39,132 nt of DNA, from NCBI GenBank assembly GCA_944325935.1, contig CALVCF010000003.1:1-39132 (forward strand), given 5' to 3'. The notes under the pieces are model-generated. The model did no database searches and was not told the DNA's origin. It saw only the letters and a list, made by a program, of their open reading frames with translations. A program made the translations under genes and the position numbers. The DNA comes from an uncultured Erysipelotrichaceae bacterium. Its GTDB lineage: Bacteria; Bacillota_I; Bacilli_A; Erysipelotrichales; Erysipelotrichaceae. Numbering within the stretch: the first letter of the stretch is position 1; each line of letters opens with the position of its first letter. Shown here in pieces: positions 1 through 39,132 of this stretch.

Positions 1-2
1 TC

Positions 3-89
3 ATCGATTCTAATGTCCATGCCTATAATTTCCTTTATGAAAGCTATTTCAAAAGGATCGATGAATTTCTTGATCATTACTTATTTTAG
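3..89 (+). CDS. C-terminal end of an upstream gene (partial)
   Basis: An open frame enters from the left edge and stops at TAG 87-89, encoding 28 residues that end in RIDEFLDHYLF. The frame has a natural amino-acid mix and its stop codon merges with a terminator, so it is probably a real 3' end. An amphipathic FLDxYL ending is common in alpha/beta hydrolases, but this is too little sequence to name a family. Confidence 0.5.
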   Translation: MDSNVHAYNFLYESYFKRIDEFLDHYLF

Positions 90-110
90 GGCTTAAAGGC
101 CCTTTTTTTT
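88..110 (+). terminator. Intrinsic terminator after the upstream gene
   Basis: AGGGC (88-92) pairs with GCCCT (99-103) around a 6-nt loop and is followed by a run of T. The stem starts inside the TAG stop codon of the upstream gene. Confidence 0.8.
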
Positions 111-115
111 GAAAA

Positions 116-130
116 TGTTTGCGTTTACAT
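116..130 (-). promoter_or_regulatory. CcpA catabolite-responsive element (cre) at ppdK
   Basis: Read on the minus strand, the 15 bases ATGTAAACGCAAACA match the cre consensus WTGNAANCGNWNNCW at every defined position. The site is centred about 40 bases before the predicted ppdK transcription start and covers the -35 region, a position that normally gives repression by CcpA with HPr-Ser-P when sugar is plentiful. The match is seen directly; the repression is inferred. Confidence 0.65.
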
Positions 131-147
131 TTTTTTAGAGATTTTCG

Positions 148-177
148 TGTTATAATCTAAGAAGTTAAGTAAGGAGG
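148..177 (+). promoter_or_regulatory. Extended -10 promoter and ribosome site of ppdK
   Basis: TGT followed by TATAAT (151-156) forms an extended -10 box; no good -35 hexamer lies at the proper distance, which fits the overlapping cre site. AAGGAGG at 171-177 is a near-perfect Shine-Dalgarno sequence 5 bases before the ATG at 183. Confidence 0.75.
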
Positions 178-182
178 AAAAT

Positions 183-2810
183 ATGAGCACTAAATACGTA
201 TATATGTTTAGTGAAGGCAATGGTTCGATGCGTGAACTGCTTGGTGGCAAGGGCGCTAACTTAGCCGAAATGACTAATTTAGGCATGCCGGTTCCCCAAG
301 GTTTTACAATAACGACCGAAGCTTGTACGCGTTATTATGACGATGGCGAAAAGATCGCTCCTGAGATCATGGAAGAGATCGAAGAGGCTAAGAAAAAATT
401 AGAAGAATTATCTAATAAAAAATTGGGAGATCCCACAAATCCCTTATTGGTCTCGGTACGCTCGGGTGCCAGGGCCAGTATGCCTGGTATGATGGACACC
501 ATTTTGAATCTTGGCATTAATGACGAGGTCGTCGAAACAATCGCGAAAGCAACTAATAATGAACGTTTCGCTTATGATTCATACCGCCGTTTCATTCAAA
601 TGTTTGCGGATGTCGTCATGGGCCTTCCCAAAAGTGAATTTGAAGTTATCATTGATGAATTAAAGGAAAAGAAGGGTGTTAAGCTCGATACGGAATTAGA
701 TGCTGACGACCTAAAAGAGATGGTCGCCCGTTTTAAGGAATTCTACCGTGCTAACCTCCACGACGATTTCCCCACTGATCCAAAAGTACAATTAGAAAAG
801 GCGATTGAAGCTGTTTTCAGGTCTTGGAACAATCCGCGCGCAATCTATTATCGCAAGATGAATGATATCCCTTCATCTTGGGGTACGGCAGTTAATGTTC
901 AAATGATGGTCTTTGGCAATATGGGTGATGATTGCGGTACTGGTGTCGCCTTTACCAGAAATCCTGCCACCGGTGAAAAGAAACTCTTTGGCGAATTTCT
1001 TATGAATGCCCAAGGGGAAGATGTTGTCGCCGGTGTTAGAACACCACAAACGATCGATCATCTCAAAGAGGTCATGCCTGAAGCATACGATCAGTTTGTC
1101 GATATCTGTGATCGTTTAGAAAAACATTATCATGACATGCAGGATATGGAATTTACCATTGAGCATGGCAAGTTATATATGTTGCAGACCCGTAATGGCA
1201 AGCGTACAGCTGCTGCTGCTTTAAAAGTTGCTTGCGACTTGGTCGATGAAGGGCTCATTGATAAAGATCAAGCCCTGATGATGGTTGAACCTAAACAACT
1301 CGATTCTTTGTTGCATCCTCAATTTGATGCCGACGAATTAAAGAAAGCCGAAGTTATTGCAACCGGCCTTGCAGCATCACCTGGTGCGGCAACAGGCGAG
1401 ATCCGTTTCTCGGCGGAAGATGCGATCAAAGCCAGTGAAGAAGGTCATAAGGTCGTCTTGGTCAGACTTGAGACATCGCCAGAAGATATCGAAGGTATGG
1501 CTAAGGCTGAAGGTATCCTCACTGTCCGGGGCGGTATGACTTCTCATGCTGCTGTTGTCGCTCGCGGTATGGGTGCTTGTTGTGTTTCGGGCTGTGGCGA
1601 GGTCGTCATCGATGAAGAAGCCAAGACGATGACCGTTAAAGGCAAGGTCTATCACGAAGGTGATTTCATTTCGATCGATGGTACGACTGGTCATGTCTAT
1701 GGCCAGGCAATCAAAACGGTCCCTGCTTCGATCTCTGGCTATTTTGGCCGTTTCATGGCTTGGGCGGATGAAACAAGAAAATTACAGGTCCGCACTAACG
1801 CTGATACACCAAGAGATGCTAAACAAGCTAAAGATTTTGGCGCACAGGGAATTGGTCTTGTCAGAACGGAACATATGTTCTTTGAAGCTGAAAGGATCAA
1901 AGCCGTTCGTGAGATGATCGTCTCAAAGACTTCTGAACAAAGAAAGGCCGCTTTAGCGAAGATTCTGCCGATGCAGCAAGGTGACTTTGAAGCGATCTAT
2001 GAAGTCATGGAAGGCTTGCCGGTTACTATCCGCTACTTGGATCCACCTTTACATGAATTCTTGCCGAATACGCCTGAAGAGATCAAAGAACTCGCTAAAG
2101 AGATGAATATCTCTGAAGATGAATTAAATAATGTTGTCAGTTCATTGCATGAATTCAACCCGATGATGGGTCATCGCGGTTGCCGTTTAGCAGTGACTTA
2201 TCCCGAAATTGCCGAGATGCAAACAGAAGCTGTTATTCAAGCGGCTATCAATGTCAATAAGCGCCATCCGGAATTCAATGTCCATCCAGAGATCATGATT
2301 CCACTAGTAGGCGATGAGGCTGAATTGAAGTTTGTCAAGAACATTGTCGACAAGACCGCTAAAGAAGTCATGACAAGAAACAATGTAACGATCGACTACA
2401 AGGTCGGTACAATGATCGAGATCCCGCGTGCCGCTTTATTGGCCGATGAAATCGCCAAAGAAGCTGAGTTCTTCTCATTTGGCACTAATGACTTGACTCA
2501 GATGACCTTCGGTTTCTCTCGCGACGATGCCGGTTCCTTCCTTAAGGATTACTACGATCGCAAGATTTATGAACAGGATCCATTCGCCCGTCTGGATCAA
2601 AAGGGCGTTGGCAAACTTGTCAAGATGGCGGCTGAACTCGGTCGTACAACACGCCCGGATATCAAGCTTGGTATCTGTGGTGAACATGGCGGCGATCCTT
2701 CCAGTATCGACTTCTGCCATCGAGTTGGCTTGACCTATGTTTCTTGTTCGCCATATCGTGTTCCAATTGCGCGTTTAGCTGCTGCACAGGCTGCGATCCG
2801 AAACAAGTAA
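183..2810 (+). CDS. ppdK: Pyruvate, phosphate dikinase
   Basis: Cytosolic enzyme interconverting pyruvate, ATP and phosphate with phosphoenolpyruvate, AMP and pyrophosphate; in anaerobes it can run in the glycolytic or the gluconeogenic direction. At 875 residues it has the usual family length. The N-terminal ATP-grasp domain opens with GGKGANLAEM near residue 22; the swivelling phosphohistidine domain carries GGMTSHAAVVARGMG with the catalytic His at residue 455, the same number as in the Clostridium symbiosum enzyme; the C-terminal TIM barrel has GHRGCRLAVTYPEI and the SFGTNDLTQ and GICGEHGGDP motifs near the end. The start is fixed by AAGGAGG 5 bases upstream. It is monocistronic, between two terminators, and an exact cre site over its promoter suggests carbon catabolite control. 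Confidence 0.97.
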   Translation: MSTKYVYMFSEGNGSMRELLGGKGANLAEMTNLGMPVPQGFTITTEACTRYYDDGEKIAPEIMEEIEEAKKKLEELSNKKLGDPTNPLLVSVRSGARASMPGMMDTILNLGINDEVVETIAKATNNERFAYDSYRRFIQMFADVVMGLPKSEFEVIIDELKEKKGVKLDTELDADDLKEMVARFKEFYRANLHDDFPTDPKVQLEKAIEAVFRSWNNPRAIYYRKMNDIPSSWGTAVNVQMMVFGNMGDDCGTGVAFTRNPATGEKKLFGEFLMNAQGEDVVAGVRTPQTIDHLKEVMPEAYDQFVDICDRLEKHYHDMQDMEFTIEHGKLYMLQTRNGKRTAAAALKVACDLVDEGLIDKDQALMMVEPKQLDSLLHPQFDADELKKAEVIATGLAASPGAATGEIRFSAEDAIKASEEGHKVVLVRLETSPEDIEGMAKAEGILTVRGGMTSHAAVVARGMGACCVSGCGEVVIDEEAKTMTVKGKVYHEGDFISIDGTTGHVYGQAIKTVPASISGYFGRFMAWADETRKLQVRTNADTPRDAKQAKDFGAQGIGLVRTEHMFFEAERIKAVREMIVSKTSEQRKAALAKILPMQQGDFEAIYEVMEGLPVTIRYLDPPLHEFLPNTPEEIKELAKEMNISEDELNNVVSSLHEFNPMMGHRGCRLAVTYPEIAEMQTEAVIQAAINVNKRHPEFNVHPEIMIPLVGDEAELKFVKNIVDKTAKEVMTRNNVTIDYKVGTMIEIPRAALLADEIAKEAEFFSFGTNDLTQMTFGFSRDDAGSFLKDYYDRKIYEQDPFARLDQKGVGKLVKMAAELGRTTRPDIKLGICGEHGGDPSSIDFCHRVGLTYVSCSPYRVPIARLAAAQAAIRNK

Positions 2811-3255
2811 GAATCAATAGTGTCCTATAAAATACCATTATCAGAAAACATATTGAAACCTAATAAGATAAATGTCTTCTATGATAATAAATGGGACATA
2901 GCAAGATGTGAATAATCAAGTAAAAGGGAATTGCCAAATATGACAACTCCCTTTTCTTTATATCAACAAGCTAAATTAAAAGCTTTTTGATGATATTTAA
3001 TTGTTTGCAAAAGCATTTATTATCTCAAACGATCTTAGAGCACTTTAGATCGTGCCGCTTTTCTAATTACTTAATAGTTTAATTTGCCGAGGGCTCATCT
3101 ATACTTACGACAAGATAGAAAACATTAAAGAAGAAAGCAGATAAATATAAGGTTTTTGCCATGTATTTCTGTTCTTGGGCATCAAGATGAATTTTAAGCG
3201 CTCAAGGTGGGACTCTGATTTGAATAAGATCTCAGCTAATGGTAAGATTATAGAG
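2811..3255. other. 445-bp stretch without a convincing gene
   Basis: It holds the ppdK terminator (2922-2960), a 7-bp inverted repeat at 3029-3053 (ACGATCT and AGATCGT) without a T-run, and a weak promoter candidate (TTTAAT at 3078, TATACT at 3100-3105). The frame of the GNAT gene stays open back to about 3175, but those extra codons do not resemble the family. No other gene is visible. Confidence 0.5.
2922..2960 (+). terminator. Intrinsic terminator of ppdK
   Basis: AAAAGGGA at 2922-2929 pairs with TCCCTTTT at 2948-2955, extended by TTG/CAA across one mismatch, and a T-rich run follows. It lies 111 bases after the ppdK stop. Confidence 0.75.
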
Positions 3256-3783
3256 ATGGAATTAAGAGAGATTGGTTTAAAAGACGAAAACCTTGCTGAT
3301 ATCAAAAGTTTATATTTGAAAGCTTTTCCTAATAACGAGCGGAAATCCTTTAAGTTGATCTTAGAAAAAGTTTCCTTAGGTCAGATGAAGATCTACGGAG
3401 CCTTTGATAATGGTTTTGTAGGCGAAGCGATCATGATCTTGGATGATGATCTAGCCCTGTTGGATTATTTGGCGATCGCGGAAAATGTCAGAAGTAAGGG
3501 TTATGGCTCTAAGATCTTAAAAGAGCTTTTAAAGATTTATCAAAAAGAGCGTCTATTCTTAGAGATCGAAAGTACGGTTGATCAGAATCCTCTAAAACTT
3601 AAGCGCAAAAACTTTTACCTTAAGAACGGTTTTAAAGTATTAGATTTTGAAGTGATGCTTTTTGGGGTGAGAATGGAACTTTTGAGTGATGGTTCAAACA
3701 TCAGCTATGAAGAGTATTTTAATATCTATCGCCATCTTTTTAGTGCATATGATCTAAATAAGATCTATAAGTTGGAGAAATAA
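3256..3783 (+). CDS. GNAT-family N-acetyltransferase
   Basis: About 175 residues with a GNAT pattern: an N-terminal strand and helix (LREIGLKDENLADIKSLYL), then DDLALLDYLAIAENVRSKGYGSKIL, where R/K-x-K-G-Y-G-S is the acetyl-CoA pyrophosphate loop (motif A), and a late LKRKNFYLKNGFKV segment typical of motif B. Substrate unknown. The start is uncertain: ATG 3256 begins at the domain but has a poor ribosome site; TTG 3220 has AAGGTGG 9 bases upstream; the frame stays open to TTG 3175. It ends 2 bases before rseP, so the two are probably co-transcribed, though no functional link is evident. Confidence 0.8.
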   Translation: MELREIGLKDENLADIKSLYLKAFPNNERKSFKLILEKVSLGQMKIYGAFDNGFVGEAIMILDDDLALLDYLAIAENVRSKGYGSKILKELLKIYQKERLFLEIESTVDQNPLKLKRKNFYLKNGFKVLDFEVMLFGVRMELLSDGSNISYEEYFNIYRHLFSAYDLNKIYKLEK

Positions 3784-3785
3784 GA

Positions 3786-4862
3786 ATGTTTATTGTGATT
3801 TTTATTTTATTTATCTTATTGTTGTCAGCGATTATTGTGGTCCACGAATTCGGTCACTTGATCGCAGCTAAAGTTTTTAAAGTATATTGCCCTGAGTTTT
3901 CGATCGGTATGGGTCCAAAACTTTGTTCATTTAAGGGCAAAGAGACTGAGTATTGCTTAAGAGCTTTGCCTGTCGGCGGCTTTGTGGCGATGGCTGGTGA
4001 TACCGACAATAGTTTAGAGACCAGCGTTGATACGACTAATATCCCCTTTGAAAGAACCTTGCCTGGGATCGCTAAATGGAAAAGAGCGATCATTATGATG
4101 GCAGGGGTCATTATGAATATGGTCTTAGCAGTCGTGATCGTGGCCTTAGTCCTTTTATACAATGGTTCTTATGCTGTTTCACCCGAACCTTTGATCGGTG
4201 CTGTGCAAGAGAATACCCCTGCTTATCGTGCCGGTTTAAAACAGGGCGATCTTATTACTAGGTTGGAGTATCAGGATCTTGGTATCAGCTCCGAGCCCAA
4301 GACTTTTGATGATATCGGTACTTTTACATACGGTCATGAAAACGAAGTCCTAACAATCACCGTAGAGCGCGATGGGGAAAGTTTGAGCTTTGATCTTCAG
4401 GCCGAGTTTAATGAAGAAAGCAATTCTTATCTTATCGGCATCAGTTCGCCTGGTCTTAAGGCCATCAGTATCAATCTTTTCAATTGCTGGTATTATGCGA
4501 TCGATTATTTATGGTATGTAGTCAGAACGATCTTCATGTCTTTAGGTCAGCTCTTGAAAGGGGTCGGTCTTGAAAATCTTTCCGGTCCGGTTGGGATTTA
4601 TCAGGCGACCGAAGAAGCCATCAACATGGGCGCTCAATCTTATATCCTCATGATCGCCGTGCTGTCGGTCAATGTTGGCATCATCAACGCTTTGCCATTA
4701 CCTATTTTAGACGGCGGCAGGGTCTTGATCTTGATCATTGAGGCGCTTATTGGAAGGCCGCTTTCCGAAAAGGCGATCTCATATTTGATGGGCGTATCAC
4801 TTTTTTTGATCTTGGCTTTATTTGTCTTTGCGACATATCAGGATATATTGCGACTACTTTAA
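3786..4862 (+). CDS. rseP: Site-2 intramembrane zinc metalloprotease RseP
   Basis: Membrane protease of the S2P/M50 family that cleaves transmembrane substrates such as anti-sigma factors and remnant signal peptides. HEFGH at residues 20-24 in the first membrane helix provides the zinc-binding His pair and catalytic Glu; the third ligand is the Asp of PLPILDGGR near residue 309. A PDZ domain occupies roughly residues 130-200 (ENTPAYRAGLKQGDLI). The length of 358 residues is normal for Gram-positive members. GGAGA lies 9 bases before the ATG, inside the preceding gene. RseP genes of Firmicutes often sit beside dxr, cdsA or proS; here the neighbours are a GNAT gene and galE, so the usual context is lost. 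Confidence 0.95.
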   Translation: MFIVIFILFILLLSAIIVVHEFGHLIAAKVFKVYCPEFSIGMGPKLCSFKGKETEYCLRALPVGGFVAMAGDTDNSLETSVDTTNIPFERTLPGIAKWKRAIIMMAGVIMNMVLAVVIVALVLLYNGSYAVSPEPLIGAVQENTPAYRAGLKQGDLITRLEYQDLGISSEPKTFDDIGTFTYGHENEVLTITVERDGESLSFDLQAEFNEESNSYLIGISSPGLKAISINLFNCWYYAIDYLWYVVRTIFMSLGQLLKGVGLENLSGPVGIYQATEEAINMGAQSYILMIAVLSVNVGIINALPLPILDGGRVLILIIEALIGRPLSEKAISYLMGVSLFLILALFVFATYQDILRLL

Positions 4863-4871
4863 GGAGGAACT

Positions 4872-5888
4872 ATGCGTATCTTAGTTACAGGAGGCTTGGG
4901 CTACATAGGCTCGCACACCGTCGTTGAACTTTTAGCAAATGATTACGATGTAAGCATTGTCGACAATCTCTACAATTCCAACATCCATGTCTTGGACCGG
5001 ATCGAAAAATTAACAAGTAAAAGCGCGACCTTTTACCAAGTTGACATCTTAGACAAGGAAGCATTAGAGAAAGTATTTCAAAAAGAACATTTTGATGCCG
5101 TTATTCATTTTGCGGGCTATAAGGCAGTCGGCGAGTCAGTGGCTATTCCCTTGACTTATTATCAGAATAATATCGCTGGCAGCTTGAACCTATATGAGCT
5201 CATGCATAAGTACGGGGTGGAAAAGATCGTCTTTTCCTCAAGTGCGACGGTCTACGGCGATGATTTTGCCGTTCCTTTTAAGGAAGAATACGGCCTTGGC
5301 ACAACTACCAATCCCTATGGAACAACTAAGAAATTCAACGAGATCATCTTAAGCGATCTTGCGAAAGCTAAACAAATAGGATCAGCGATCTTACTTAGAT
5401 ATTTTAATCCGATCGGCGCCCATGAAAGCGGATTGTTAGGTGAAGTACCCAATGGCATCCCCAACAATCTTGTACCTTATATTGCCAGAGTTGCCAGTGG
5501 TAAACTTGACAAATTACGAGTCTTTGGCAACGACTATGATACGATCGATGGTACAGGTGTGCGCGACTACATCCATGTGGTCGATTTAGCAAAGGCCCAT
5601 GTCTTAGCTTTAGACTATAGCTTTAAGCATGAAGGGGTCGAGGTGTTTAATATCGGCACAGGAAAGGGTTACAGTGTTCTTGAAGTATTGCATGCTTATG
5701 AAAGGGCATGCCAAAAAAAACTTCCTTATGAAATCGTTGCAAGAAGGCCGGGCGATATCGCTTCATGTTTTGCAGATTGTTCCAAAGCTCAAGCATTACT
5801 GGGCTTTAAGGCACAATATGATATCGATAAAATGTGTGAAGATTCCTATCGGTTCACGGTTATGAACCCGGATGGTATCGATAAATAA
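4872..5888 (+). CDS. galE: UDP-glucose 4-epimerase
   Basis: Extended short-chain dehydrogenase that interconverts UDP-glucose and UDP-galactose through an NAD-bound 4-keto intermediate, supplying galactose for envelope polymers or feeding the Leloir pathway. GGLGYIGSH at residues 7-15 is the NAD-binding Rossmann motif; SSSATVYG supplies the catalytic Ser/Thr, and the YxxxK pair is Tyr149/Lys153 in NPYGTTKK. ILLRYFNPIGAH and GTGVRDYIHV are GalE signatures. The length of 338 residues is typical. AAGGAGG lies 5 bases before ATG and only 9 bases separate it from rseP, so it is in that transcript. No other galactose genes are nearby and no clear terminator follows. Confidence 0.96.
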   Translation: MRILVTGGLGYIGSHTVVELLANDYDVSIVDNLYNSNIHVLDRIEKLTSKSATFYQVDILDKEALEKVFQKEHFDAVIHFAGYKAVGESVAIPLTYYQNNIAGSLNLYELMHKYGVEKIVFSSSATVYGDDFAVPFKEEYGLGTTTNPYGTTKKFNEIILSDLAKAKQIGSAILLRYFNPIGAHESGLLGEVPNGIPNNLVPYIARVASGKLDKLRVFGNDYDTIDGTGVRDYIHVVDLAKAHVLALDYSFKHEGVEVFNIGTGKGYSVLEVLHAYERACQKKLPYEIVARRPGDIASCFADCSKAQALLGFKAQYDIDKMCEDSYRFTVMNPDGIDK

Positions 5889-5942
5889 AACGATAAATTT
5901 AAATTAAAATAAAAATATAAAAAATTATAGAAATAAAATGTG

Positions 5943-5990
5943 AAATTTAGTGATAAATTTATTGATTAATAGATCGTTTTCTTCTATAAT
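5943..5990 (+). promoter_or_regulatory. Promoter with adjacent AT palindrome ahead of the Phd-led operon
   Basis: TTGATT (5962-5967) and TATAAT (5985-5990) are separated by exactly 17 bases. Immediately upstream, AAATTTA (5943-5949) and TAAATTT (5954-5960) form a perfect 7-bp inverted repeat around GTGA. The placement suits an operator, possibly for the Phd-like protein made from this transcript, since that family commonly autoregulates by binding palindromes. The operator role is inferred. Confidence 0.7.
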
Positions 5991-6010
5991 TTTTTTATGG
6001 AGAAAAACTA

Positions 6011-6238
6011 ATGAAAAAAAGTCGATTAGCGATCAGTTTAGATTCACTAGTACCAATCAGCAGCCTCAATCAGGGAAAGGCTGCTAAGATTATTGGTGAA
6101 TTGGCGGATGAAGACATTAAGATCGTCATCAAGAATAACGAACCGATAGCGGCAATTCTCTCGATGGCGCGCTTGAATCAATTGATCGACGAAGAATATG
6201 AATTAAAAGCGAAATTAGAGAAAGAGGTGAGCCTATGA
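6011..6238 (+). CDS. Phd/YefM-family antitoxin-like protein, no partner toxin
   Basis: Seventy-five residues resembling the Phd/YefM antitoxin fold: a short N-terminal strand with SLVPISSLNQGKAAKII, then DIKIVIKNNEPIAAILSMARLNQLID, which is the typical 'nnepvavlls...y..l' block, and a charged helix at the end. Classical members bind operator DNA through the N-terminal part and neutralise a RelE/Doc/VapC toxin with the C-terminal tail. Here the next gene, overlapping by ATGA, encodes a membrane protein and not a toxin. GGAG lies 8 bases before the ATG. It is likely the autoregulator or a regulator of the wall operon it heads. Family assignment is fairly sure; role is inferred. Confidence 0.75.
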   Translation: MKKSRLAISLDSLVPISSLNQGKAAKIIGELADEDIKIVIKNNEPIAAILSMARLNQLIDEEYELKAKLEKEVSL

Positions 6239-7164
6239 GACGTAAAGTTAATTGGCGTAATCTCCTTTTGATATTTTCAGCAATCATCCTAATGGTGTTG
6301 CTGGCTTTTTTCTTGATCTCTTTTATTAGTTCGCGCTTTGAAGATACCAAAGAGAATAATCTTGGCGAAGTAGAATCTGTCTCTAATTTTACAGTGGATC
6401 TTGTGGATTACGAAGTTTTTAAGACGCAAGAAGAATTTGATTTTGATTTTGTAGTGGCAAGACTGCGCTTCCGTGACCAAGAGCCTGTTAGTTATGATCT
6501 CAAAGATATGTATACCGATGAGGGTCTTAAGCTTTCTGAGATCGATAAATATGTCAGTGCCCTGGAAGAGAAGCATTATTATTTAGGGCGTCTTAATGTC
6601 GTCTATGAAATAAGCAGTGAAGAAAACAGTGCAACTTACGCCATCTTTATTCCTTATGATGATAAAGATAAAGATTCCTTGACTCTGTATGATGCCTTAA
6701 GCAAAGAAGAGATCACGATCGATCTTGATAAAAATCAAAAGGAACTGGCAAGTCTTGAGTATTCTACGGGTTCGGATATTGAGGTCAATGATATAAAGGC
6801 CAGTATTTCTGATAGTTTTATCTCGACCACCATTTATCAAGATGGCCAGTCTTACAGCTATCCCGAATCAGTCAAGATCTATAGTTTTGAACTTTCGATC
6901 AATAATGTCTTAGAAGAAGGTATTATGATCGAAGATGCTTACATCTTATTGGCAAACGGCGAAGAGATCCACGCCTTGGATGATAGTTATACTTCTATGA
7001 AGCATAACAATATGATAAACCGTGAATTAACTGACGGTGAAACAGGTTGTCTATTCTTTGAAATGTTCGCTTTAGATGATAACAGCGACCATAATGCAGA
7101 TCTATATATCAAATTTAGCAATAGTGAAGATTGGCTAATGCTTAGAACGGAGTTGGCGGAATGA
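6235..7164 (+). CDS. Membrane-anchored extracytoplasmic protein of unknown function
   Basis: I do not recognise this gene by name. The 309-residue product has a basic start (MRRKVNWR), one strong membrane helix at about residues 10-31, and an acidic, beta-rich outer part with no cysteine-based lipobox. Two similar segments, around residues 45-155 and 180-305, alternate hydrophobic strands with acidic turns and recall DUF4352-type immunoglobulin-like domains, though that is only a resemblance. It overlaps both neighbours by ATGA (6235-6238 and 7161-7164), so it is translationally coupled to the Phd-like gene and to the glucosaminidase, and probably works at the wall with the latter. Confidence 0.7.
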   Translation: MRRKVNWRNLLLIFSAIILMVLLAFFLISFISSRFEDTKENNLGEVESVSNFTVDLVDYEVFKTQEEFDFDFVVARLRFRDQEPVSYDLKDMYTDEGLKLSEIDKYVSALEEKHYYLGRLNVVYEISSEENSATYAIFIPYDDKDKDSLTLYDALSKEEITIDLDKNQKELASLEYSTGSDIEVNDIKASISDSFISTTIYQDGQSYSYPESVKIYSFELSINNVLEEGIMIEDAYILLANGEEIHALDDSYTSMKHNNMINRELTDGETGCLFFEMFALDDNSDHNADLYIKFSNSEDWLMLRTELAE

Positions 7165-9722
7165 AGAAGGTTTTAATTTTAATCATAATGGTGATGTTGA
7201 TCGGCACGGGTGCTCTATGTGCTAATCCCACCACCATCGAGGCAAAAGAATATTACAGCTATTCATGCGGTGATCAATTCGAACTGTCCTATATCACTGA
7301 CGATGGTCAATTTCAAAAAGACAGTTGTTATGTCTCTTTTGATGATGCCCTAAAGGCAATGAACAAAAAAGGCAGTGAATATGTCGTTCGCCATAATAAG
7401 TCTTTATCGCCAACTAAGATCATTGCGATGGTTTCGGGCAATGCTTATTCATATCCCGCCCGCAGCGGTCATATTACTATGAATGTTTTTGATAGCGATA
7501 AGTATAATCATAACACTATTACTTATCTTACTAATCACTATGAAATGCGCTATGAGGGGACGACTGTTTATTTGACCAGCGATAACAACTATGGCGGTAT
7601 TGCCGGAGGAGGAATGATCAAAGTATCCTTTGATGGTTTTGAAGGATATGCCGATCTAGAATATACTGATCTTGTACCCGATAAGTTTATCGATAATGGT
7701 TTACCGATCTATCTAGGCGGTAACGACAAGACAAATGAAAACGAGCAACCTTTCTTAGTAAAGGTTTTAAGAAGTTATTATACCGTAGAACAAAACGGCA
7801 ATTATAAAGATCTCGTCTTTTATAATATGCGTGCCTATCCGACTCAAAATGGGCAAGATGGCAACCCCTCGTTCCAAGAGCGTTATATCATTGGACCAGC
7901 GCCCAGTGAGATGAAAACAGGTACAAAGTATTACAGCTATGACGGTCATAATTACTACAGTGATTACAAATGCCAGAATCATGTGGTCGACTATTATAAT
8001 TATTATCAATACTTGCCTTTAAGATCCAAGACCGAAATATCAGCCAGCGATCTTAATGCGTTTTTGATCGATATAAAGGGCTCAAGTACTTCATCGGTCA
8101 TCAAGAATAAGGGTCAGGCCTTTATTGACGCTCAAAACGAGTACGGAGTCAATGCCTTGCTATTGTATGCGATGGCTTGTCACGAAAGTAACTATGGTAC
8201 TTCGCCTATCGCTTTAAACTACAATAACCTTTTTGGTTGGAATGCGGTTGACTCAGATCCTGGCAATGCTTCATATTACAGTAGCGTTGAAGCCTGTATC
8301 GACCAGCATGCGGGACGTAATCTAAAAGGCTATCTCGATCTGACGGACTATCGTTTCTTTGGTTCGCATCTTGGCAATAAAGGTTCTGGCTTTAATGTAA
8401 AATATGCCAGCGACCCATATTGGGGAATGGGTATTGCCTCCCTTGCTTATCAAATCGATAAATTCGCCAACGATTATGATGGGACCTTAAGTGATTATGG
8501 AAGCTATGATCTAGCAATCGTTGACAAAGGTACAGCTTTTCTAGACAGTCCCTCAAGCTCTGGCAAAACCTATGACACAGCCTTATTTGGTGTCAGCTCT
8601 TATTTCACGACCCTTACTGTTATTCCTCTTGAAGTAAGCGGTAATTATGTTAAAGTCCAGTTCACAAGTCCTATCATCAATTCGAAAGTCGACACATCAA
8701 GCACGATGAATAGTTATGATTTCAGTGCCAGTGTAGCCTATGTTGATTCTAGCAAGCTGCATATGATCAATGGTGCAGATATGAGTGATAATAATCAGGA
8801 TGATTCTACTGATAGCAGACAGGTCATGTCGATTAGCGATATGACGCTTGATGCCGATGGCAAACTAAAAGTTGCAGGAACAGCCTTTATGTCACATTAT
8901 AACTATTCAGATAGTTCTAAGATCTCGCATGAGCTCATGATTTATTCATTAGAAGATAATCAGGTTGTTGAATCATATTCATTAAATACTCTTGATTCAA
9001 ATGGCATATCTTTAAATGACGGGTTTGAGTATGATTACGTCAATTTTGAGGGCACCATCGACCTAGCCGATCTTCCTTATGGAAATTATATTATGAAGGT
9101 CAAAGTTTCCAATGGCGATAATGTTCATGAGATTCAAGTAGCTACGACTAGCCTTAAGTATCATGGCCAATACCAAGTATCTGGCAATGATTCTTATCTG
9201 TTGCATATCAATCAACAATATCGGTCACGAATAGAGATCAGCAAGACAGCACCTTTATTTGATTATGATAGTGTTAATAAGCCATCTAAGCTTAATTCTT
9301 TATTATCGATCAATACGCTCGGCATCGAAAACAACACTATGGTTCTTGAAGGTATCGGTTATATGTTATTCACGGACTTTGGTAAAGAAAACAATGTTTC
9401 ATTCAGCTTTTATTTAGTCTCGAACGATGGTCAAAAATATGAATTTACTAATCAAGAAGTAACAAATTATTTAGACTATACAGATATCTTAAAAACCGGA
9501 TATGATTTAAGTGACGTATGTTATAACACGAGTATTGATTTATCTAACATAGAAGATGGAACATATTATATTGCGGCCGAAATAAGGACGAATCAATATT
9601 ATGATGTAGTCTATCTGGTTGATAGACAGCAACGTGATTATGATGCAGTGAATATTGCCGGTAAGACGATGCAACTTGATACGTCAAATGACCGTGATCG
9701 GGTCGTATTATATGTAGAGTAG
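7161..9722 (+). CDS. Secreted N-acetylglucosaminidase (autolysin)
   Basis: An 853-residue exported peptidoglycan hydrolase. Residues 1-30 form a signal peptide (MKKVLILIIMVMLIGTGALC). A GH73/lysozyme-like glucosaminidase domain lies at about residues 290-430: ALLLYAMACHESNYGTS with predicted catalytic Glu342, then NNLFGWNAVD and YWGMGIASLAYQIDKFA. The region before it is a wall-binding-like beta segment, followed by an SH3-like part (around 450-520) and beta-rich domains to the end. Such enzymes cut the GlcNAc-MurNAc bond during growth or separation. It overlaps the preceding gene by 4 bases and lies 9 bases before the PASTA gene. It is longer than typical autolysins because of the C-terminal half, which I cannot assign. 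Confidence 0.88.
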   Translation: MKKVLILIIMVMLIGTGALCANPTTIEAKEYYSYSCGDQFELSYITDDGQFQKDSCYVSFDDALKAMNKKGSEYVVRHNKSLSPTKIIAMVSGNAYSYPARSGHITMNVFDSDKYNHNTITYLTNHYEMRYEGTTVYLTSDNNYGGIAGGGMIKVSFDGFEGYADLEYTDLVPDKFIDNGLPIYLGGNDKTNENEQPFLVKVLRSYYTVEQNGNYKDLVFYNMRAYPTQNGQDGNPSFQERYIIGPAPSEMKTGTKYYSYDGHNYYSDYKCQNHVVDYYNYYQYLPLRSKTEISASDLNAFLIDIKGSSTSSVIKNKGQAFIDAQNEYGVNALLLYAMACHESNYGTSPIALNYNNLFGWNAVDSDPGNASYYSSVEACIDQHAGRNLKGYLDLTDYRFFGSHLGNKGSGFNVKYASDPYWGMGIASLAYQIDKFANDYDGTLSDYGSYDLAIVDKGTAFLDSPSSSGKTYDTALFGVSSYFTTLTVIPLEVSGNYVKVQFTSPIINSKVDTSSTMNSYDFSASVAYVDSSKLHMINGADMSDNNQDDSTDSRQVMSISDMTLDADGKLKVAGTAFMSHYNYSDSSKISHELMIYSLEDNQVVESYSLNTLDSNGISLNDGFEYDYVNFEGTIDLADLPYGNYIMKVKVSNGDNVHEIQVATTSLKYHGQYQVSGNDSYLLHINQQYRSRIEISKTAPLFDYDSVNKPSKLNSLLSINTLGIENNTMVLEGIGYMLFTDFGKENNVSFSFYLVSNDGQKYEFTNQEVTNYLDYTDILKTGYDLSDVCYNTSIDLSNIEDGTYYIAAEIRTNQYYDVVYLVDRQQRDYDAVNIAGKTMQLDTSNDRDRVVLYVE

Positions 9723-9731
9723 GAGTTTTAG

Positions 9732-11330
9732 ATGAATAAATTAAAGAAGATTTTTAAAGCGATCGTACAAGATAAAATGATCTTAGCCTTATGCGCATTA
9801 TTGTTAGTAATCTTAGTAGTGATTGCTGGTATGGGAATTTATAGTTTAGTAGGAAATTTGCGTATCAAAGCAGAGGATTTCAGCGCTTTAAAGGAAGATG
9901 AAGTTGTTGCATGGTATGAAGATAAGTTTGGATCACGTGATGGATTGACGATTCAAAGAGAATACAGTGAAGAGGTAGAATTAGATTTTGTTATCTCGCA
10001 GGATCCTCAAGCTGGTGAAGTAATCAGCGATGGTTTAACGATCGTTATCTCGAATGGAGCAGATCCAGAGGTTGAATTTGAACTACCTGATTTTGTAAAA
10101 GAGGGTTATACAAAAGAAGAGATCGAAAAATATTTTAGCGATAATAAGTTCTTGGATGTAACTTATGAGTACGAAGTCTCGGATGAGCCAAAGGATACAG
10201 TTATTGATGTCAGTGTTTCTGGTACTGTTAAAAGAGGTGACCCGATTGTCGTTACAGTCTCGGCTGGTGATGATCTAAGTGTGATCGAGGCTGAAGTTCC
10301 CGATCTTACTACTTATACAGAAGCTAATGCGAAGGCCTGGGCCAGTTCCAACGCTATCAATTTAGATATAGAGTATGTTTTTGACGAAAGCGCGAAGGGG
10401 ACAATTTTGTCGCAAGATACCGCAAAAGGAACTATCGTTCATGGTGGTGATACGATCAAGATCACCGTTTCTCAAGGCGAGGGTGTAAGCTTACCCAACG
10501 TCGTCGGTCAAAGCCGTAATAGCGCGCGTAATACATTAAATCAGGAAGGTTTGAAAGTTTCGATTAAAGAAGCTTACTCTTCTAGCGTTAAAGAAGGTAA
10601 TGTTATCTCGATGTCGCCCCGTTCTGGGACAAGAGTAGTCGAGGGTTCTACGGTTACCTTGACCATCTCTTTGGGCCCGGATCCATCAACGATCTATGTT
10701 GATATTGATGAAAGTTATGTTGGTAAAAGTGTTAGTTCTTTTAATTCCTATATCAAAAATCTTGGCTTTCTGAATGAACCAACCAGAAGCGGTAGCTATT
10801 ATAGTGATAGTGTTGATGAAGGGAAGATCTTATCTCATACGACTGGTTCAAAGAGTCTAACTAGCAAAATCACATATGAATTATCATTAGGAAGCTATTC
10901 TTTGAATGCTTCTGATTTTAATGGTCTATCTCAAAGAGCTGCACAAAGCGTTATTGATGATGCCAACAGCCGGCGTGCCAATGTATCTTTAAAGGTTAAC
11001 CGTGATCCAAGCCAAGAATATACCGGAACTCTAAGTGCATGTAGTGTAAGCGGAAAGACTGTAACATGTACGTTGGCATCAGGTTCATATATAATGACCG
11101 GTTATGACTTGTATATTGACTGGGATAATCCTGTTACGCCAGAAAATACTGCAGCTAATGTCAGAAGAATCCTAGGCAATTTTGAAAATTTAAGTATCGT
11201 ATATGGCAGCAATCAAGACACAAGTCCAGGTTATATCCTCTCTATTTCTGTTAATGGCAGCACCCAATTCAGTTATGGTATGTATGATATTTCAACAACT
11301 AGCATTACAGTGGTGATCGACAATGACTAA
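9732..11330 (+). CDS. Stand-alone PASTA-domain membrane protein
   Basis: A 532-residue protein with a short cytoplasmic start, one membrane helix at about residues 16-38, and an outer part made mainly of PASTA repeats. Successive units read as 'xxxPDxxx-sxxxAxxxxxxxxlxxxxxxxxSxxxxGxVixxxPxxGxxvxxGxxVxxxVSxG': clear copies at about 110-178, 178-250 (EVPDLTTYTEANAKAW) and 250-320 (LPNVVGQSRNSARNTLNQEG), with degenerate ones at both ends. PASTA domains bind muropeptides and lipid II. They usually belong to PrkC/Stk1 kinases or penicillin-binding proteins, but neither domain is present here. Probably a wall sensor or scaffold working with the neighbouring glucosaminidase. A GGAG site precedes ATG. 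Confidence 0.9.
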   Translation: MNKLKKIFKAIVQDKMILALCALLLVILVVIAGMGIYSLVGNLRIKAEDFSALKEDEVVAWYEDKFGSRDGLTIQREYSEEVELDFVISQDPQAGEVISDGLTIVISNGADPEVEFELPDFVKEGYTKEEIEKYFSDNKFLDVTYEYEVSDEPKDTVIDVSVSGTVKRGDPIVVTVSAGDDLSVIEAEVPDLTTYTEANAKAWASSNAINLDIEYVFDESAKGTILSQDTAKGTIVHGGDTIKITVSQGEGVSLPNVVGQSRNSARNTLNQEGLKVSIKEAYSSSVKEGNVISMSPRSGTRVVEGSTVTLTISLGPDPSTIYVDIDESYVGKSVSSFNSYIKNLGFLNEPTRSGSYYSDSVDEGKILSHTTGSKSLTSKITYELSLGSYSLNASDFNGLSQRAAQSVIDDANSRRANVSLKVNRDPSQEYTGTLSACSVSGKTVTCTLASGSYIMTGYDLYIDWDNPVTPENTAANVRRILGNFENLSIVYGSNQDTSPGYILSISVNGSTQFSYGMYDISTTSITVVIDND

Positions 11331-11856
11331 TCGTGTATTGATGGATGCGGATATGATGTCGCGTTCAATTAAAAGAATTGCGCATGAGATATTGGAACGC
11401 AATAAAGGCGCCAATGATCTAGTATTAGTCGGCATCAAATCTAGAGGCGAAGTCTTGGCTAAGAGACTTCACGATCATATTCTAAATATCGAGGGCGTCG
11501 ATGTCGTTACCTTGAGTATGGATTTTTCGCCTTGGCGTGATGACAAGGAATCAAAAGATTATATCATTCCTCCTACACCTTATGATTTTACCGATAAGAT
11601 CGTTGTTTTATGTGATGATGTCTTGTATCGGGGAAGGACCGTGCGTTCAGCGATGGACGGGATCATGCACTATGGTCGGGCTAAGATGATTGAACTGGCA
11701 ATCTTGGTTGATCGTGGACATCGACAGCTACCGATCAAAGCGGATTTTGTCGGAAAGAATATTCCAACAAGCGAAAGCGAAGATATTGCAGTGCATTTTG
11801 TGGAATATGACAATATTGATGAAGTCATCATTAATCGTAAGGAAGAAGCGTATTGA
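11323..11856 (+). CDS. pyrR: PyrR, pyrimidine regulator and uracil phosphoribosyltransferase
   Basis: A 177-residue type I phosphoribosyltransferase. The PRPP-binding loop is IVVLCDDVLYRGRTVRSA near residues 91-108; VLVGIKSRGEVLAKRL and ELAILVDRGHRQLPIKADFVGKNIPTS are PyrR signatures. In Firmicutes PyrR binds pyr mRNA when UMP is bound and promotes attenuation, and it also makes UMP from uracil and PRPP. Its start overlaps the end of the PASTA gene by 8 bases, so it is the last gene of the wall operon rather than the first gene of a pyr operon, an unusual context. Uracil could come from the PsuG reaction encoded nearby. A terminator fused to its stop codon ends the unit. Confidence 0.95.
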   Translation: MTNRVLMDADMMSRSIKRIAHEILERNKGANDLVLVGIKSRGEVLAKRLHDHILNIEGVDVVTLSMDFSPWRDDKESKDYIIPPTPYDFTDKIVVLCDDVLYRGRTVRSAMDGIMHYGRAKMIELAILVDRGHRQLPIKADFVGKNIPTSESEDIAVHFVEYDNIDEVIINRKEEAY

Positions 11857-11874
11857 AACTTAATACGCTTTTTA
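11847..11874 (+). terminator. Intrinsic terminator at the pyrR stop codon
   Basis: AGCGTATT (11847-11854) and AATACGCT (11862-11869) form an 8-bp stem around a 7-base loop, followed by T-rich sequence. The pyrR TGA (11854-11856) straddles the stem and loop. Confidence 0.85.
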
Positions 11875-11887
11875 TATTATTTTGCGA

Positions 11888-11912
11888 TATAATAATCGTA
11901 GCCATGTAGGGA
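11888..11912 (+). promoter_or_regulatory. Putative nifJ -10 box and ribosome site
   Basis: TATAAT at 11888-11893 follows the pyrR terminator directly, but no good -35 box is visible because the terminator occupies that space. GGGAGG lies 7 bases before the nifJ ATG. Confidence 0.5.
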
Positions 11913-11919
11913 GGTATTT

Positions 11920-14900
11920 ATGGCTAAAACATTTATGTCCATGGATGGTAATAATGCTGTAGCGCATTGCGCGTATGCATTTACTGAAGTAGCTGGTATT
12001 TATCCGATTACTCCATCATCACCCATGGCCGAAGTAATTGATTCTTGGGCTTCGCAAGGGCGCAAGAATGTTTTTGGTGAAGTAGTTAAAGTCGTTGAAA
12101 TGCAATCCGAAGGTGGTGCAGCTGGTGCTGTTCACGGTGCATTGCAAGGCGGAGCTTTAGCTTCAACTTTTACTGCTTCTCAGGGTCTATTACTAATGAT
12201 CCCCAACATCTATAAGATGGCTGGTGAATTATTACCTGGCGTTATCCATGTTGCAGCCCGTGCTCTTGCCGGACGTGCTCTTTCTATTTTTGGTGATCAC
12301 CAAGATATCTACGCTTGCCGTCAAACTGGTGCTTGTATGTTGGCTTCACATTCAGTTCAAGAATGTATGGATCTAGCTGGTGTAGCTCACTTAGCAGCAA
12401 TTGAGGGTTCTTTACCATTCATTCACTTCTTCGATGGTTTCCGCACTTCTCACGAGATTCAAAAGGTAGAAGTAATGGATGAAGAGTTCTTAAAGAGCTT
12501 ATTAGACATGGATGCAGTAGCACGCTTTAAGGCCCATGCTCTGAATCCACATACAAATCCTGTTGTCCGCGGCGGCGCTGAAAACGATGATATCTATTTC
12601 CCAGCTCGCGAGGCTCAAAACAAGTACTATGATGCGATTCCTGATATCGTCAACAAGTACATGCAAAAGATCTCTGAACATACTGGTCGTGATTATGCGC
12701 CATTTACATATTATGGTGCTGAAGATGCAGAACGCATTATCATCGCGATGGGTTCAGTCACTGAGACGATTAAAGAGACTATTGATACTTTAGTTGCACG
12801 CGGTGAAAAAGTCGGTCTTGTCAAAGTCCACTTATATCGTCCATTCTCGGTAAAATACTTAAAGGCAGTCTTGCCTGCAAGCGTCAAGAAGATTGCGGTC
12901 TTGGATCGTACTAAGGAATCTGGTGCGCGTGAGCCATTGTATCTTGATGTCATAAATGCTTTAAGAGATACAGATTACAAGATCATCGGCGGTCGTTATG
13001 GCTTAAGTTCTCGTGATACAGCTCCAAATCAAATTAAGGCTGTTTATGATGAACTAAACAAAGATGACATGAAGGAAGAATTCACGATCGGTGTCAATGA
13101 TGATGTTACACACTTAAGTCTTGACTTAGATCCAAACTTCCACAATGAGGCTGATTATACTACTTGTCTGTTCTATGGTTTAGGTAGTGATGGTACAGTT
13201 TCTGCCAATAAGTCATCTATCAAGATCATCGGCGATAATACTGAACAATATGCCCAAGCTTATTTCCAATATGACTCGAAAAAAGCCGGCGGTGTCACTC
13301 GTTCACACTTACGCTTTGGTCCATCGCCCATCCGTTCAACTTACTATATCGACAATGCTGACTTTGTATCTTGCTCGCTTGATGCATACTGCTTCAAGTA
13401 TGATATGGTCCGCAACTTAAAAGATGGTGGTACTTTCTTATTAAATACGACTTTCTCTAAGGACGAGATCGAAAAGCATCTGCCAAACAGAATGTTAGCA
13501 GGTCTTGCTAAGAAGCATGCCAAATTCTATATTATCGATGCTACAGAGATTGCGGCTCGCATCGGTATGGGACGTCGGACAAATACGATCTTACAATCTG
13601 CTTTCTTTGCGCTCAATGAACAGATCATGCCATATGATAAGGCTGTTGAGCTCATGAAATACATGGCGAAGAAGTCTTATTCGAAAAAAGGTGATGAGAT
13701 CGTTCAGTTAAACTATAAAGCGATCGACGAAGGCAAGGGCGGTATCGTCGAGATCGAAGTTAAGCCTGAATGGGCCGATCTTCCCTATGATACAGCACGT
13801 AAGACGACTGGCGATGAATACTTTGATGTCCATGTCGAGGGTATCAACTCGCTTGAAGGTTATGACTTACCGGTTTCTAATTTCACCAAGTGGAACTTAG
13901 AAGATGGATCTTTACGCAATAATGTAGCATATAACGAAAAACGGACGATAGCTGTTCAAGTTCCAAGCTGGAATCCTGACAACTGTATCCAATGTGGTTT
14001 CTGTAGTTTCGTATGTCCGCATGCTACGATCAGACCATTCTTATTAACTGATGAAGAAGTAGCAAATGCTCCAGTCGAATTCAAGACGATCCCAGCTATG
14101 GGCAAGGGAGTAGAAAACCTCAAATACCGCATTCAAGTTTCACCTGCTAACTGTGTGGGTTGTGGCTTATGTGTTACTGAATGTCCTGGAAAGGGTGGCA
14201 ACAAGGCTCTTACGATGGTCGACATCAACACCAAGCTTGATCAAGAACCTCTAGCTGACTACTTATTCAAACATACTGAATACAAGACTGAGTACTTCCC
14301 CAAGACAACTGTTAAGGGTTCGCAGTTCTTAATGCCTTACTTTGAAGTTTCTGGGGCTTGCCCGGGTTGTGGTGAAACACCATACTACAAGTTAGCTTCA
14401 CAATTATTCGGTAAGGATATGTTGGTTGCTAATGCGACTGGTTGTTCAATGATCTATTGTTCTAGCACGCCTTCTTCACCATTTGTCAATGATGAGAACG
14501 GTAACGGTGTCGCTTGGGCCAACTCGCTATTTGAAGATAATGCTGAATATGGTTTCGGTATGGCTATTGCCCAAAACTATAAACAAGCACGTATCTTAAA
14601 GATCATGGAAGAAAATCTCGATGGCGATTGCCACGATGTCTTCGAAAAATACATCAAAGCTCATAACGACAACGATCGTGAAGCACAACGCGCCTTAAAG
14701 GATGAAGTTGTTAAGGTTGTCAAGGCTTCAAGCAATGAAGCTGTCAAAGAACTGCTCGACTACGAGAGAGATCTTGTATCTAAGTCGGTCTGGATCGTCG
14801 GTGGTGACGGCTGGGCTTACGATATTGGTTACGGAGGCTTAGACCATGTCTTAGCTAATGATATGAATGTCAATGTCTTAGTCTTAGATACTGAAGTCTA

Positions 14901-15426
14901 CTCTAATACCGGTGGTCAATCATCCAAGTCTTCACAAGCTGCTTCTATTGCGAAATTCGCTGCAGGTGGTAAGGCTACAGCTAAGAAAGACCTGGGCCAG
15001 ATCGCTATGGCTTATGGTCATGTCTATGTTGCTTCAGTTTCAATGGGTGCTAATCGTCAACAGACTTTAAATGCCTTCATGGAAGCTGAAAGCTACAATG
15101 GTCCATCACTTATCATTGCTTACTCGCCATGCGCCGAACATGGTATCAAGGGTGGTTTAAGCAATCATCAAGCCGTTGAAAAGAATGCTGTTGAATGTGG
15201 CTATGTAACACTTTACCGCTACGATCCACGCAAAGAACATCCGCTCACAGTTGATTCGAAAGAACCAAATTGGGACAAGTTCGAAAGCTTCTTATTAAAC
15301 GAAAACCGTTATGCTCAACTTGTTAAGTTAAAGGGTAAAGAAAAAGCTGAAGAAGCCTTTGCTAAGACAAAATCTGATGCCCAAAAACGTTACAAGCGCT
15401 TAATGGCTTTAAAGAACATGGACTAA
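11920..15426 (+). CDS. nifJ: Pyruvate:ferredoxin (flavodoxin) oxidoreductase
   Basis: A 1168-residue single-chain PFOR that oxidises pyruvate with CoA to acetyl-CoA and CO2 and reduces ferredoxin, a hallmark of anaerobic metabolism. Domain I begins with GNNAVAHCAYAFTEVAGIYPITPSSPM; domain V carries two [4Fe-4S] ferredoxin motifs, CIQCGFCSFVCP starting near Cys689 and CVGCGLCVTECP near Cys745; the proximal cluster uses ACPGCGETPY and the Cys in NATGCSMIY; the thiamine diphosphate motif is GGDGWAYDIGYGGLDHV ending in YSNTGG. All expected elements are present and the length is normal. Codon use is regular and highly expressed in style. It is monocistronic and shares a two-way terminator with the opposing gene. 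With PpdK it forms the PEP-pyruvate-acetyl-CoA node. Confidence 0.98.
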   Translation: MAKTFMSMDGNNAVAHCAYAFTEVAGIYPITPSSPMAEVIDSWASQGRKNVFGEVVKVVEMQSEGGAAGAVHGALQGGALASTFTASQGLLLMIPNIYKMAGELLPGVIHVAARALAGRALSIFGDHQDIYACRQTGACMLASHSVQECMDLAGVAHLAAIEGSLPFIHFFDGFRTSHEIQKVEVMDEEFLKSLLDMDAVARFKAHALNPHTNPVVRGGAENDDIYFPAREAQNKYYDAIPDIVNKYMQKISEHTGRDYAPFTYYGAEDAERIIIAMGSVTETIKETIDTLVARGEKVGLVKVHLYRPFSVKYLKAVLPASVKKIAVLDRTKESGAREPLYLDVINALRDTDYKIIGGRYGLSSRDTAPNQIKAVYDELNKDDMKEEFTIGVNDDVTHLSLDLDPNFHNEADYTTCLFYGLGSDGTVSANKSSIKIIGDNTEQYAQAYFQYDSKKAGGVTRSHLRFGPSPIRSTYYIDNADFVSCSLDAYCFKYDMVRNLKDGGTFLLNTTFSKDEIEKHLPNRMLAGLAKKHAKFYIIDATEIAARIGMGRRTNTILQSAFFALNEQIMPYDKAVELMKYMAKKSYSKKGDEIVQLNYKAIDEGKGGIVEIEVKPEWADLPYDTARKTTGDEYFDVHVEGINSLEGYDLPVSNFTKWNLEDGSLRNNVAYNEKRTIAVQVPSWNPDNCIQCGFCSFVCPHATIRPFLLTDEEVANAPVEFKTIPAMGKGVENLKYRIQVSPANCVGCGLCVTECPGKGGNKALTMVDINTKLDQEPLADYLFKHTEYKTEYFPKTTVKGSQFLMPYFEVSGACPGCGETPYYKLASQLFGKDMLVANATGCSMIYCSSTPSSPFVNDENGNGVAWANSLFEDNAEYGFGMAIAQNYKQARILKIMEENLDGDCHDVFEKYIKAHNDNDREAQRALKDEVVKVVKASSNEAVKELLDYERDLVSKSVWIVGGDGWAYDIGYGGLDHVLANDMNVNVLVLDTEVYSNTGGQSSKSSQAASIAKFAAGGKATAKKDLGQIAMAYGHVYVASVSMGANRQQTLNAFMEAESYNGPSLIIAYSPCAEHGIKGGLSNHQAVEKNAVECGYVTLYRYDPRKEHPLTVDSKEPNWDKFESFLLNENRYAQLVKLKGKEKAEEAFAKTKSDAQKRYKRLMALKNMD

Positions 15427-15451
15427 TATCCAATCTAACAATTCAATCAAA

Positions 15452-15487
15452 AAAAGACACATCATTCAAGCGATGTGTCTTTTAAAT
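15452..15487. terminator. Bidirectional terminator between nifJ and the metallopeptidase
   Basis: A perfect 12-bp stem pairs 15452-15463 with 15472-15483 (AAAAGACACATC and its complement) around an 8-base loop, with A-rich and T-rich flanks on either side. It can stop transcription from both directions and overlaps the stop codon (15462-15464) of the minus-strand gene. Confidence 0.9.
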
Positions 15488-16298
15488 ATTCTTTCCAGTA
15501 TTTGTTTACTTCGGCGATAGAAAAATTAATGATATCATCAAATTTTACGTATTTTAAAATGTAATAGATCAATTGTGTTCCTAAATAGTAGCCGATATCA
15601 CCATAACCTCGATAATCACACCAATCGCCAAAGTAACGGTTTTTAGCGCTTTGAGCATCGCGGGCAAAGTCGTTTTTGATCTGAGCTATATTCTTTTCTG
15701 CAAACGATAACCATCCGTTTTTGTCTTGGTGATAAAAGTATCTGTCGTCCACGATCTTTTGTTCAAAGACCATCGCGATCCCCTCGGTGAATAATTGCCA
15801 TATCATTTCATCTGATTTTGAATCAAAGTCTTGTTCTAAAATGCCGAATTGTTTTTGATAGACATGGCCGAGCTCGTGATATAAAAGACCGATCATGTCT
15901 TTTTTACGGTTCCAGCCTAATTCTATGATCTTTTCAATACCTAATAAGACATAATCGGTATCATTAAATGATGTGACCCAGCCTGCGCCGTTACAAAGAC
16001 CGAGATAGAGGATGATGGTGCAAGTTAGTTCCTTATGGAAGATCGCAGCGATCTTATGGTTTAAATCTTTAACGATCACATGAAAGTGCTGCCGTATTTC
16101 TTGTTGTAAGGCTTTTTCTCTTAAGGCTCTATCAATGATCGGCAGGCAATCGTTTTTAAAATCATAGTTTGCTATGTCCTGATAGATCATATCAAAACTA
16201 TTTGGTATTAGCTCATTGATGTATCTTTCATATATCGCTATGTCAAAAGCGTTCTGAAAATACTTTTCTAGAGTTAAAGTGGCATCGATTACTTGCAT
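15462..16298 (-). CDS. HExxH zinc metallopeptidase-like protein (gluzincin type)
   Basis: A 278-residue soluble protein with no signal peptide. HELGH at residues 141-145 inside MIGLLYHELGHVYQ gives the zinc His pair and catalytic Glu; Glu172 in WQLFTEGIAMVFEQ, 27 residues later, fits the third ligand of gluzincins. The arrangement resembles DUF2268-like predicted Zn-dependent proteases, but I cannot name the family firmly and the substrate is unknown. Two GYGDIGYYLGTQLIYY-type residues near the C-terminus resemble the end of the same domain. The gene has no Shine-Dalgarno site; TATAAT lies 6 bases before ATG, predicting a leaderless mRNA. It lies downstream of the LppM-like gene, separated by a terminator. 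Confidence 0.75.
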   Translation of the reverse strand: MQVIDATLTLEKYFQNAFDIAIYERYINELIPNSFDMIYQDIANYDFKNDCLPIIDRALREKALQQEIRQHFHVIVKDLNHKIAAIFHKELTCTIILYLGLCNGAGWVTSFNDTDYVLLGIEKIIELGWNRKKDMIGLLYHELGHVYQKQFGILEQDFDSKSDEMIWQLFTEGIAMVFEQKIVDDRYFYHQDKNGWLSFAEKNIAQIKNDFARDAQSAKNRYFGDWCDYRGYGDIGYYLGTQLIYYILKYVKFDDIINFSIAEVNKYWKEYLKDTSLE

Positions 16299-16304
16299 AG
16301 CCTA

Positions 16305-16310
16305 ATTATA
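16305..16310 (-). promoter_or_regulatory. -10 box giving a leaderless metallopeptidase mRNA
   Basis: On the minus strand TATAAT is followed by TAGGCT and then ATG, so transcription would begin at the start codon. The -35 region falls in the terminator hairpin of the preceding gene and is not recognisable. Confidence 0.5.
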
Positions 16311-16339
16311 ATAAACTTCCTCGGTTTGAGGAAGTTTAT
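16309..16339 (-). terminator. Terminator of the LppM-like gene
   Basis: A 12-bp perfect stem pairs 16311-16322 with 16328-16339 around 5 bases. The LppM-like stop codon (16336-16338) lies in the first arm as read on the minus strand. The run after it is TTTAT, so termination is plausible, although the last bases also serve the next promoter. Confidence 0.7.
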
Positions 16340-17457
16340 GAATTCAAGGCTTTAAGGATCGCTTTTTTGGAAACTGAAGTAGTTGAGCTTAAATCGAGAT
16401 CCTGTTCCTTGGTAGAGACATGTTTTTTCTTGATGGTCTGTTTATTCTTATAGACCTCAAAGATCTCATCGCCCAATTCCAAGTGTACCTTGGATTTTGA
16501 GTGATTGACCAGAGTGTAGAATTCTTGAAGCAGTTCTTGGCTGGTAGCCTGACTTTTGACAAGATCACTCATATCAACACCTAACGGTTCAGCAATAACT
16601 GGTGCCTCGACTTCCGGCGTCTTGATCGTTTCTTCGACCACAGAAGCTTTTACTAAGGCAGGGTTTGGCATACTTGGTACTGTTTCGCTGACCGTCTTTT
16701 CTCTTGCAGGCTTAACTGCCTTCGGGCGTCTTTTTATTTTGATCTTGATTGGATTTTTCTTATTGAGTAAGAGATAAATAATGACACCGCCGCCAATTAG
16801 AAAGATCGTCGCCCCGGCGATATAGACTATCTGCATGGTAGTCAAGCCTGGGATCTTAGCTCTGATGATGATTTGTCTTAGATCGTTATCAACAAGATTA
16901 AAGACTACAGTGTTGTTTTGGATGATGCCGCCGCTGCTTGATAAAATCTCGCCAGGCATCGTAAAGATATATTGCAGTTCAAGACCCATATCTTCTAAAG
17001 CCTTTAAAGCTTCTGCACTGGTGAGGTTTTCATCACTGCCACTGGGGTTCATGGAGATCCACAAGTTTTCGATCGAGGTGTTGTTGAGGGTAAACAGAAT
17101 TTCCCGGTTTCCTTCATCGACACTGATCGATACGGGGCCATCTTCACTTGGCAAGGCTTTTTTACGGGAAATCTGATAGCCGGTATACTGGATACCATCA
17201 CGCATCGTTTCAACTGGGGTTGTGGTGACATCGCCACCAATGTACAGGTTTTGTCTTAAAGTGATAAGAGCTTCTTCTAAATCGATGTCTTGTAATTCGG
17301 CGATCGATGAGGGGATCAAAAAGGTCACATCAAGTGAGTATTCGCCATCTTCATATATCTGATAATCGCCGTTGATTTTGGCGCAACCGGTCATAACGAT
17401 CAAAAGGATGGCACTAAAGATCATAATGACTTTTTTCTTAAGATTTCTTTTAAGCAT
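16336..17457 (-). CDS. LppM-domain lipoprotein with C-terminal membrane helix
   Basis: A 373-residue membrane protein. Residues 1-25 form a lipoprotein signal ending in VMTGC, with Cys25 the lipidated residue. The outer domain (about 26-215) begins DYQIYEDGEYSLDVTFLIPSS and resembles the LppM/DUF3153 beta-alpha domain known from actinobacterial and Firmicute lipoproteins. A membrane helix (MQIVYIAGATIFLIGGGVIIYLLL) near 215-240 is followed by a basic segment, a proline/valine-rich linker and a cytoplasmic tail of about 80 residues ending LSSTTSVSKKAILKALNS. Function unknown; the LppM group is linked to the cell surface. Its promoter gives a leaderless mRNA. Confidence 0.75.
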   Translation of the reverse strand: MLKRNLKKKVIMIFSAILLIVMTGCAKINGDYQIYEDGEYSLDVTFLIPSSIAELQDIDLEEALITLRQNLYIGGDVTTTPVETMRDGIQYTGYQISRKKALPSEDGPVSISVDEGNREILFTLNNTSIENLWISMNPSGSDENLTSAEALKALEDMGLELQYIFTMPGEILSSSGGIIQNNTVVFNLVDNDLRQIIIRAKIPGLTTMQIVYIAGATIFLIGGGVIIYLLLNKKNPIKIKIKRRPKAVKPAREKTVSETVPSMPNPALVKASVVEETIKTPEVEAPVIAEPLGVDMSDLVKSQATSQELLQEFYTLVNHSKSKVHLELGDEIFEVYKNKQTIKKKHVSTKEQDLDLSSTTSVSKKAILKALNS

Positions 17458-17463
17458 AGCTTA

Positions 17464-17493
17464 ATTATAACTTCTTATACATAATACGGTCAA
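17464..17493 (-). promoter_or_regulatory. Promoter of the LppM-like gene, leaderless type
   Basis: On the minus strand TTGACC (17493-17488), an 18-base spacer and TATAAT (17469-17464) are followed by TAAGCT and the ATG at 17457. The start codon is at the expected +1 position and there is no ribosome-binding site. Confidence 0.75.
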
Positions 17494-17578
17494 ATTGGGA
17501 TTGCTTTTTACTTTGTTTCATACCTCCTTCTATCGCTTTTGGGGGTGATTAAATATAACTGTTTTAATAGCGTAAAAA

Positions 17579-17587
17579 TGCTAGAAT
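17579..17587 (+). promoter_or_regulatory. Extended -10 promoter of the D,D-carboxypeptidase gene
   Basis: TGC followed by TAGAAT (17582-17587), then AAGAAG and GTG at 17594. The 6-base gap puts transcription start at the start codon; AAGAAGG could alternatively serve as a ribosome site if transcription starts upstream. Confidence 0.5.
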
Positions 17588-17593
17588 AAGAAG

Positions 17594-18517
17594 GTGAAAA
17601 AGAAGAAAGTTTTAAGGAAGGAAATCAAGGCGGCTTTAAGCTTATTGACGGCGATGCTCGTTATTGTTATTTCCTTATATTTGTTTTTACCTAGCAAGGC
17701 TGCTGCCAGTGATCTTTTTGACGGCCGCCAATGCATGGAATTTGATCTTGATCTATCTTCAAAATATTACCTCTTATCAAAGGATTACCATGGCGAAAAC
17801 TATATTATGTATGGTAGGGGGATCGATGAAAGAATCTACCCAGCTTCATTGACCAAGCTAATGACCATGGTGGTCGCCCTCGATCATATCGAAGATCCAA
17901 GCGAGAGAATAGTTGCAACCTACGAAGATATGGAGGGCTTGCTTGAGGCCAATGCTTCAATTTTGGGGGTATGGGCTGGAAATGAAATCTCTTTAGATAC
18001 GGCATTTTATGGTCTCATTCTTCCTTCGGGCGCCGATTGTGCCAATATCCTTAAAAGATATGTCGAAGACAAGACAGGACAAGATTTTATTGATCTTATG
18101 AATCAAAAAGCGCGTGAGCTGGGCATGGATAATACACATTTCGCTAATGTCAGCGGTCTTTTTGACGAAGCGAATTATGCGACATTAGAAGATCTCAATA
18201 AGCTTATGCAATATATATTGGCTGATGAAAGAGCTCTTAATTATGTTACGACCTGGGTGAAAGAACAAGACGGTTACGATATCGAAATGACCATGAATAA
18301 ATATCGTGATCTGTTACAAAACGAATATGCTGAAGTCATAGGCGGCAAGACTGGTTATATTCCAGAATCGCTTTTGAATTATGCCTGTTTTATTCAAGAA
18401 GGGGATGAAATAGCGATACTTATCATCAGCGGAGCTGAAATGATGAGTGATGACGGCTATCCGGGTCATGTACATGATGTCAAGCTTATTCTTGATACAT
18501 ATTTTGATGGAGTGTAA
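17594..18517 (+). CDS. D-alanyl-D-alanine carboxypeptidase (peptidase S11)
   Basis: A 307-residue exported penicillin-binding protein of the DacA/DacF class that trims the terminal D-Ala of peptidoglycan stem peptides. GTG start; a basic start and hydrophobic stretch (residues 15-34) form a signal or anchor. The SxxK motif is Ser85-Lys88 in YPASLTKLMT; the KTG motif is Lys252 in GGKTGYIPES. The SxN position reads SGA at 145-147 (LPSGADCAN), so the usual Asn is replaced by Ala, a substitution that may be tolerated in part of this family. The C-terminal beta domain of DacA is absent, as in short S11 enzymes. The psuK promoter lies inside its last codons. Confidence 0.9.
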   Translation: MKKKKVLRKEIKAALSLLTAMLVIVISLYLFLPSKAAASDLFDGRQCMEFDLDLSSKYYLLSKDYHGENYIMYGRGIDERIYPASLTKLMTMVVALDHIEDPSERIVATYEDMEGLLEANASILGVWAGNEISLDTAFYGLILPSGADCANILKRYVEDKTGQDFIDLMNQKARELGMDNTHFANVSGLFDEANYATLEDLNKLMQYILADERALNYVTTWVKEQDGYDIEMTMNKYRDLLQNEYAEVIGGKTGYIPESLLNYACFIQEGDEIAILIISGAEMMSDDGYPGHVHDVKLILDTYFDGV

Positions 18518-18520
18518 AAT
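18492..18520 (+). promoter_or_regulatory. psuK promoter inside the preceding gene, leaderless type
   Basis: TTGATA (18492-18497), a 17-base spacer and TAAAAT (18515-18520) form a good sigma-A promoter within the end of the carboxypeptidase gene; the -10 box contains that gene's TAA. Six bases later comes the psuK ATG, so the mRNA would have no leader. Confidence 0.75.
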
Positions 18521-18526
18521 GGAATC

Positions 18527-19453
18527 ATGAAAGCATATGTAATAGGCGGAGCCAATCTTGATATATTTGCTAAAAGCGAAAGAGAATTGATCCTGTATGA
18601 TTCTAATATCGCTCATTTTAAATTGAGTTTTGGCGGTGTTGGGCGCAATATAGCAGAAAATCTCGTCTATCTGATCGATAATGTCGAACTAGTTACGCGT
18701 TTTGCCAAAGACCATTTTGCCAAGATCTTGTATGATGATTGCCTTTTAAAGGGCATCAAGTTAGATCACGCTTTGAAGAGCGAAGATTTTGCTACTTCGA
18801 TGTATATCGCTATATTAGATGCCAATAATGATATGCAGTTAGGCTTAAATGATATGGGCATCATTGAAACATTAAAATATGATGACATTGCCTTTTTAAA
18901 GGATATAATTAAAGATGATGACCTCCTGGTTATCGATACTAATCTCGCTTCAAAGACTTTGACAATGATTTTAGATGAATTTAAGGGCTTCAAGGTCGTT
19001 GATGCGATCAGCGTCAATAAGGTTGCAAGATTAAAAGGTAACTTAGCAAAGATCGATCTTTTAAAATGCAACAAGTTTGAGGTGGAAAGTTTATTTGAAG
19101 TACAGCTTAATGATCTAGCAATTTTAAAAAAGATTCTCAAAGATACTGCTGTGCCAAAAGAATTAGTCATCACCGACAAAGAAGGAGCTTTTGTCTATCG
19201 TGAAGGTCATCTTTATACTTTTAGGCAGAAAGACCTCGTGGATCAGGTTGTAAATGCTACCGGAGCCGGTGACGCCTTTATCGCGATCTATGCGTATTGT
19301 CGCAAAGAACAAATGAGTATAAGCAAGAGTGTTAAATTAGCTTTGTCAGCTTCACGCTTGACGATCAAAAGTCCATCCAGCGTTGTCTATAAGGACCGAT
19401 CGATGTTAGAAAAGGAAGCTTCAAAGTTTGAATTAATAGAAGGAGAGATTTAA
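18527..19453 (+). CDS. psuK: Pseudouridine kinase (PfkB family)
   Basis: A 308-residue ribokinase-like enzyme. It starts with AYVIGGANLDIFAKS, shows the N-terminal PfkB signature as FGGVGRNIAENL, and ends with the C-terminal signature NATGAGDAFIA, whose Asp is the catalytic base, near residue 247. PfkB alone does not define the substrate, but psuG follows after one base with its ribosome site inside the psuK end, so pseudouridine is the likely substrate: PsuK makes pseudouridine 5'-phosphate, which PsuG splits. There is no ribosome site; the ATG lies 6 bases after a -10 box. Confidence 0.92.
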   Translation: MKAYVIGGANLDIFAKSERELILYDSNIAHFKLSFGGVGRNIAENLVYLIDNVELVTRFAKDHFAKILYDDCLLKGIKLDHALKSEDFATSMYIAILDANNDMQLGLNDMGIIETLKYDDIAFLKDIIKDDDLLVIDTNLASKTLTMILDEFKGFKVVDAISVNKVARLKGNLAKIDLLKCNKFEVESLFEVQLNDLAILKKILKDTAVPKELVITDKEGAFVYREGHLYTFRQKDLVDQVVNATGAGDAFIAIYAYCRKEQMSISKSVKLALSASRLTIKSPSSVVYKDRSMLEKEASKFELIEGEI

Positions 19454-19454
19454 G

Positions 19455-20360
19455 ATGTATATTCGTGTAAGTGAAAGAGTTCAAAAAGCTTTGGATGAGG
19501 GAAGAGGAGTCATTGCCTTGGAGTCAACGATCATCTCGCATGGCATGCCCTATCCCCGTAATGTCGAAACAGCCCTCAACGTGGAGAAGATCATTCGCGA
19601 TATGGGATGCGAGGCCGCAACGATCGGTATTATTGACGGCGTCGGCGTTATCGGCATGAGCGAAGAGGAGATCGAAGAATTCGGCAAGCGCAAAGGCATC
19701 CTTAAGGTCTCAAGACGCGATTTGCCAGTAGTCATGGCTAATAAGTTATGGGGTGCTACGACGGTTGCTACAACGATGATCTTGGCGCATATGGCTGGCA
19801 TCAAACTATTTGTCACCGGTGGAATCGGTGGGGTCCACAAGGGAGCTACCAAAACCTTTGATATCTCAGCTGACCTAGAAGAATTAGCCAATACCGATGT
19901 CACAGTCATCTGTGCAGGAGCTAAGGCTATCTTGGATCTTGGTTTGACCCTGGAATACCTTGAGACCAAGGGCGTACCGGTCTTAGGCTATCAAACTAAG
20001 GAACTACCAGCTTTCTATACACGCCGTTCCGGCTTTGCGGTTGATTATGAATTGAAGGACGCCAAAGAAGCTGCAATGATCATTAAGACCAAGAAAGAAA
20101 TGGGCTTAAAGGGTGGGATCCTTATCACAAATCCGATCCCTGAAGAATACTCACTCGATGAAAAGGAGATGAACGAGGCGATCGCTAAGGCCTTGGAAGA
20201 AGCGGAAAAGGACGGCATCAAAGGCAAGGATGTGACGCCTTATCTCTTAGCGAAAGTCAAGGATCTCACTGGTGGGGATTCTTTAGAGTCCAATATCGAG
20301 CTTGTTTATAATAATGCTCGGGTTGGCGCACTTATTGCTAATGAGTTGACCAAGTTATGA
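19455..20360 (+). CDS. psuG: Pseudouridine-5'-phosphate glycosidase
   Basis: A 301-residue enzyme cleaving the C-C glycosidic bond of pseudouridine 5'-phosphate to uracil and ribose 5-phosphate with Mn2+. The family signatures are all present: GVIALESTIISHGMPYP near the start, TVATTMILAHMAGI, FVTGGIGGVHKGA, VICAGAKAILDLGLTLEYLET, and the late DVTPYLLAKVKDLTGGDSL with SNIELVYNNARVGALIA. The length is normal. AAGGAGAG precedes the ATG, and the gene overlaps the next one by ATGA. With PsuK it degrades pseudouridine from RNA turnover, and PyrR could then salvage the uracil. Confidence 0.97.
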   Translation: MYIRVSERVQKALDEGRGVIALESTIISHGMPYPRNVETALNVEKIIRDMGCEAATIGIIDGVGVIGMSEEEIEEFGKRKGILKVSRRDLPVVMANKLWGATTVATTMILAHMAGIKLFVTGGIGGVHKGATKTFDISADLEELANTDVTVICAGAKAILDLGLTLEYLETKGVPVLGYQTKELPAFYTRRSGFAVDYELKDAKEAAMIIKTKKEMGLKGGILITNPIPEEYSLDEKEMNEAIAKALEEAEKDGIKGKDVTPYLLAKVKDLTGGDSLESNIELVYNNARVGALIANELTKL

Positions 20361-20830
20361 GAAGAAGTGAAGTCTGTTTAAATGCTTTAAATAGGCGCGG
20401 AGTCTATCTTGAGGATCTTGTCGAATGTGCTCGCTTCTTGCATGGGCCGTATGAAGATATCAAAGATACGACGATCGCAGCCGTTCTTATTGATATTCTC
20501 GATAAAAGAGAAGTAGAGAATGCCTTGCTTTGTGCGATCGAAATGGATGAGCTTTGTGAAAAAGACCAGTATAGCGATAAATCGTTGCAGGAAAGAGTCT
20601 TGCACGATGATGGCTTGTTTGGGGTCGATGAAGTTTTGGCCTATGGCATCTGCAATATTTATGGCTCGATCGCTTTGACCAATTTCGGTTATATCGATAA
20701 GATCAAACCAGGGATCATCGGTAAGCTCAATGAAAAAAAGGAAGGGGTCTGTAATACCTTCTTAGATGATATCGTAGGGGCAATCGCTGCTTCGGCAGCT
20801 AGTAGGATGGCACATGAAAAAGGAAGTTAA
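20357..20830 (+). CDS. Phosphatidylglycerophosphatase A-like protein (YutG type)
   Basis: A 157-residue protein of the PgpA fold as found in Firmicute YutG. It shows the REVENALLCAIEMDEL helix, DDGLFGVDEVLAYGICNIYGSIALTNFGYIDK, and KPGIIGKLNEKKEGVCNTFLDDIVGAIAASAASRMAH, where the acidic DD/ND patterns would bind metal. PgpA removes the phosphate of phosphatidylglycerophosphate, but the Firmicute members lack strong membrane helices and their true substrate is less certain. The gene overlaps psuG by 4 bases and the next gene by 17, so it is part of the psu operon; a link with pseudouridine is not obvious. Confidence 0.88.
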   Translation: MRRSEVCLNALNRRGVYLEDLVECARFLHGPYEDIKDTTIAAVLIDILDKREVENALLCAIEMDELCEKDQYSDKSLQERVLHDDGLFGVDEVLAYGICNIYGSIALTNFGYIDKIKPGIIGKLNEKKEGVCNTFLDDIVGAIAASAASRMAHEKGS

Positions 20831-21593
20831 TGATATCGTAAATAAAGACGACCTCATCAAGTGCTTTAAGATCTTGGGGGTCGAAAGTTCGATGGTCGTT
20901 TTGGCTCATGTGGCGATGTCGAAGATCGGCTATATCGTCGGAGGAGCCCAAACCTTTAATGATGCGCTCTTAGAGGTCTTGGACTACAATGGGACGCTGA
21001 TCATGCCTATGCAGATGTCCGAAAATTCCGAGCCAGCCTATTTCAAAGCGCCACGCATCAAGATCAAGGATTATCAAAAATATCGCGAGTCCTATCCTGA
21101 TTTTGATGAACATTTATCCGAGACGCGCGGTATGTCAAAGGTCGTCGATAATTTAAGAAGAAGAGAGCGTTCTATTTCTTCAAGGCATCCATCTTGTGCT
21201 TTTGTCGGCGTAGGCAAGTATGCCAAGATCATCTTAGATGAACAAAAGCTTGATTTTGCTTTAGATGACAAGTCGCCTTTAGGTCGTCTATATGATCTTC
21301 GATCCTATACACTTTTATGCGGGGTCGACTATGACAATATGACAGCCTTGCACCTGGCGGAATATCGTGCAAAGGCCCGGCCGGTCATCTTAAACGGCGC
21401 CAGTTTTGAAGGAAAATGGCAAAAGTATCTGGATCTCGATCTGGATTCAAACGACGGTGCCTTTATGGCGATCGGCAAACGCCTAGAAGACAAGGGGCTT
21501 GTGAAATCCTATTGTTATAATGGTCTTAGTTTTAAATTAGTGCGCAATGATATTGCGATTGATGAAGGGGTTAATTATTTTAAAAGTTTATGA
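20814..21593 (+). CDS. AAC(3)-fold N-acetyltransferase
   Basis: A 259-residue member of the Antibiotic_NAT (aminoglycoside 3-N-acetyltransferase / YokD) superfamily, which transfers acetyl from acetyl-CoA to an amine. Signatures are VVLAHVAMSKIGYIVGGAQTFNDALLEVL near the start, GTLIMPMQMS, SSRHPSCAFVGVGKYAK, the DKSPLGRLYDL segment, and LLCGVDYDNMTALHLAEYRA with the conserved His. YokD-like members are chromosomal and their natural substrates are mostly unknown. Its position in the psu/pgpA operon gives no support for a resistance role. The start overlaps the end of the pgpA-like gene by 17 bases and the end overlaps the next gene by ATGA. Confidence 0.88.
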   Translation: MKKEVNDIVNKDDLIKCFKILGVESSMVVLAHVAMSKIGYIVGGAQTFNDALLEVLDYNGTLIMPMQMSENSEPAYFKAPRIKIKDYQKYRESYPDFDEHLSETRGMSKVVDNLRRRERSISSRHPSCAFVGVGKYAKIILDEQKLDFALDDKSPLGRLYDLRSYTLLCGVDYDNMTALHLAEYRAKARPVILNGASFEGKWQKYLDLDLDSNDGAFMAIGKRLEDKGLVKSYCYNGLSFKLVRNDIAIDEGVNYFKSL

Positions 21594-22552
21594 TCAAAAT
21601 GTGTGTTGGTACCTTAGGTACATCCAGTATTTGCGAAACATTGATCAAGGCCTTTCAAAAGGCGGAGATTGAAGTGGGAGCTTGTTATTCCAGAAGCCTG
21701 GAAAAGGCGAAAGGTCTATGTGCAAAATATGATATCGCCAAGGCTTATGATAATTATGATGCCTTGTTGAGCGACGAGGGGATCAATACGATCTATATTG
21801 CCTTACCCAATTCTTTACATTACAGCTATGCTAAAAAAGCTCTTCTTAGAAATAAACATGTTATCTTAGAAAAGCCTTTTGTCTTAAAATATGAAGAAGC
21901 TAAGGAATTAAAAGATATCGCCTATAAACAAAAGCGCTATCTTTTTGAGGCTGTTACCAGCATTCATCAAAACAACATCAAAAAGCTCAAGGAAATGATC
22001 AAGGAAGTCGCACCCTTGCACCTGGCGCAGTTTTCTTATTCTAAGGTCTCGCGCAATTACGAAAAGTTCAAAGCAGGGGAGCTGCCCAATAATTTTAATT
22101 ATGAGATGGGTGGCGGCGCTCTTTATGATTTGGGTGTCTACAATATCCATATGGCTTATTGTCTTTTTGGCAAGCCCGATCAAATGGCATATGTACAAAA
22201 TACAATACGCGGTTGTGATTGCTCGGGAGTAGCGACTTTGAAATACAAGGATGGTCTGGTGGTCTCATGTTTGGCTGGCAAGGATGTCTTTGCGGCAAAC
22301 GGGATCGTCCTGATGGGGGAAAAGGGCTATATCCAGACGATTGATGTGCCATCAAAACCAACTCGTTTCATCATTGAAAAAAAGGACTTCCACAAGGAAA
22401 GTCCGGCGGAGCTGACCAATCCCTATGTCGTCATGTTAAAAGTGTTTAAAAAGATCATGGAGAATGAAGATTATGATCAGCATAAGCAACTTTTGGAACA
22501 TAGCTTAGAGGTTATGAAGATTATGACCTTCCTAGATGAACATCGTCGCTGA
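21590..22552 (+). CDS. Gfo/Idh/MocA-family oxidoreductase
   Basis: A 320-residue NAD(P)-dependent dehydrogenase. The N-terminal Rossmann domain starts with VGTLGTSSICETLIKAF, and NTIYIALPNSLHYSYAKKAL leads to the family's EKP motif (VILEKPFVL), whose Lys is catalytic. The C-terminal domain contains EMGGGALYDLGVYNIHMAYCLFG, with the Asp and His typical of this group. Substrates are usually sugars or inositols, but none can be assigned. It is the last gene of the psuK operon (ATGA overlap upstream) and its final 32 bases overlap the end of the convergent fRMsr gene. Confidence 0.9.
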   Translation: MIKMCVGTLGTSSICETLIKAFQKAEIEVGACYSRSLEKAKGLCAKYDIAKAYDNYDALLSDEGINTIYIALPNSLHYSYAKKALLRNKHVILEKPFVLKYEEAKELKDIAYKQKRYLFEAVTSIHQNNIKKLKEMIKEVAPLHLAQFSYSKVSRNYEKFKAGELPNNFNYEMGGGALYDLGVYNIHMAYCLFGKPDQMAYVQNTIRGCDCSGVATLKYKDGLVVSCLAGKDVFAANGIVLMGEKGYIQTIDVPSKPTRFIIEKKDFHKESPAELTNPYVVMLKVFKKIMENEDYDQHKQLLEHSLEVMKIMTFLDEHRR

Positions 22553-22982
22553 TCCGATCATTTAATAAGACTTCTAACTTTTTAAAGACTGATACAGTTT
22601 TATCATCAAAACGTCCAAGCTTTGGGGAATCAACATCTAAGACGCCCCAGAGCTTTTCTTTTTGATAAAGCGGTAAGACTAATTCGCTGCTAGAAGCTGT
22701 ATCACAGGCGATATGGCCTTTAAAGGCATGCACGTCATTGACGATCGTGATCTTTGCGTCATTTACAGCTTTGGCGCAAACTCCGTGGTCTAGTTTTAAA
22801 TGGGTACAAGCTACTTTGCCATTAAAAGGCCCTAAAACGAGTTCTTCATTTTGAAGGCGATAAAAACCGACCCAATTGAGGTCTGGGATTTCATAATAAA
22901 TAAGGGCGCTAAAATTGCCTAAGGCGGCGATCAGATCGTTTTCACTCAAAAGCGCTGCTGCTTGTTTTAGTAAGATTTTCAT
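22521..22982 (-). CDS. msrC: Free methionine-(R)-sulfoxide reductase (GAF domain)
   Basis: A 153-residue single GAF domain that reduces free Met-R-sulfoxide, protecting against oxidation. The three family cysteines are present: Cys59 (NGKVACTHL), Cys69 (HGVCAKA) and Cys93 (GHIACD), along with LNWVGFYRL, VNDVHAFKGHIACDTASSSELVLPL and WGVLDVDSP. The length is typical of YebR/fRMsr. The -10 box lies 6 bases before the ATG, so the mRNA is predicted leaderless. Its 3' end overlaps that of the opposing oxidoreductase gene. The name msrC is the one used for the E. coli enzyme. Confidence 0.93.
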   Translation of the reverse strand: MKILLKQAAALLSENDLIAALGNFSALIYYEIPDLNWVGFYRLQNEELVLGPFNGKVACTHLKLDHGVCAKAVNDAKITIVNDVHAFKGHIACDTASSSELVLPLYQKEKLWGVLDVDSPKLGRFDDKTVSVFKKLEVLLNDRISDDVHLGRS

Positions 22983-22988
22983 ATCTAA

Positions 22989-22997
22989 ATCTTAACA
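22989..22997 (-). promoter_or_regulatory. Extended -10 box of the fRMsr gene, leaderless type
   Basis: On the minus strand TGT and TAAGAT (22994-22989) are followed by TTAGAT and then the ATG at 22982. The -35 region (TTCCCT) is weak. Divergent from the thiT promoter, which begins only 6 bases away. Confidence 0.5.
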
Positions 22998-23002
22998 TGT
23001 TA

Positions 23003-23030
23003 TTGCAAGTTAGGGAAAAGCAGTTATAAT
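23003..23030 (+). promoter_or_regulatory. Promoter of the TPP riboswitch-thiT unit
   Basis: TTGCAA (23003-23008), a 16-base spacer and TATAAT (23025-23030) place the start of transcription near 23037, at the 5' end of the TPP aptamer. Confidence 0.75.
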
Positions 23031-23036
23031 TTGAAT

Positions 23037-23108
23037 GAACAGGGGTGCTTATTAAAAGCTGAGATATACCCTTTGACCTGATCTAGGTAATGCTAGCGTA
23101 GGGAGTTT
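23037..23108 (+). ncRNA. TPP (THI-box) riboswitch
   Basis: The conserved aptamer parts occur in order: GGGGTGC (23042-23048), GCTGAGATATACCC (23058-23071), TGACCTGATCTAGGTAATGC, and AGCGTAGGGA (23095-23104). P1 can form from GAAC (23037-23040) and GTTT (23105-23108). It binds thiamine pyrophosphate and should turn off the thiamine transporter gene that follows. Confidence 0.96.
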
Positions 23109-23118
23109 TATTTCCTTG

Positions 23119-23141
23119 CGCCTTAGAAATGAGGTGTTTTT
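23119..23141 (+). promoter_or_regulatory. Expression platform hairpin hiding the thiT ribosome site
   Basis: CGCCTT (23119-23124) pairs with GAGGTG (23131-23136), with two G-T pairs, around AGAAAT. GAGGTG is also the only ribosome site of thiT, 8 bases before the TTG start. A T-rich run follows, so the hairpin could act as a weak terminator too; blocking of translation seems more likely. Confidence 0.55.
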
Positions 23142-23144
23142 ATT

Positions 23145-23684
23145 TTGAAAACTAGAGATTTGGTTTATGTGGCCATTTATGTGGCCTTAGCTTTAGCGCT
23201 TGATTATTTTAAAGAGATGCTGCCTTTTTTAAACATGCCGCAAGGCGGGAGTGTCAACATCGCCCTTATTCCCGTTGTTTTGGCCTCCTTCCATCTAGGT
23301 TGGCTTAAAGGCCTGGCTGTAGCGGCATTATGGTGGCTTATCAGCTCCTTAATGGGACTTAACAGTTCATTTGTTAATGTTATCCAGTATCTTCTGGATT
23401 ACATTATTCCTAGCTTAGTAATAGGTCTAGCAGCGATCTTTTATAAGAAGCATACGGTGCTGGAATTAGAGTTAGGTATTTTCTTGACGATGCTTGTCAG
23501 GACCTTATCGATCCTTATATCGGGCGTCTATTACTGGCCTGATGGGGTCGCAGCCGGTTCTTGGCCGGCATGGCTTGCATCATTTAGTTACAATCTGCCA
23601 TACTCGATTGCGACTTGTGTGATGCTCATGATCGTGATACCGCTTATCATGAGTCGCCTTAAACCTCAACTTGAAGGAAAATAG
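23145..23684 (+). CDS. thiT: Thiamine-specific S component of an ECF transporter
   Basis: A 179-residue integral membrane protein with about six hydrophobic helices. It binds thiamine and works with the shared EcfA/EcfA'/EcfT module, which is not in this window. The family's conserved pieces are visible: the first loop MLPFLNMPQGGSVNIALIPVVLASFHLGW, the ligand-side QYLLDYIIPSLVIG, and the late YYWPDGVAAGSWPAWLASFSYNLPYSI with aromatic and Asn residues that line the thiamine pocket in ThiT. The start is TTG at 23145, supported by GAGGTG 8 bases upstream. The TPP riboswitch in its leader confirms the substrate. Confidence 0.95.
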   Translation: MKTRDLVYVAIYVALALALDYFKEMLPFLNMPQGGSVNIALIPVVLASFHLGWLKGLAVAALWWLISSLMGLNSSFVNVIQYLLDYIIPSLVIGLAAIFYKKHTVLELELGIFLTMLVRTLSILISGVYYWPDGVAAGSWPAWLASFSYNLPYSIATCVMLMIVIPLIMSRLKPQLEGK

Positions 23685-23713
23685 TTCAATTTTAACTCGC
23701 AAATGGGTATAAT
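23685..23713 (+). promoter_or_regulatory. Promoter of the DUF402 gene
   Basis: TTCAAT (23685-23690), 17 bases, TATAAT (23708-23713). The ATG is 9 bases after the -10 box, so the leader would be about 3 bases long and no ribosome site fits. Confidence 0.65.
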
Positions 23714-23722
23714 AGCTAAAGT

Positions 23723-24271
23723 ATGGAAAAGGAATTAGCTATTGGCGAGAGTGTCTTTGTTCAATCTTATAAACATGATGGCAAGCTCCATCGCACCTGG
23801 TCTAAAGGTCTTGTGATCGATATACAACCCCATACCTTAGTGGTAGTTACCGATCATACCTGGGTCGTGGAAAGTGATGGACGCAAATGGCTTACTAAAG
23901 AGCCAGCCATCTGTTTTTTCTTTGACGATCGCTTTTTTAATGTCATATCAATGGTACGCAAAAACGGTATCTATTATTATTGCAATATTGCTTCACCTTC
24001 TTTGTACGATGGCGAAGCGATCAAAAATATTGATTATGATCTCGATTTAAAGGTCTATCCCGATATGTCGTATATTGTTTTGGACGAAAACGAATATGAA
24101 GAACATGCCAAAAAGATGCAATATCCTATGGAATTGAAAGAAATACTGGAAAGGTCTTTGGACGATCTCATCGAGATGGTCGAAAGGGGTGAAAAGCCTT
24201 TTGATTTTGACTATATCAACGACTATCTCTTCAAGTATTTTAAAGACCAGCTCGCCTTAAAAGAAAAATAA
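23723..24271 (+). CDS. DUF402 nucleoside tri-/diphosphate phosphatase (Ntdp-like)
   Basis: A 182-residue soluble protein of the DUF402 family, like YgaC of Bacillus and the S. aureus nucleoside tri- and diphosphatase. It has an N-terminal barrel opening ESVFVQSYKHDGKLHRTWSKGLVID, then KEPAICFFFDDRFFNVISMVR, YYYCNIASPS, and the acidic DYDLDLKVYPDMSYIVLDENEYE, whose Asp/Glu cluster binds divalent metal. Two C-terminal helices complete the fold. The length matches the family. Proposed activity is hydrolysis of NTPs and NDPs; the cellular role is unclear. It has its own promoter and terminator and is therefore monocistronic. Confidence 0.9.
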   Translation: MEKELAIGESVFVQSYKHDGKLHRTWSKGLVIDIQPHTLVVVTDHTWVVESDGRKWLTKEPAICFFFDDRFFNVISMVRKNGIYYYCNIASPSLYDGEAIKNIDYDLDLKVYPDMSYIVLDENEYEEHAKKMQYPMELKEILERSLDDLIEMVERGEKPFDFDYINDYLFKYFKDQLALKEK

Positions 24272-24286
24272 AATGGGATAAATCTG

Positions 24287-24317
24287 CAGGCCGAACTAAA
24301 AGCAAGGCCTGTTTTTT
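24287..24317 (+). terminator. Terminator of the DUF402 gene
   Basis: CAGGCC (24287-24292) pairs with GGCCTG (24306-24311) around 13 bases, followed by six T. The cre site starts 4 bases later. Confidence 0.8.
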
Positions 24318-24320
24318 CTT

Positions 24321-24335
24321 TTGAAACCGTTTACT
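24321..24335 (+). promoter_or_regulatory. CcpA catabolite-responsive element (cre) at the purine operon
   Basis: TTGAAACCGTTTACT matches WTGNAANCGNWNNCW at every defined base. It lies 14 to 28 bases before the -35 box, centred near -56, a position compatible with either activation or repression by CcpA. Confidence 0.6.
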
Positions 24336-24348
24336 TTCAACTTTGACC

Positions 24349-24377
24349 TTGAACTTTTGATAACGAGAGCTTATTAT
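24349..24377 (+). promoter_or_regulatory. Promoter of the pbuG-ade operon
   Basis: TTGAAC (24349-24354), 17 bases, TATTAT (24372-24377). Transcription should begin near 24384, just before the riboswitch. Confidence 0.7.
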
Positions 24378-24383
24378 ATGTAC

Positions 24384-24508
24384 ATCAATAGACGTCATAT
24401 AATGCTTCAATATGGGAAGCAGTTTCTACATCTGGCCGTAAATCAGATACTATGACAAACCTGTTTGTTTGTCATTGATGACTATTGATAAAGAAACAGG
24501 AGGAAAAA
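24384..24508 (+). ncRNA. Purine riboswitch, guanine class, with leader
   Basis: The aptamer spans about 24394-24456. P1 is GTCATA/TATGAC; J1/2 is TAAT; P2 is GCTTC/GAAGC with loop AATATGG; J2/3 is AGTTTCTAC; P3 is ATCTGG/TCAGAT with loop CCGTAAA. The specificity base equivalent to position 74 is C24450, so guanine or hypoxanthine, not adenine, should bind. No terminator T-run follows. Instead CCTGTTT (24460-24466) can pair with AAACAGG (24494-24500) over the ribosome site, suggesting translational control. Confidence 0.93.
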
Positions 24509-25828
24509 ATGTTAGCGAAATTCTTTAAGTTTTCTGAAAAGAAGACCACTTTTGGCATTGAACTCATCGCTGGTCTAACGACCTTTATGACAATGGCTTA
24601 CGTCTTGGTCGTTCAGCCATCAGCAATGACGGGCGCTGAAGCTGTGCTGTTTGACATCAATGGGGTCGCAATTTCTAAAGAAGCGATCCTTATTTTGACG
24701 GCGCTCGTGTCAGGTGTCATCACGATCTTTATGGCTCTTTATGCCAACATGCCTTTCGCCTTATCGACAGGTATGGGATCTAATTTCCTTTTAGGTGCGA
24801 TGGTCCAATCGGGCGAGTTGAGTTTTGCCCAGATGATGGGTATTATCCTTATTTCAGGTATTATCTTTGTCCTATTGACTATCTTTGGGATCCGTGATCT
24901 CATCGTCAGGATGATTCCTAAGAATATTAAGATCGCTATCTCAGCTTGTATCGGTTTTTTCATCGCTTACTTAGGTTTGGATAATGCTGGAATTTGTGAT
25001 TTTTCAGCCGGTCTAGCCATGGGCGATTTTACTTCGACCCCCGTTATCCTAGCGATCTTTGGCCTTCTACTCATTGCAGCCTTAGAAGCATATAAGGTCA
25101 AGGGATCGATTCTTATCGGGATCGTCGCTGTAACGATCTTAGCCGTTCCTTTTGGTATTACTTCGCTTCCTGAGACGATTATGGCTGTTCCATCTTTTGA
25201 TACAGTCTCACCGCTTATCTTTAATTTCGATATAACGACGATCTGGACCGCCGAGGGTCTGATCCTTATCTTTGTTGCTTTCTTTGGTGATTTCTTCTCG
25301 ACATTGGGCACCGTCTTAGGTGTTGCCAATAAAGCGGGCATGTTAGATGAAAAAGGTGATCTTCCAGGAATCGAGAAACCTTTCCTGGTCGATGCGATCG
25401 GTACCTGTACAGGTGCACTATTTGGTTGTACGACTATCACGACCTTTGTTGAATCGACTTCTGGAGTTGAAGCCGGCGGCAGAACTGGTATGACGGCTTT
25501 GGTAGTCGGTGTTGCCTTTATCATCATGATGTTTTTTGCTCCGCTAGTTTTGATGATCCCCAATTGTGCAACTGGTCCAGCGCTCATCTTTGTTGGTTTC
25601 TTGATGATCTCGGGCTTAAAGGATGTTGATTTCAGTGATTTTACCGAGAGCTTTGGAGCTTTTGTTATGATAATCTTTGGGACCTTCATGGCTAGCATTG
25701 CCGCTGGTATTGCCGCTGGTATCTTAGCTCATATCTTTATCAAGGTTGTTACTTTGCGCTTTAAGGATGTTCATCCCGCGATGTATATCCTGGCGATTCC
25801 TTTACTTTTATATTTTATTGTCGGTTAG
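24509..25828 (+). CDS. pbuG: Guanine/hypoxanthine permease (NCS2, AzgA-like)
   Basis: A 439-residue membrane transporter with about 12-14 helices. Family marks are the start FFKFSEKKTTFGIELIAGLTTFMTMAYVLVVQP, the TGMGSNFLLGAM segment, the DFFSTLGTVLGVANKAGMLDEKGDLPGI loop and GCTTITTFVESTSGVEAGGRTGMTALVVG, which hold the substrate-binding residues of AzgA-type proton symporters. The start is ATG 24509 with CAGGAGG just upstream; a longer frame from TTG 24485 would place the ribosome site inside the gene. The guanine-class riboswitch and the adenine deaminase gene 9 bases downstream support hypoxanthine/guanine uptake. Confidence 0.93.
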   Translation: MLAKFFKFSEKKTTFGIELIAGLTTFMTMAYVLVVQPSAMTGAEAVLFDINGVAISKEAILILTALVSGVITIFMALYANMPFALSTGMGSNFLLGAMVQSGELSFAQMMGIILISGIIFVLLTIFGIRDLIVRMIPKNIKIAISACIGFFIAYLGLDNAGICDFSAGLAMGDFTSTPVILAIFGLLLIAALEAYKVKGSILIGIVAVTILAVPFGITSLPETIMAVPSFDTVSPLIFNFDITTIWTAEGLILIFVAFFGDFFSTLGTVLGVANKAGMLDEKGDLPGIEKPFLVDAIGTCTGALFGCTTITTFVESTSGVEAGGRTGMTALVVGVAFIIMMFFAPLVLMIPNCATGPALIFVGFLMISGLKDVDFSDFTESFGAFVMIIFGTFMASIAAGIAAGILAHIFIKVVTLRFKDVHPAMYILAIPLLLYFIVG

Positions 25829-25837
25829 GAGAATATT

Positions 25838-27604
25838 ATGCGTCTTAAATATAAATCTCGTAAAAATCTGATCAATGCGGCGATGGGTCGTTTACAGAAT
25901 GATCTGGTCATTAAAAATGCCAAGGTTGTCAATGTCATCAACGGTGAGATCAAGGAAGCCGATGTCTATGTTACCGATGGCTTTATCACCCATGTCGCCT
26001 ATGAACCTTGTGATCTCAAGGCGAAAGAGGTCTATGATGCAAAGGGCAAGTATTTAGCACCGGGGCTTGTCGATTCTCATGTCCATATCGAATCCAGCAT
26101 GATGACCCCTTATAACTTCGCCAAGGTCGTCGTCCCTTGGGGCACGACCACTGTCATAACCGATCCTCATGAGATCGGCAATGTGATGGGCAAAGAAGGC
26201 GTCAAGTATATGCATGAAGCCGGCAATAACTTACCTATGCGCCAATTTATCGACATTCCTTCAAGCATACCCAGTGTTAAGGGAGGCTTGGAAAATGCCA
26301 ATGCGACCTTTTATAAAGAAGAGATCGCCGAACTAGCTAAACTTGAAAGAGTTATCGGTCTTGCAGAAGTCATGGACTATTTAGCTGTCATCAATGCCGA
26401 AGATTGGATGATGGATATTATCGAGACCGCCTTGGATAATGATCTTTATCTTCAAGGCCATGCTCCATTTTTAAGCGGCCAAGCCTTGAGCGCTTATTTG
26501 TGCGGTGGGCCTAATACCGACCATGAGACAAGAGATGTCAATGAAGCCTATGAGAAGTTTAGAAACGGCATGCGGATCGATGCCCGTTCATCTTCGATCT
26601 GCAAAAATATCAAAGAGATTTTAGACGGCATTAAAGGAACACGCTATCTTGATAATCTAAGTTTCTGTACGGATGATCGAGAAGCCGATGATATACTAAA
26701 GAACGGTCAATTAAACGATGTCTTAAATGAGGCTATCGAATGGGGCATGGATCCCATCGATGTCTTAAAGTCGGCAACGATCAATGCTGCCAGAGAGGCT
26801 AATATTGATAAGTTAGGTCTGATCGCTCCGGGATATGTGGCTGATATTATCTTGCTCGAGGATCTAAGACATATCGATCCTGTTGCTGTCTTCTTTGAAG
26901 GGAAGCTCGTAGCTAAGGACCACGAGTTATTAGCAAAGATCGAAGTAAGAGATTTTGAAGAAGAAAAGATCAATTCCGTCAATTTGCCAGAAAACTTAAG
27001 CGAAGATGATTTAAGGATCAAAGCTCCCATTCAAAACGGTAAGATCAAAGTCAATGTCATGGCCTTTGATACCTTAGATGGATCTAGTACTCATCTTGAG
27101 GTCCATGAACTAACAGTCAAAGATCATGAATTAGTTTTACCGGAAGATTTTGCTTTTGTAGCTGTCATCAACCGCTACGGTTTAAACAATATCGCTCTCC
27201 ATGTCGTCAAGCATTTCGGCTTAAAACGCGGCGCTTTAGCTTCTACTGTCTCGCATGATTCTCACAATCTTACGATCGTCTACCTCGACCCCAAGGATGC
27301 TTATCGCTGTGTCCTCAATATCAAGGAGGCTAAGGGCGGCATGTCGGCCGTAGTAAACGGCAAGACTATCTATACGCTGAGTTTGCCTTTAGCGGGTCTC
27401 ATGAGCTTAAAAGAAGCGCAGGACTTATCCCTAGAAGCCGAAAAGATGAAAGAGGCCAATCGCCAAGTCGGTCTTGATTATCTAGAAAATCCACTTTTAA
27501 GAATCGTTACCTTAGCTCTACCTGTCATTCCTGATGTCAAAATGTCGGATATGGGCTTAGTAGACGTCAACAAAAAGGTCTTTGTGCCATTATTTGGTGA
27601 ATAA
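25838..27604 (+). CDS. ade: Adenine deaminase
   Basis: A 588-residue metal-dependent amidohydrolase converting adenine to hypoxanthine and ammonia, with the usual family length. LAPGLVDSHVHIESSMMTP supplies the HxH metal ligands; TTTVITDPHEIGNVMG, GLAEVMDY, LQGHAPFLSG, FCTDDREADDI and the late KGGMSAVVNGK follow in the order known from Bacillus AdeC. It lies 9 bases after pbuG under the same promoter, with GGAG before the ATG, so permease and deaminase supply hypoxanthine as one unit. A terminator follows. Confidence 0.96.
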   Translation: MRLKYKSRKNLINAAMGRLQNDLVIKNAKVVNVINGEIKEADVYVTDGFITHVAYEPCDLKAKEVYDAKGKYLAPGLVDSHVHIESSMMTPYNFAKVVVPWGTTTVITDPHEIGNVMGKEGVKYMHEAGNNLPMRQFIDIPSSIPSVKGGLENANATFYKEEIAELAKLERVIGLAEVMDYLAVINAEDWMMDIIETALDNDLYLQGHAPFLSGQALSAYLCGGPNTDHETRDVNEAYEKFRNGMRIDARSSSICKNIKEILDGIKGTRYLDNLSFCTDDREADDILKNGQLNDVLNEAIEWGMDPIDVLKSATINAAREANIDKLGLIAPGYVADIILLEDLRHIDPVAVFFEGKLVAKDHELLAKIEVRDFEEEKINSVNLPENLSEDDLRIKAPIQNGKIKVNVMAFDTLDGSSTHLEVHELTVKDHELVLPEDFAFVAVINRYGLNNIALHVVKHFGLKRGALASTVSHDSHNLTIVYLDPKDAYRCVLNIKEAKGGMSAVVNGKTIYTLSLPLAGLMSLKEAQDLSLEAEKMKEANRQVGLDYLENPLLRIVTLALPVIPDVKMSDMGLVDVNKKVFVPLFGE

Positions 27605-27626
27605 GGAATCAGTTAACAGAAGTAAG

Positions 27627-27653
27627 AGGATGTCAGCGATCGACATCCTTTTT
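27627..27653 (+). terminator. Terminator of the pbuG-ade operon
   Basis: AGGATGTC (27627-27634) pairs with GACATCCT (27642-27649) around 7 bases, followed by T-rich sequence. Confidence 0.88.
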
Positions 27654-27713
27654 ATCATAGCTAAATAGTTTTAAAAAACGATCGACAAAACCATAGAATA
27701 CGATCAAATTCCA

Positions 27714-27722
27714 TGCTAGAAT
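27714..27722 (+). promoter_or_regulatory. Extended -10 box of the ABC exporter, leaderless type
   Basis: TGC then TAGAAT (27717-27722), AATTCC and ATG at 27729. The same nine bases TGCTAGAAT occur before the carboxypeptidase gene. No -35 box or ribosome site is visible. Confidence 0.55.
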
Positions 27723-27728
27723 AATTCC

Positions 27729-28427
27729 ATGCACTTTGTGATAGAAGGATTAAAGAAAACTTATGATCAAAAGCTCGTCTTAGATGACGTCGACTTTAGC
27801 TTTGAAAGCGGAAAGATATACGCTCTGCTTGGAAGAAATGGGGCGGGCAAGACGACTTTATTTAACTGTATCAACGATGATGTTGAAACAGATGCGGGGG
27901 AATTCTACTTTCTCAATGGTCAAAAGAATGCTATTAAACCCCTTGATATCGGCTATGTCTTATCAACGCCGGAGGTACCGGAATTTTTAACAGCCTACGA
28001 GTTTTTAAAATTCTTTTTAGATATCAATAAGGACCGGATCGAAGATCTGAAAACGATCGAAGAATACTTAGATATGATCAATCTGGCCAAGGATGATCAT
28101 CACAAACTCATGAAGTATTTTTCGCATGGGATGAAAAATAAGATGCAGATGCTCGTGAATATCATCGCCAGACCCAAGTTATTACTTTTGGATGAACCTT
28201 TAACTTCTCTTGACGTTGTAGTGGCGGAAGAGATGAAAGAGCTTTTAAGGACGATCAAAAAGGATCGCATCATCATTCTTTCCACCCATATTTTAGATTT
28301 GGCTCTGGATCTCAGCGATGAGATCGTCTTGTTGCACAACAAGAAATTATCTTCGATTAAAAAAGATGATCTTGGCGATGAAAAGATGAAGGATGAGATT
28401 ATCAAGACCCTTAGGAGTCAGGAATGA
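27729..28427 (+). CDS. ABC transporter ATP-binding protein
   Basis: A 232-residue nucleotide-binding subunit. Walker A is GRNGAGKTT near residue 34; the signature segment is the divergent YFSHGMKNKMQML in place of LSGGQ; Walker B is KLLLLDEPLTSLDV; the switch His is in IILSTHILD. The form is that of drug, lantibiotic or polysaccharide exporters of the YxlF/CcmA type. It overlaps the permease gene by ATGA, so the pair form one exporter. Substrate unknown. Confidence 0.93.
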   Translation: MHFVIEGLKKTYDQKLVLDDVDFSFESGKIYALLGRNGAGKTTLFNCINDDVETDAGEFYFLNGQKNAIKPLDIGYVLSTPEVPEFLTAYEFLKFFLDINKDRIEDLKTIEEYLDMINLAKDDHHKLMKYFSHGMKNKMQMLVNIIARPKLLLLDEPLTSLDVVVAEEMKELLRTIKKDRIIILSTHILDLALDLSDEIVLLHNKKLSSIKKDDLGDEKMKDEIIKTLRSQE

Positions 28428-29974
28428 AAAAGACTTTAAAGCTCTGCCTAGATCTCAAGGTGGCCTATGGCATCAATATGGTCTTTGATCTATTAAAAAA
28501 GCTCCCTTTGATCGGTAAACACTTGCCTTTAAATCTGTATAGCTCTTATAAACTTAAAAACTTTTGTGCGCTGATCGCTATTATCTTTGAATTTGTCAGC
28601 ATCTTTTTAGGGAAGTTTCTTTATTATTTGTGCTTTTTCTATTTGCCGCTTAATTTATATCACAGCGATCTAGGGGCGACTTTTTTACATATTTTCTTAT
28701 TGCTGACCTTGATTGGTCTTTTGAGCAATACGGCCCTTTTCAGCCCTGACAAAGAAGCCTATTATGCAATCGTCGATTTAAATGTCGATGCTAGAGAATA
28801 TATCTTAACTAATTTTTGCTACAAGCTTTTAAAGATGGGCTTAGGCTATCTTGTCTTATTTATCATAGTAGGTTATATCTACGGCCTAAATGCCTTTTAT
28901 GTTATTGTCATGATCCTTGGTGTGACAAGTCTTAAGATCATGATGGCCTATTTTAAACTTTATTATTATGATTCTAAAATAATGTCGTTTATAAATAAGA
29001 CAGGCTTTTACTTCATTTTATTATTATTGGCTTTAGCATATCTTGGTCCGATAAGCACCAAGGTCATGCCTAATCTTTTAGTGCTCATCGTCTTTTCATT
29101 TGCCATTTTATTTGTCTATCCCTTTATCCAAAAAATCTCTTCTTATAAACACTATCGCCTTTTTGCCAAACGCGAATTGAATAAGTTTATGAATGGGCAG
29201 AACCAACTTAAGGGTCTTAGCAAATTCTTAAGCGAGAAAAGGATCAGCGATGATGCATCGATCAGCTCGAATAAAAGCGGTTTGGCTTATTTGAACGAGC
29301 TTTTTATAAAACGTCACCGCTCACTTTTATATACCACCAGCAAAAGACAGAGTATCGTCTCTTTAGGTATCTTTTTAGCGCTGATAGTTTGTGCTTTGGT
29401 CATCAATGAAGATCTGGATGGATTGCGTTCAATGATCCTTTCATATCTTTCCTATTTTGTCTTTATTATGTATATCTTGAATCGCGGGAGTGAGTTTACC
29501 AAGTGTTTATTTATGAACTGCGATCATTCTCTTTTATCTTATGCCTTTTATAAAGAACCAGCTAATTTGTTAAAGCTTTTTCGCTTACGGCTTGTCGAGC
29601 TCATTAAAGTCAATCTTCCCCCAGCACTGTCGATCAGTTTTGGTTTGAGCGCCTTGCTTGGGGTGAGCGGAGAAAGAGAACCGATTAATTATCTCATTAT
29701 CTTTCTGGTGATCATCATGCTAAGCATTTTCTTTTCGATCCATCATCTCGTCTTGTATTACCTGTTACAGCCATATAATCTTGAAGGTGTCAAAAGTATC
29801 GCCTTTTCTGTTGTTTCATTTATCAGCTATCTATTGGCCTTGATCTTTATGTATCTGCGCCTTCCAAATCTTATATTCGGCATCTGCACGATCGTTTTCT
29901 GTCTTGTGTATAGTTTATTGTCGTTTTATCTGGTCTATCGCTTTGGCGCCAAGACCTTTAAATTGCGCAATTAA
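28424..29974 (+). CDS. ABC exporter permease, about 10-12 membrane helices
   Basis: A 516-residue, very hydrophobic protein without a recognised name. Helices alternate with short basic loops; a longer soluble loop lies at about residues 240-300 (KRELNKFMNGQNQLKGL to KRHRSLLYTTSKRQS). It resembles the large permeases found with single ATPases in Firmicutes, but I see no motif for its substrate. It is translationally coupled to the ATPase gene (ATGA overlap). The convergent esterase gene ends 9 bases after its stop and shares the hairpin there. Confidence 0.8.
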   Translation: MKKTLKLCLDLKVAYGINMVFDLLKKLPLIGKHLPLNLYSSYKLKNFCALIAIIFEFVSIFLGKFLYYLCFFYLPLNLYHSDLGATFLHIFLLLTLIGLLSNTALFSPDKEAYYAIVDLNVDAREYILTNFCYKLLKMGLGYLVLFIIVGYIYGLNAFYVIVMILGVTSLKIMMAYFKLYYYDSKIMSFINKTGFYFILLLLALAYLGPISTKVMPNLLVLIVFSFAILFVYPFIQKISSYKHYRLFAKRELNKFMNGQNQLKGLSKFLSEKRISDDASISSNKSGLAYLNELFIKRHRSLLYTTSKRQSIVSLGIFLALIVCALVINEDLDGLRSMILSYLSYFVFIMYILNRGSEFTKCLFMNCDHSLLSYAFYKEPANLLKLFRLRLVELIKVNLPPALSISFGLSALLGVSGEREPINYLIIFLVIIMLSIFFSIHHLVLYYLLQPYNLEGVKSIAFSVVSFISYLLALIFMYLRLPNLIFGICTIVFCLVYSLLSFYLVYRFGAKTFKLRN

Positions 29975-29994
29975 AAAGCGCTTTTAGCGCTTAT
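29973..29994 (-). terminator. Terminator of the minus-strand esterase operon
   Basis: AAGCGC (29976-29981) and GCGCTT (29987-29992) form a 6-bp stem. On the minus strand it is followed by a T-run; the esterase stop codon (29984-29986) lies in the loop. It may also slow transcription from the permease side. Confidence 0.75.
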
Positions 29995-30745
29995 CGAAAG
30001 CTAATTCCTTATACCATACACGGCTTTCTTGATGCCATGCGCTTTCGCTGTGGGTATGATTGGGATAAAGGTGCATATATAGTTTGGCGCGATCGAGAAT
30101 TGCTCGCTGGATCGCCAAAAGCTGCTTGGTATAATTGACAAGAGCGCCCTTGGAATGCACTTCTTTAGATCCATAGCTCAAGTAGATCGCCGTCTCTTTG
30201 ACGATGCGAGCATTTTTGATATCGTGCAAGAGCTGTTTTTCGACATGATAGATGTAAGGCGAAAGAGCCAGACCCTTTGAGAAGATATCGGAGTGGATCG
30301 TCGAACCATATAAGGCCATAAGACCGCCCATCGAACTTCCGCCGATCGCTGTATGTTTACGATCGCTTAATGTTGGATATTTTTGATCGATATAGGGCTT
30401 TAGCTCATCGATGATCCAGTTAAATAATTCTTTGCCGCTGGCTTCAACTCTTCCCCAATTCGGATCATAGAAACTGTATGGTGAGAATTCGCAAAGTCTT
30501 AAATTACCTTCATGATTGCATTCAAGGCCGACGATCATATAAGTCGGCTTTTTTTGATCAAAGAATTCTTTTAAGCCCCAGGATGTACCATAGGTCGCAT
30601 CTTCGTCAAAGAATAAATTATGTCCGTCAAACATATAGAGCACGCCCAAACGCTCGTTATCCTTTAAATTATCGGGAAGATAAATGTGAAGATTACGCTT
30701 GGCGTGATCATAGATCGAGATCTCGATTTCCTCCTTAATGATCAT
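29984..30745 (-). CDS. Alpha/beta-hydrolase esterase (enterochelin esterase/esterase D-like)
   Basis: A 253-residue cytosolic hydrolase of the 'putative esterase' family. The oxyanion segment is VLYMFDGHNLF near residue 36; the nucleophile elbow is GSSMG with Ser138 in AIGGSSMGGLMALYGS; the catalytic His is probably in YPNHTHSESAWHQE near residue 235, and the acid in the LSYGSKEVHSKG region. No signal peptide. TTGGAG precedes its ATG, and only 3 bases separate it from the second esterase gene, so the three minus-strand genes form an operon. Substrates are unknown; relatives cleave esters and siderophore lactones. Confidence 0.9.
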   Translation of the reverse strand: MIIKEEIEISIYDHAKRNLHIYLPDNLKDNERLGVLYMFDGHNLFFDEDATYGTSWGLKEFFDQKKPTYMIVGLECNHEGNLRLCEFSPYSFYDPNWGRVEASGKELFNWIIDELKPYIDQKYPTLSDRKHTAIGGSSMGGLMALYGSTIHSDIFSKGLALSPYIYHVEKQLLHDIKNARIVKETAIYLSYGSKEVHSKGALVNYTKQLLAIQRAILDRAKLYMHLYPNHTHSESAWHQESRVWYKELAFDKR

Positions 30746-30748
30746 ATT

Positions 30749-31501
30749 TTACTCCAAGAAGAAATTGACAAAATAGGCGATCTGCGTGCGCCACCAAGGC
30801 CAGTCGTGGTTGACGTCATAGCCCCAATAATCACACCAGGCAGGAACACCTAGATCTTCAAAGGCGGCCTGAACAATCCTTGTATCGGCGATACTTTCAT
30901 CTTCCCATGCTCCCTGACCCACGCAAACGACGATCTTACTTTGGCGGTAGAGATCAAGGTAAGGGTGATCTTTAGGCATATTGGGCAAATACTCGGTGAT
31001 CGAGTTTTGATAGATGAGGGGATGAATATAGTTTGGGAAGAAATAGGAGGCGTGATAAACGCCGCTTAGGGCAACAACTCCCTTGAAAAGATCCGGTCTT
31101 CGTAAAAAGAAGTTGAGGGCATGTGTTGCACCCATTGAACAGCCGGTCGTATAAACCTCATCATCTCTGCCTGATGACTCATAGTGGATCTTCAAAAGAT
31201 AGGGGTAGAATTCGTCACAAATATAGTGGTAATAAGATTCTTGCCGATTGATGCGCATGTCATAATCCTGACCTTCTAAGCTCCAGGATTCAGCATCGAT
31301 CGAGTCGACACAAAACAGCTGGATCTGGCCGTTGTTGATCTGGCGCGCCAAGGCATCGACCATTCCGAAATTTTCATAATCAAAAAAACGCCCGTTTTGT
31401 GCTGGAAAGACAACAAAAACTTTTCCAGCGTGACCATAGACCTTGAATTCCATGTCTCTGTTCAAGGCGTAAGAAAAATGTTTATAGTAGGTTACCTGCA
31501 T
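30749..31501 (-). CDS. Second esterase of the alpha/beta-hydrolase fold
   Basis: A 250-residue protein of the same superfamily but not a close copy of its neighbour. It shows KVFVVFPAQNGRFFDYENFGMVD near residue 27, the nucleophile elbow GCSMG with Ser122 in YTTGCSMGATHALNFFLRRPDLF, IVVCVGQGAWEDES for the acid loop, and His in GYDVNHDWPWWRTQIAYF near residue 229. No signal peptide. Its start overlaps the end of the ATP-grasp gene by 20 bases. Two different esterases beside one ligase suggest a common substrate, which I cannot name. Confidence 0.87.
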   Translation of the reverse strand: MQVTYYKHFSYALNRDMEFKVYGHAGKVFVVFPAQNGRFFDYENFGMVDALARQINNGQIQLFCVDSIDAESWSLEGQDYDMRINRQESYYHYICDEFYPYLLKIHYESSGRDDEVYTTGCSMGATHALNFFLRRPDLFKGVVALSGVYHASYFFPNYIHPLIYQNSITEYLPNMPKDHPYLDLYRQSKIVVCVGQGAWEDESIADTRIVQAAFEDLGVPAWCDYWGYDVNHDWPWWRTQIAYFVNFFLE

Positions 31502-32693
31502 CGATCTTTTCTCCTGTCATCATTTCTAAGAAGGGGCGGATCTCCTCTTCTTTTTTTGTGCGTATTACGATCATATAGTCGCCCATCGCATCGGCAATTC
31601 CTCTTGGAACCGCCTGATCCATAACGATCTGATCGCGATATTTTTTTCTAACTTCTTCAAGATCATCTTTATACTTATGATCAAAGCGGCGAGCGGCATA
31701 GACGCTGTAATAACGCTTTTGGCTAGAGTCAATATCCGTTGAATCTTTGACGACCATATCCGCCCATATGCGATAGACGTCGATATCGGCTGCATAGTTC
31801 ATCATATCAAGGGTATATCCCCCAGGCGGACGCATATTGACTTCCAAACCAATGATATCACCTTTTTTTGCTAAACCATCAATATCTTTGCGGGCAACAA
31901 AAAATTCCAGGTGAAAGAAACGGGAGCGGGCCGGGAAAGCCTTTACTACAGCACGGCCGGCCTTTTTAAGATCGGCGGGGATCTTTTTTCTAGACCAATA
32001 GATGCAATCGAGCTCTTCGTTGACAATGTTCATGACTTGGCGTGGGAAACAGTGGCTTGTCTCATACAAGATATCGCCTTTAGAATCACAGATCCCATCA
32101 TAACTGACAAGATCGCCATCGATGAATTCTTCCATGATCATCGGGTGGTCAAACTTTTGTTCAAGGAAAAGCGCCAGCTCTTCGTCATTTGTGATCTTAT
32201 GAGTACTTGAGGCGCCCATCCCATCATCAGGTTTGACGACTACCGGATAGCCAACTTTCTTGATGAACGCTCTCACTCCTTTTTCATCGTCAACTAAATG
32301 ATAGCGAGCTGTTTTGACGCCGGCTTTTTGGTAGCACTCCTTCATCATTGACTTGTAACGAATATACTTGATCTGATCTAGTTTGTTACCTGAGTTGATA
32401 TTAAAGTCTTCTCTGAGATGGGCGTCTAACATCAGCCAATACTCGTTATTTGATTCGACAAAGTCGATCCGCCCATGTTTAGCAATAAGATCGGCAACGC
32501 TTCGATAGACACTTTCGTAATCTTCAAGATTTGGAATATAGCGATAGTCATCTAGATGTGCCTTAAGATCATCGTTCAAGCCCTCGTAAGGCGCATCGCC
32601 AATAGCTAGAACCGTGACATCTCTTTCCTTTAAAGCACGCGCAAAATTATAAAAATTAAGCGGGAAATTAGGTGATACCAATAGTACATTCAT
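31482..32693 (-). CDS. ATP-grasp family carboxylate-amine ligase-like protein
   Basis: About 403 residues. The N-terminal pre-ATP domain (MNVLLVSPNFPLNFYNFARAL) is followed by the ATP-grasp core: KVGYPVVVKPDDGMGASSTHKI as the phosphate-binding loop, MIMEEFIDGDLVSYDGICDS, and GLEVNMRPPGGYTLDMMN with the metal-binding Glu and Asn. Family members join a carboxylate to an amine using ATP, or act in carbamoyl phosphate and biotin carboxylase chemistry. The start is ATG 32693 with AGGGGG 7 bases upstream; a GTG at 32714, exactly 6 bases after TATAAT, is an alternative. It leads a three-gene operon with two esterases and has a cre-like site over its promoter. Confidence 0.88.
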   Translation of the reverse strand: MNVLLVSPNFPLNFYNFARALKERDVTVLAIGDAPYEGLNDDLKAHLDDYRYIPNLEDYESVYRSVADLIAKHGRIDFVESNNEYWLMLDAHLREDFNINSGNKLDQIKYIRYKSMMKECYQKAGVKTARYHLVDDEKGVRAFIKKVGYPVVVKPDDGMGASSTHKITNDEELALFLEQKFDHPMIMEEFIDGDLVSYDGICDSKGDILYETSHCFPRQVMNIVNEELDCIYWSRKKIPADLKKAGRAVVKAFPARSRFFHLEFFVARKDIDGLAKKGDIIGLEVNMRPPGGYTLDMMNYAADIDVYRIWADMVVKDSTDIDSSQKRYYSVYAARRFDHKYKDDLEEVRKKYRDQIVMDQAVPRGIADAMGDYMIVIRTKKEEEIRPFLEMMTGEKIDAGNLL

Positions 32694-32720
32694 AGATTTA
32701 CCCCCTATTAACACTTTTCC

Positions 32721-32729
32721 ATTATAGCA
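32721..32729 (-). promoter_or_regulatory. Extended -10 promoter of the ATP-grasp operon
   Basis: On the minus strand TGC and TATAAT (32726-32721) lie 27 bases before the ATG at 32693. The -35 region reads TGAAAA and falls inside the cre-like site. Confidence 0.6.
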
Positions 32730-32736
32730 CCAGCAT

Positions 32737-32750
32737 GGAAAGCGTTTTCA
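32737..32750 (-). promoter_or_regulatory. Imperfect cre-like site at the ATP-grasp promoter
   Basis: On the minus strand TGAAAACGCTTTCC agrees with TGNAANCGNWNNC, but the two outermost W positions are G and C. It covers the -35 region, so CcpA repression is possible. Weaker than the two exact sites in this window. Confidence 0.4.
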
Positions 32751-32787
32751 CAAAATTGACACAAAATGAAAGTTTTCTTTTCTTAAA

Positions 32788-32801
32788 TGAAAATATTTTC
32801 A
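32788..32801. repeat. 14-bp perfect palindrome between the divergent ATP-grasp and leuS promoters
   Basis: TGAAAATATTTTCA reads the same on both strands and ends 4 bases before the leuS -35 box. It could be an operator; no known regulator is assigned. Confidence 0.45.
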
Positions 32802-32805
32802 GATA

Positions 32806-32856
32806 TTGAATTTAAATCTTAAAACTCTTATCATAGATTAGTAACTAAAAGAGGGG
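32806..32856 (+). promoter_or_regulatory. Promoter and ribosome site of leuS
   Basis: TTGAAT (32806-32811), 17 bases, TATCAT (32829-32834); GAGGGG (32851-32856) lies 6 bases before ATG 32863. The leader is about 20 bases, too short for a T-box. Confidence 0.65.
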
Positions 32857-32862
32857 TTTATT

Positions 32863-35259
32863 ATGGCTTATAACTTTCAAGAAATCGAAAAGAAATGGCA
32901 ACAATTTTGGGAAGAAAACGAGACATTTAAGACAGATGTCTATGATTTTTCCAAGCCGAAATATTATGTCTTAGACATGTTTCCATATCCAAGCGGCGTG
33001 GGCTTACACGCCGGGCACCCCGAGGGCTATACAGCGACTGATATCGTAGCCCGCAAAAAGCGGATGGAGGGTTATAATGTCTTACATCCCATGGGCTATG
33101 ATGCCTTTGGTTTGCCAGCGGAACAATACGCCATTCAAACCGGCAATCATCCCGAGGGCTTTACTAAAGCTAATATCACTACTTTTACCAAGCAATTAAA
33201 GGCCTTAGGCTTTTCTTATGATTGGTCTAAAGAAGTTGTTACTTCCGATCCGGAATATTATAAATGGACTCAATGGATCTTTATCGAACTGTATAAGGCG
33301 GGATTAGCTAAGTGTGTCGAGATGCCAGTCAACTGGTGTGAAGAATTAGGAACTGTCTTGGCAAACGATGAAGTTATTGACGGCAAATCAGAACGCGGGG
33401 GCTATCCGGTCGTTCGTAAAAACATGCGCCAATGGATTATCGATATCCCCAAGTATGCCGAAAGGCTTTTGGCAAATCTTGATGAACTCGATTGGCCTGA
33501 GAGCACCAAGGAAATCCAACGCAATTGGATCGGCAAGTCAACAGGAGCTCAGGTAACTTTTAAGGTCTTAGATCATGACGCATCCTTTGTGGTCTATACT
33601 ACCCGTCCTGATACGCTTTTTGGCGCCACTTATTGTGTCCTGTCACCCGAACATCCTTTGATCGACAAGATCGTCAGCGAAGAACAAAAAGCGGCAGTTA
33701 AAGCTTATCAGAAAGAATGTGCAGCTAAGTCAGAATTAGAGCGGACAGAGCTCAATAAAGACAAGACTGGAGTCTTTGTCGGGGCTTATGCAGTCAATCC
33801 TGTCAACGACAAAGCGATCCCGATCTATATCTCAGATTATGTCTTAATGAGTTATGGGACGGGGGCAATCATGGCGGTTCCGGCCCATGATGAAAGAGAT
33901 TACGCCTTCGCCAAGAAGTTTGATATTCCGATCATTGAGGTCTTAAAGGGTGGAGATATTACCAAAGAAGCCTTTGTGGGCGATGGCATTCATATTAATT
34001 CGGCTTTCTTGGATGGCCTTAATAAAGAAGAAGCGATCCAGAAGATGATCGAGTGGTTAAAAGAAAAAGGGCTAGGTGAACCGCATACCAACTACCGCTT
34101 AAGAGAATGGATCTTTGCGCGTCAAAGATATTGGGGCGAGCCCATTCCTGTCATTCACTATGATGATGGCACGATCGGGGTCTTAGACGAAAAGGATCTT
34201 CCTTTGATCTTACCGATGCTAGATGACTATGGCCCATCTAAAACAGGAGCGCCTTTAGACAAGGCTACGGATTGGGTCAATGTGACTTACCACAATAAAA
34301 AAGGCAAACGCGAAACTTCCACAATGCCAGGCAGTGCTGGTTCCAGCTGGTATTTTTTAAGATACATCGATCCTCATAACGAAGATCGTTTTGCGGACTA
34401 CGAACTTTTGAAACATTGGTTGCCGGTCGATCTCTATGTGGGAGGACCATAACACGCTGTCGGCCATTTATTATATTCGCGGATGTGGAATAATTTCTTA
34501 TACGATAGAGGTTTGGTCCCATATCAAGAACCATTCAAGCGTCTTGTTCATCAAGGCTATATTCTAGGCTCAAATGGTATCAAGATGGGCAAACGTTATC
34601 CGGAATATGTTGTCAATCCTAATGATATCGTTCGCGATTATGGGGCAGATGCCTTAAGGGTTTACGAGATGTTTATGGGACCACTTGAAGCCGATAAGCC
34701 TTGGTCCACTCAAGGGATCGAGGGTACTAAACGCTGGCTTGATCGCGTTTGGCGTCTGTTTATCGAGCTGCCCGAGTATCTAAGTGATGAAAATGATCAT
34801 AGTCTTGACTATGTCTACAATTATACGGTTAAGAAGGTTTCAAATGATATCGATAGTCTTAATCTCAATACTGCTATCGCGCAGATGATGATCTTTATCA
34901 ACGAGTGCTATAAGACCAAGAAAGTATACCGGGAGTATGCGATCGATTTTGTTCAAATGTTTTCTTGTTTCGCACCGCATTTAGGCAATGAGATCTATGA
35001 GCGTCTAACTGGTAAGACAGATCTGGCATATCGTCCTTGGCCCAGTTTTGATGAAGAAAAGATCAAACTTGATGAAACGGAGATCGTTGTACAGATCAAC
35101 GGGAAGGTTCGTGCAAAATTCATGGCTCAAAGCGGACTTGATGACGATAAGTTATACGAGTTGGCTTTAGCACAAGAGAATATTCAAAAATATTTAGCCG
35201 GACAGACGATCAAAAAACATTTTGTGATCAAATCCAAGATCATCAATATTGTCATCTAG
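32863..35259 (+). pseudogene. leuS: Leucyl-tRNA synthetase gene with one in-frame stop codon
   Basis: Reading through, the frame encodes about 798 residues of a normal bacterial LeuRS that charges tRNA-Leu. The first part has the HIGH-type motif [13 protein letters not shown] near residue 51 and the CP1 editing domain with [12 protein letters not shown]; the second part has KMGKRYPEYVVNP in place of KMSKS, an anticodon-binding region and a C-terminal VQINGKVRAKF. Codon 530 (34450-34452) is TAA within GGP-stop-HAVGHLLYSRMW, where LeuRS enzymes have Glu; GAA to TAA needs one base change. Nothing else is damaged and the frame is kept. The second half begins at ATG 34483 without a ribosome site. 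LeuRS is normally essential, so a sequencing error, a recent mutation, or a second copy elsewhere are the options. Confidence 0.9.
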
Positions 35260-35262
35260 TTT

Positions 35263-35919
35263 ATGATCAAAGGGATTATTTTCGATCTTGACGGCCTTTT
35301 AGTCGATACCGAAAAGATGTCTTTAAGTATTTATCAAGAATTATTGGCGCCTTATAATCGCCAGCTCGATCACGATGAATACGTAAGACTGTTTTGCGGC
35401 AAGACGGAAAAAGCTAACATTGCTTATATGATCGCGAATTATGACTTGCCTTGGTCACAGGACGAGGGAATTAAGTTAGTCGCCCAAAAAGAAGAAGAAT
35501 ATATTAAAAGAGGGATCGATCTAAAAAAGGGAGCCAAGGAGCTTTTGTGTTATCTTAAACAAAACGGCTATAAGATCGCCCTGGCATCATCGAGTACTAA
35601 AGAACGAGCTTTCTCTCTTTTAAGACAGCAGGGGATCTTAGCGTTTTTTGATACATTTGTTTTAGCAGAAGATGTTAGCAATTCGAAACCTGACCCTGAG
35701 GTATTTTTAAAAGCGCTAGCAAAATTAAAGCTGACAAATGAGGAAGCATTAGTTTTGGAAGATAGTGAAAATGGGGTTTTAGCTGGTCACAGGGCTAAGA
35801 TTAAAGTTTTGTGCATACCTGACATGAAACTGCCGGCTAAAGACATCTTAACTTTAGCGACAAAGACTTATTCGACGCTTTTAGATGTCATCGATTATTT
35901 AGAAGAGAATAATAACTGA
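35263..35919 (+). CDS. HAD-superfamily phosphatase, beta-phosphoglucomutase-like
   Basis: A 218-residue hydrolase of HAD subfamily IA. Motif I is IIFDLDGLLVDTE with the nucleophile Asp9 and Asp11; the helical cap follows (residues 16-80); motif II is ALASSS; motif III Lys is in SKPDPEVFLKAL; motif IV is VLEDSENGVLAGHRA. The substrate is probably a small phosphorylated sugar or nucleotide, but not defined by sequence. It starts 3 bases after leuS, without a clear ribosome site of its own, so it would be co-transcribed with leuS and perhaps translated by coupling. Confidence 0.92.
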   Translation: MIKGIIFDLDGLLVDTEKMSLSIYQELLAPYNRQLDHDEYVRLFCGKTEKANIAYMIANYDLPWSQDEGIKLVAQKEEEYIKRGIDLKKGAKELLCYLKQNGYKIALASSSTKERAFSLLRQQGILAFFDTFVLAEDVSNSKPDPEVFLKALAKLKLTNEEALVLEDSENGVLAGHRAKIKVLCIPDMKLPAKDILTLATKTYSTLLDVIDYLEENNN

Positions 35920-35928
35920 AGAGGTCTT

Positions 35929-36420
35929 ATGAAAAAGGCACTGGTATTAGGCTCTCCTGGAGCGGGTAAATCAACCTTTTCCTTAAAGTTGGCCAAGTTA
36001 TCTAAACTGCCGCTTTACCATTTAGATCTTTTATATTGGAACAAAGATAAGACGACTGTTTCGCGGGAAGTTTTAATAAAGCGCATCAAAGCGATCTTAG
36101 AAAGAGATAGTTGGATCATCGACGGCAATTATTTACATACGATGGACTTGCGCTTGAAAGAGGCCGACACTATCTTTTTCTTAGACATACCAAAAGAAGA
36201 GTGTCTTGAAGGCGTTAGAAAGCGCCTTGGCAAGAAAAGAGTCGATATGCCCTGGATCGAAGAAGAATTAGATCCAGAATTCATGGATTACATCAAGGGT
36301 TTCGATACAGGACCGATTTATGATATTTTAAATAAATCTCCTGATAAAAAAATCTATATTTTTAAGTCGCATCAAGAAGCTGATAACTATATCAACAATT
36401 ATTCAAACGCTTTATTATGA
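35929..36420 (+). CDS. P-loop kinase-like protein (FlaR/topology-modulation type)
   Basis: A 163-residue adenylate-kinase-like protein. Walker A is GSPGAGKST at residues 8-16; the IIDGNYLHTMDLRLKEADTIFFLDIP segment holds the Walker B-like acid and is typical of proteins annotated 'DNA topology modulation protein' or FlaR. A lid-like KRLGKKRVDMPW follows. The true substrate of this family is not established and the topology name should not be taken literally. GAGG lies before the ATG; the gene is 9 bases after the HAD gene. Confidence 0.82.
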   Translation: MKKALVLGSPGAGKSTFSLKLAKLSKLPLYHLDLLYWNKDKTTVSREVLIKRIKAILERDSWIIDGNYLHTMDLRLKEADTIFFLDIPKEECLEGVRKRLGKKRVDMPWIEEELDPEFMDYIKGFDTGPIYDILNKSPDKKIYIFKSHQEADNYINNYSNALL

Positions 36421-36493
36421 TCGATGTACATTGAAAAGAATAAAGGACAAAGTTTACTGGTGTGGCTGATATAAGTTAATATGTTGGAAAAAT

Positions 36494-37543
36494 ATGGTTA
36501 TGAACTATAATGTTGATATTTTGGTAGCTGGTTGCAATACTTCTTGCCTGCATTGTTATGTTGATGGCGGCAGAGCTAAGATTATGGAATTTGAAGATTT
36601 TAAAACTTGTCTTGATAAGCTTCAAAAGGTTTTTGAAGTGTTGAAAGATAAAATCAGTTTTACTTTAGACAACGAACTCTATAATCACCCACAATGCTTG
36701 GAAATCTTGGAATATGTGAAAGATCATGCTAAAAATAACTATTTTCATCATGGTTCGACAAGCGGTATTGCCATTATGAGTCAGAGCCGGAAAACCAAGA
36801 TCCTCAAGGTTTTAAAGGATAACGGATGGTTAGAGGCAAGTCTTGCGATCCACGGGTCATATAAAACGCATGATGTGATTGTTTCTAAAAACGGAGCGCT
36901 GACTTCCTTGATAGAAGCCGCCAATTTCTTAAAAGATAATGGTCTGGAAGTCTGGATCTCTTTAATTTTCAATAAGGAAATGTTGAAAGAGTTGGATGAT
37001 ATATCAAAGATCTTGCAAGGGATCAAATACGATCATATCTTGCCAGTTATATGTGACTACCTGCCATTACCAAGACTTAGAAAGTATCAAAGAATCAGGT
37101 GTGATAAAGATGATTATCAAAAGATCATTCCCTTTTTAAAAGCGCAAGGAGTCGATACTGAAGATTTAGAAGAAAAAGTAGCATCTTTTAATGAAGTAAA
37201 TATTATGAGATGTCTTGATTATTCCATGGTCCAAAAAGAGCTTTTGTCTAATGATGCTGCTTTCTTCCATATCGATCATAAACTGGATTTTTATTTGGGG
37301 AATACGGGATCCAGCCTAGGCTATATAGGCAATATTAGAAAACTCAGCACGGATGAAATATTGCAAGCTATCAAATCCAGTAAGGATAATTATTATGAAA
37401 GTACCAAGATCCATTATGCAGATATTTTGAAGGCGGTAAAGGAAAGACACTATCGTTTGTCGCGATATAATTATGTTTATCCCAACTTGATAGCTGGCAT
37501 AATGGCTATGATCGATAACTTTAAAGGAGATATTATATGCTAG
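36494..37543 (+). CDS. Radical SAM protein
   Basis: A 349-residue enzyme. The Cx3Cx2C motif for the [4Fe-4S] cluster is Cys14, Cys18, Cys21 in AGCNTSCLHCYV, which starts the TIM-barrel (about residues 7-210). The C-terminal region looks like a SPASM or twitch remnant (DFYLGNTGSSLGYIGNIRK), but it has lost the cluster cysteines; one Cys remains in IMRCLDYS. The substrate is unknown. ATG 36494 or ATG 36500 may be the start, with a weak GGA site upstream. Its last 7 bases overlap the amidohydrolase gene, so the two are probably coupled and act on the same compound. Confidence 0.88.
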   Translation: MVMNYNVDILVAGCNTSCLHCYVDGGRAKIMEFEDFKTCLDKLQKVFEVLKDKISFTLDNELYNHPQCLEILEYVKDHAKNNYFHHGSTSGIAIMSQSRKTKILKVLKDNGWLEASLAIHGSYKTHDVIVSKNGALTSLIEAANFLKDNGLEVWISLIFNKEMLKELDDISKILQGIKYDHILPVICDYLPLPRLRKYQRIRCDKDDYQKIIPFLKAQGVDTEDLEEKVASFNEVNIMRCLDYSMVQKELLSNDAAFFHIDHKLDFYLGNTGSSLGYIGNIRKLSTDEILQAIKSSKDNYYESTKIHYADILKAVKERHYRLSRYNYVYPNLIAGIMAMIDNFKGDIIC

Positions 37544-38373
37544 CATGGAAAAGTGTTAAAAAGATTGACGGGCATATCCATCTCATTCCCGACGAAGTTC
37601 ATAAGGCCAACTCCGAGGCGCAGGATGTTTTTTCTAAAGCGAAATTAAGATCTTATCTTGAAATCATGGACCGTTATAATATTGAAAAGGCAGTAATCAT
37701 GCCTTTCAATGATCCGGCCTTGTTGTCCATGCAATTCGAGATTTCAAAGGGGCATGAAAATCTGTGGAAGATCCTAAAAGAATATCCTGACCGGTTTTAT
37801 GTCTTTGCTGATATAGATCCATCAAACAAGCCGGAAAAGAGTTTGGATCTGATCAAAGAGGCAATGGAGAATTACGCCTTTAGCGGGATCAAATTTCATC
37901 CTGCAAATTCCGCTATTCCAATCGACAGCAATTACAATGATTTGCTCTTTGAATACGCCTGGGAAAAGAAGATCGGCATCGCTATCCATGCCTACCCTAA
38001 TACAAAAAATGATCTATGCGCCGTTTCGAGGATCCGAAGGGTCTTAAGCAAGTATCCAAAACTCAAGGTGATGGTTTCACATATGGGCTTTTTGGAGTTT
38101 GAAGGGCTCTTAGATCTAGATTGCTATGTTGATATCTCGGCTGTTTTGCCCGATTATGTCAAGCACTTTGGTTTAAAAAAGACCAATGAAATATTAAGGA
38201 GCTTTAGCGTCGATCGCTTGATTTTTGCTAGCGATTGGCCATGTAGCAGGATTATAGATTCTGAAGAAATATATGATGAATATTATAAAATATTAGATTT
38301 TTGCCAGTTTTCTGATCAGGAGATCCACAAGATCGCCTATCAGAATATATTGAATTTTTTAATGGAGAGTTAA
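37537..38373 (+). CDS. Amidohydrolase 2-family metal-dependent hydrolase
   Basis: A 278-residue TIM-barrel protein of the ACMSD/amidohydrolase 2 group, which hydrolyses or decarboxylates with a divalent metal. The HxH ligands are His13 and His15 in KIDGHIHLIPDE; His151 in IAIHAYPN, His182 in VMVSHMG and Asp233 in LIFASDWPCSR complete the site. GIKFHP near residue 115 is typical too. It overlaps the radical SAM gene by 7 bases and lies 2 bases before the methyltransferase gene. The three genes form a likely pathway with unknown product. Confidence 0.9.
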   Translation: MLAWKSVKKIDGHIHLIPDEVHKANSEAQDVFSKAKLRSYLEIMDRYNIEKAVIMPFNDPALLSMQFEISKGHENLWKILKEYPDRFYVFADIDPSNKPEKSLDLIKEAMENYAFSGIKFHPANSAIPIDSNYNDLLFEYAWEKKIGIAIHAYPNTKNDLCAVSRIRRVLSKYPKLKVMVSHMGFLEFEGLLDLDCYVDISAVLPDYVKHFGLKKTNEILRSFSVDRLIFASDWPCSRIIDSEEIYDEYYKILDFCQFSDQEIHKIAYQNILNFLMES

Positions 38374-38375
38374 AC

Positions 38376-39122
38376 ATGAATTATCAAAAGCAGAATTCCA
38401 AGATCATTGATGCTTGGTGTAAAGATGGATGGAAATGGGGTCAAATGATCGATCATGAGACCTTTATGAGAGCTTCAAAAGGGGATTGGGAAGTTTATCT
38501 GACCCCGACTAAATTCGTTCCTAAGGCCTGGTTTGGCGATCTAAAGGATAAAAAGATTTTAGGTCTGGCCAGTGGCGGCGGGCAGCAGATGGCAATCTTT
38601 AGTGCCTTAGGGGCAAAATGCACGCTTTTAGATTATTCCAGGGAACAATGCGACAGCGATCGTCTTGTTGCTGAAAGAGAAGGTTATACGATTGAAGTAT
38701 ACGAAGAAGATATGACCAAGCCTTTCCCTTTTGGCGATAACAGTTTCGATCTTATTTTTCATCCTATTTCTAATTGTTATGTAAAGGAAGTTGTTCCCAT
38801 TTTCAAAGAGTGCTATCGCGTTTTAAAAAAAGGTGGGGTCTTGTTAGGGGGCTATGATCAGGCATTCAATTATCTTTTTGACGATGACGGCCATATCATT
38901 TACGATCTACCTTTCGACCCTCTTAGCAATCAAAGACATTATGAAGATTCCCTCAAAAATGACTGGGGTATCGCTTTTTCACATACTTTAGAAGAAAATA
39001 TCGGCGGTCAATTAAAGGCGGGCTTTAGGATAAGTGATCTATATGAAGATACTAGCGGCGAGGGTTTTTTACATGATCACCATGTCGCGTCTTTTATGGC
39101 GATCAAAAGTATCAAGGAGTAA
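38376..39122 (+). CDS. SAM-dependent methyltransferase (class I)
   Basis: A 248-residue protein with a Rossmann methyltransferase core: ILGLASGGGQQMAIFSALGAKCT is motif I near residue 66, VYEEDMTKPFPFGDNSFDLIF covers motifs II-IV, and ECYRVLKKGGVLLGG is the post-IV strand. The N-terminal cap (DAWCKDGWKWGQMIDHETF) and family length agree with small-molecule methyltransferases. Substrate unknown. It follows the amidohydrolase gene after 2 bases and carries AAGGAG for the next gene in its last codons. Confidence 0.9.
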   Translation: MNYQKQNSKIIDAWCKDGWKWGQMIDHETFMRASKGDWEVYLTPTKFVPKAWFGDLKDKKILGLASGGGQQMAIFSALGAKCTLLDYSREQCDSDRLVAEREGYTIEVYEEDMTKPFPFGDNSFDLIFHPISNCYVKEVVPIFKECYRVLKKGGVLLGGYDQAFNYLFDDDGHIIYDLPFDPLSNQRHYEDSLKNDWGIAFSHTLEENIGGQLKAGFRISDLYEDTSGEGFLHDHHVASFMAIKSIKE

Positions 39123-39124
39123 AA

Positions 39125-39132
39125 ATGCCCAA
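39125..39132 (+). CDS. Start of a further gene (partial, first codons only)
   Basis: ATG at 39125 lies 2 bases after the methyltransferase stop, with AAGGAG (39114-39119) 5 bases upstream. Only Met-Pro can be read before the window ends. It is likely the next gene of the same operon. Confidence 0.45.

Follow-up and report, generated by a model that had tools for sequence, protein, structure and literature searches.

The E. coli YefM operator contains two palindromes 12 bp apart, centre to centre, and this spacing is essential for cooperative binding (reviewed in PMC4803016). Many antitoxin genes stand without a toxin, and Makarova 2009 proposed that such solo antitoxins may act as regulators of diverse operons, a conversion which has seldom been detailed (PMC2701414). 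We analysed a 39,132-nucleotide stretch of DNA from an uncultured Erysipelotrichaceae bacterium (hereafter the window), in which an antitoxin-like phd gene precedes a set of cell-wall genes. This locus is a concrete and unusually well-marked instance of the solo-antitoxin proposal, in that it offers an operator, a target and an evolutionary polarity.

Organization of the locus and its proteins

Sequence and ORF positions define a wall-gene unit, entirely on the forward strand, in the order phd (6011-6238, 75 amino acids), m309 (6235-7164), a gene for a secreted GH73 N-acetylglucosaminidase (7161-9722, 853 amino acids; PF01832, E=5e-16), a gene for a membrane PASTA-repeat protein without a kinase domain (9732-11330; PF03793, E=7e-42, five stretches) and pyrR (11323-11856; NCBIfam PyrR models with E down to 4.5e-61, above the NF003549 cut-off). 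On the same strand rseP (3786-4862) and galE (4872-5888) form the upstream flank, galE being the 5' border of the insertion point and an upstream neighbour conserved in relatives. The Shine-Dalgarno sequence GGAG of phd lies at 5999-6002. ATGA overlaps join phd to m309 and m309 to the GH73 gene, the GH73 and PASTA genes are 9 bp apart, and the PASTA gene overlaps pyrR by 8 bp. An earlier interpretation made from the letters of the window alone (the sequence-only reading) had described a 75-residue Phd-like protein at the head of a coupled wall unit with no toxin nearby, and all of its genes and ATGA overlaps are indeed present. Neither in the window nor in its relatives is there a toxin gene between galE (end 5888) and m309, there being no candidate and no room between galE and phd or between phd and m309; the adjoining cognate toxin gene that marks a type II toxin-antitoxin (TA) system is therefore absent from all of them.

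The Phd-like protein matches Pfam PF02604 weakly, scoring 17.3 bits (E=0.004) where the cut-off is 29.8, and 22 of the 23 members of its alignment match the same family at E<0.1. A sequence search of the PDB with this protein returned nothing useful. Its AF2 model (pLDDT 86.9) has its elements in the Phd/YefM order, and the best structural matches in the PDB are the RelB2, PfiA, YefM and Phd antitoxins, with probabilities near 1 and E of 0.02-0.1. The model thus points to a Phd/YefM N-terminal fold, with a match that is good, not overwhelming. The gene is under strong purifying selection: dN/dS was 0.024-0.078 in four pairs (synonymous sites being saturated in two further pairs), and for each of the four pairs that allowed both values to be computed it was below that of m309.

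No Pfam family matches m309 by sequence. Its AF2 model (pLDDT 86) predicts a short basic N-terminus, with only about 6-14 cytosolic residues, followed by one transmembrane helix and two extracellular Ig-like domains, for which the closest solved folds found by Foldseek after RbmA are those of B. subtilis YjhA (3cfu) and YxkC (9a4z). The latter entry is a YxkC-DacA model, DacA being a wall enzyme. Because of this YjhA/YxkC-like fold, and since YxkC has been modelled with DacA, the prediction points to m309 as an envelope partner of the glucosaminidase and not a toxin. The PASTA protein matches only the transmembrane and PASTA part of PknB models; a protein-kinase ORF of this genome (a frame of 584 amino acids) lies elsewhere, at C55. 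In some genera without phd a PASTA gene is found on the opposite strand after the wall genes.

Distribution of the solo phd gene and its relatives

Strong Phd matches (55-73% identity) occur directly 5' of m309 in four genera, labelled g1 (which includes the window), g3, g47 and g57; this was the outcome of the gene-neighbourhood comparison that the sequence-only reading had suggested. Among 84,980 species genomes scanned, Phd at that level was recovered in 23 MAGs of Erysipelotrichaceae or Solobacterium, the majority of them from rumen and gut. In a search across the order the solo Phd was found in 36 genomes, with 103-137 bits and in those four genera only (about 20 additional genomes being counted here on the Phd match alone), and all other full-length matches reached at most 64 bits. 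Wherever the contig is long enough, rseP-galE lies 5' and m309-GH73 lies 3' of phd (one contig, L151, ends within phd). The order rseP-galE-phd-m309-GH73-PASTA is conserved in four Erysipelotrichaceae genera; pyrR is a variable member present in some relatives only. A scan of viral contigs for an origin of this Phd gave no relative.

The wall genes themselves are more widespread. The m309 gene is present in 61 of 146 genomes of the family, it adjoins the GH73 gene in nearly every locus fetched, and about 20 genera of the family have the m309-GH73 pair and no Phd. In several of these phd-less genera the distance from galE to m309 is no more than about 20-110 bp, and in some galE is directly upstream. 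In the m309+GH73 tree the phd-bearing genera fall in one clade (support 0.985-1.0), which includes g19, the sister of g57 (0.97); both phd and the operator are absent from g19. The simplest reading of this history is one gain and one loss, the latter in g19. Wall genes without phd in related genomes had been named by the sequence-only reading as evidence against its proposal. Such genomes do exist outside the one clade, and within it in g19; they imply that Phd is dispensable for the wall genes, and they show a clade-specific gain, which is no argument against a regulatory role.

Outside the syntenic loci, the closest relatives of this Phd are 29-45% identical to it; most are antitoxins of 101-140 amino acids followed immediately by a toxin ORF of RelE/ParE-like or PIN/VapC-like type. 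Their hosts include Clostridium, Lachnospiraceae, Oscillospiraceae and others. In the alignment these TA relatives have a tail of about 45 residues with an acidic ...EVEIE end, which is missing from the window's Phd. P1 Phd, of about 73 residues, is about equally short yet binds a toxin, so that length alone cannot exclude toxin binding by the window's Phd. Two ordinary Phd-RelE/ParE-like TA pairs are also encoded in the window's genome (L001:1477-2088 and L002:1124-1707). Furthermore, there is a second toxin-less Phd family of about 71-86 amino acids, with the sequence ...FYNMSDFLRGQSSKIIT... (L055:1441-1665, L056:1405-1665 and L058:1477-1692), and in L055 and L056 an apparent type I restriction-modification hsdM gene lies directly 3' of it.

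An operator-like array at the phd promoter

A candidate sigma-70-type promoter on the forward strand at 5962-5990 matches the consensus, with a -35 box TTGATT (5962-5967), a 17-bp spacer and a -10 box TATAAT (5985-5990). Shuffles match the consensus as well with a probability of 0.145 for the window alone and of 0-0.005 in most g3 relatives. The promoters of g1 match the consensus weakly. The boxes lie at -35 and -12 from the start codon in g3, g57 and g47 (e.g. L130, L135 and L140), and in 20 of 22 loci examined from these genera and related loci the first base of the -10 hexamer lies 12 bases upstream of the (first) ATG. The phd transcript of these three genera is accordingly predicted to start at the ATG and to be leaderless; the g1 genes, that of the window included, have a short leader with GGAG. 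An inverted repeat (5919-5995, forward strand) surrounds the operator, its arms (5919-5937 and 5977-5995) being 89% complementary and the 3' arm holding the -10 box; hairpins around the phd promoter have a mean z of -2.8. In the window repeat as in those of relatives, the T-run that follows merges into the -10 region. In this hairpin a weak terminator of galE may have merged with the phd promoter, or the hairpin may be a mere consequence of nested palindromes.

The palindrome AAATTTA-GTGA-TAAATTT at 5943-5960, which the sequence-only reading had noticed to end 2 bases before the -35 box, is where that reading had placed it, and it goes beyond chance as part of an array with 12-bp spacing that is found across the clade and is otherwise absent from the genome (at most 3 mismatches). 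In the window the proximal array (5941-5974, no strand assigned) is built of units in 12-bp steps, one of which, the perfect palindrome ATAAATTTAT (5953-5962), overlaps the -35 box; a distal operator-like unit, ATAAATTTAA (5893-5902, one mismatch, likewise unstranded), lies 60 bp (5 x 12) 5' of the perfect unit. The upstream regions of phd generally have tandem ATAAATTTAT palindromes at exact 12-bp spacing that overlap the -35 box. Counting units with at most 2 mismatches to ATAAATTTAT in the 11 phd loci from which the unit was derived, we found 14 pairs at a distance of 12 against 0.61 +/- 0.81 expected from dinucleotide shuffles (maximum 5 in 300 shuffles); distances of 24 and 36 also gave peaks. 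The 12-bp step was found before it was compared with the YefM spacing. With the motif fixed beforehand, 15 further phd loci gave 19 pairs at 12 bp against 0.47 expected, a validation within the clade as these loci are mostly from the same genus or relatives of the first set. The array was not found in 27 phd-less m309 loci (Fisher p 0.97), and the g57 loci are weak for it (p 0.16-0.17). A palindromic operator-like array with a spacing of about 12 bp is thus a feature of phd's own promoter.

The same array accompanies the TA relatives. A tandem 22-mer, fixed beforehand, was significant 5' of 11 of 17 related Phd-toxin loci (p<0.05; Fisher 1e-12), with a 20/20 match in the TA operator of Clostridium sp. 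C2-6-12 and an 18/20 match in L149. Pairs at 12 bp numbered 9 in the TA loci against 0.17 expected, with an even-distance background as well, probably due to an AT repeat in L142. At three loci of the second toxin-less Phd family the array was not found (p 0.33-0.82). As the Phd protein is the sole element common to the clade and the TA loci, the array appears to belong to Phd and not to the wall genes, and is most likely Phd's operator. All array sites are AT-rich; chance AT-richness as their source is excluded by the dinucleotide shuffles, the phd-less loci and the TA loci. By eye, a 12-bp repeat of a different unit (ACGCAAAAATTG-like) lies 5' of a Phd-PIN pair (L061, 1465-2164) in genome G002, and such a different unit at equal spacing would keep the two Phd proteins of G002 apart.

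Genome-wide pattern searches for the tandem site ATAAATTTATNNATAAATTTAT with at most 3 mismatches placed it solely at 5941-5974 (2/2) in the 1.36-Mb genome of the window (G000). At the same threshold it is confined to the phd locus in G045 (4/4), G136 (4/4) and G093 (1/1). The best matches in G145, G060 and G002 are at the phd locus; G002, G047 and G044 have many chance sites with 3 mismatches, about as many as a control pattern. G116 has an extra strong site, which lies past an HU-like gene and its terminator in the gap between convergent genes and looks like chance.

A proposed autorepressor and its alternatives

We propose that the window's Phd is most probably a domesticated antitoxin that would bind DNA and repress the wall operon as a local autorepressor. 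The ancestor of a single Erysipelotrichaceae clade would have gained, between galE and m309-GH73, an ancestral Phd-RelE-type module complete with its promoter and operator. Thereafter the toxin gene would have been lost, as would the C-terminal tail with which the antitoxin binds toxin, the DNA-binding domain and operator being kept. Phd dimers would bind the 12-bp-spaced palindromes cooperatively, cover the -35 box and exclude RNA polymerase, so that negative autoregulation would keep expression of the phd-m309-GH73-PASTA(-pyrR) operon self-limited. The phd promoter may be one promoter of the downstream genes, not necessarily the sole one. Faster proteolysis of Phd, usual for antitoxins, would raise operon expression.

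The sequence-only reading had offered both the Phd fold as an autoregulator and the 309-residue membrane protein as a stand-in for the toxin. The former idea is well supported by the operator array that tracks Phd, the synteny, the purifying selection and the missing tail, binding being the inferred step; the latter did not stand. A non-canonical TA pair, in which Phd neutralises m309 or the glucosaminidase as a new toxin, could draw on the ATGA coupling, on the phd-m309 adjacency conserved in the phd-bearing loci inspected and on the fact that GH73 enzymes can be autolytic. It is nevertheless very unlikely: m309-GH73 does without Phd in its roughly 20 phd-less genera, galE being the immediate 5' neighbour in some of them; m309 exposes few residues to the cytosol, and its extracellular Ig-like domains resemble YjhA and YxkC, no toxin; the exported GH73 enzyme is beyond the reach of a cytosolic Phd; and the tail which contacts the toxin in relatives is absent.

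The missing tail also counts against an orphan antitoxin kept, as anti-addiction or by trans pairing, to counter a toxin from another locus, with the wall genes hitch-hiking behind its promoter. The other Phd-RelE-type pairs of the window's genome (L001 and L002) and the operator common to related Phd-RelE operons would fit such an arrangement, which we nonetheless regard as improbable: in four genera phd occupies a single conserved chromosomal place and is followed by the same genes, it is translationally coupled to m309, and the genome's other two Phd proteins look like a different subfamily. Phd-family proteins bind DNA and weaker single sites may exist, so a broader regulator with the wall operon as one of many targets might be envisaged; the restriction of the tandem site to the phd locus in G000, G045, G136 and G093, and the convergent position of the extra G116 site, leave this with scant probability. 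Returning to the autorepressor, it could be supposed that the entire TA circuit of antitoxin, cooperative operator and proteolysis has been put to new use, the toxin being replaced by an autolytic wall enzyme of the cell itself. This is a tentative extension which we consider rather doubtful; if true, wall remodelling or lysis would increase when the antitoxin decays under stress, and an addiction circuit would have become a stress-responsive wall control.

The case offers a gain placed on a clade, an apparently inherited operator common to living TA relatives, a missing tail and a defined target operon, with g19 as a natural loss lineage for comparison. With it, the path by which a selfish module becomes a housekeeping regulator can be tested directly, in poorly studied rumen and gut bacteria.

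Among known systems, the locus resembles E. coli YefM-YoeB in its Phd/YefM fold and in palindromes spaced 12 bp centre to centre that overlap the promoter (PMC4803016). Unlike YefM-YoeB, its core is AAATTT and not TGTACA, it has no toxin or co-repressor, and its target is wall genes. With the Phd-RelE-type TA operons of Clostridium, Lachnospiraceae and Oscillospiraceae (L142, L149, L143, L045, L046 and L049) it shares an antitoxin core that is 29-45% identical and the 12-bp-spaced ATAAATTTAT operator; in those operons, by contrast, a toxin gene follows directly and the antitoxin is longer, its C-terminal tail being acidic. The m309 domains share the predicted fold of the YjhA/YxkC-type Ig-like envelope proteins of B. 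subtilis (3cfu, 9a4z), unlike which m309 combines two domains with a transmembrane anchor. The idea of exaptation is common to the solo antitoxins discussed earlier (PMC2701414) and to this locus, where a specific conserved family, its target operon and its probable operator are identified.

Follow-up and report, generated by a model that had tools for sequence, protein, structure and literature searches.

We analyzed a 39,132-bp stretch of DNA (the window), which is the entire contig C3 of a 1.36-Mb draft genome (G000) from an Erysipelotrichaceae-like lineage. Downstream of leuS, its right end contains a HAD hydrolase gene, a gene for a small kinase-like protein, and a string of three enzyme genes followed by the first bases of a fourth gene (Table 1). 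The three enzyme genes encode a radical SAM protein, an amidohydrolase, and a methyltransferase, and they are tightly packed, as the initial annotation had described. The radical SAM and amidohydrolase ORFs overlap by 7 bp. As read from the sequence, the amidohydrolase and methyltransferase genes are separated by 2 bp, as are the methyltransferase gene and the ATG of gene 4 (position 39125); the window ends at 39132. By eye, there is a ribosome-binding-like sequence 5' of each gene. Because of the tight spacing, together with these sequences, the three genes are probably co-transcribed. A promoter scan (18 sites, compared to 10.6 expected) was uninformative.

Table 1. Genes at the right end of the window, with positions in the window.
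Feature	Position	Strand	Basis or remark
HAD/beta-phosphoglucomutase-like hydrolase	35263-35919	+	between leuS and the accessory string
Small P-loop kinase-like protein, 'DNA topology modulation protein' type	35929-36420	+	73 bp 5' of the radical SAM ORF
Radical SAM ORF	36494-37543	+	Pfam PF04055
Amidohydro_2 gene	37537-38373	+	Pfam PF04909
Class I SAM-dependent methyltransferase gene	38376-39122	+	Pfam PF08241; relative of PDB 8k76
Truncated gene 4	39125-39132	+	first 8 bases, ATGCCCAA; remainder cut by the contig end

The kinase-like protein has a counterpart near the same locus in a second genome of the same genus (G001, referred to here as the congener), and the HAD hydrolase is absent from the corresponding place there. 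The leuS of the window has an in-frame TAA at 34450-34452, following VGGP; the congener has GGPEHAVGHLLYS at this place. This interrupted gene is the sole copy of leuS found in G000 and is 89% identical to that of the congener. Because leuS is normally essential, true loss of the gene is less likely than a strain variant or an error introduced during sequencing or assembly.

The radical SAM protein matched Pfam Radical_SAM at 38.6 bits (cut-off 29.5). It has the CxxxCxxC cluster motif at its N-terminus (C14-x3-C18-x2-C21, with residues counted from position 36494). Of the two possible starts, the ATG at 36500 (the second) is the likelier: it gives MNYNVD, and most orthologues open with M[D/E]YNID. 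We compared the protein to its four orthologues, which are 71% (G001), 40% (G441), 40% (G484), and 43% (G503) identical to it. The only cysteines invariant among the five were C14, C18, C21, and C39. Apart from the three cysteines of the SAM motif, then, only C39 is invariant, and the SPASM-like C-terminus is therefore without auxiliary-cluster cysteines. Both the N-terminal motif and the absence of cluster cysteines from the C-terminus had been noticed in the initial annotation and held up in this comparison. Four blocks were also invariant: LVAGCNTxCxHCYV, FTLDNExYNH, YxHHGSTxGIA, and FYxGNTG. In an alignment with three canonical SPASM relatives (from G723, G711, and G077), the invariant LDNE occupies the position of GGEP, a type of SAM-binding motif that is common in the radical SAM superfamily but not obligatory. 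In the same alignment, the C-terminal region of the window protein keeps the GN element and is missing the cluster cysteines.

No PDB chain matched the radical SAM protein by sequence at E 0.01, and no curated NCBIfam model matched it at cut-off (11 matches, the best at 33.4 of 450 bits). We used a structure model made from 8 sequences (pLDDT 82.2), which superseded a first model made from 3 sequences (pLDDT 60). By its fold matches, this model has a SPASM-like fold over nearly its full length, with CxxxCxxC in a partial TIM barrel. Matches included SkfB (6efn; Z 16.4, rmsd 4.4, 258 residues), anSMEcpe (4k37; Z 15.7, rmsd 4.6, 280 residues), ChlB (9gm3), SuiB (5v1s), and MoaA (1tv7), with Z of 16.4-14.1 and rmsd of 4.0-4.8 over 258-281 residues for the five. 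The protein shares the N-terminal CxxxCxxC and the GN element of the SPASM region with the SPASM/twitch enzymes. In contrast to those enzymes, to which it is 8-16% identical, it is without conserved auxiliary-cluster cysteines and has LDNE in place of GGEP. The model also matched viperin (5vsl; Z 13.7) and BlsE (7vob; Z 13.7), at ~11-12% identity. These are radical SAM enzymes with small-molecule substrates, and viperin likewise is not known to have auxiliary cysteines. Based on the model, the protein is predicted to act as a single-cluster radical SAM enzyme of SPASM-like fold, without the auxiliary-cluster feature of SPASM/twitch enzymes. A viperin or other defense role was also considered for this protein and set aside; PADLOC gave no match.

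The fold resembles that of peptide maturases, SkfB, ChlB, and SuiB being among the top matches, and this would fit a RiPP maturation cassette with the amidohydrolase and the methyltransferase as tailoring enzymes. We consider such a cassette highly improbable. The radical SAM protein is without auxiliary clusters, and MoaA, viperin, and BlsE are likewise found among its fold matches. In addition, no precursor-like ORF was recognized beside the gene in ORF lists with lower limits of 50-90 aa. Only 73 bp precede the gene in the window, and in three loci of another genus an ABC-F gene or hflX abuts it.

We found the radical SAM protein in 5 of 272 genomes of the family (G000, G001, G441, G484, and G503), all at E 1e-121 or better, with the next matches at 4e-15 or weaker. 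Two of the five loci are congeneric (G000 and G001; genus g1) and the other three are from one other genus (g73). Weak matches were not counted as orthologues; these were in G723, G711, and G699 (E 1e-13 to 1e-15) and in G077, G038, G022, and G062 (E 4e-12 to 5e-4). The sequences from G723, G711, G077, and G062 have the canonical GGEP. A single-protein search of 395 genomes of the class (a draw) at E 1e-10 and a profile search of 392 genomes of the phylum (a draw that overlaps the first) at E 1e-15 each found the protein in G000 and G441 only. The only match in a scan of assembled genome contigs was a contig of the congener, CALUVF010000081.1. There was no match in plasmids or phages at E 1e-5, and patterns from the alignment gave 91 matches in viral contigs, with no true relatives among them.

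The neighbors of the radical SAM gene were judged on five loci, several comparison loci being cut by contig ends. In the three genomes of genus g73, the gene is directly 3' of an ABC-F gene (G441, L011 6072-8707, 1-bp overlap; G484, L074 8807-11427, 17-bp gap) or directly 3' of hflX (G503, L075 3323-5676, 8-bp gap). ABC-F proteins and HflX are both ribosome-associated, and this arrangement would fit an enzyme related to resistance or translation that modifies an RNA, a translation factor, or an antibiotic directed at the ribosome. Because the three genomes are all of one genus, the arrangement is at most a weak lead. The two ABC-F proteins scored 294 and 300 bits, under the curated cut-off of 380 bits for ribosomal protection. 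Furthermore, neither ABC-F nor HflX is near the radical SAM gene in the two g1 genomes, where proximity to leuS is uninformative. We regard a role of this kind as very unlikely.

The second enzyme of the string matched Pfam Amidohydro_2 at 74.1 bits (cut-off 26.4). The initial annotation had called its metal site complete, and H13, H15, H151, H182, and D234 are indeed all present. The four histidines are invariant in 5 aligned amidohydrolases. D234 is kept in 10 of the 11 family genomes that have the amidohydrolase; the exception is the congener, which has Asn (codon AAT; L008 8939-9775). The window protein shares its family and the HxH...H...H...D pattern with LigW/5-carboxyvanillate decarboxylase (4inf), 2,3-dihydroxybenzoate decarboxylase (7wjr), and the amidohydrolase 3nur, which match it part-length only (residues 69-155 or shorter, E 9e-5 to 0.01). 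The family and the residues suggest that it is a metal-dependent protein of the hydrolase or decarboxylase type.

The amidohydrolase was present in 11 of the 272 family genomes. This count excludes matches with E above 1e-15 and includes G489, where the gene is split over two contigs, and G484, where it is broken by a frameshift (L060 8754-9580; G484:C9:251771-252585) in a genome that is 99% complete and in 9 contigs. Elsewhere, the neighbors of the amidohydrolase gene change, and some loci have no recurring ones. A cytidine deaminase gene is upstream in G007 (180 bits, cut-off 129). In G740 and G744 the gene is among GNAT-like genes (named from reading the sequence). By eye, it is 3' of a nitroreductase-like gene in G457 and has transport genes nearby in G526 and G489. 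The loci in G526 and G698 say little because the contig ends close by (~160 bp upstream in G526 and ~580 bp in G698).

The third enzyme matched Pfam Methyltransf_11 at 63.3 bits (cut-off 21.2). It also matched the SAM-dependent methyltransferase in PDB 8k76 over its full length (E 2.3e-90, window residues 1-247 on 1-249), and we saw no difference in kind between the two. We found no function for 8K76 in open-licence papers. This methyltransferase family is widespread; it was present in 36 of the 272 family genomes, including G000, and in 13 of 60 relatives, same-order genomes included. At none of the 35 places outside G000 was it beside the radical SAM or the amidohydrolase gene (most flanks were 1.5 kb long, and contig ends shortened some of them).

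The congener carries the radical SAM-amidohydrolase locus on a 64,194-bp contig. The order there (L008) is leuS, an MBL-fold gene, the kinase-like gene, a GNAT gene, an HTH gene on the opposite strand, and the genes for the radical SAM protein and the amidohydrolase. Downstream of the amidohydrolase are genes for a 171-aa protein without a family, a nitrilase-type protein (40.3 bits), a GNAT protein, and a kinase-like protein. The congener has no methyltransferase of the window family at E 1e-40. Its 171-aa protein begins MPKLSTHL, and the 8 bases of gene 4 in the window fit an MPK start; the two may be the same gene, with which these bases are compatible. A protein query with the 171-aa protein, run without a positive control inside G000, did not find it elsewhere in G000. 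Our impression was that this protein presumably resembles a zinc-dependent phospholipase C; Pfam and NCBIfam gave no support for this identity. The initial annotation had looked to the genes on the right of the three enzymes for a substrate. As read in the congener, the genes there reveal none.

The counts for all three genes come from one set of 272 family genomes. The initial annotation had taken the three enzymes for a dedicated pathway, and the comparison did not support the three-gene version of that proposal. Relatives of each gene occur mostly in unrelated contexts, which is for the most part the outcome that the initial annotation had named as counting against a shared pathway. The amidohydrolase gene is adjacent in 1 of the 4 other genomes with the radical SAM gene. 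Conversely, the radical SAM gene adjoins it in 1 of the 10 other genomes with the amidohydrolase (G001), and the methyltransferase gene adjoins it in 0 of 10. Among the 272 genomes, none but G000 had all three families adjacent.

What stands of the proposal is a possible pairing of the radical SAM protein with the amidohydrolase. Both are in G000, G001, and G484; that is, 3 genomes are shared between sets of 5 and 11 of 272. This co-occurrence is above chance by a hypergeometric test (0.0005 by genome and 0.012 by genus, uncorrected, not tree-aware, and chosen after the data were seen), and a genuine pair is therefore possible. Only in G000 and G001 do the two genes lie side by side. In both species they overlap, and the proteins are 71% (radical SAM) and 69% (amidohydrolase) identical between the two. 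Both genes are under purifying selection between G000 and G001, with pN of 0.17 for the radical SAM gene and 0.19 for the amidohydrolase gene and pS of 0.73 for both, at which synonymous sites are saturated. These findings would fit a true two-enzyme pathway, in which the amidohydrolase would hydrolyze or decarboxylate the product of a radical modification or rearrangement, and the methyltransferase alone would be incidental. We view this pathway as a candidate, but an unlikely one. In G484, whose amidohydrolase is the frameshifted copy, the two genes are on separate contigs (C7 and C9, of 661 kb and 1.14 Mb). G441 and G503 gave no amidohydrolase match despite having the radical SAM protein, and 8 of the 11 genomes with the amidohydrolase are without the radical SAM protein. 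In addition, the Asn at the conserved D234 is found in the congener, one of the two genomes in which the genes are paired.

Based on the gene identities, order, and spacing, the residues, the patchy distribution, and the changing neighbors, we favor, with a probability of roughly 0.65, the view that all three belong to a variable string of accessory enzyme genes downstream of leuS and do not make up a fixed three-step pathway. Because most relatives of each gene have differing surroundings, a shuffled accessory set fits better than one pathway. In such a string, the radical SAM protein would use a single [4Fe-4S] cluster, as its motif and fold suggest, for 5'-deoxyadenosyl radical chemistry on a small molecule or peptide. 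The amidohydrolase, by its family and residues, would carry out hydrolysis or decarboxylation at the metal site of a TIM barrel. These two may be a two-gene unit in this genus, which the methyltransferase would have joined independently, and the string as a whole may have an accessory or detoxifying role. Since accessory enzyme genes swap neighbors between genomes here, the tight spacing of three enzymes at the contig end is weak evidence of a pathway in this lineage.

The sole unusual part of this string is the radical SAM subfamily. It is rare in the family, has no solved or curated equivalent, is predicted to have one cluster, and has LDNE at the GGEP position. If a substrate were found, the protein would count as a new single-cluster enzyme of SPASM-like fold. 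We found no account of this gene set in the titles and abstract beginnings of open-licence papers. It is conceivable, though quite unlikely, that this rare subfamily, with its cysteine-free SPASM-like domain and LDNE for GGEP, catalyzes an as yet undescribed radical reaction with a small-molecule substrate and that the amidohydrolase hydrolyzes or decarboxylates the product; the two would then make up a new two-enzyme pathway in gut bacteria of this Erysipelotrichaceae-like lineage.

Two other gene runs in the window also contain enzyme genes. One has a gene for an aminoglycoside 3-N-acetyltransferase-like protein (20814-21593; 116.8 bits, under the 270-bit cut-off) in the same run as a pseudouridine kinase-like gene (18527-19453). 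The other, on the minus strand (29984-32714), encodes an ATP-grasp-like protein and then two esterase-like proteins, all named by eye, with a 20-bp overlap and then a spacing of 3 bp. In NCBIfam, the two esterase-like proteins had no match and the ATP-grasp-like protein had a weak carbamoyl-phosphate-synthase-like match.
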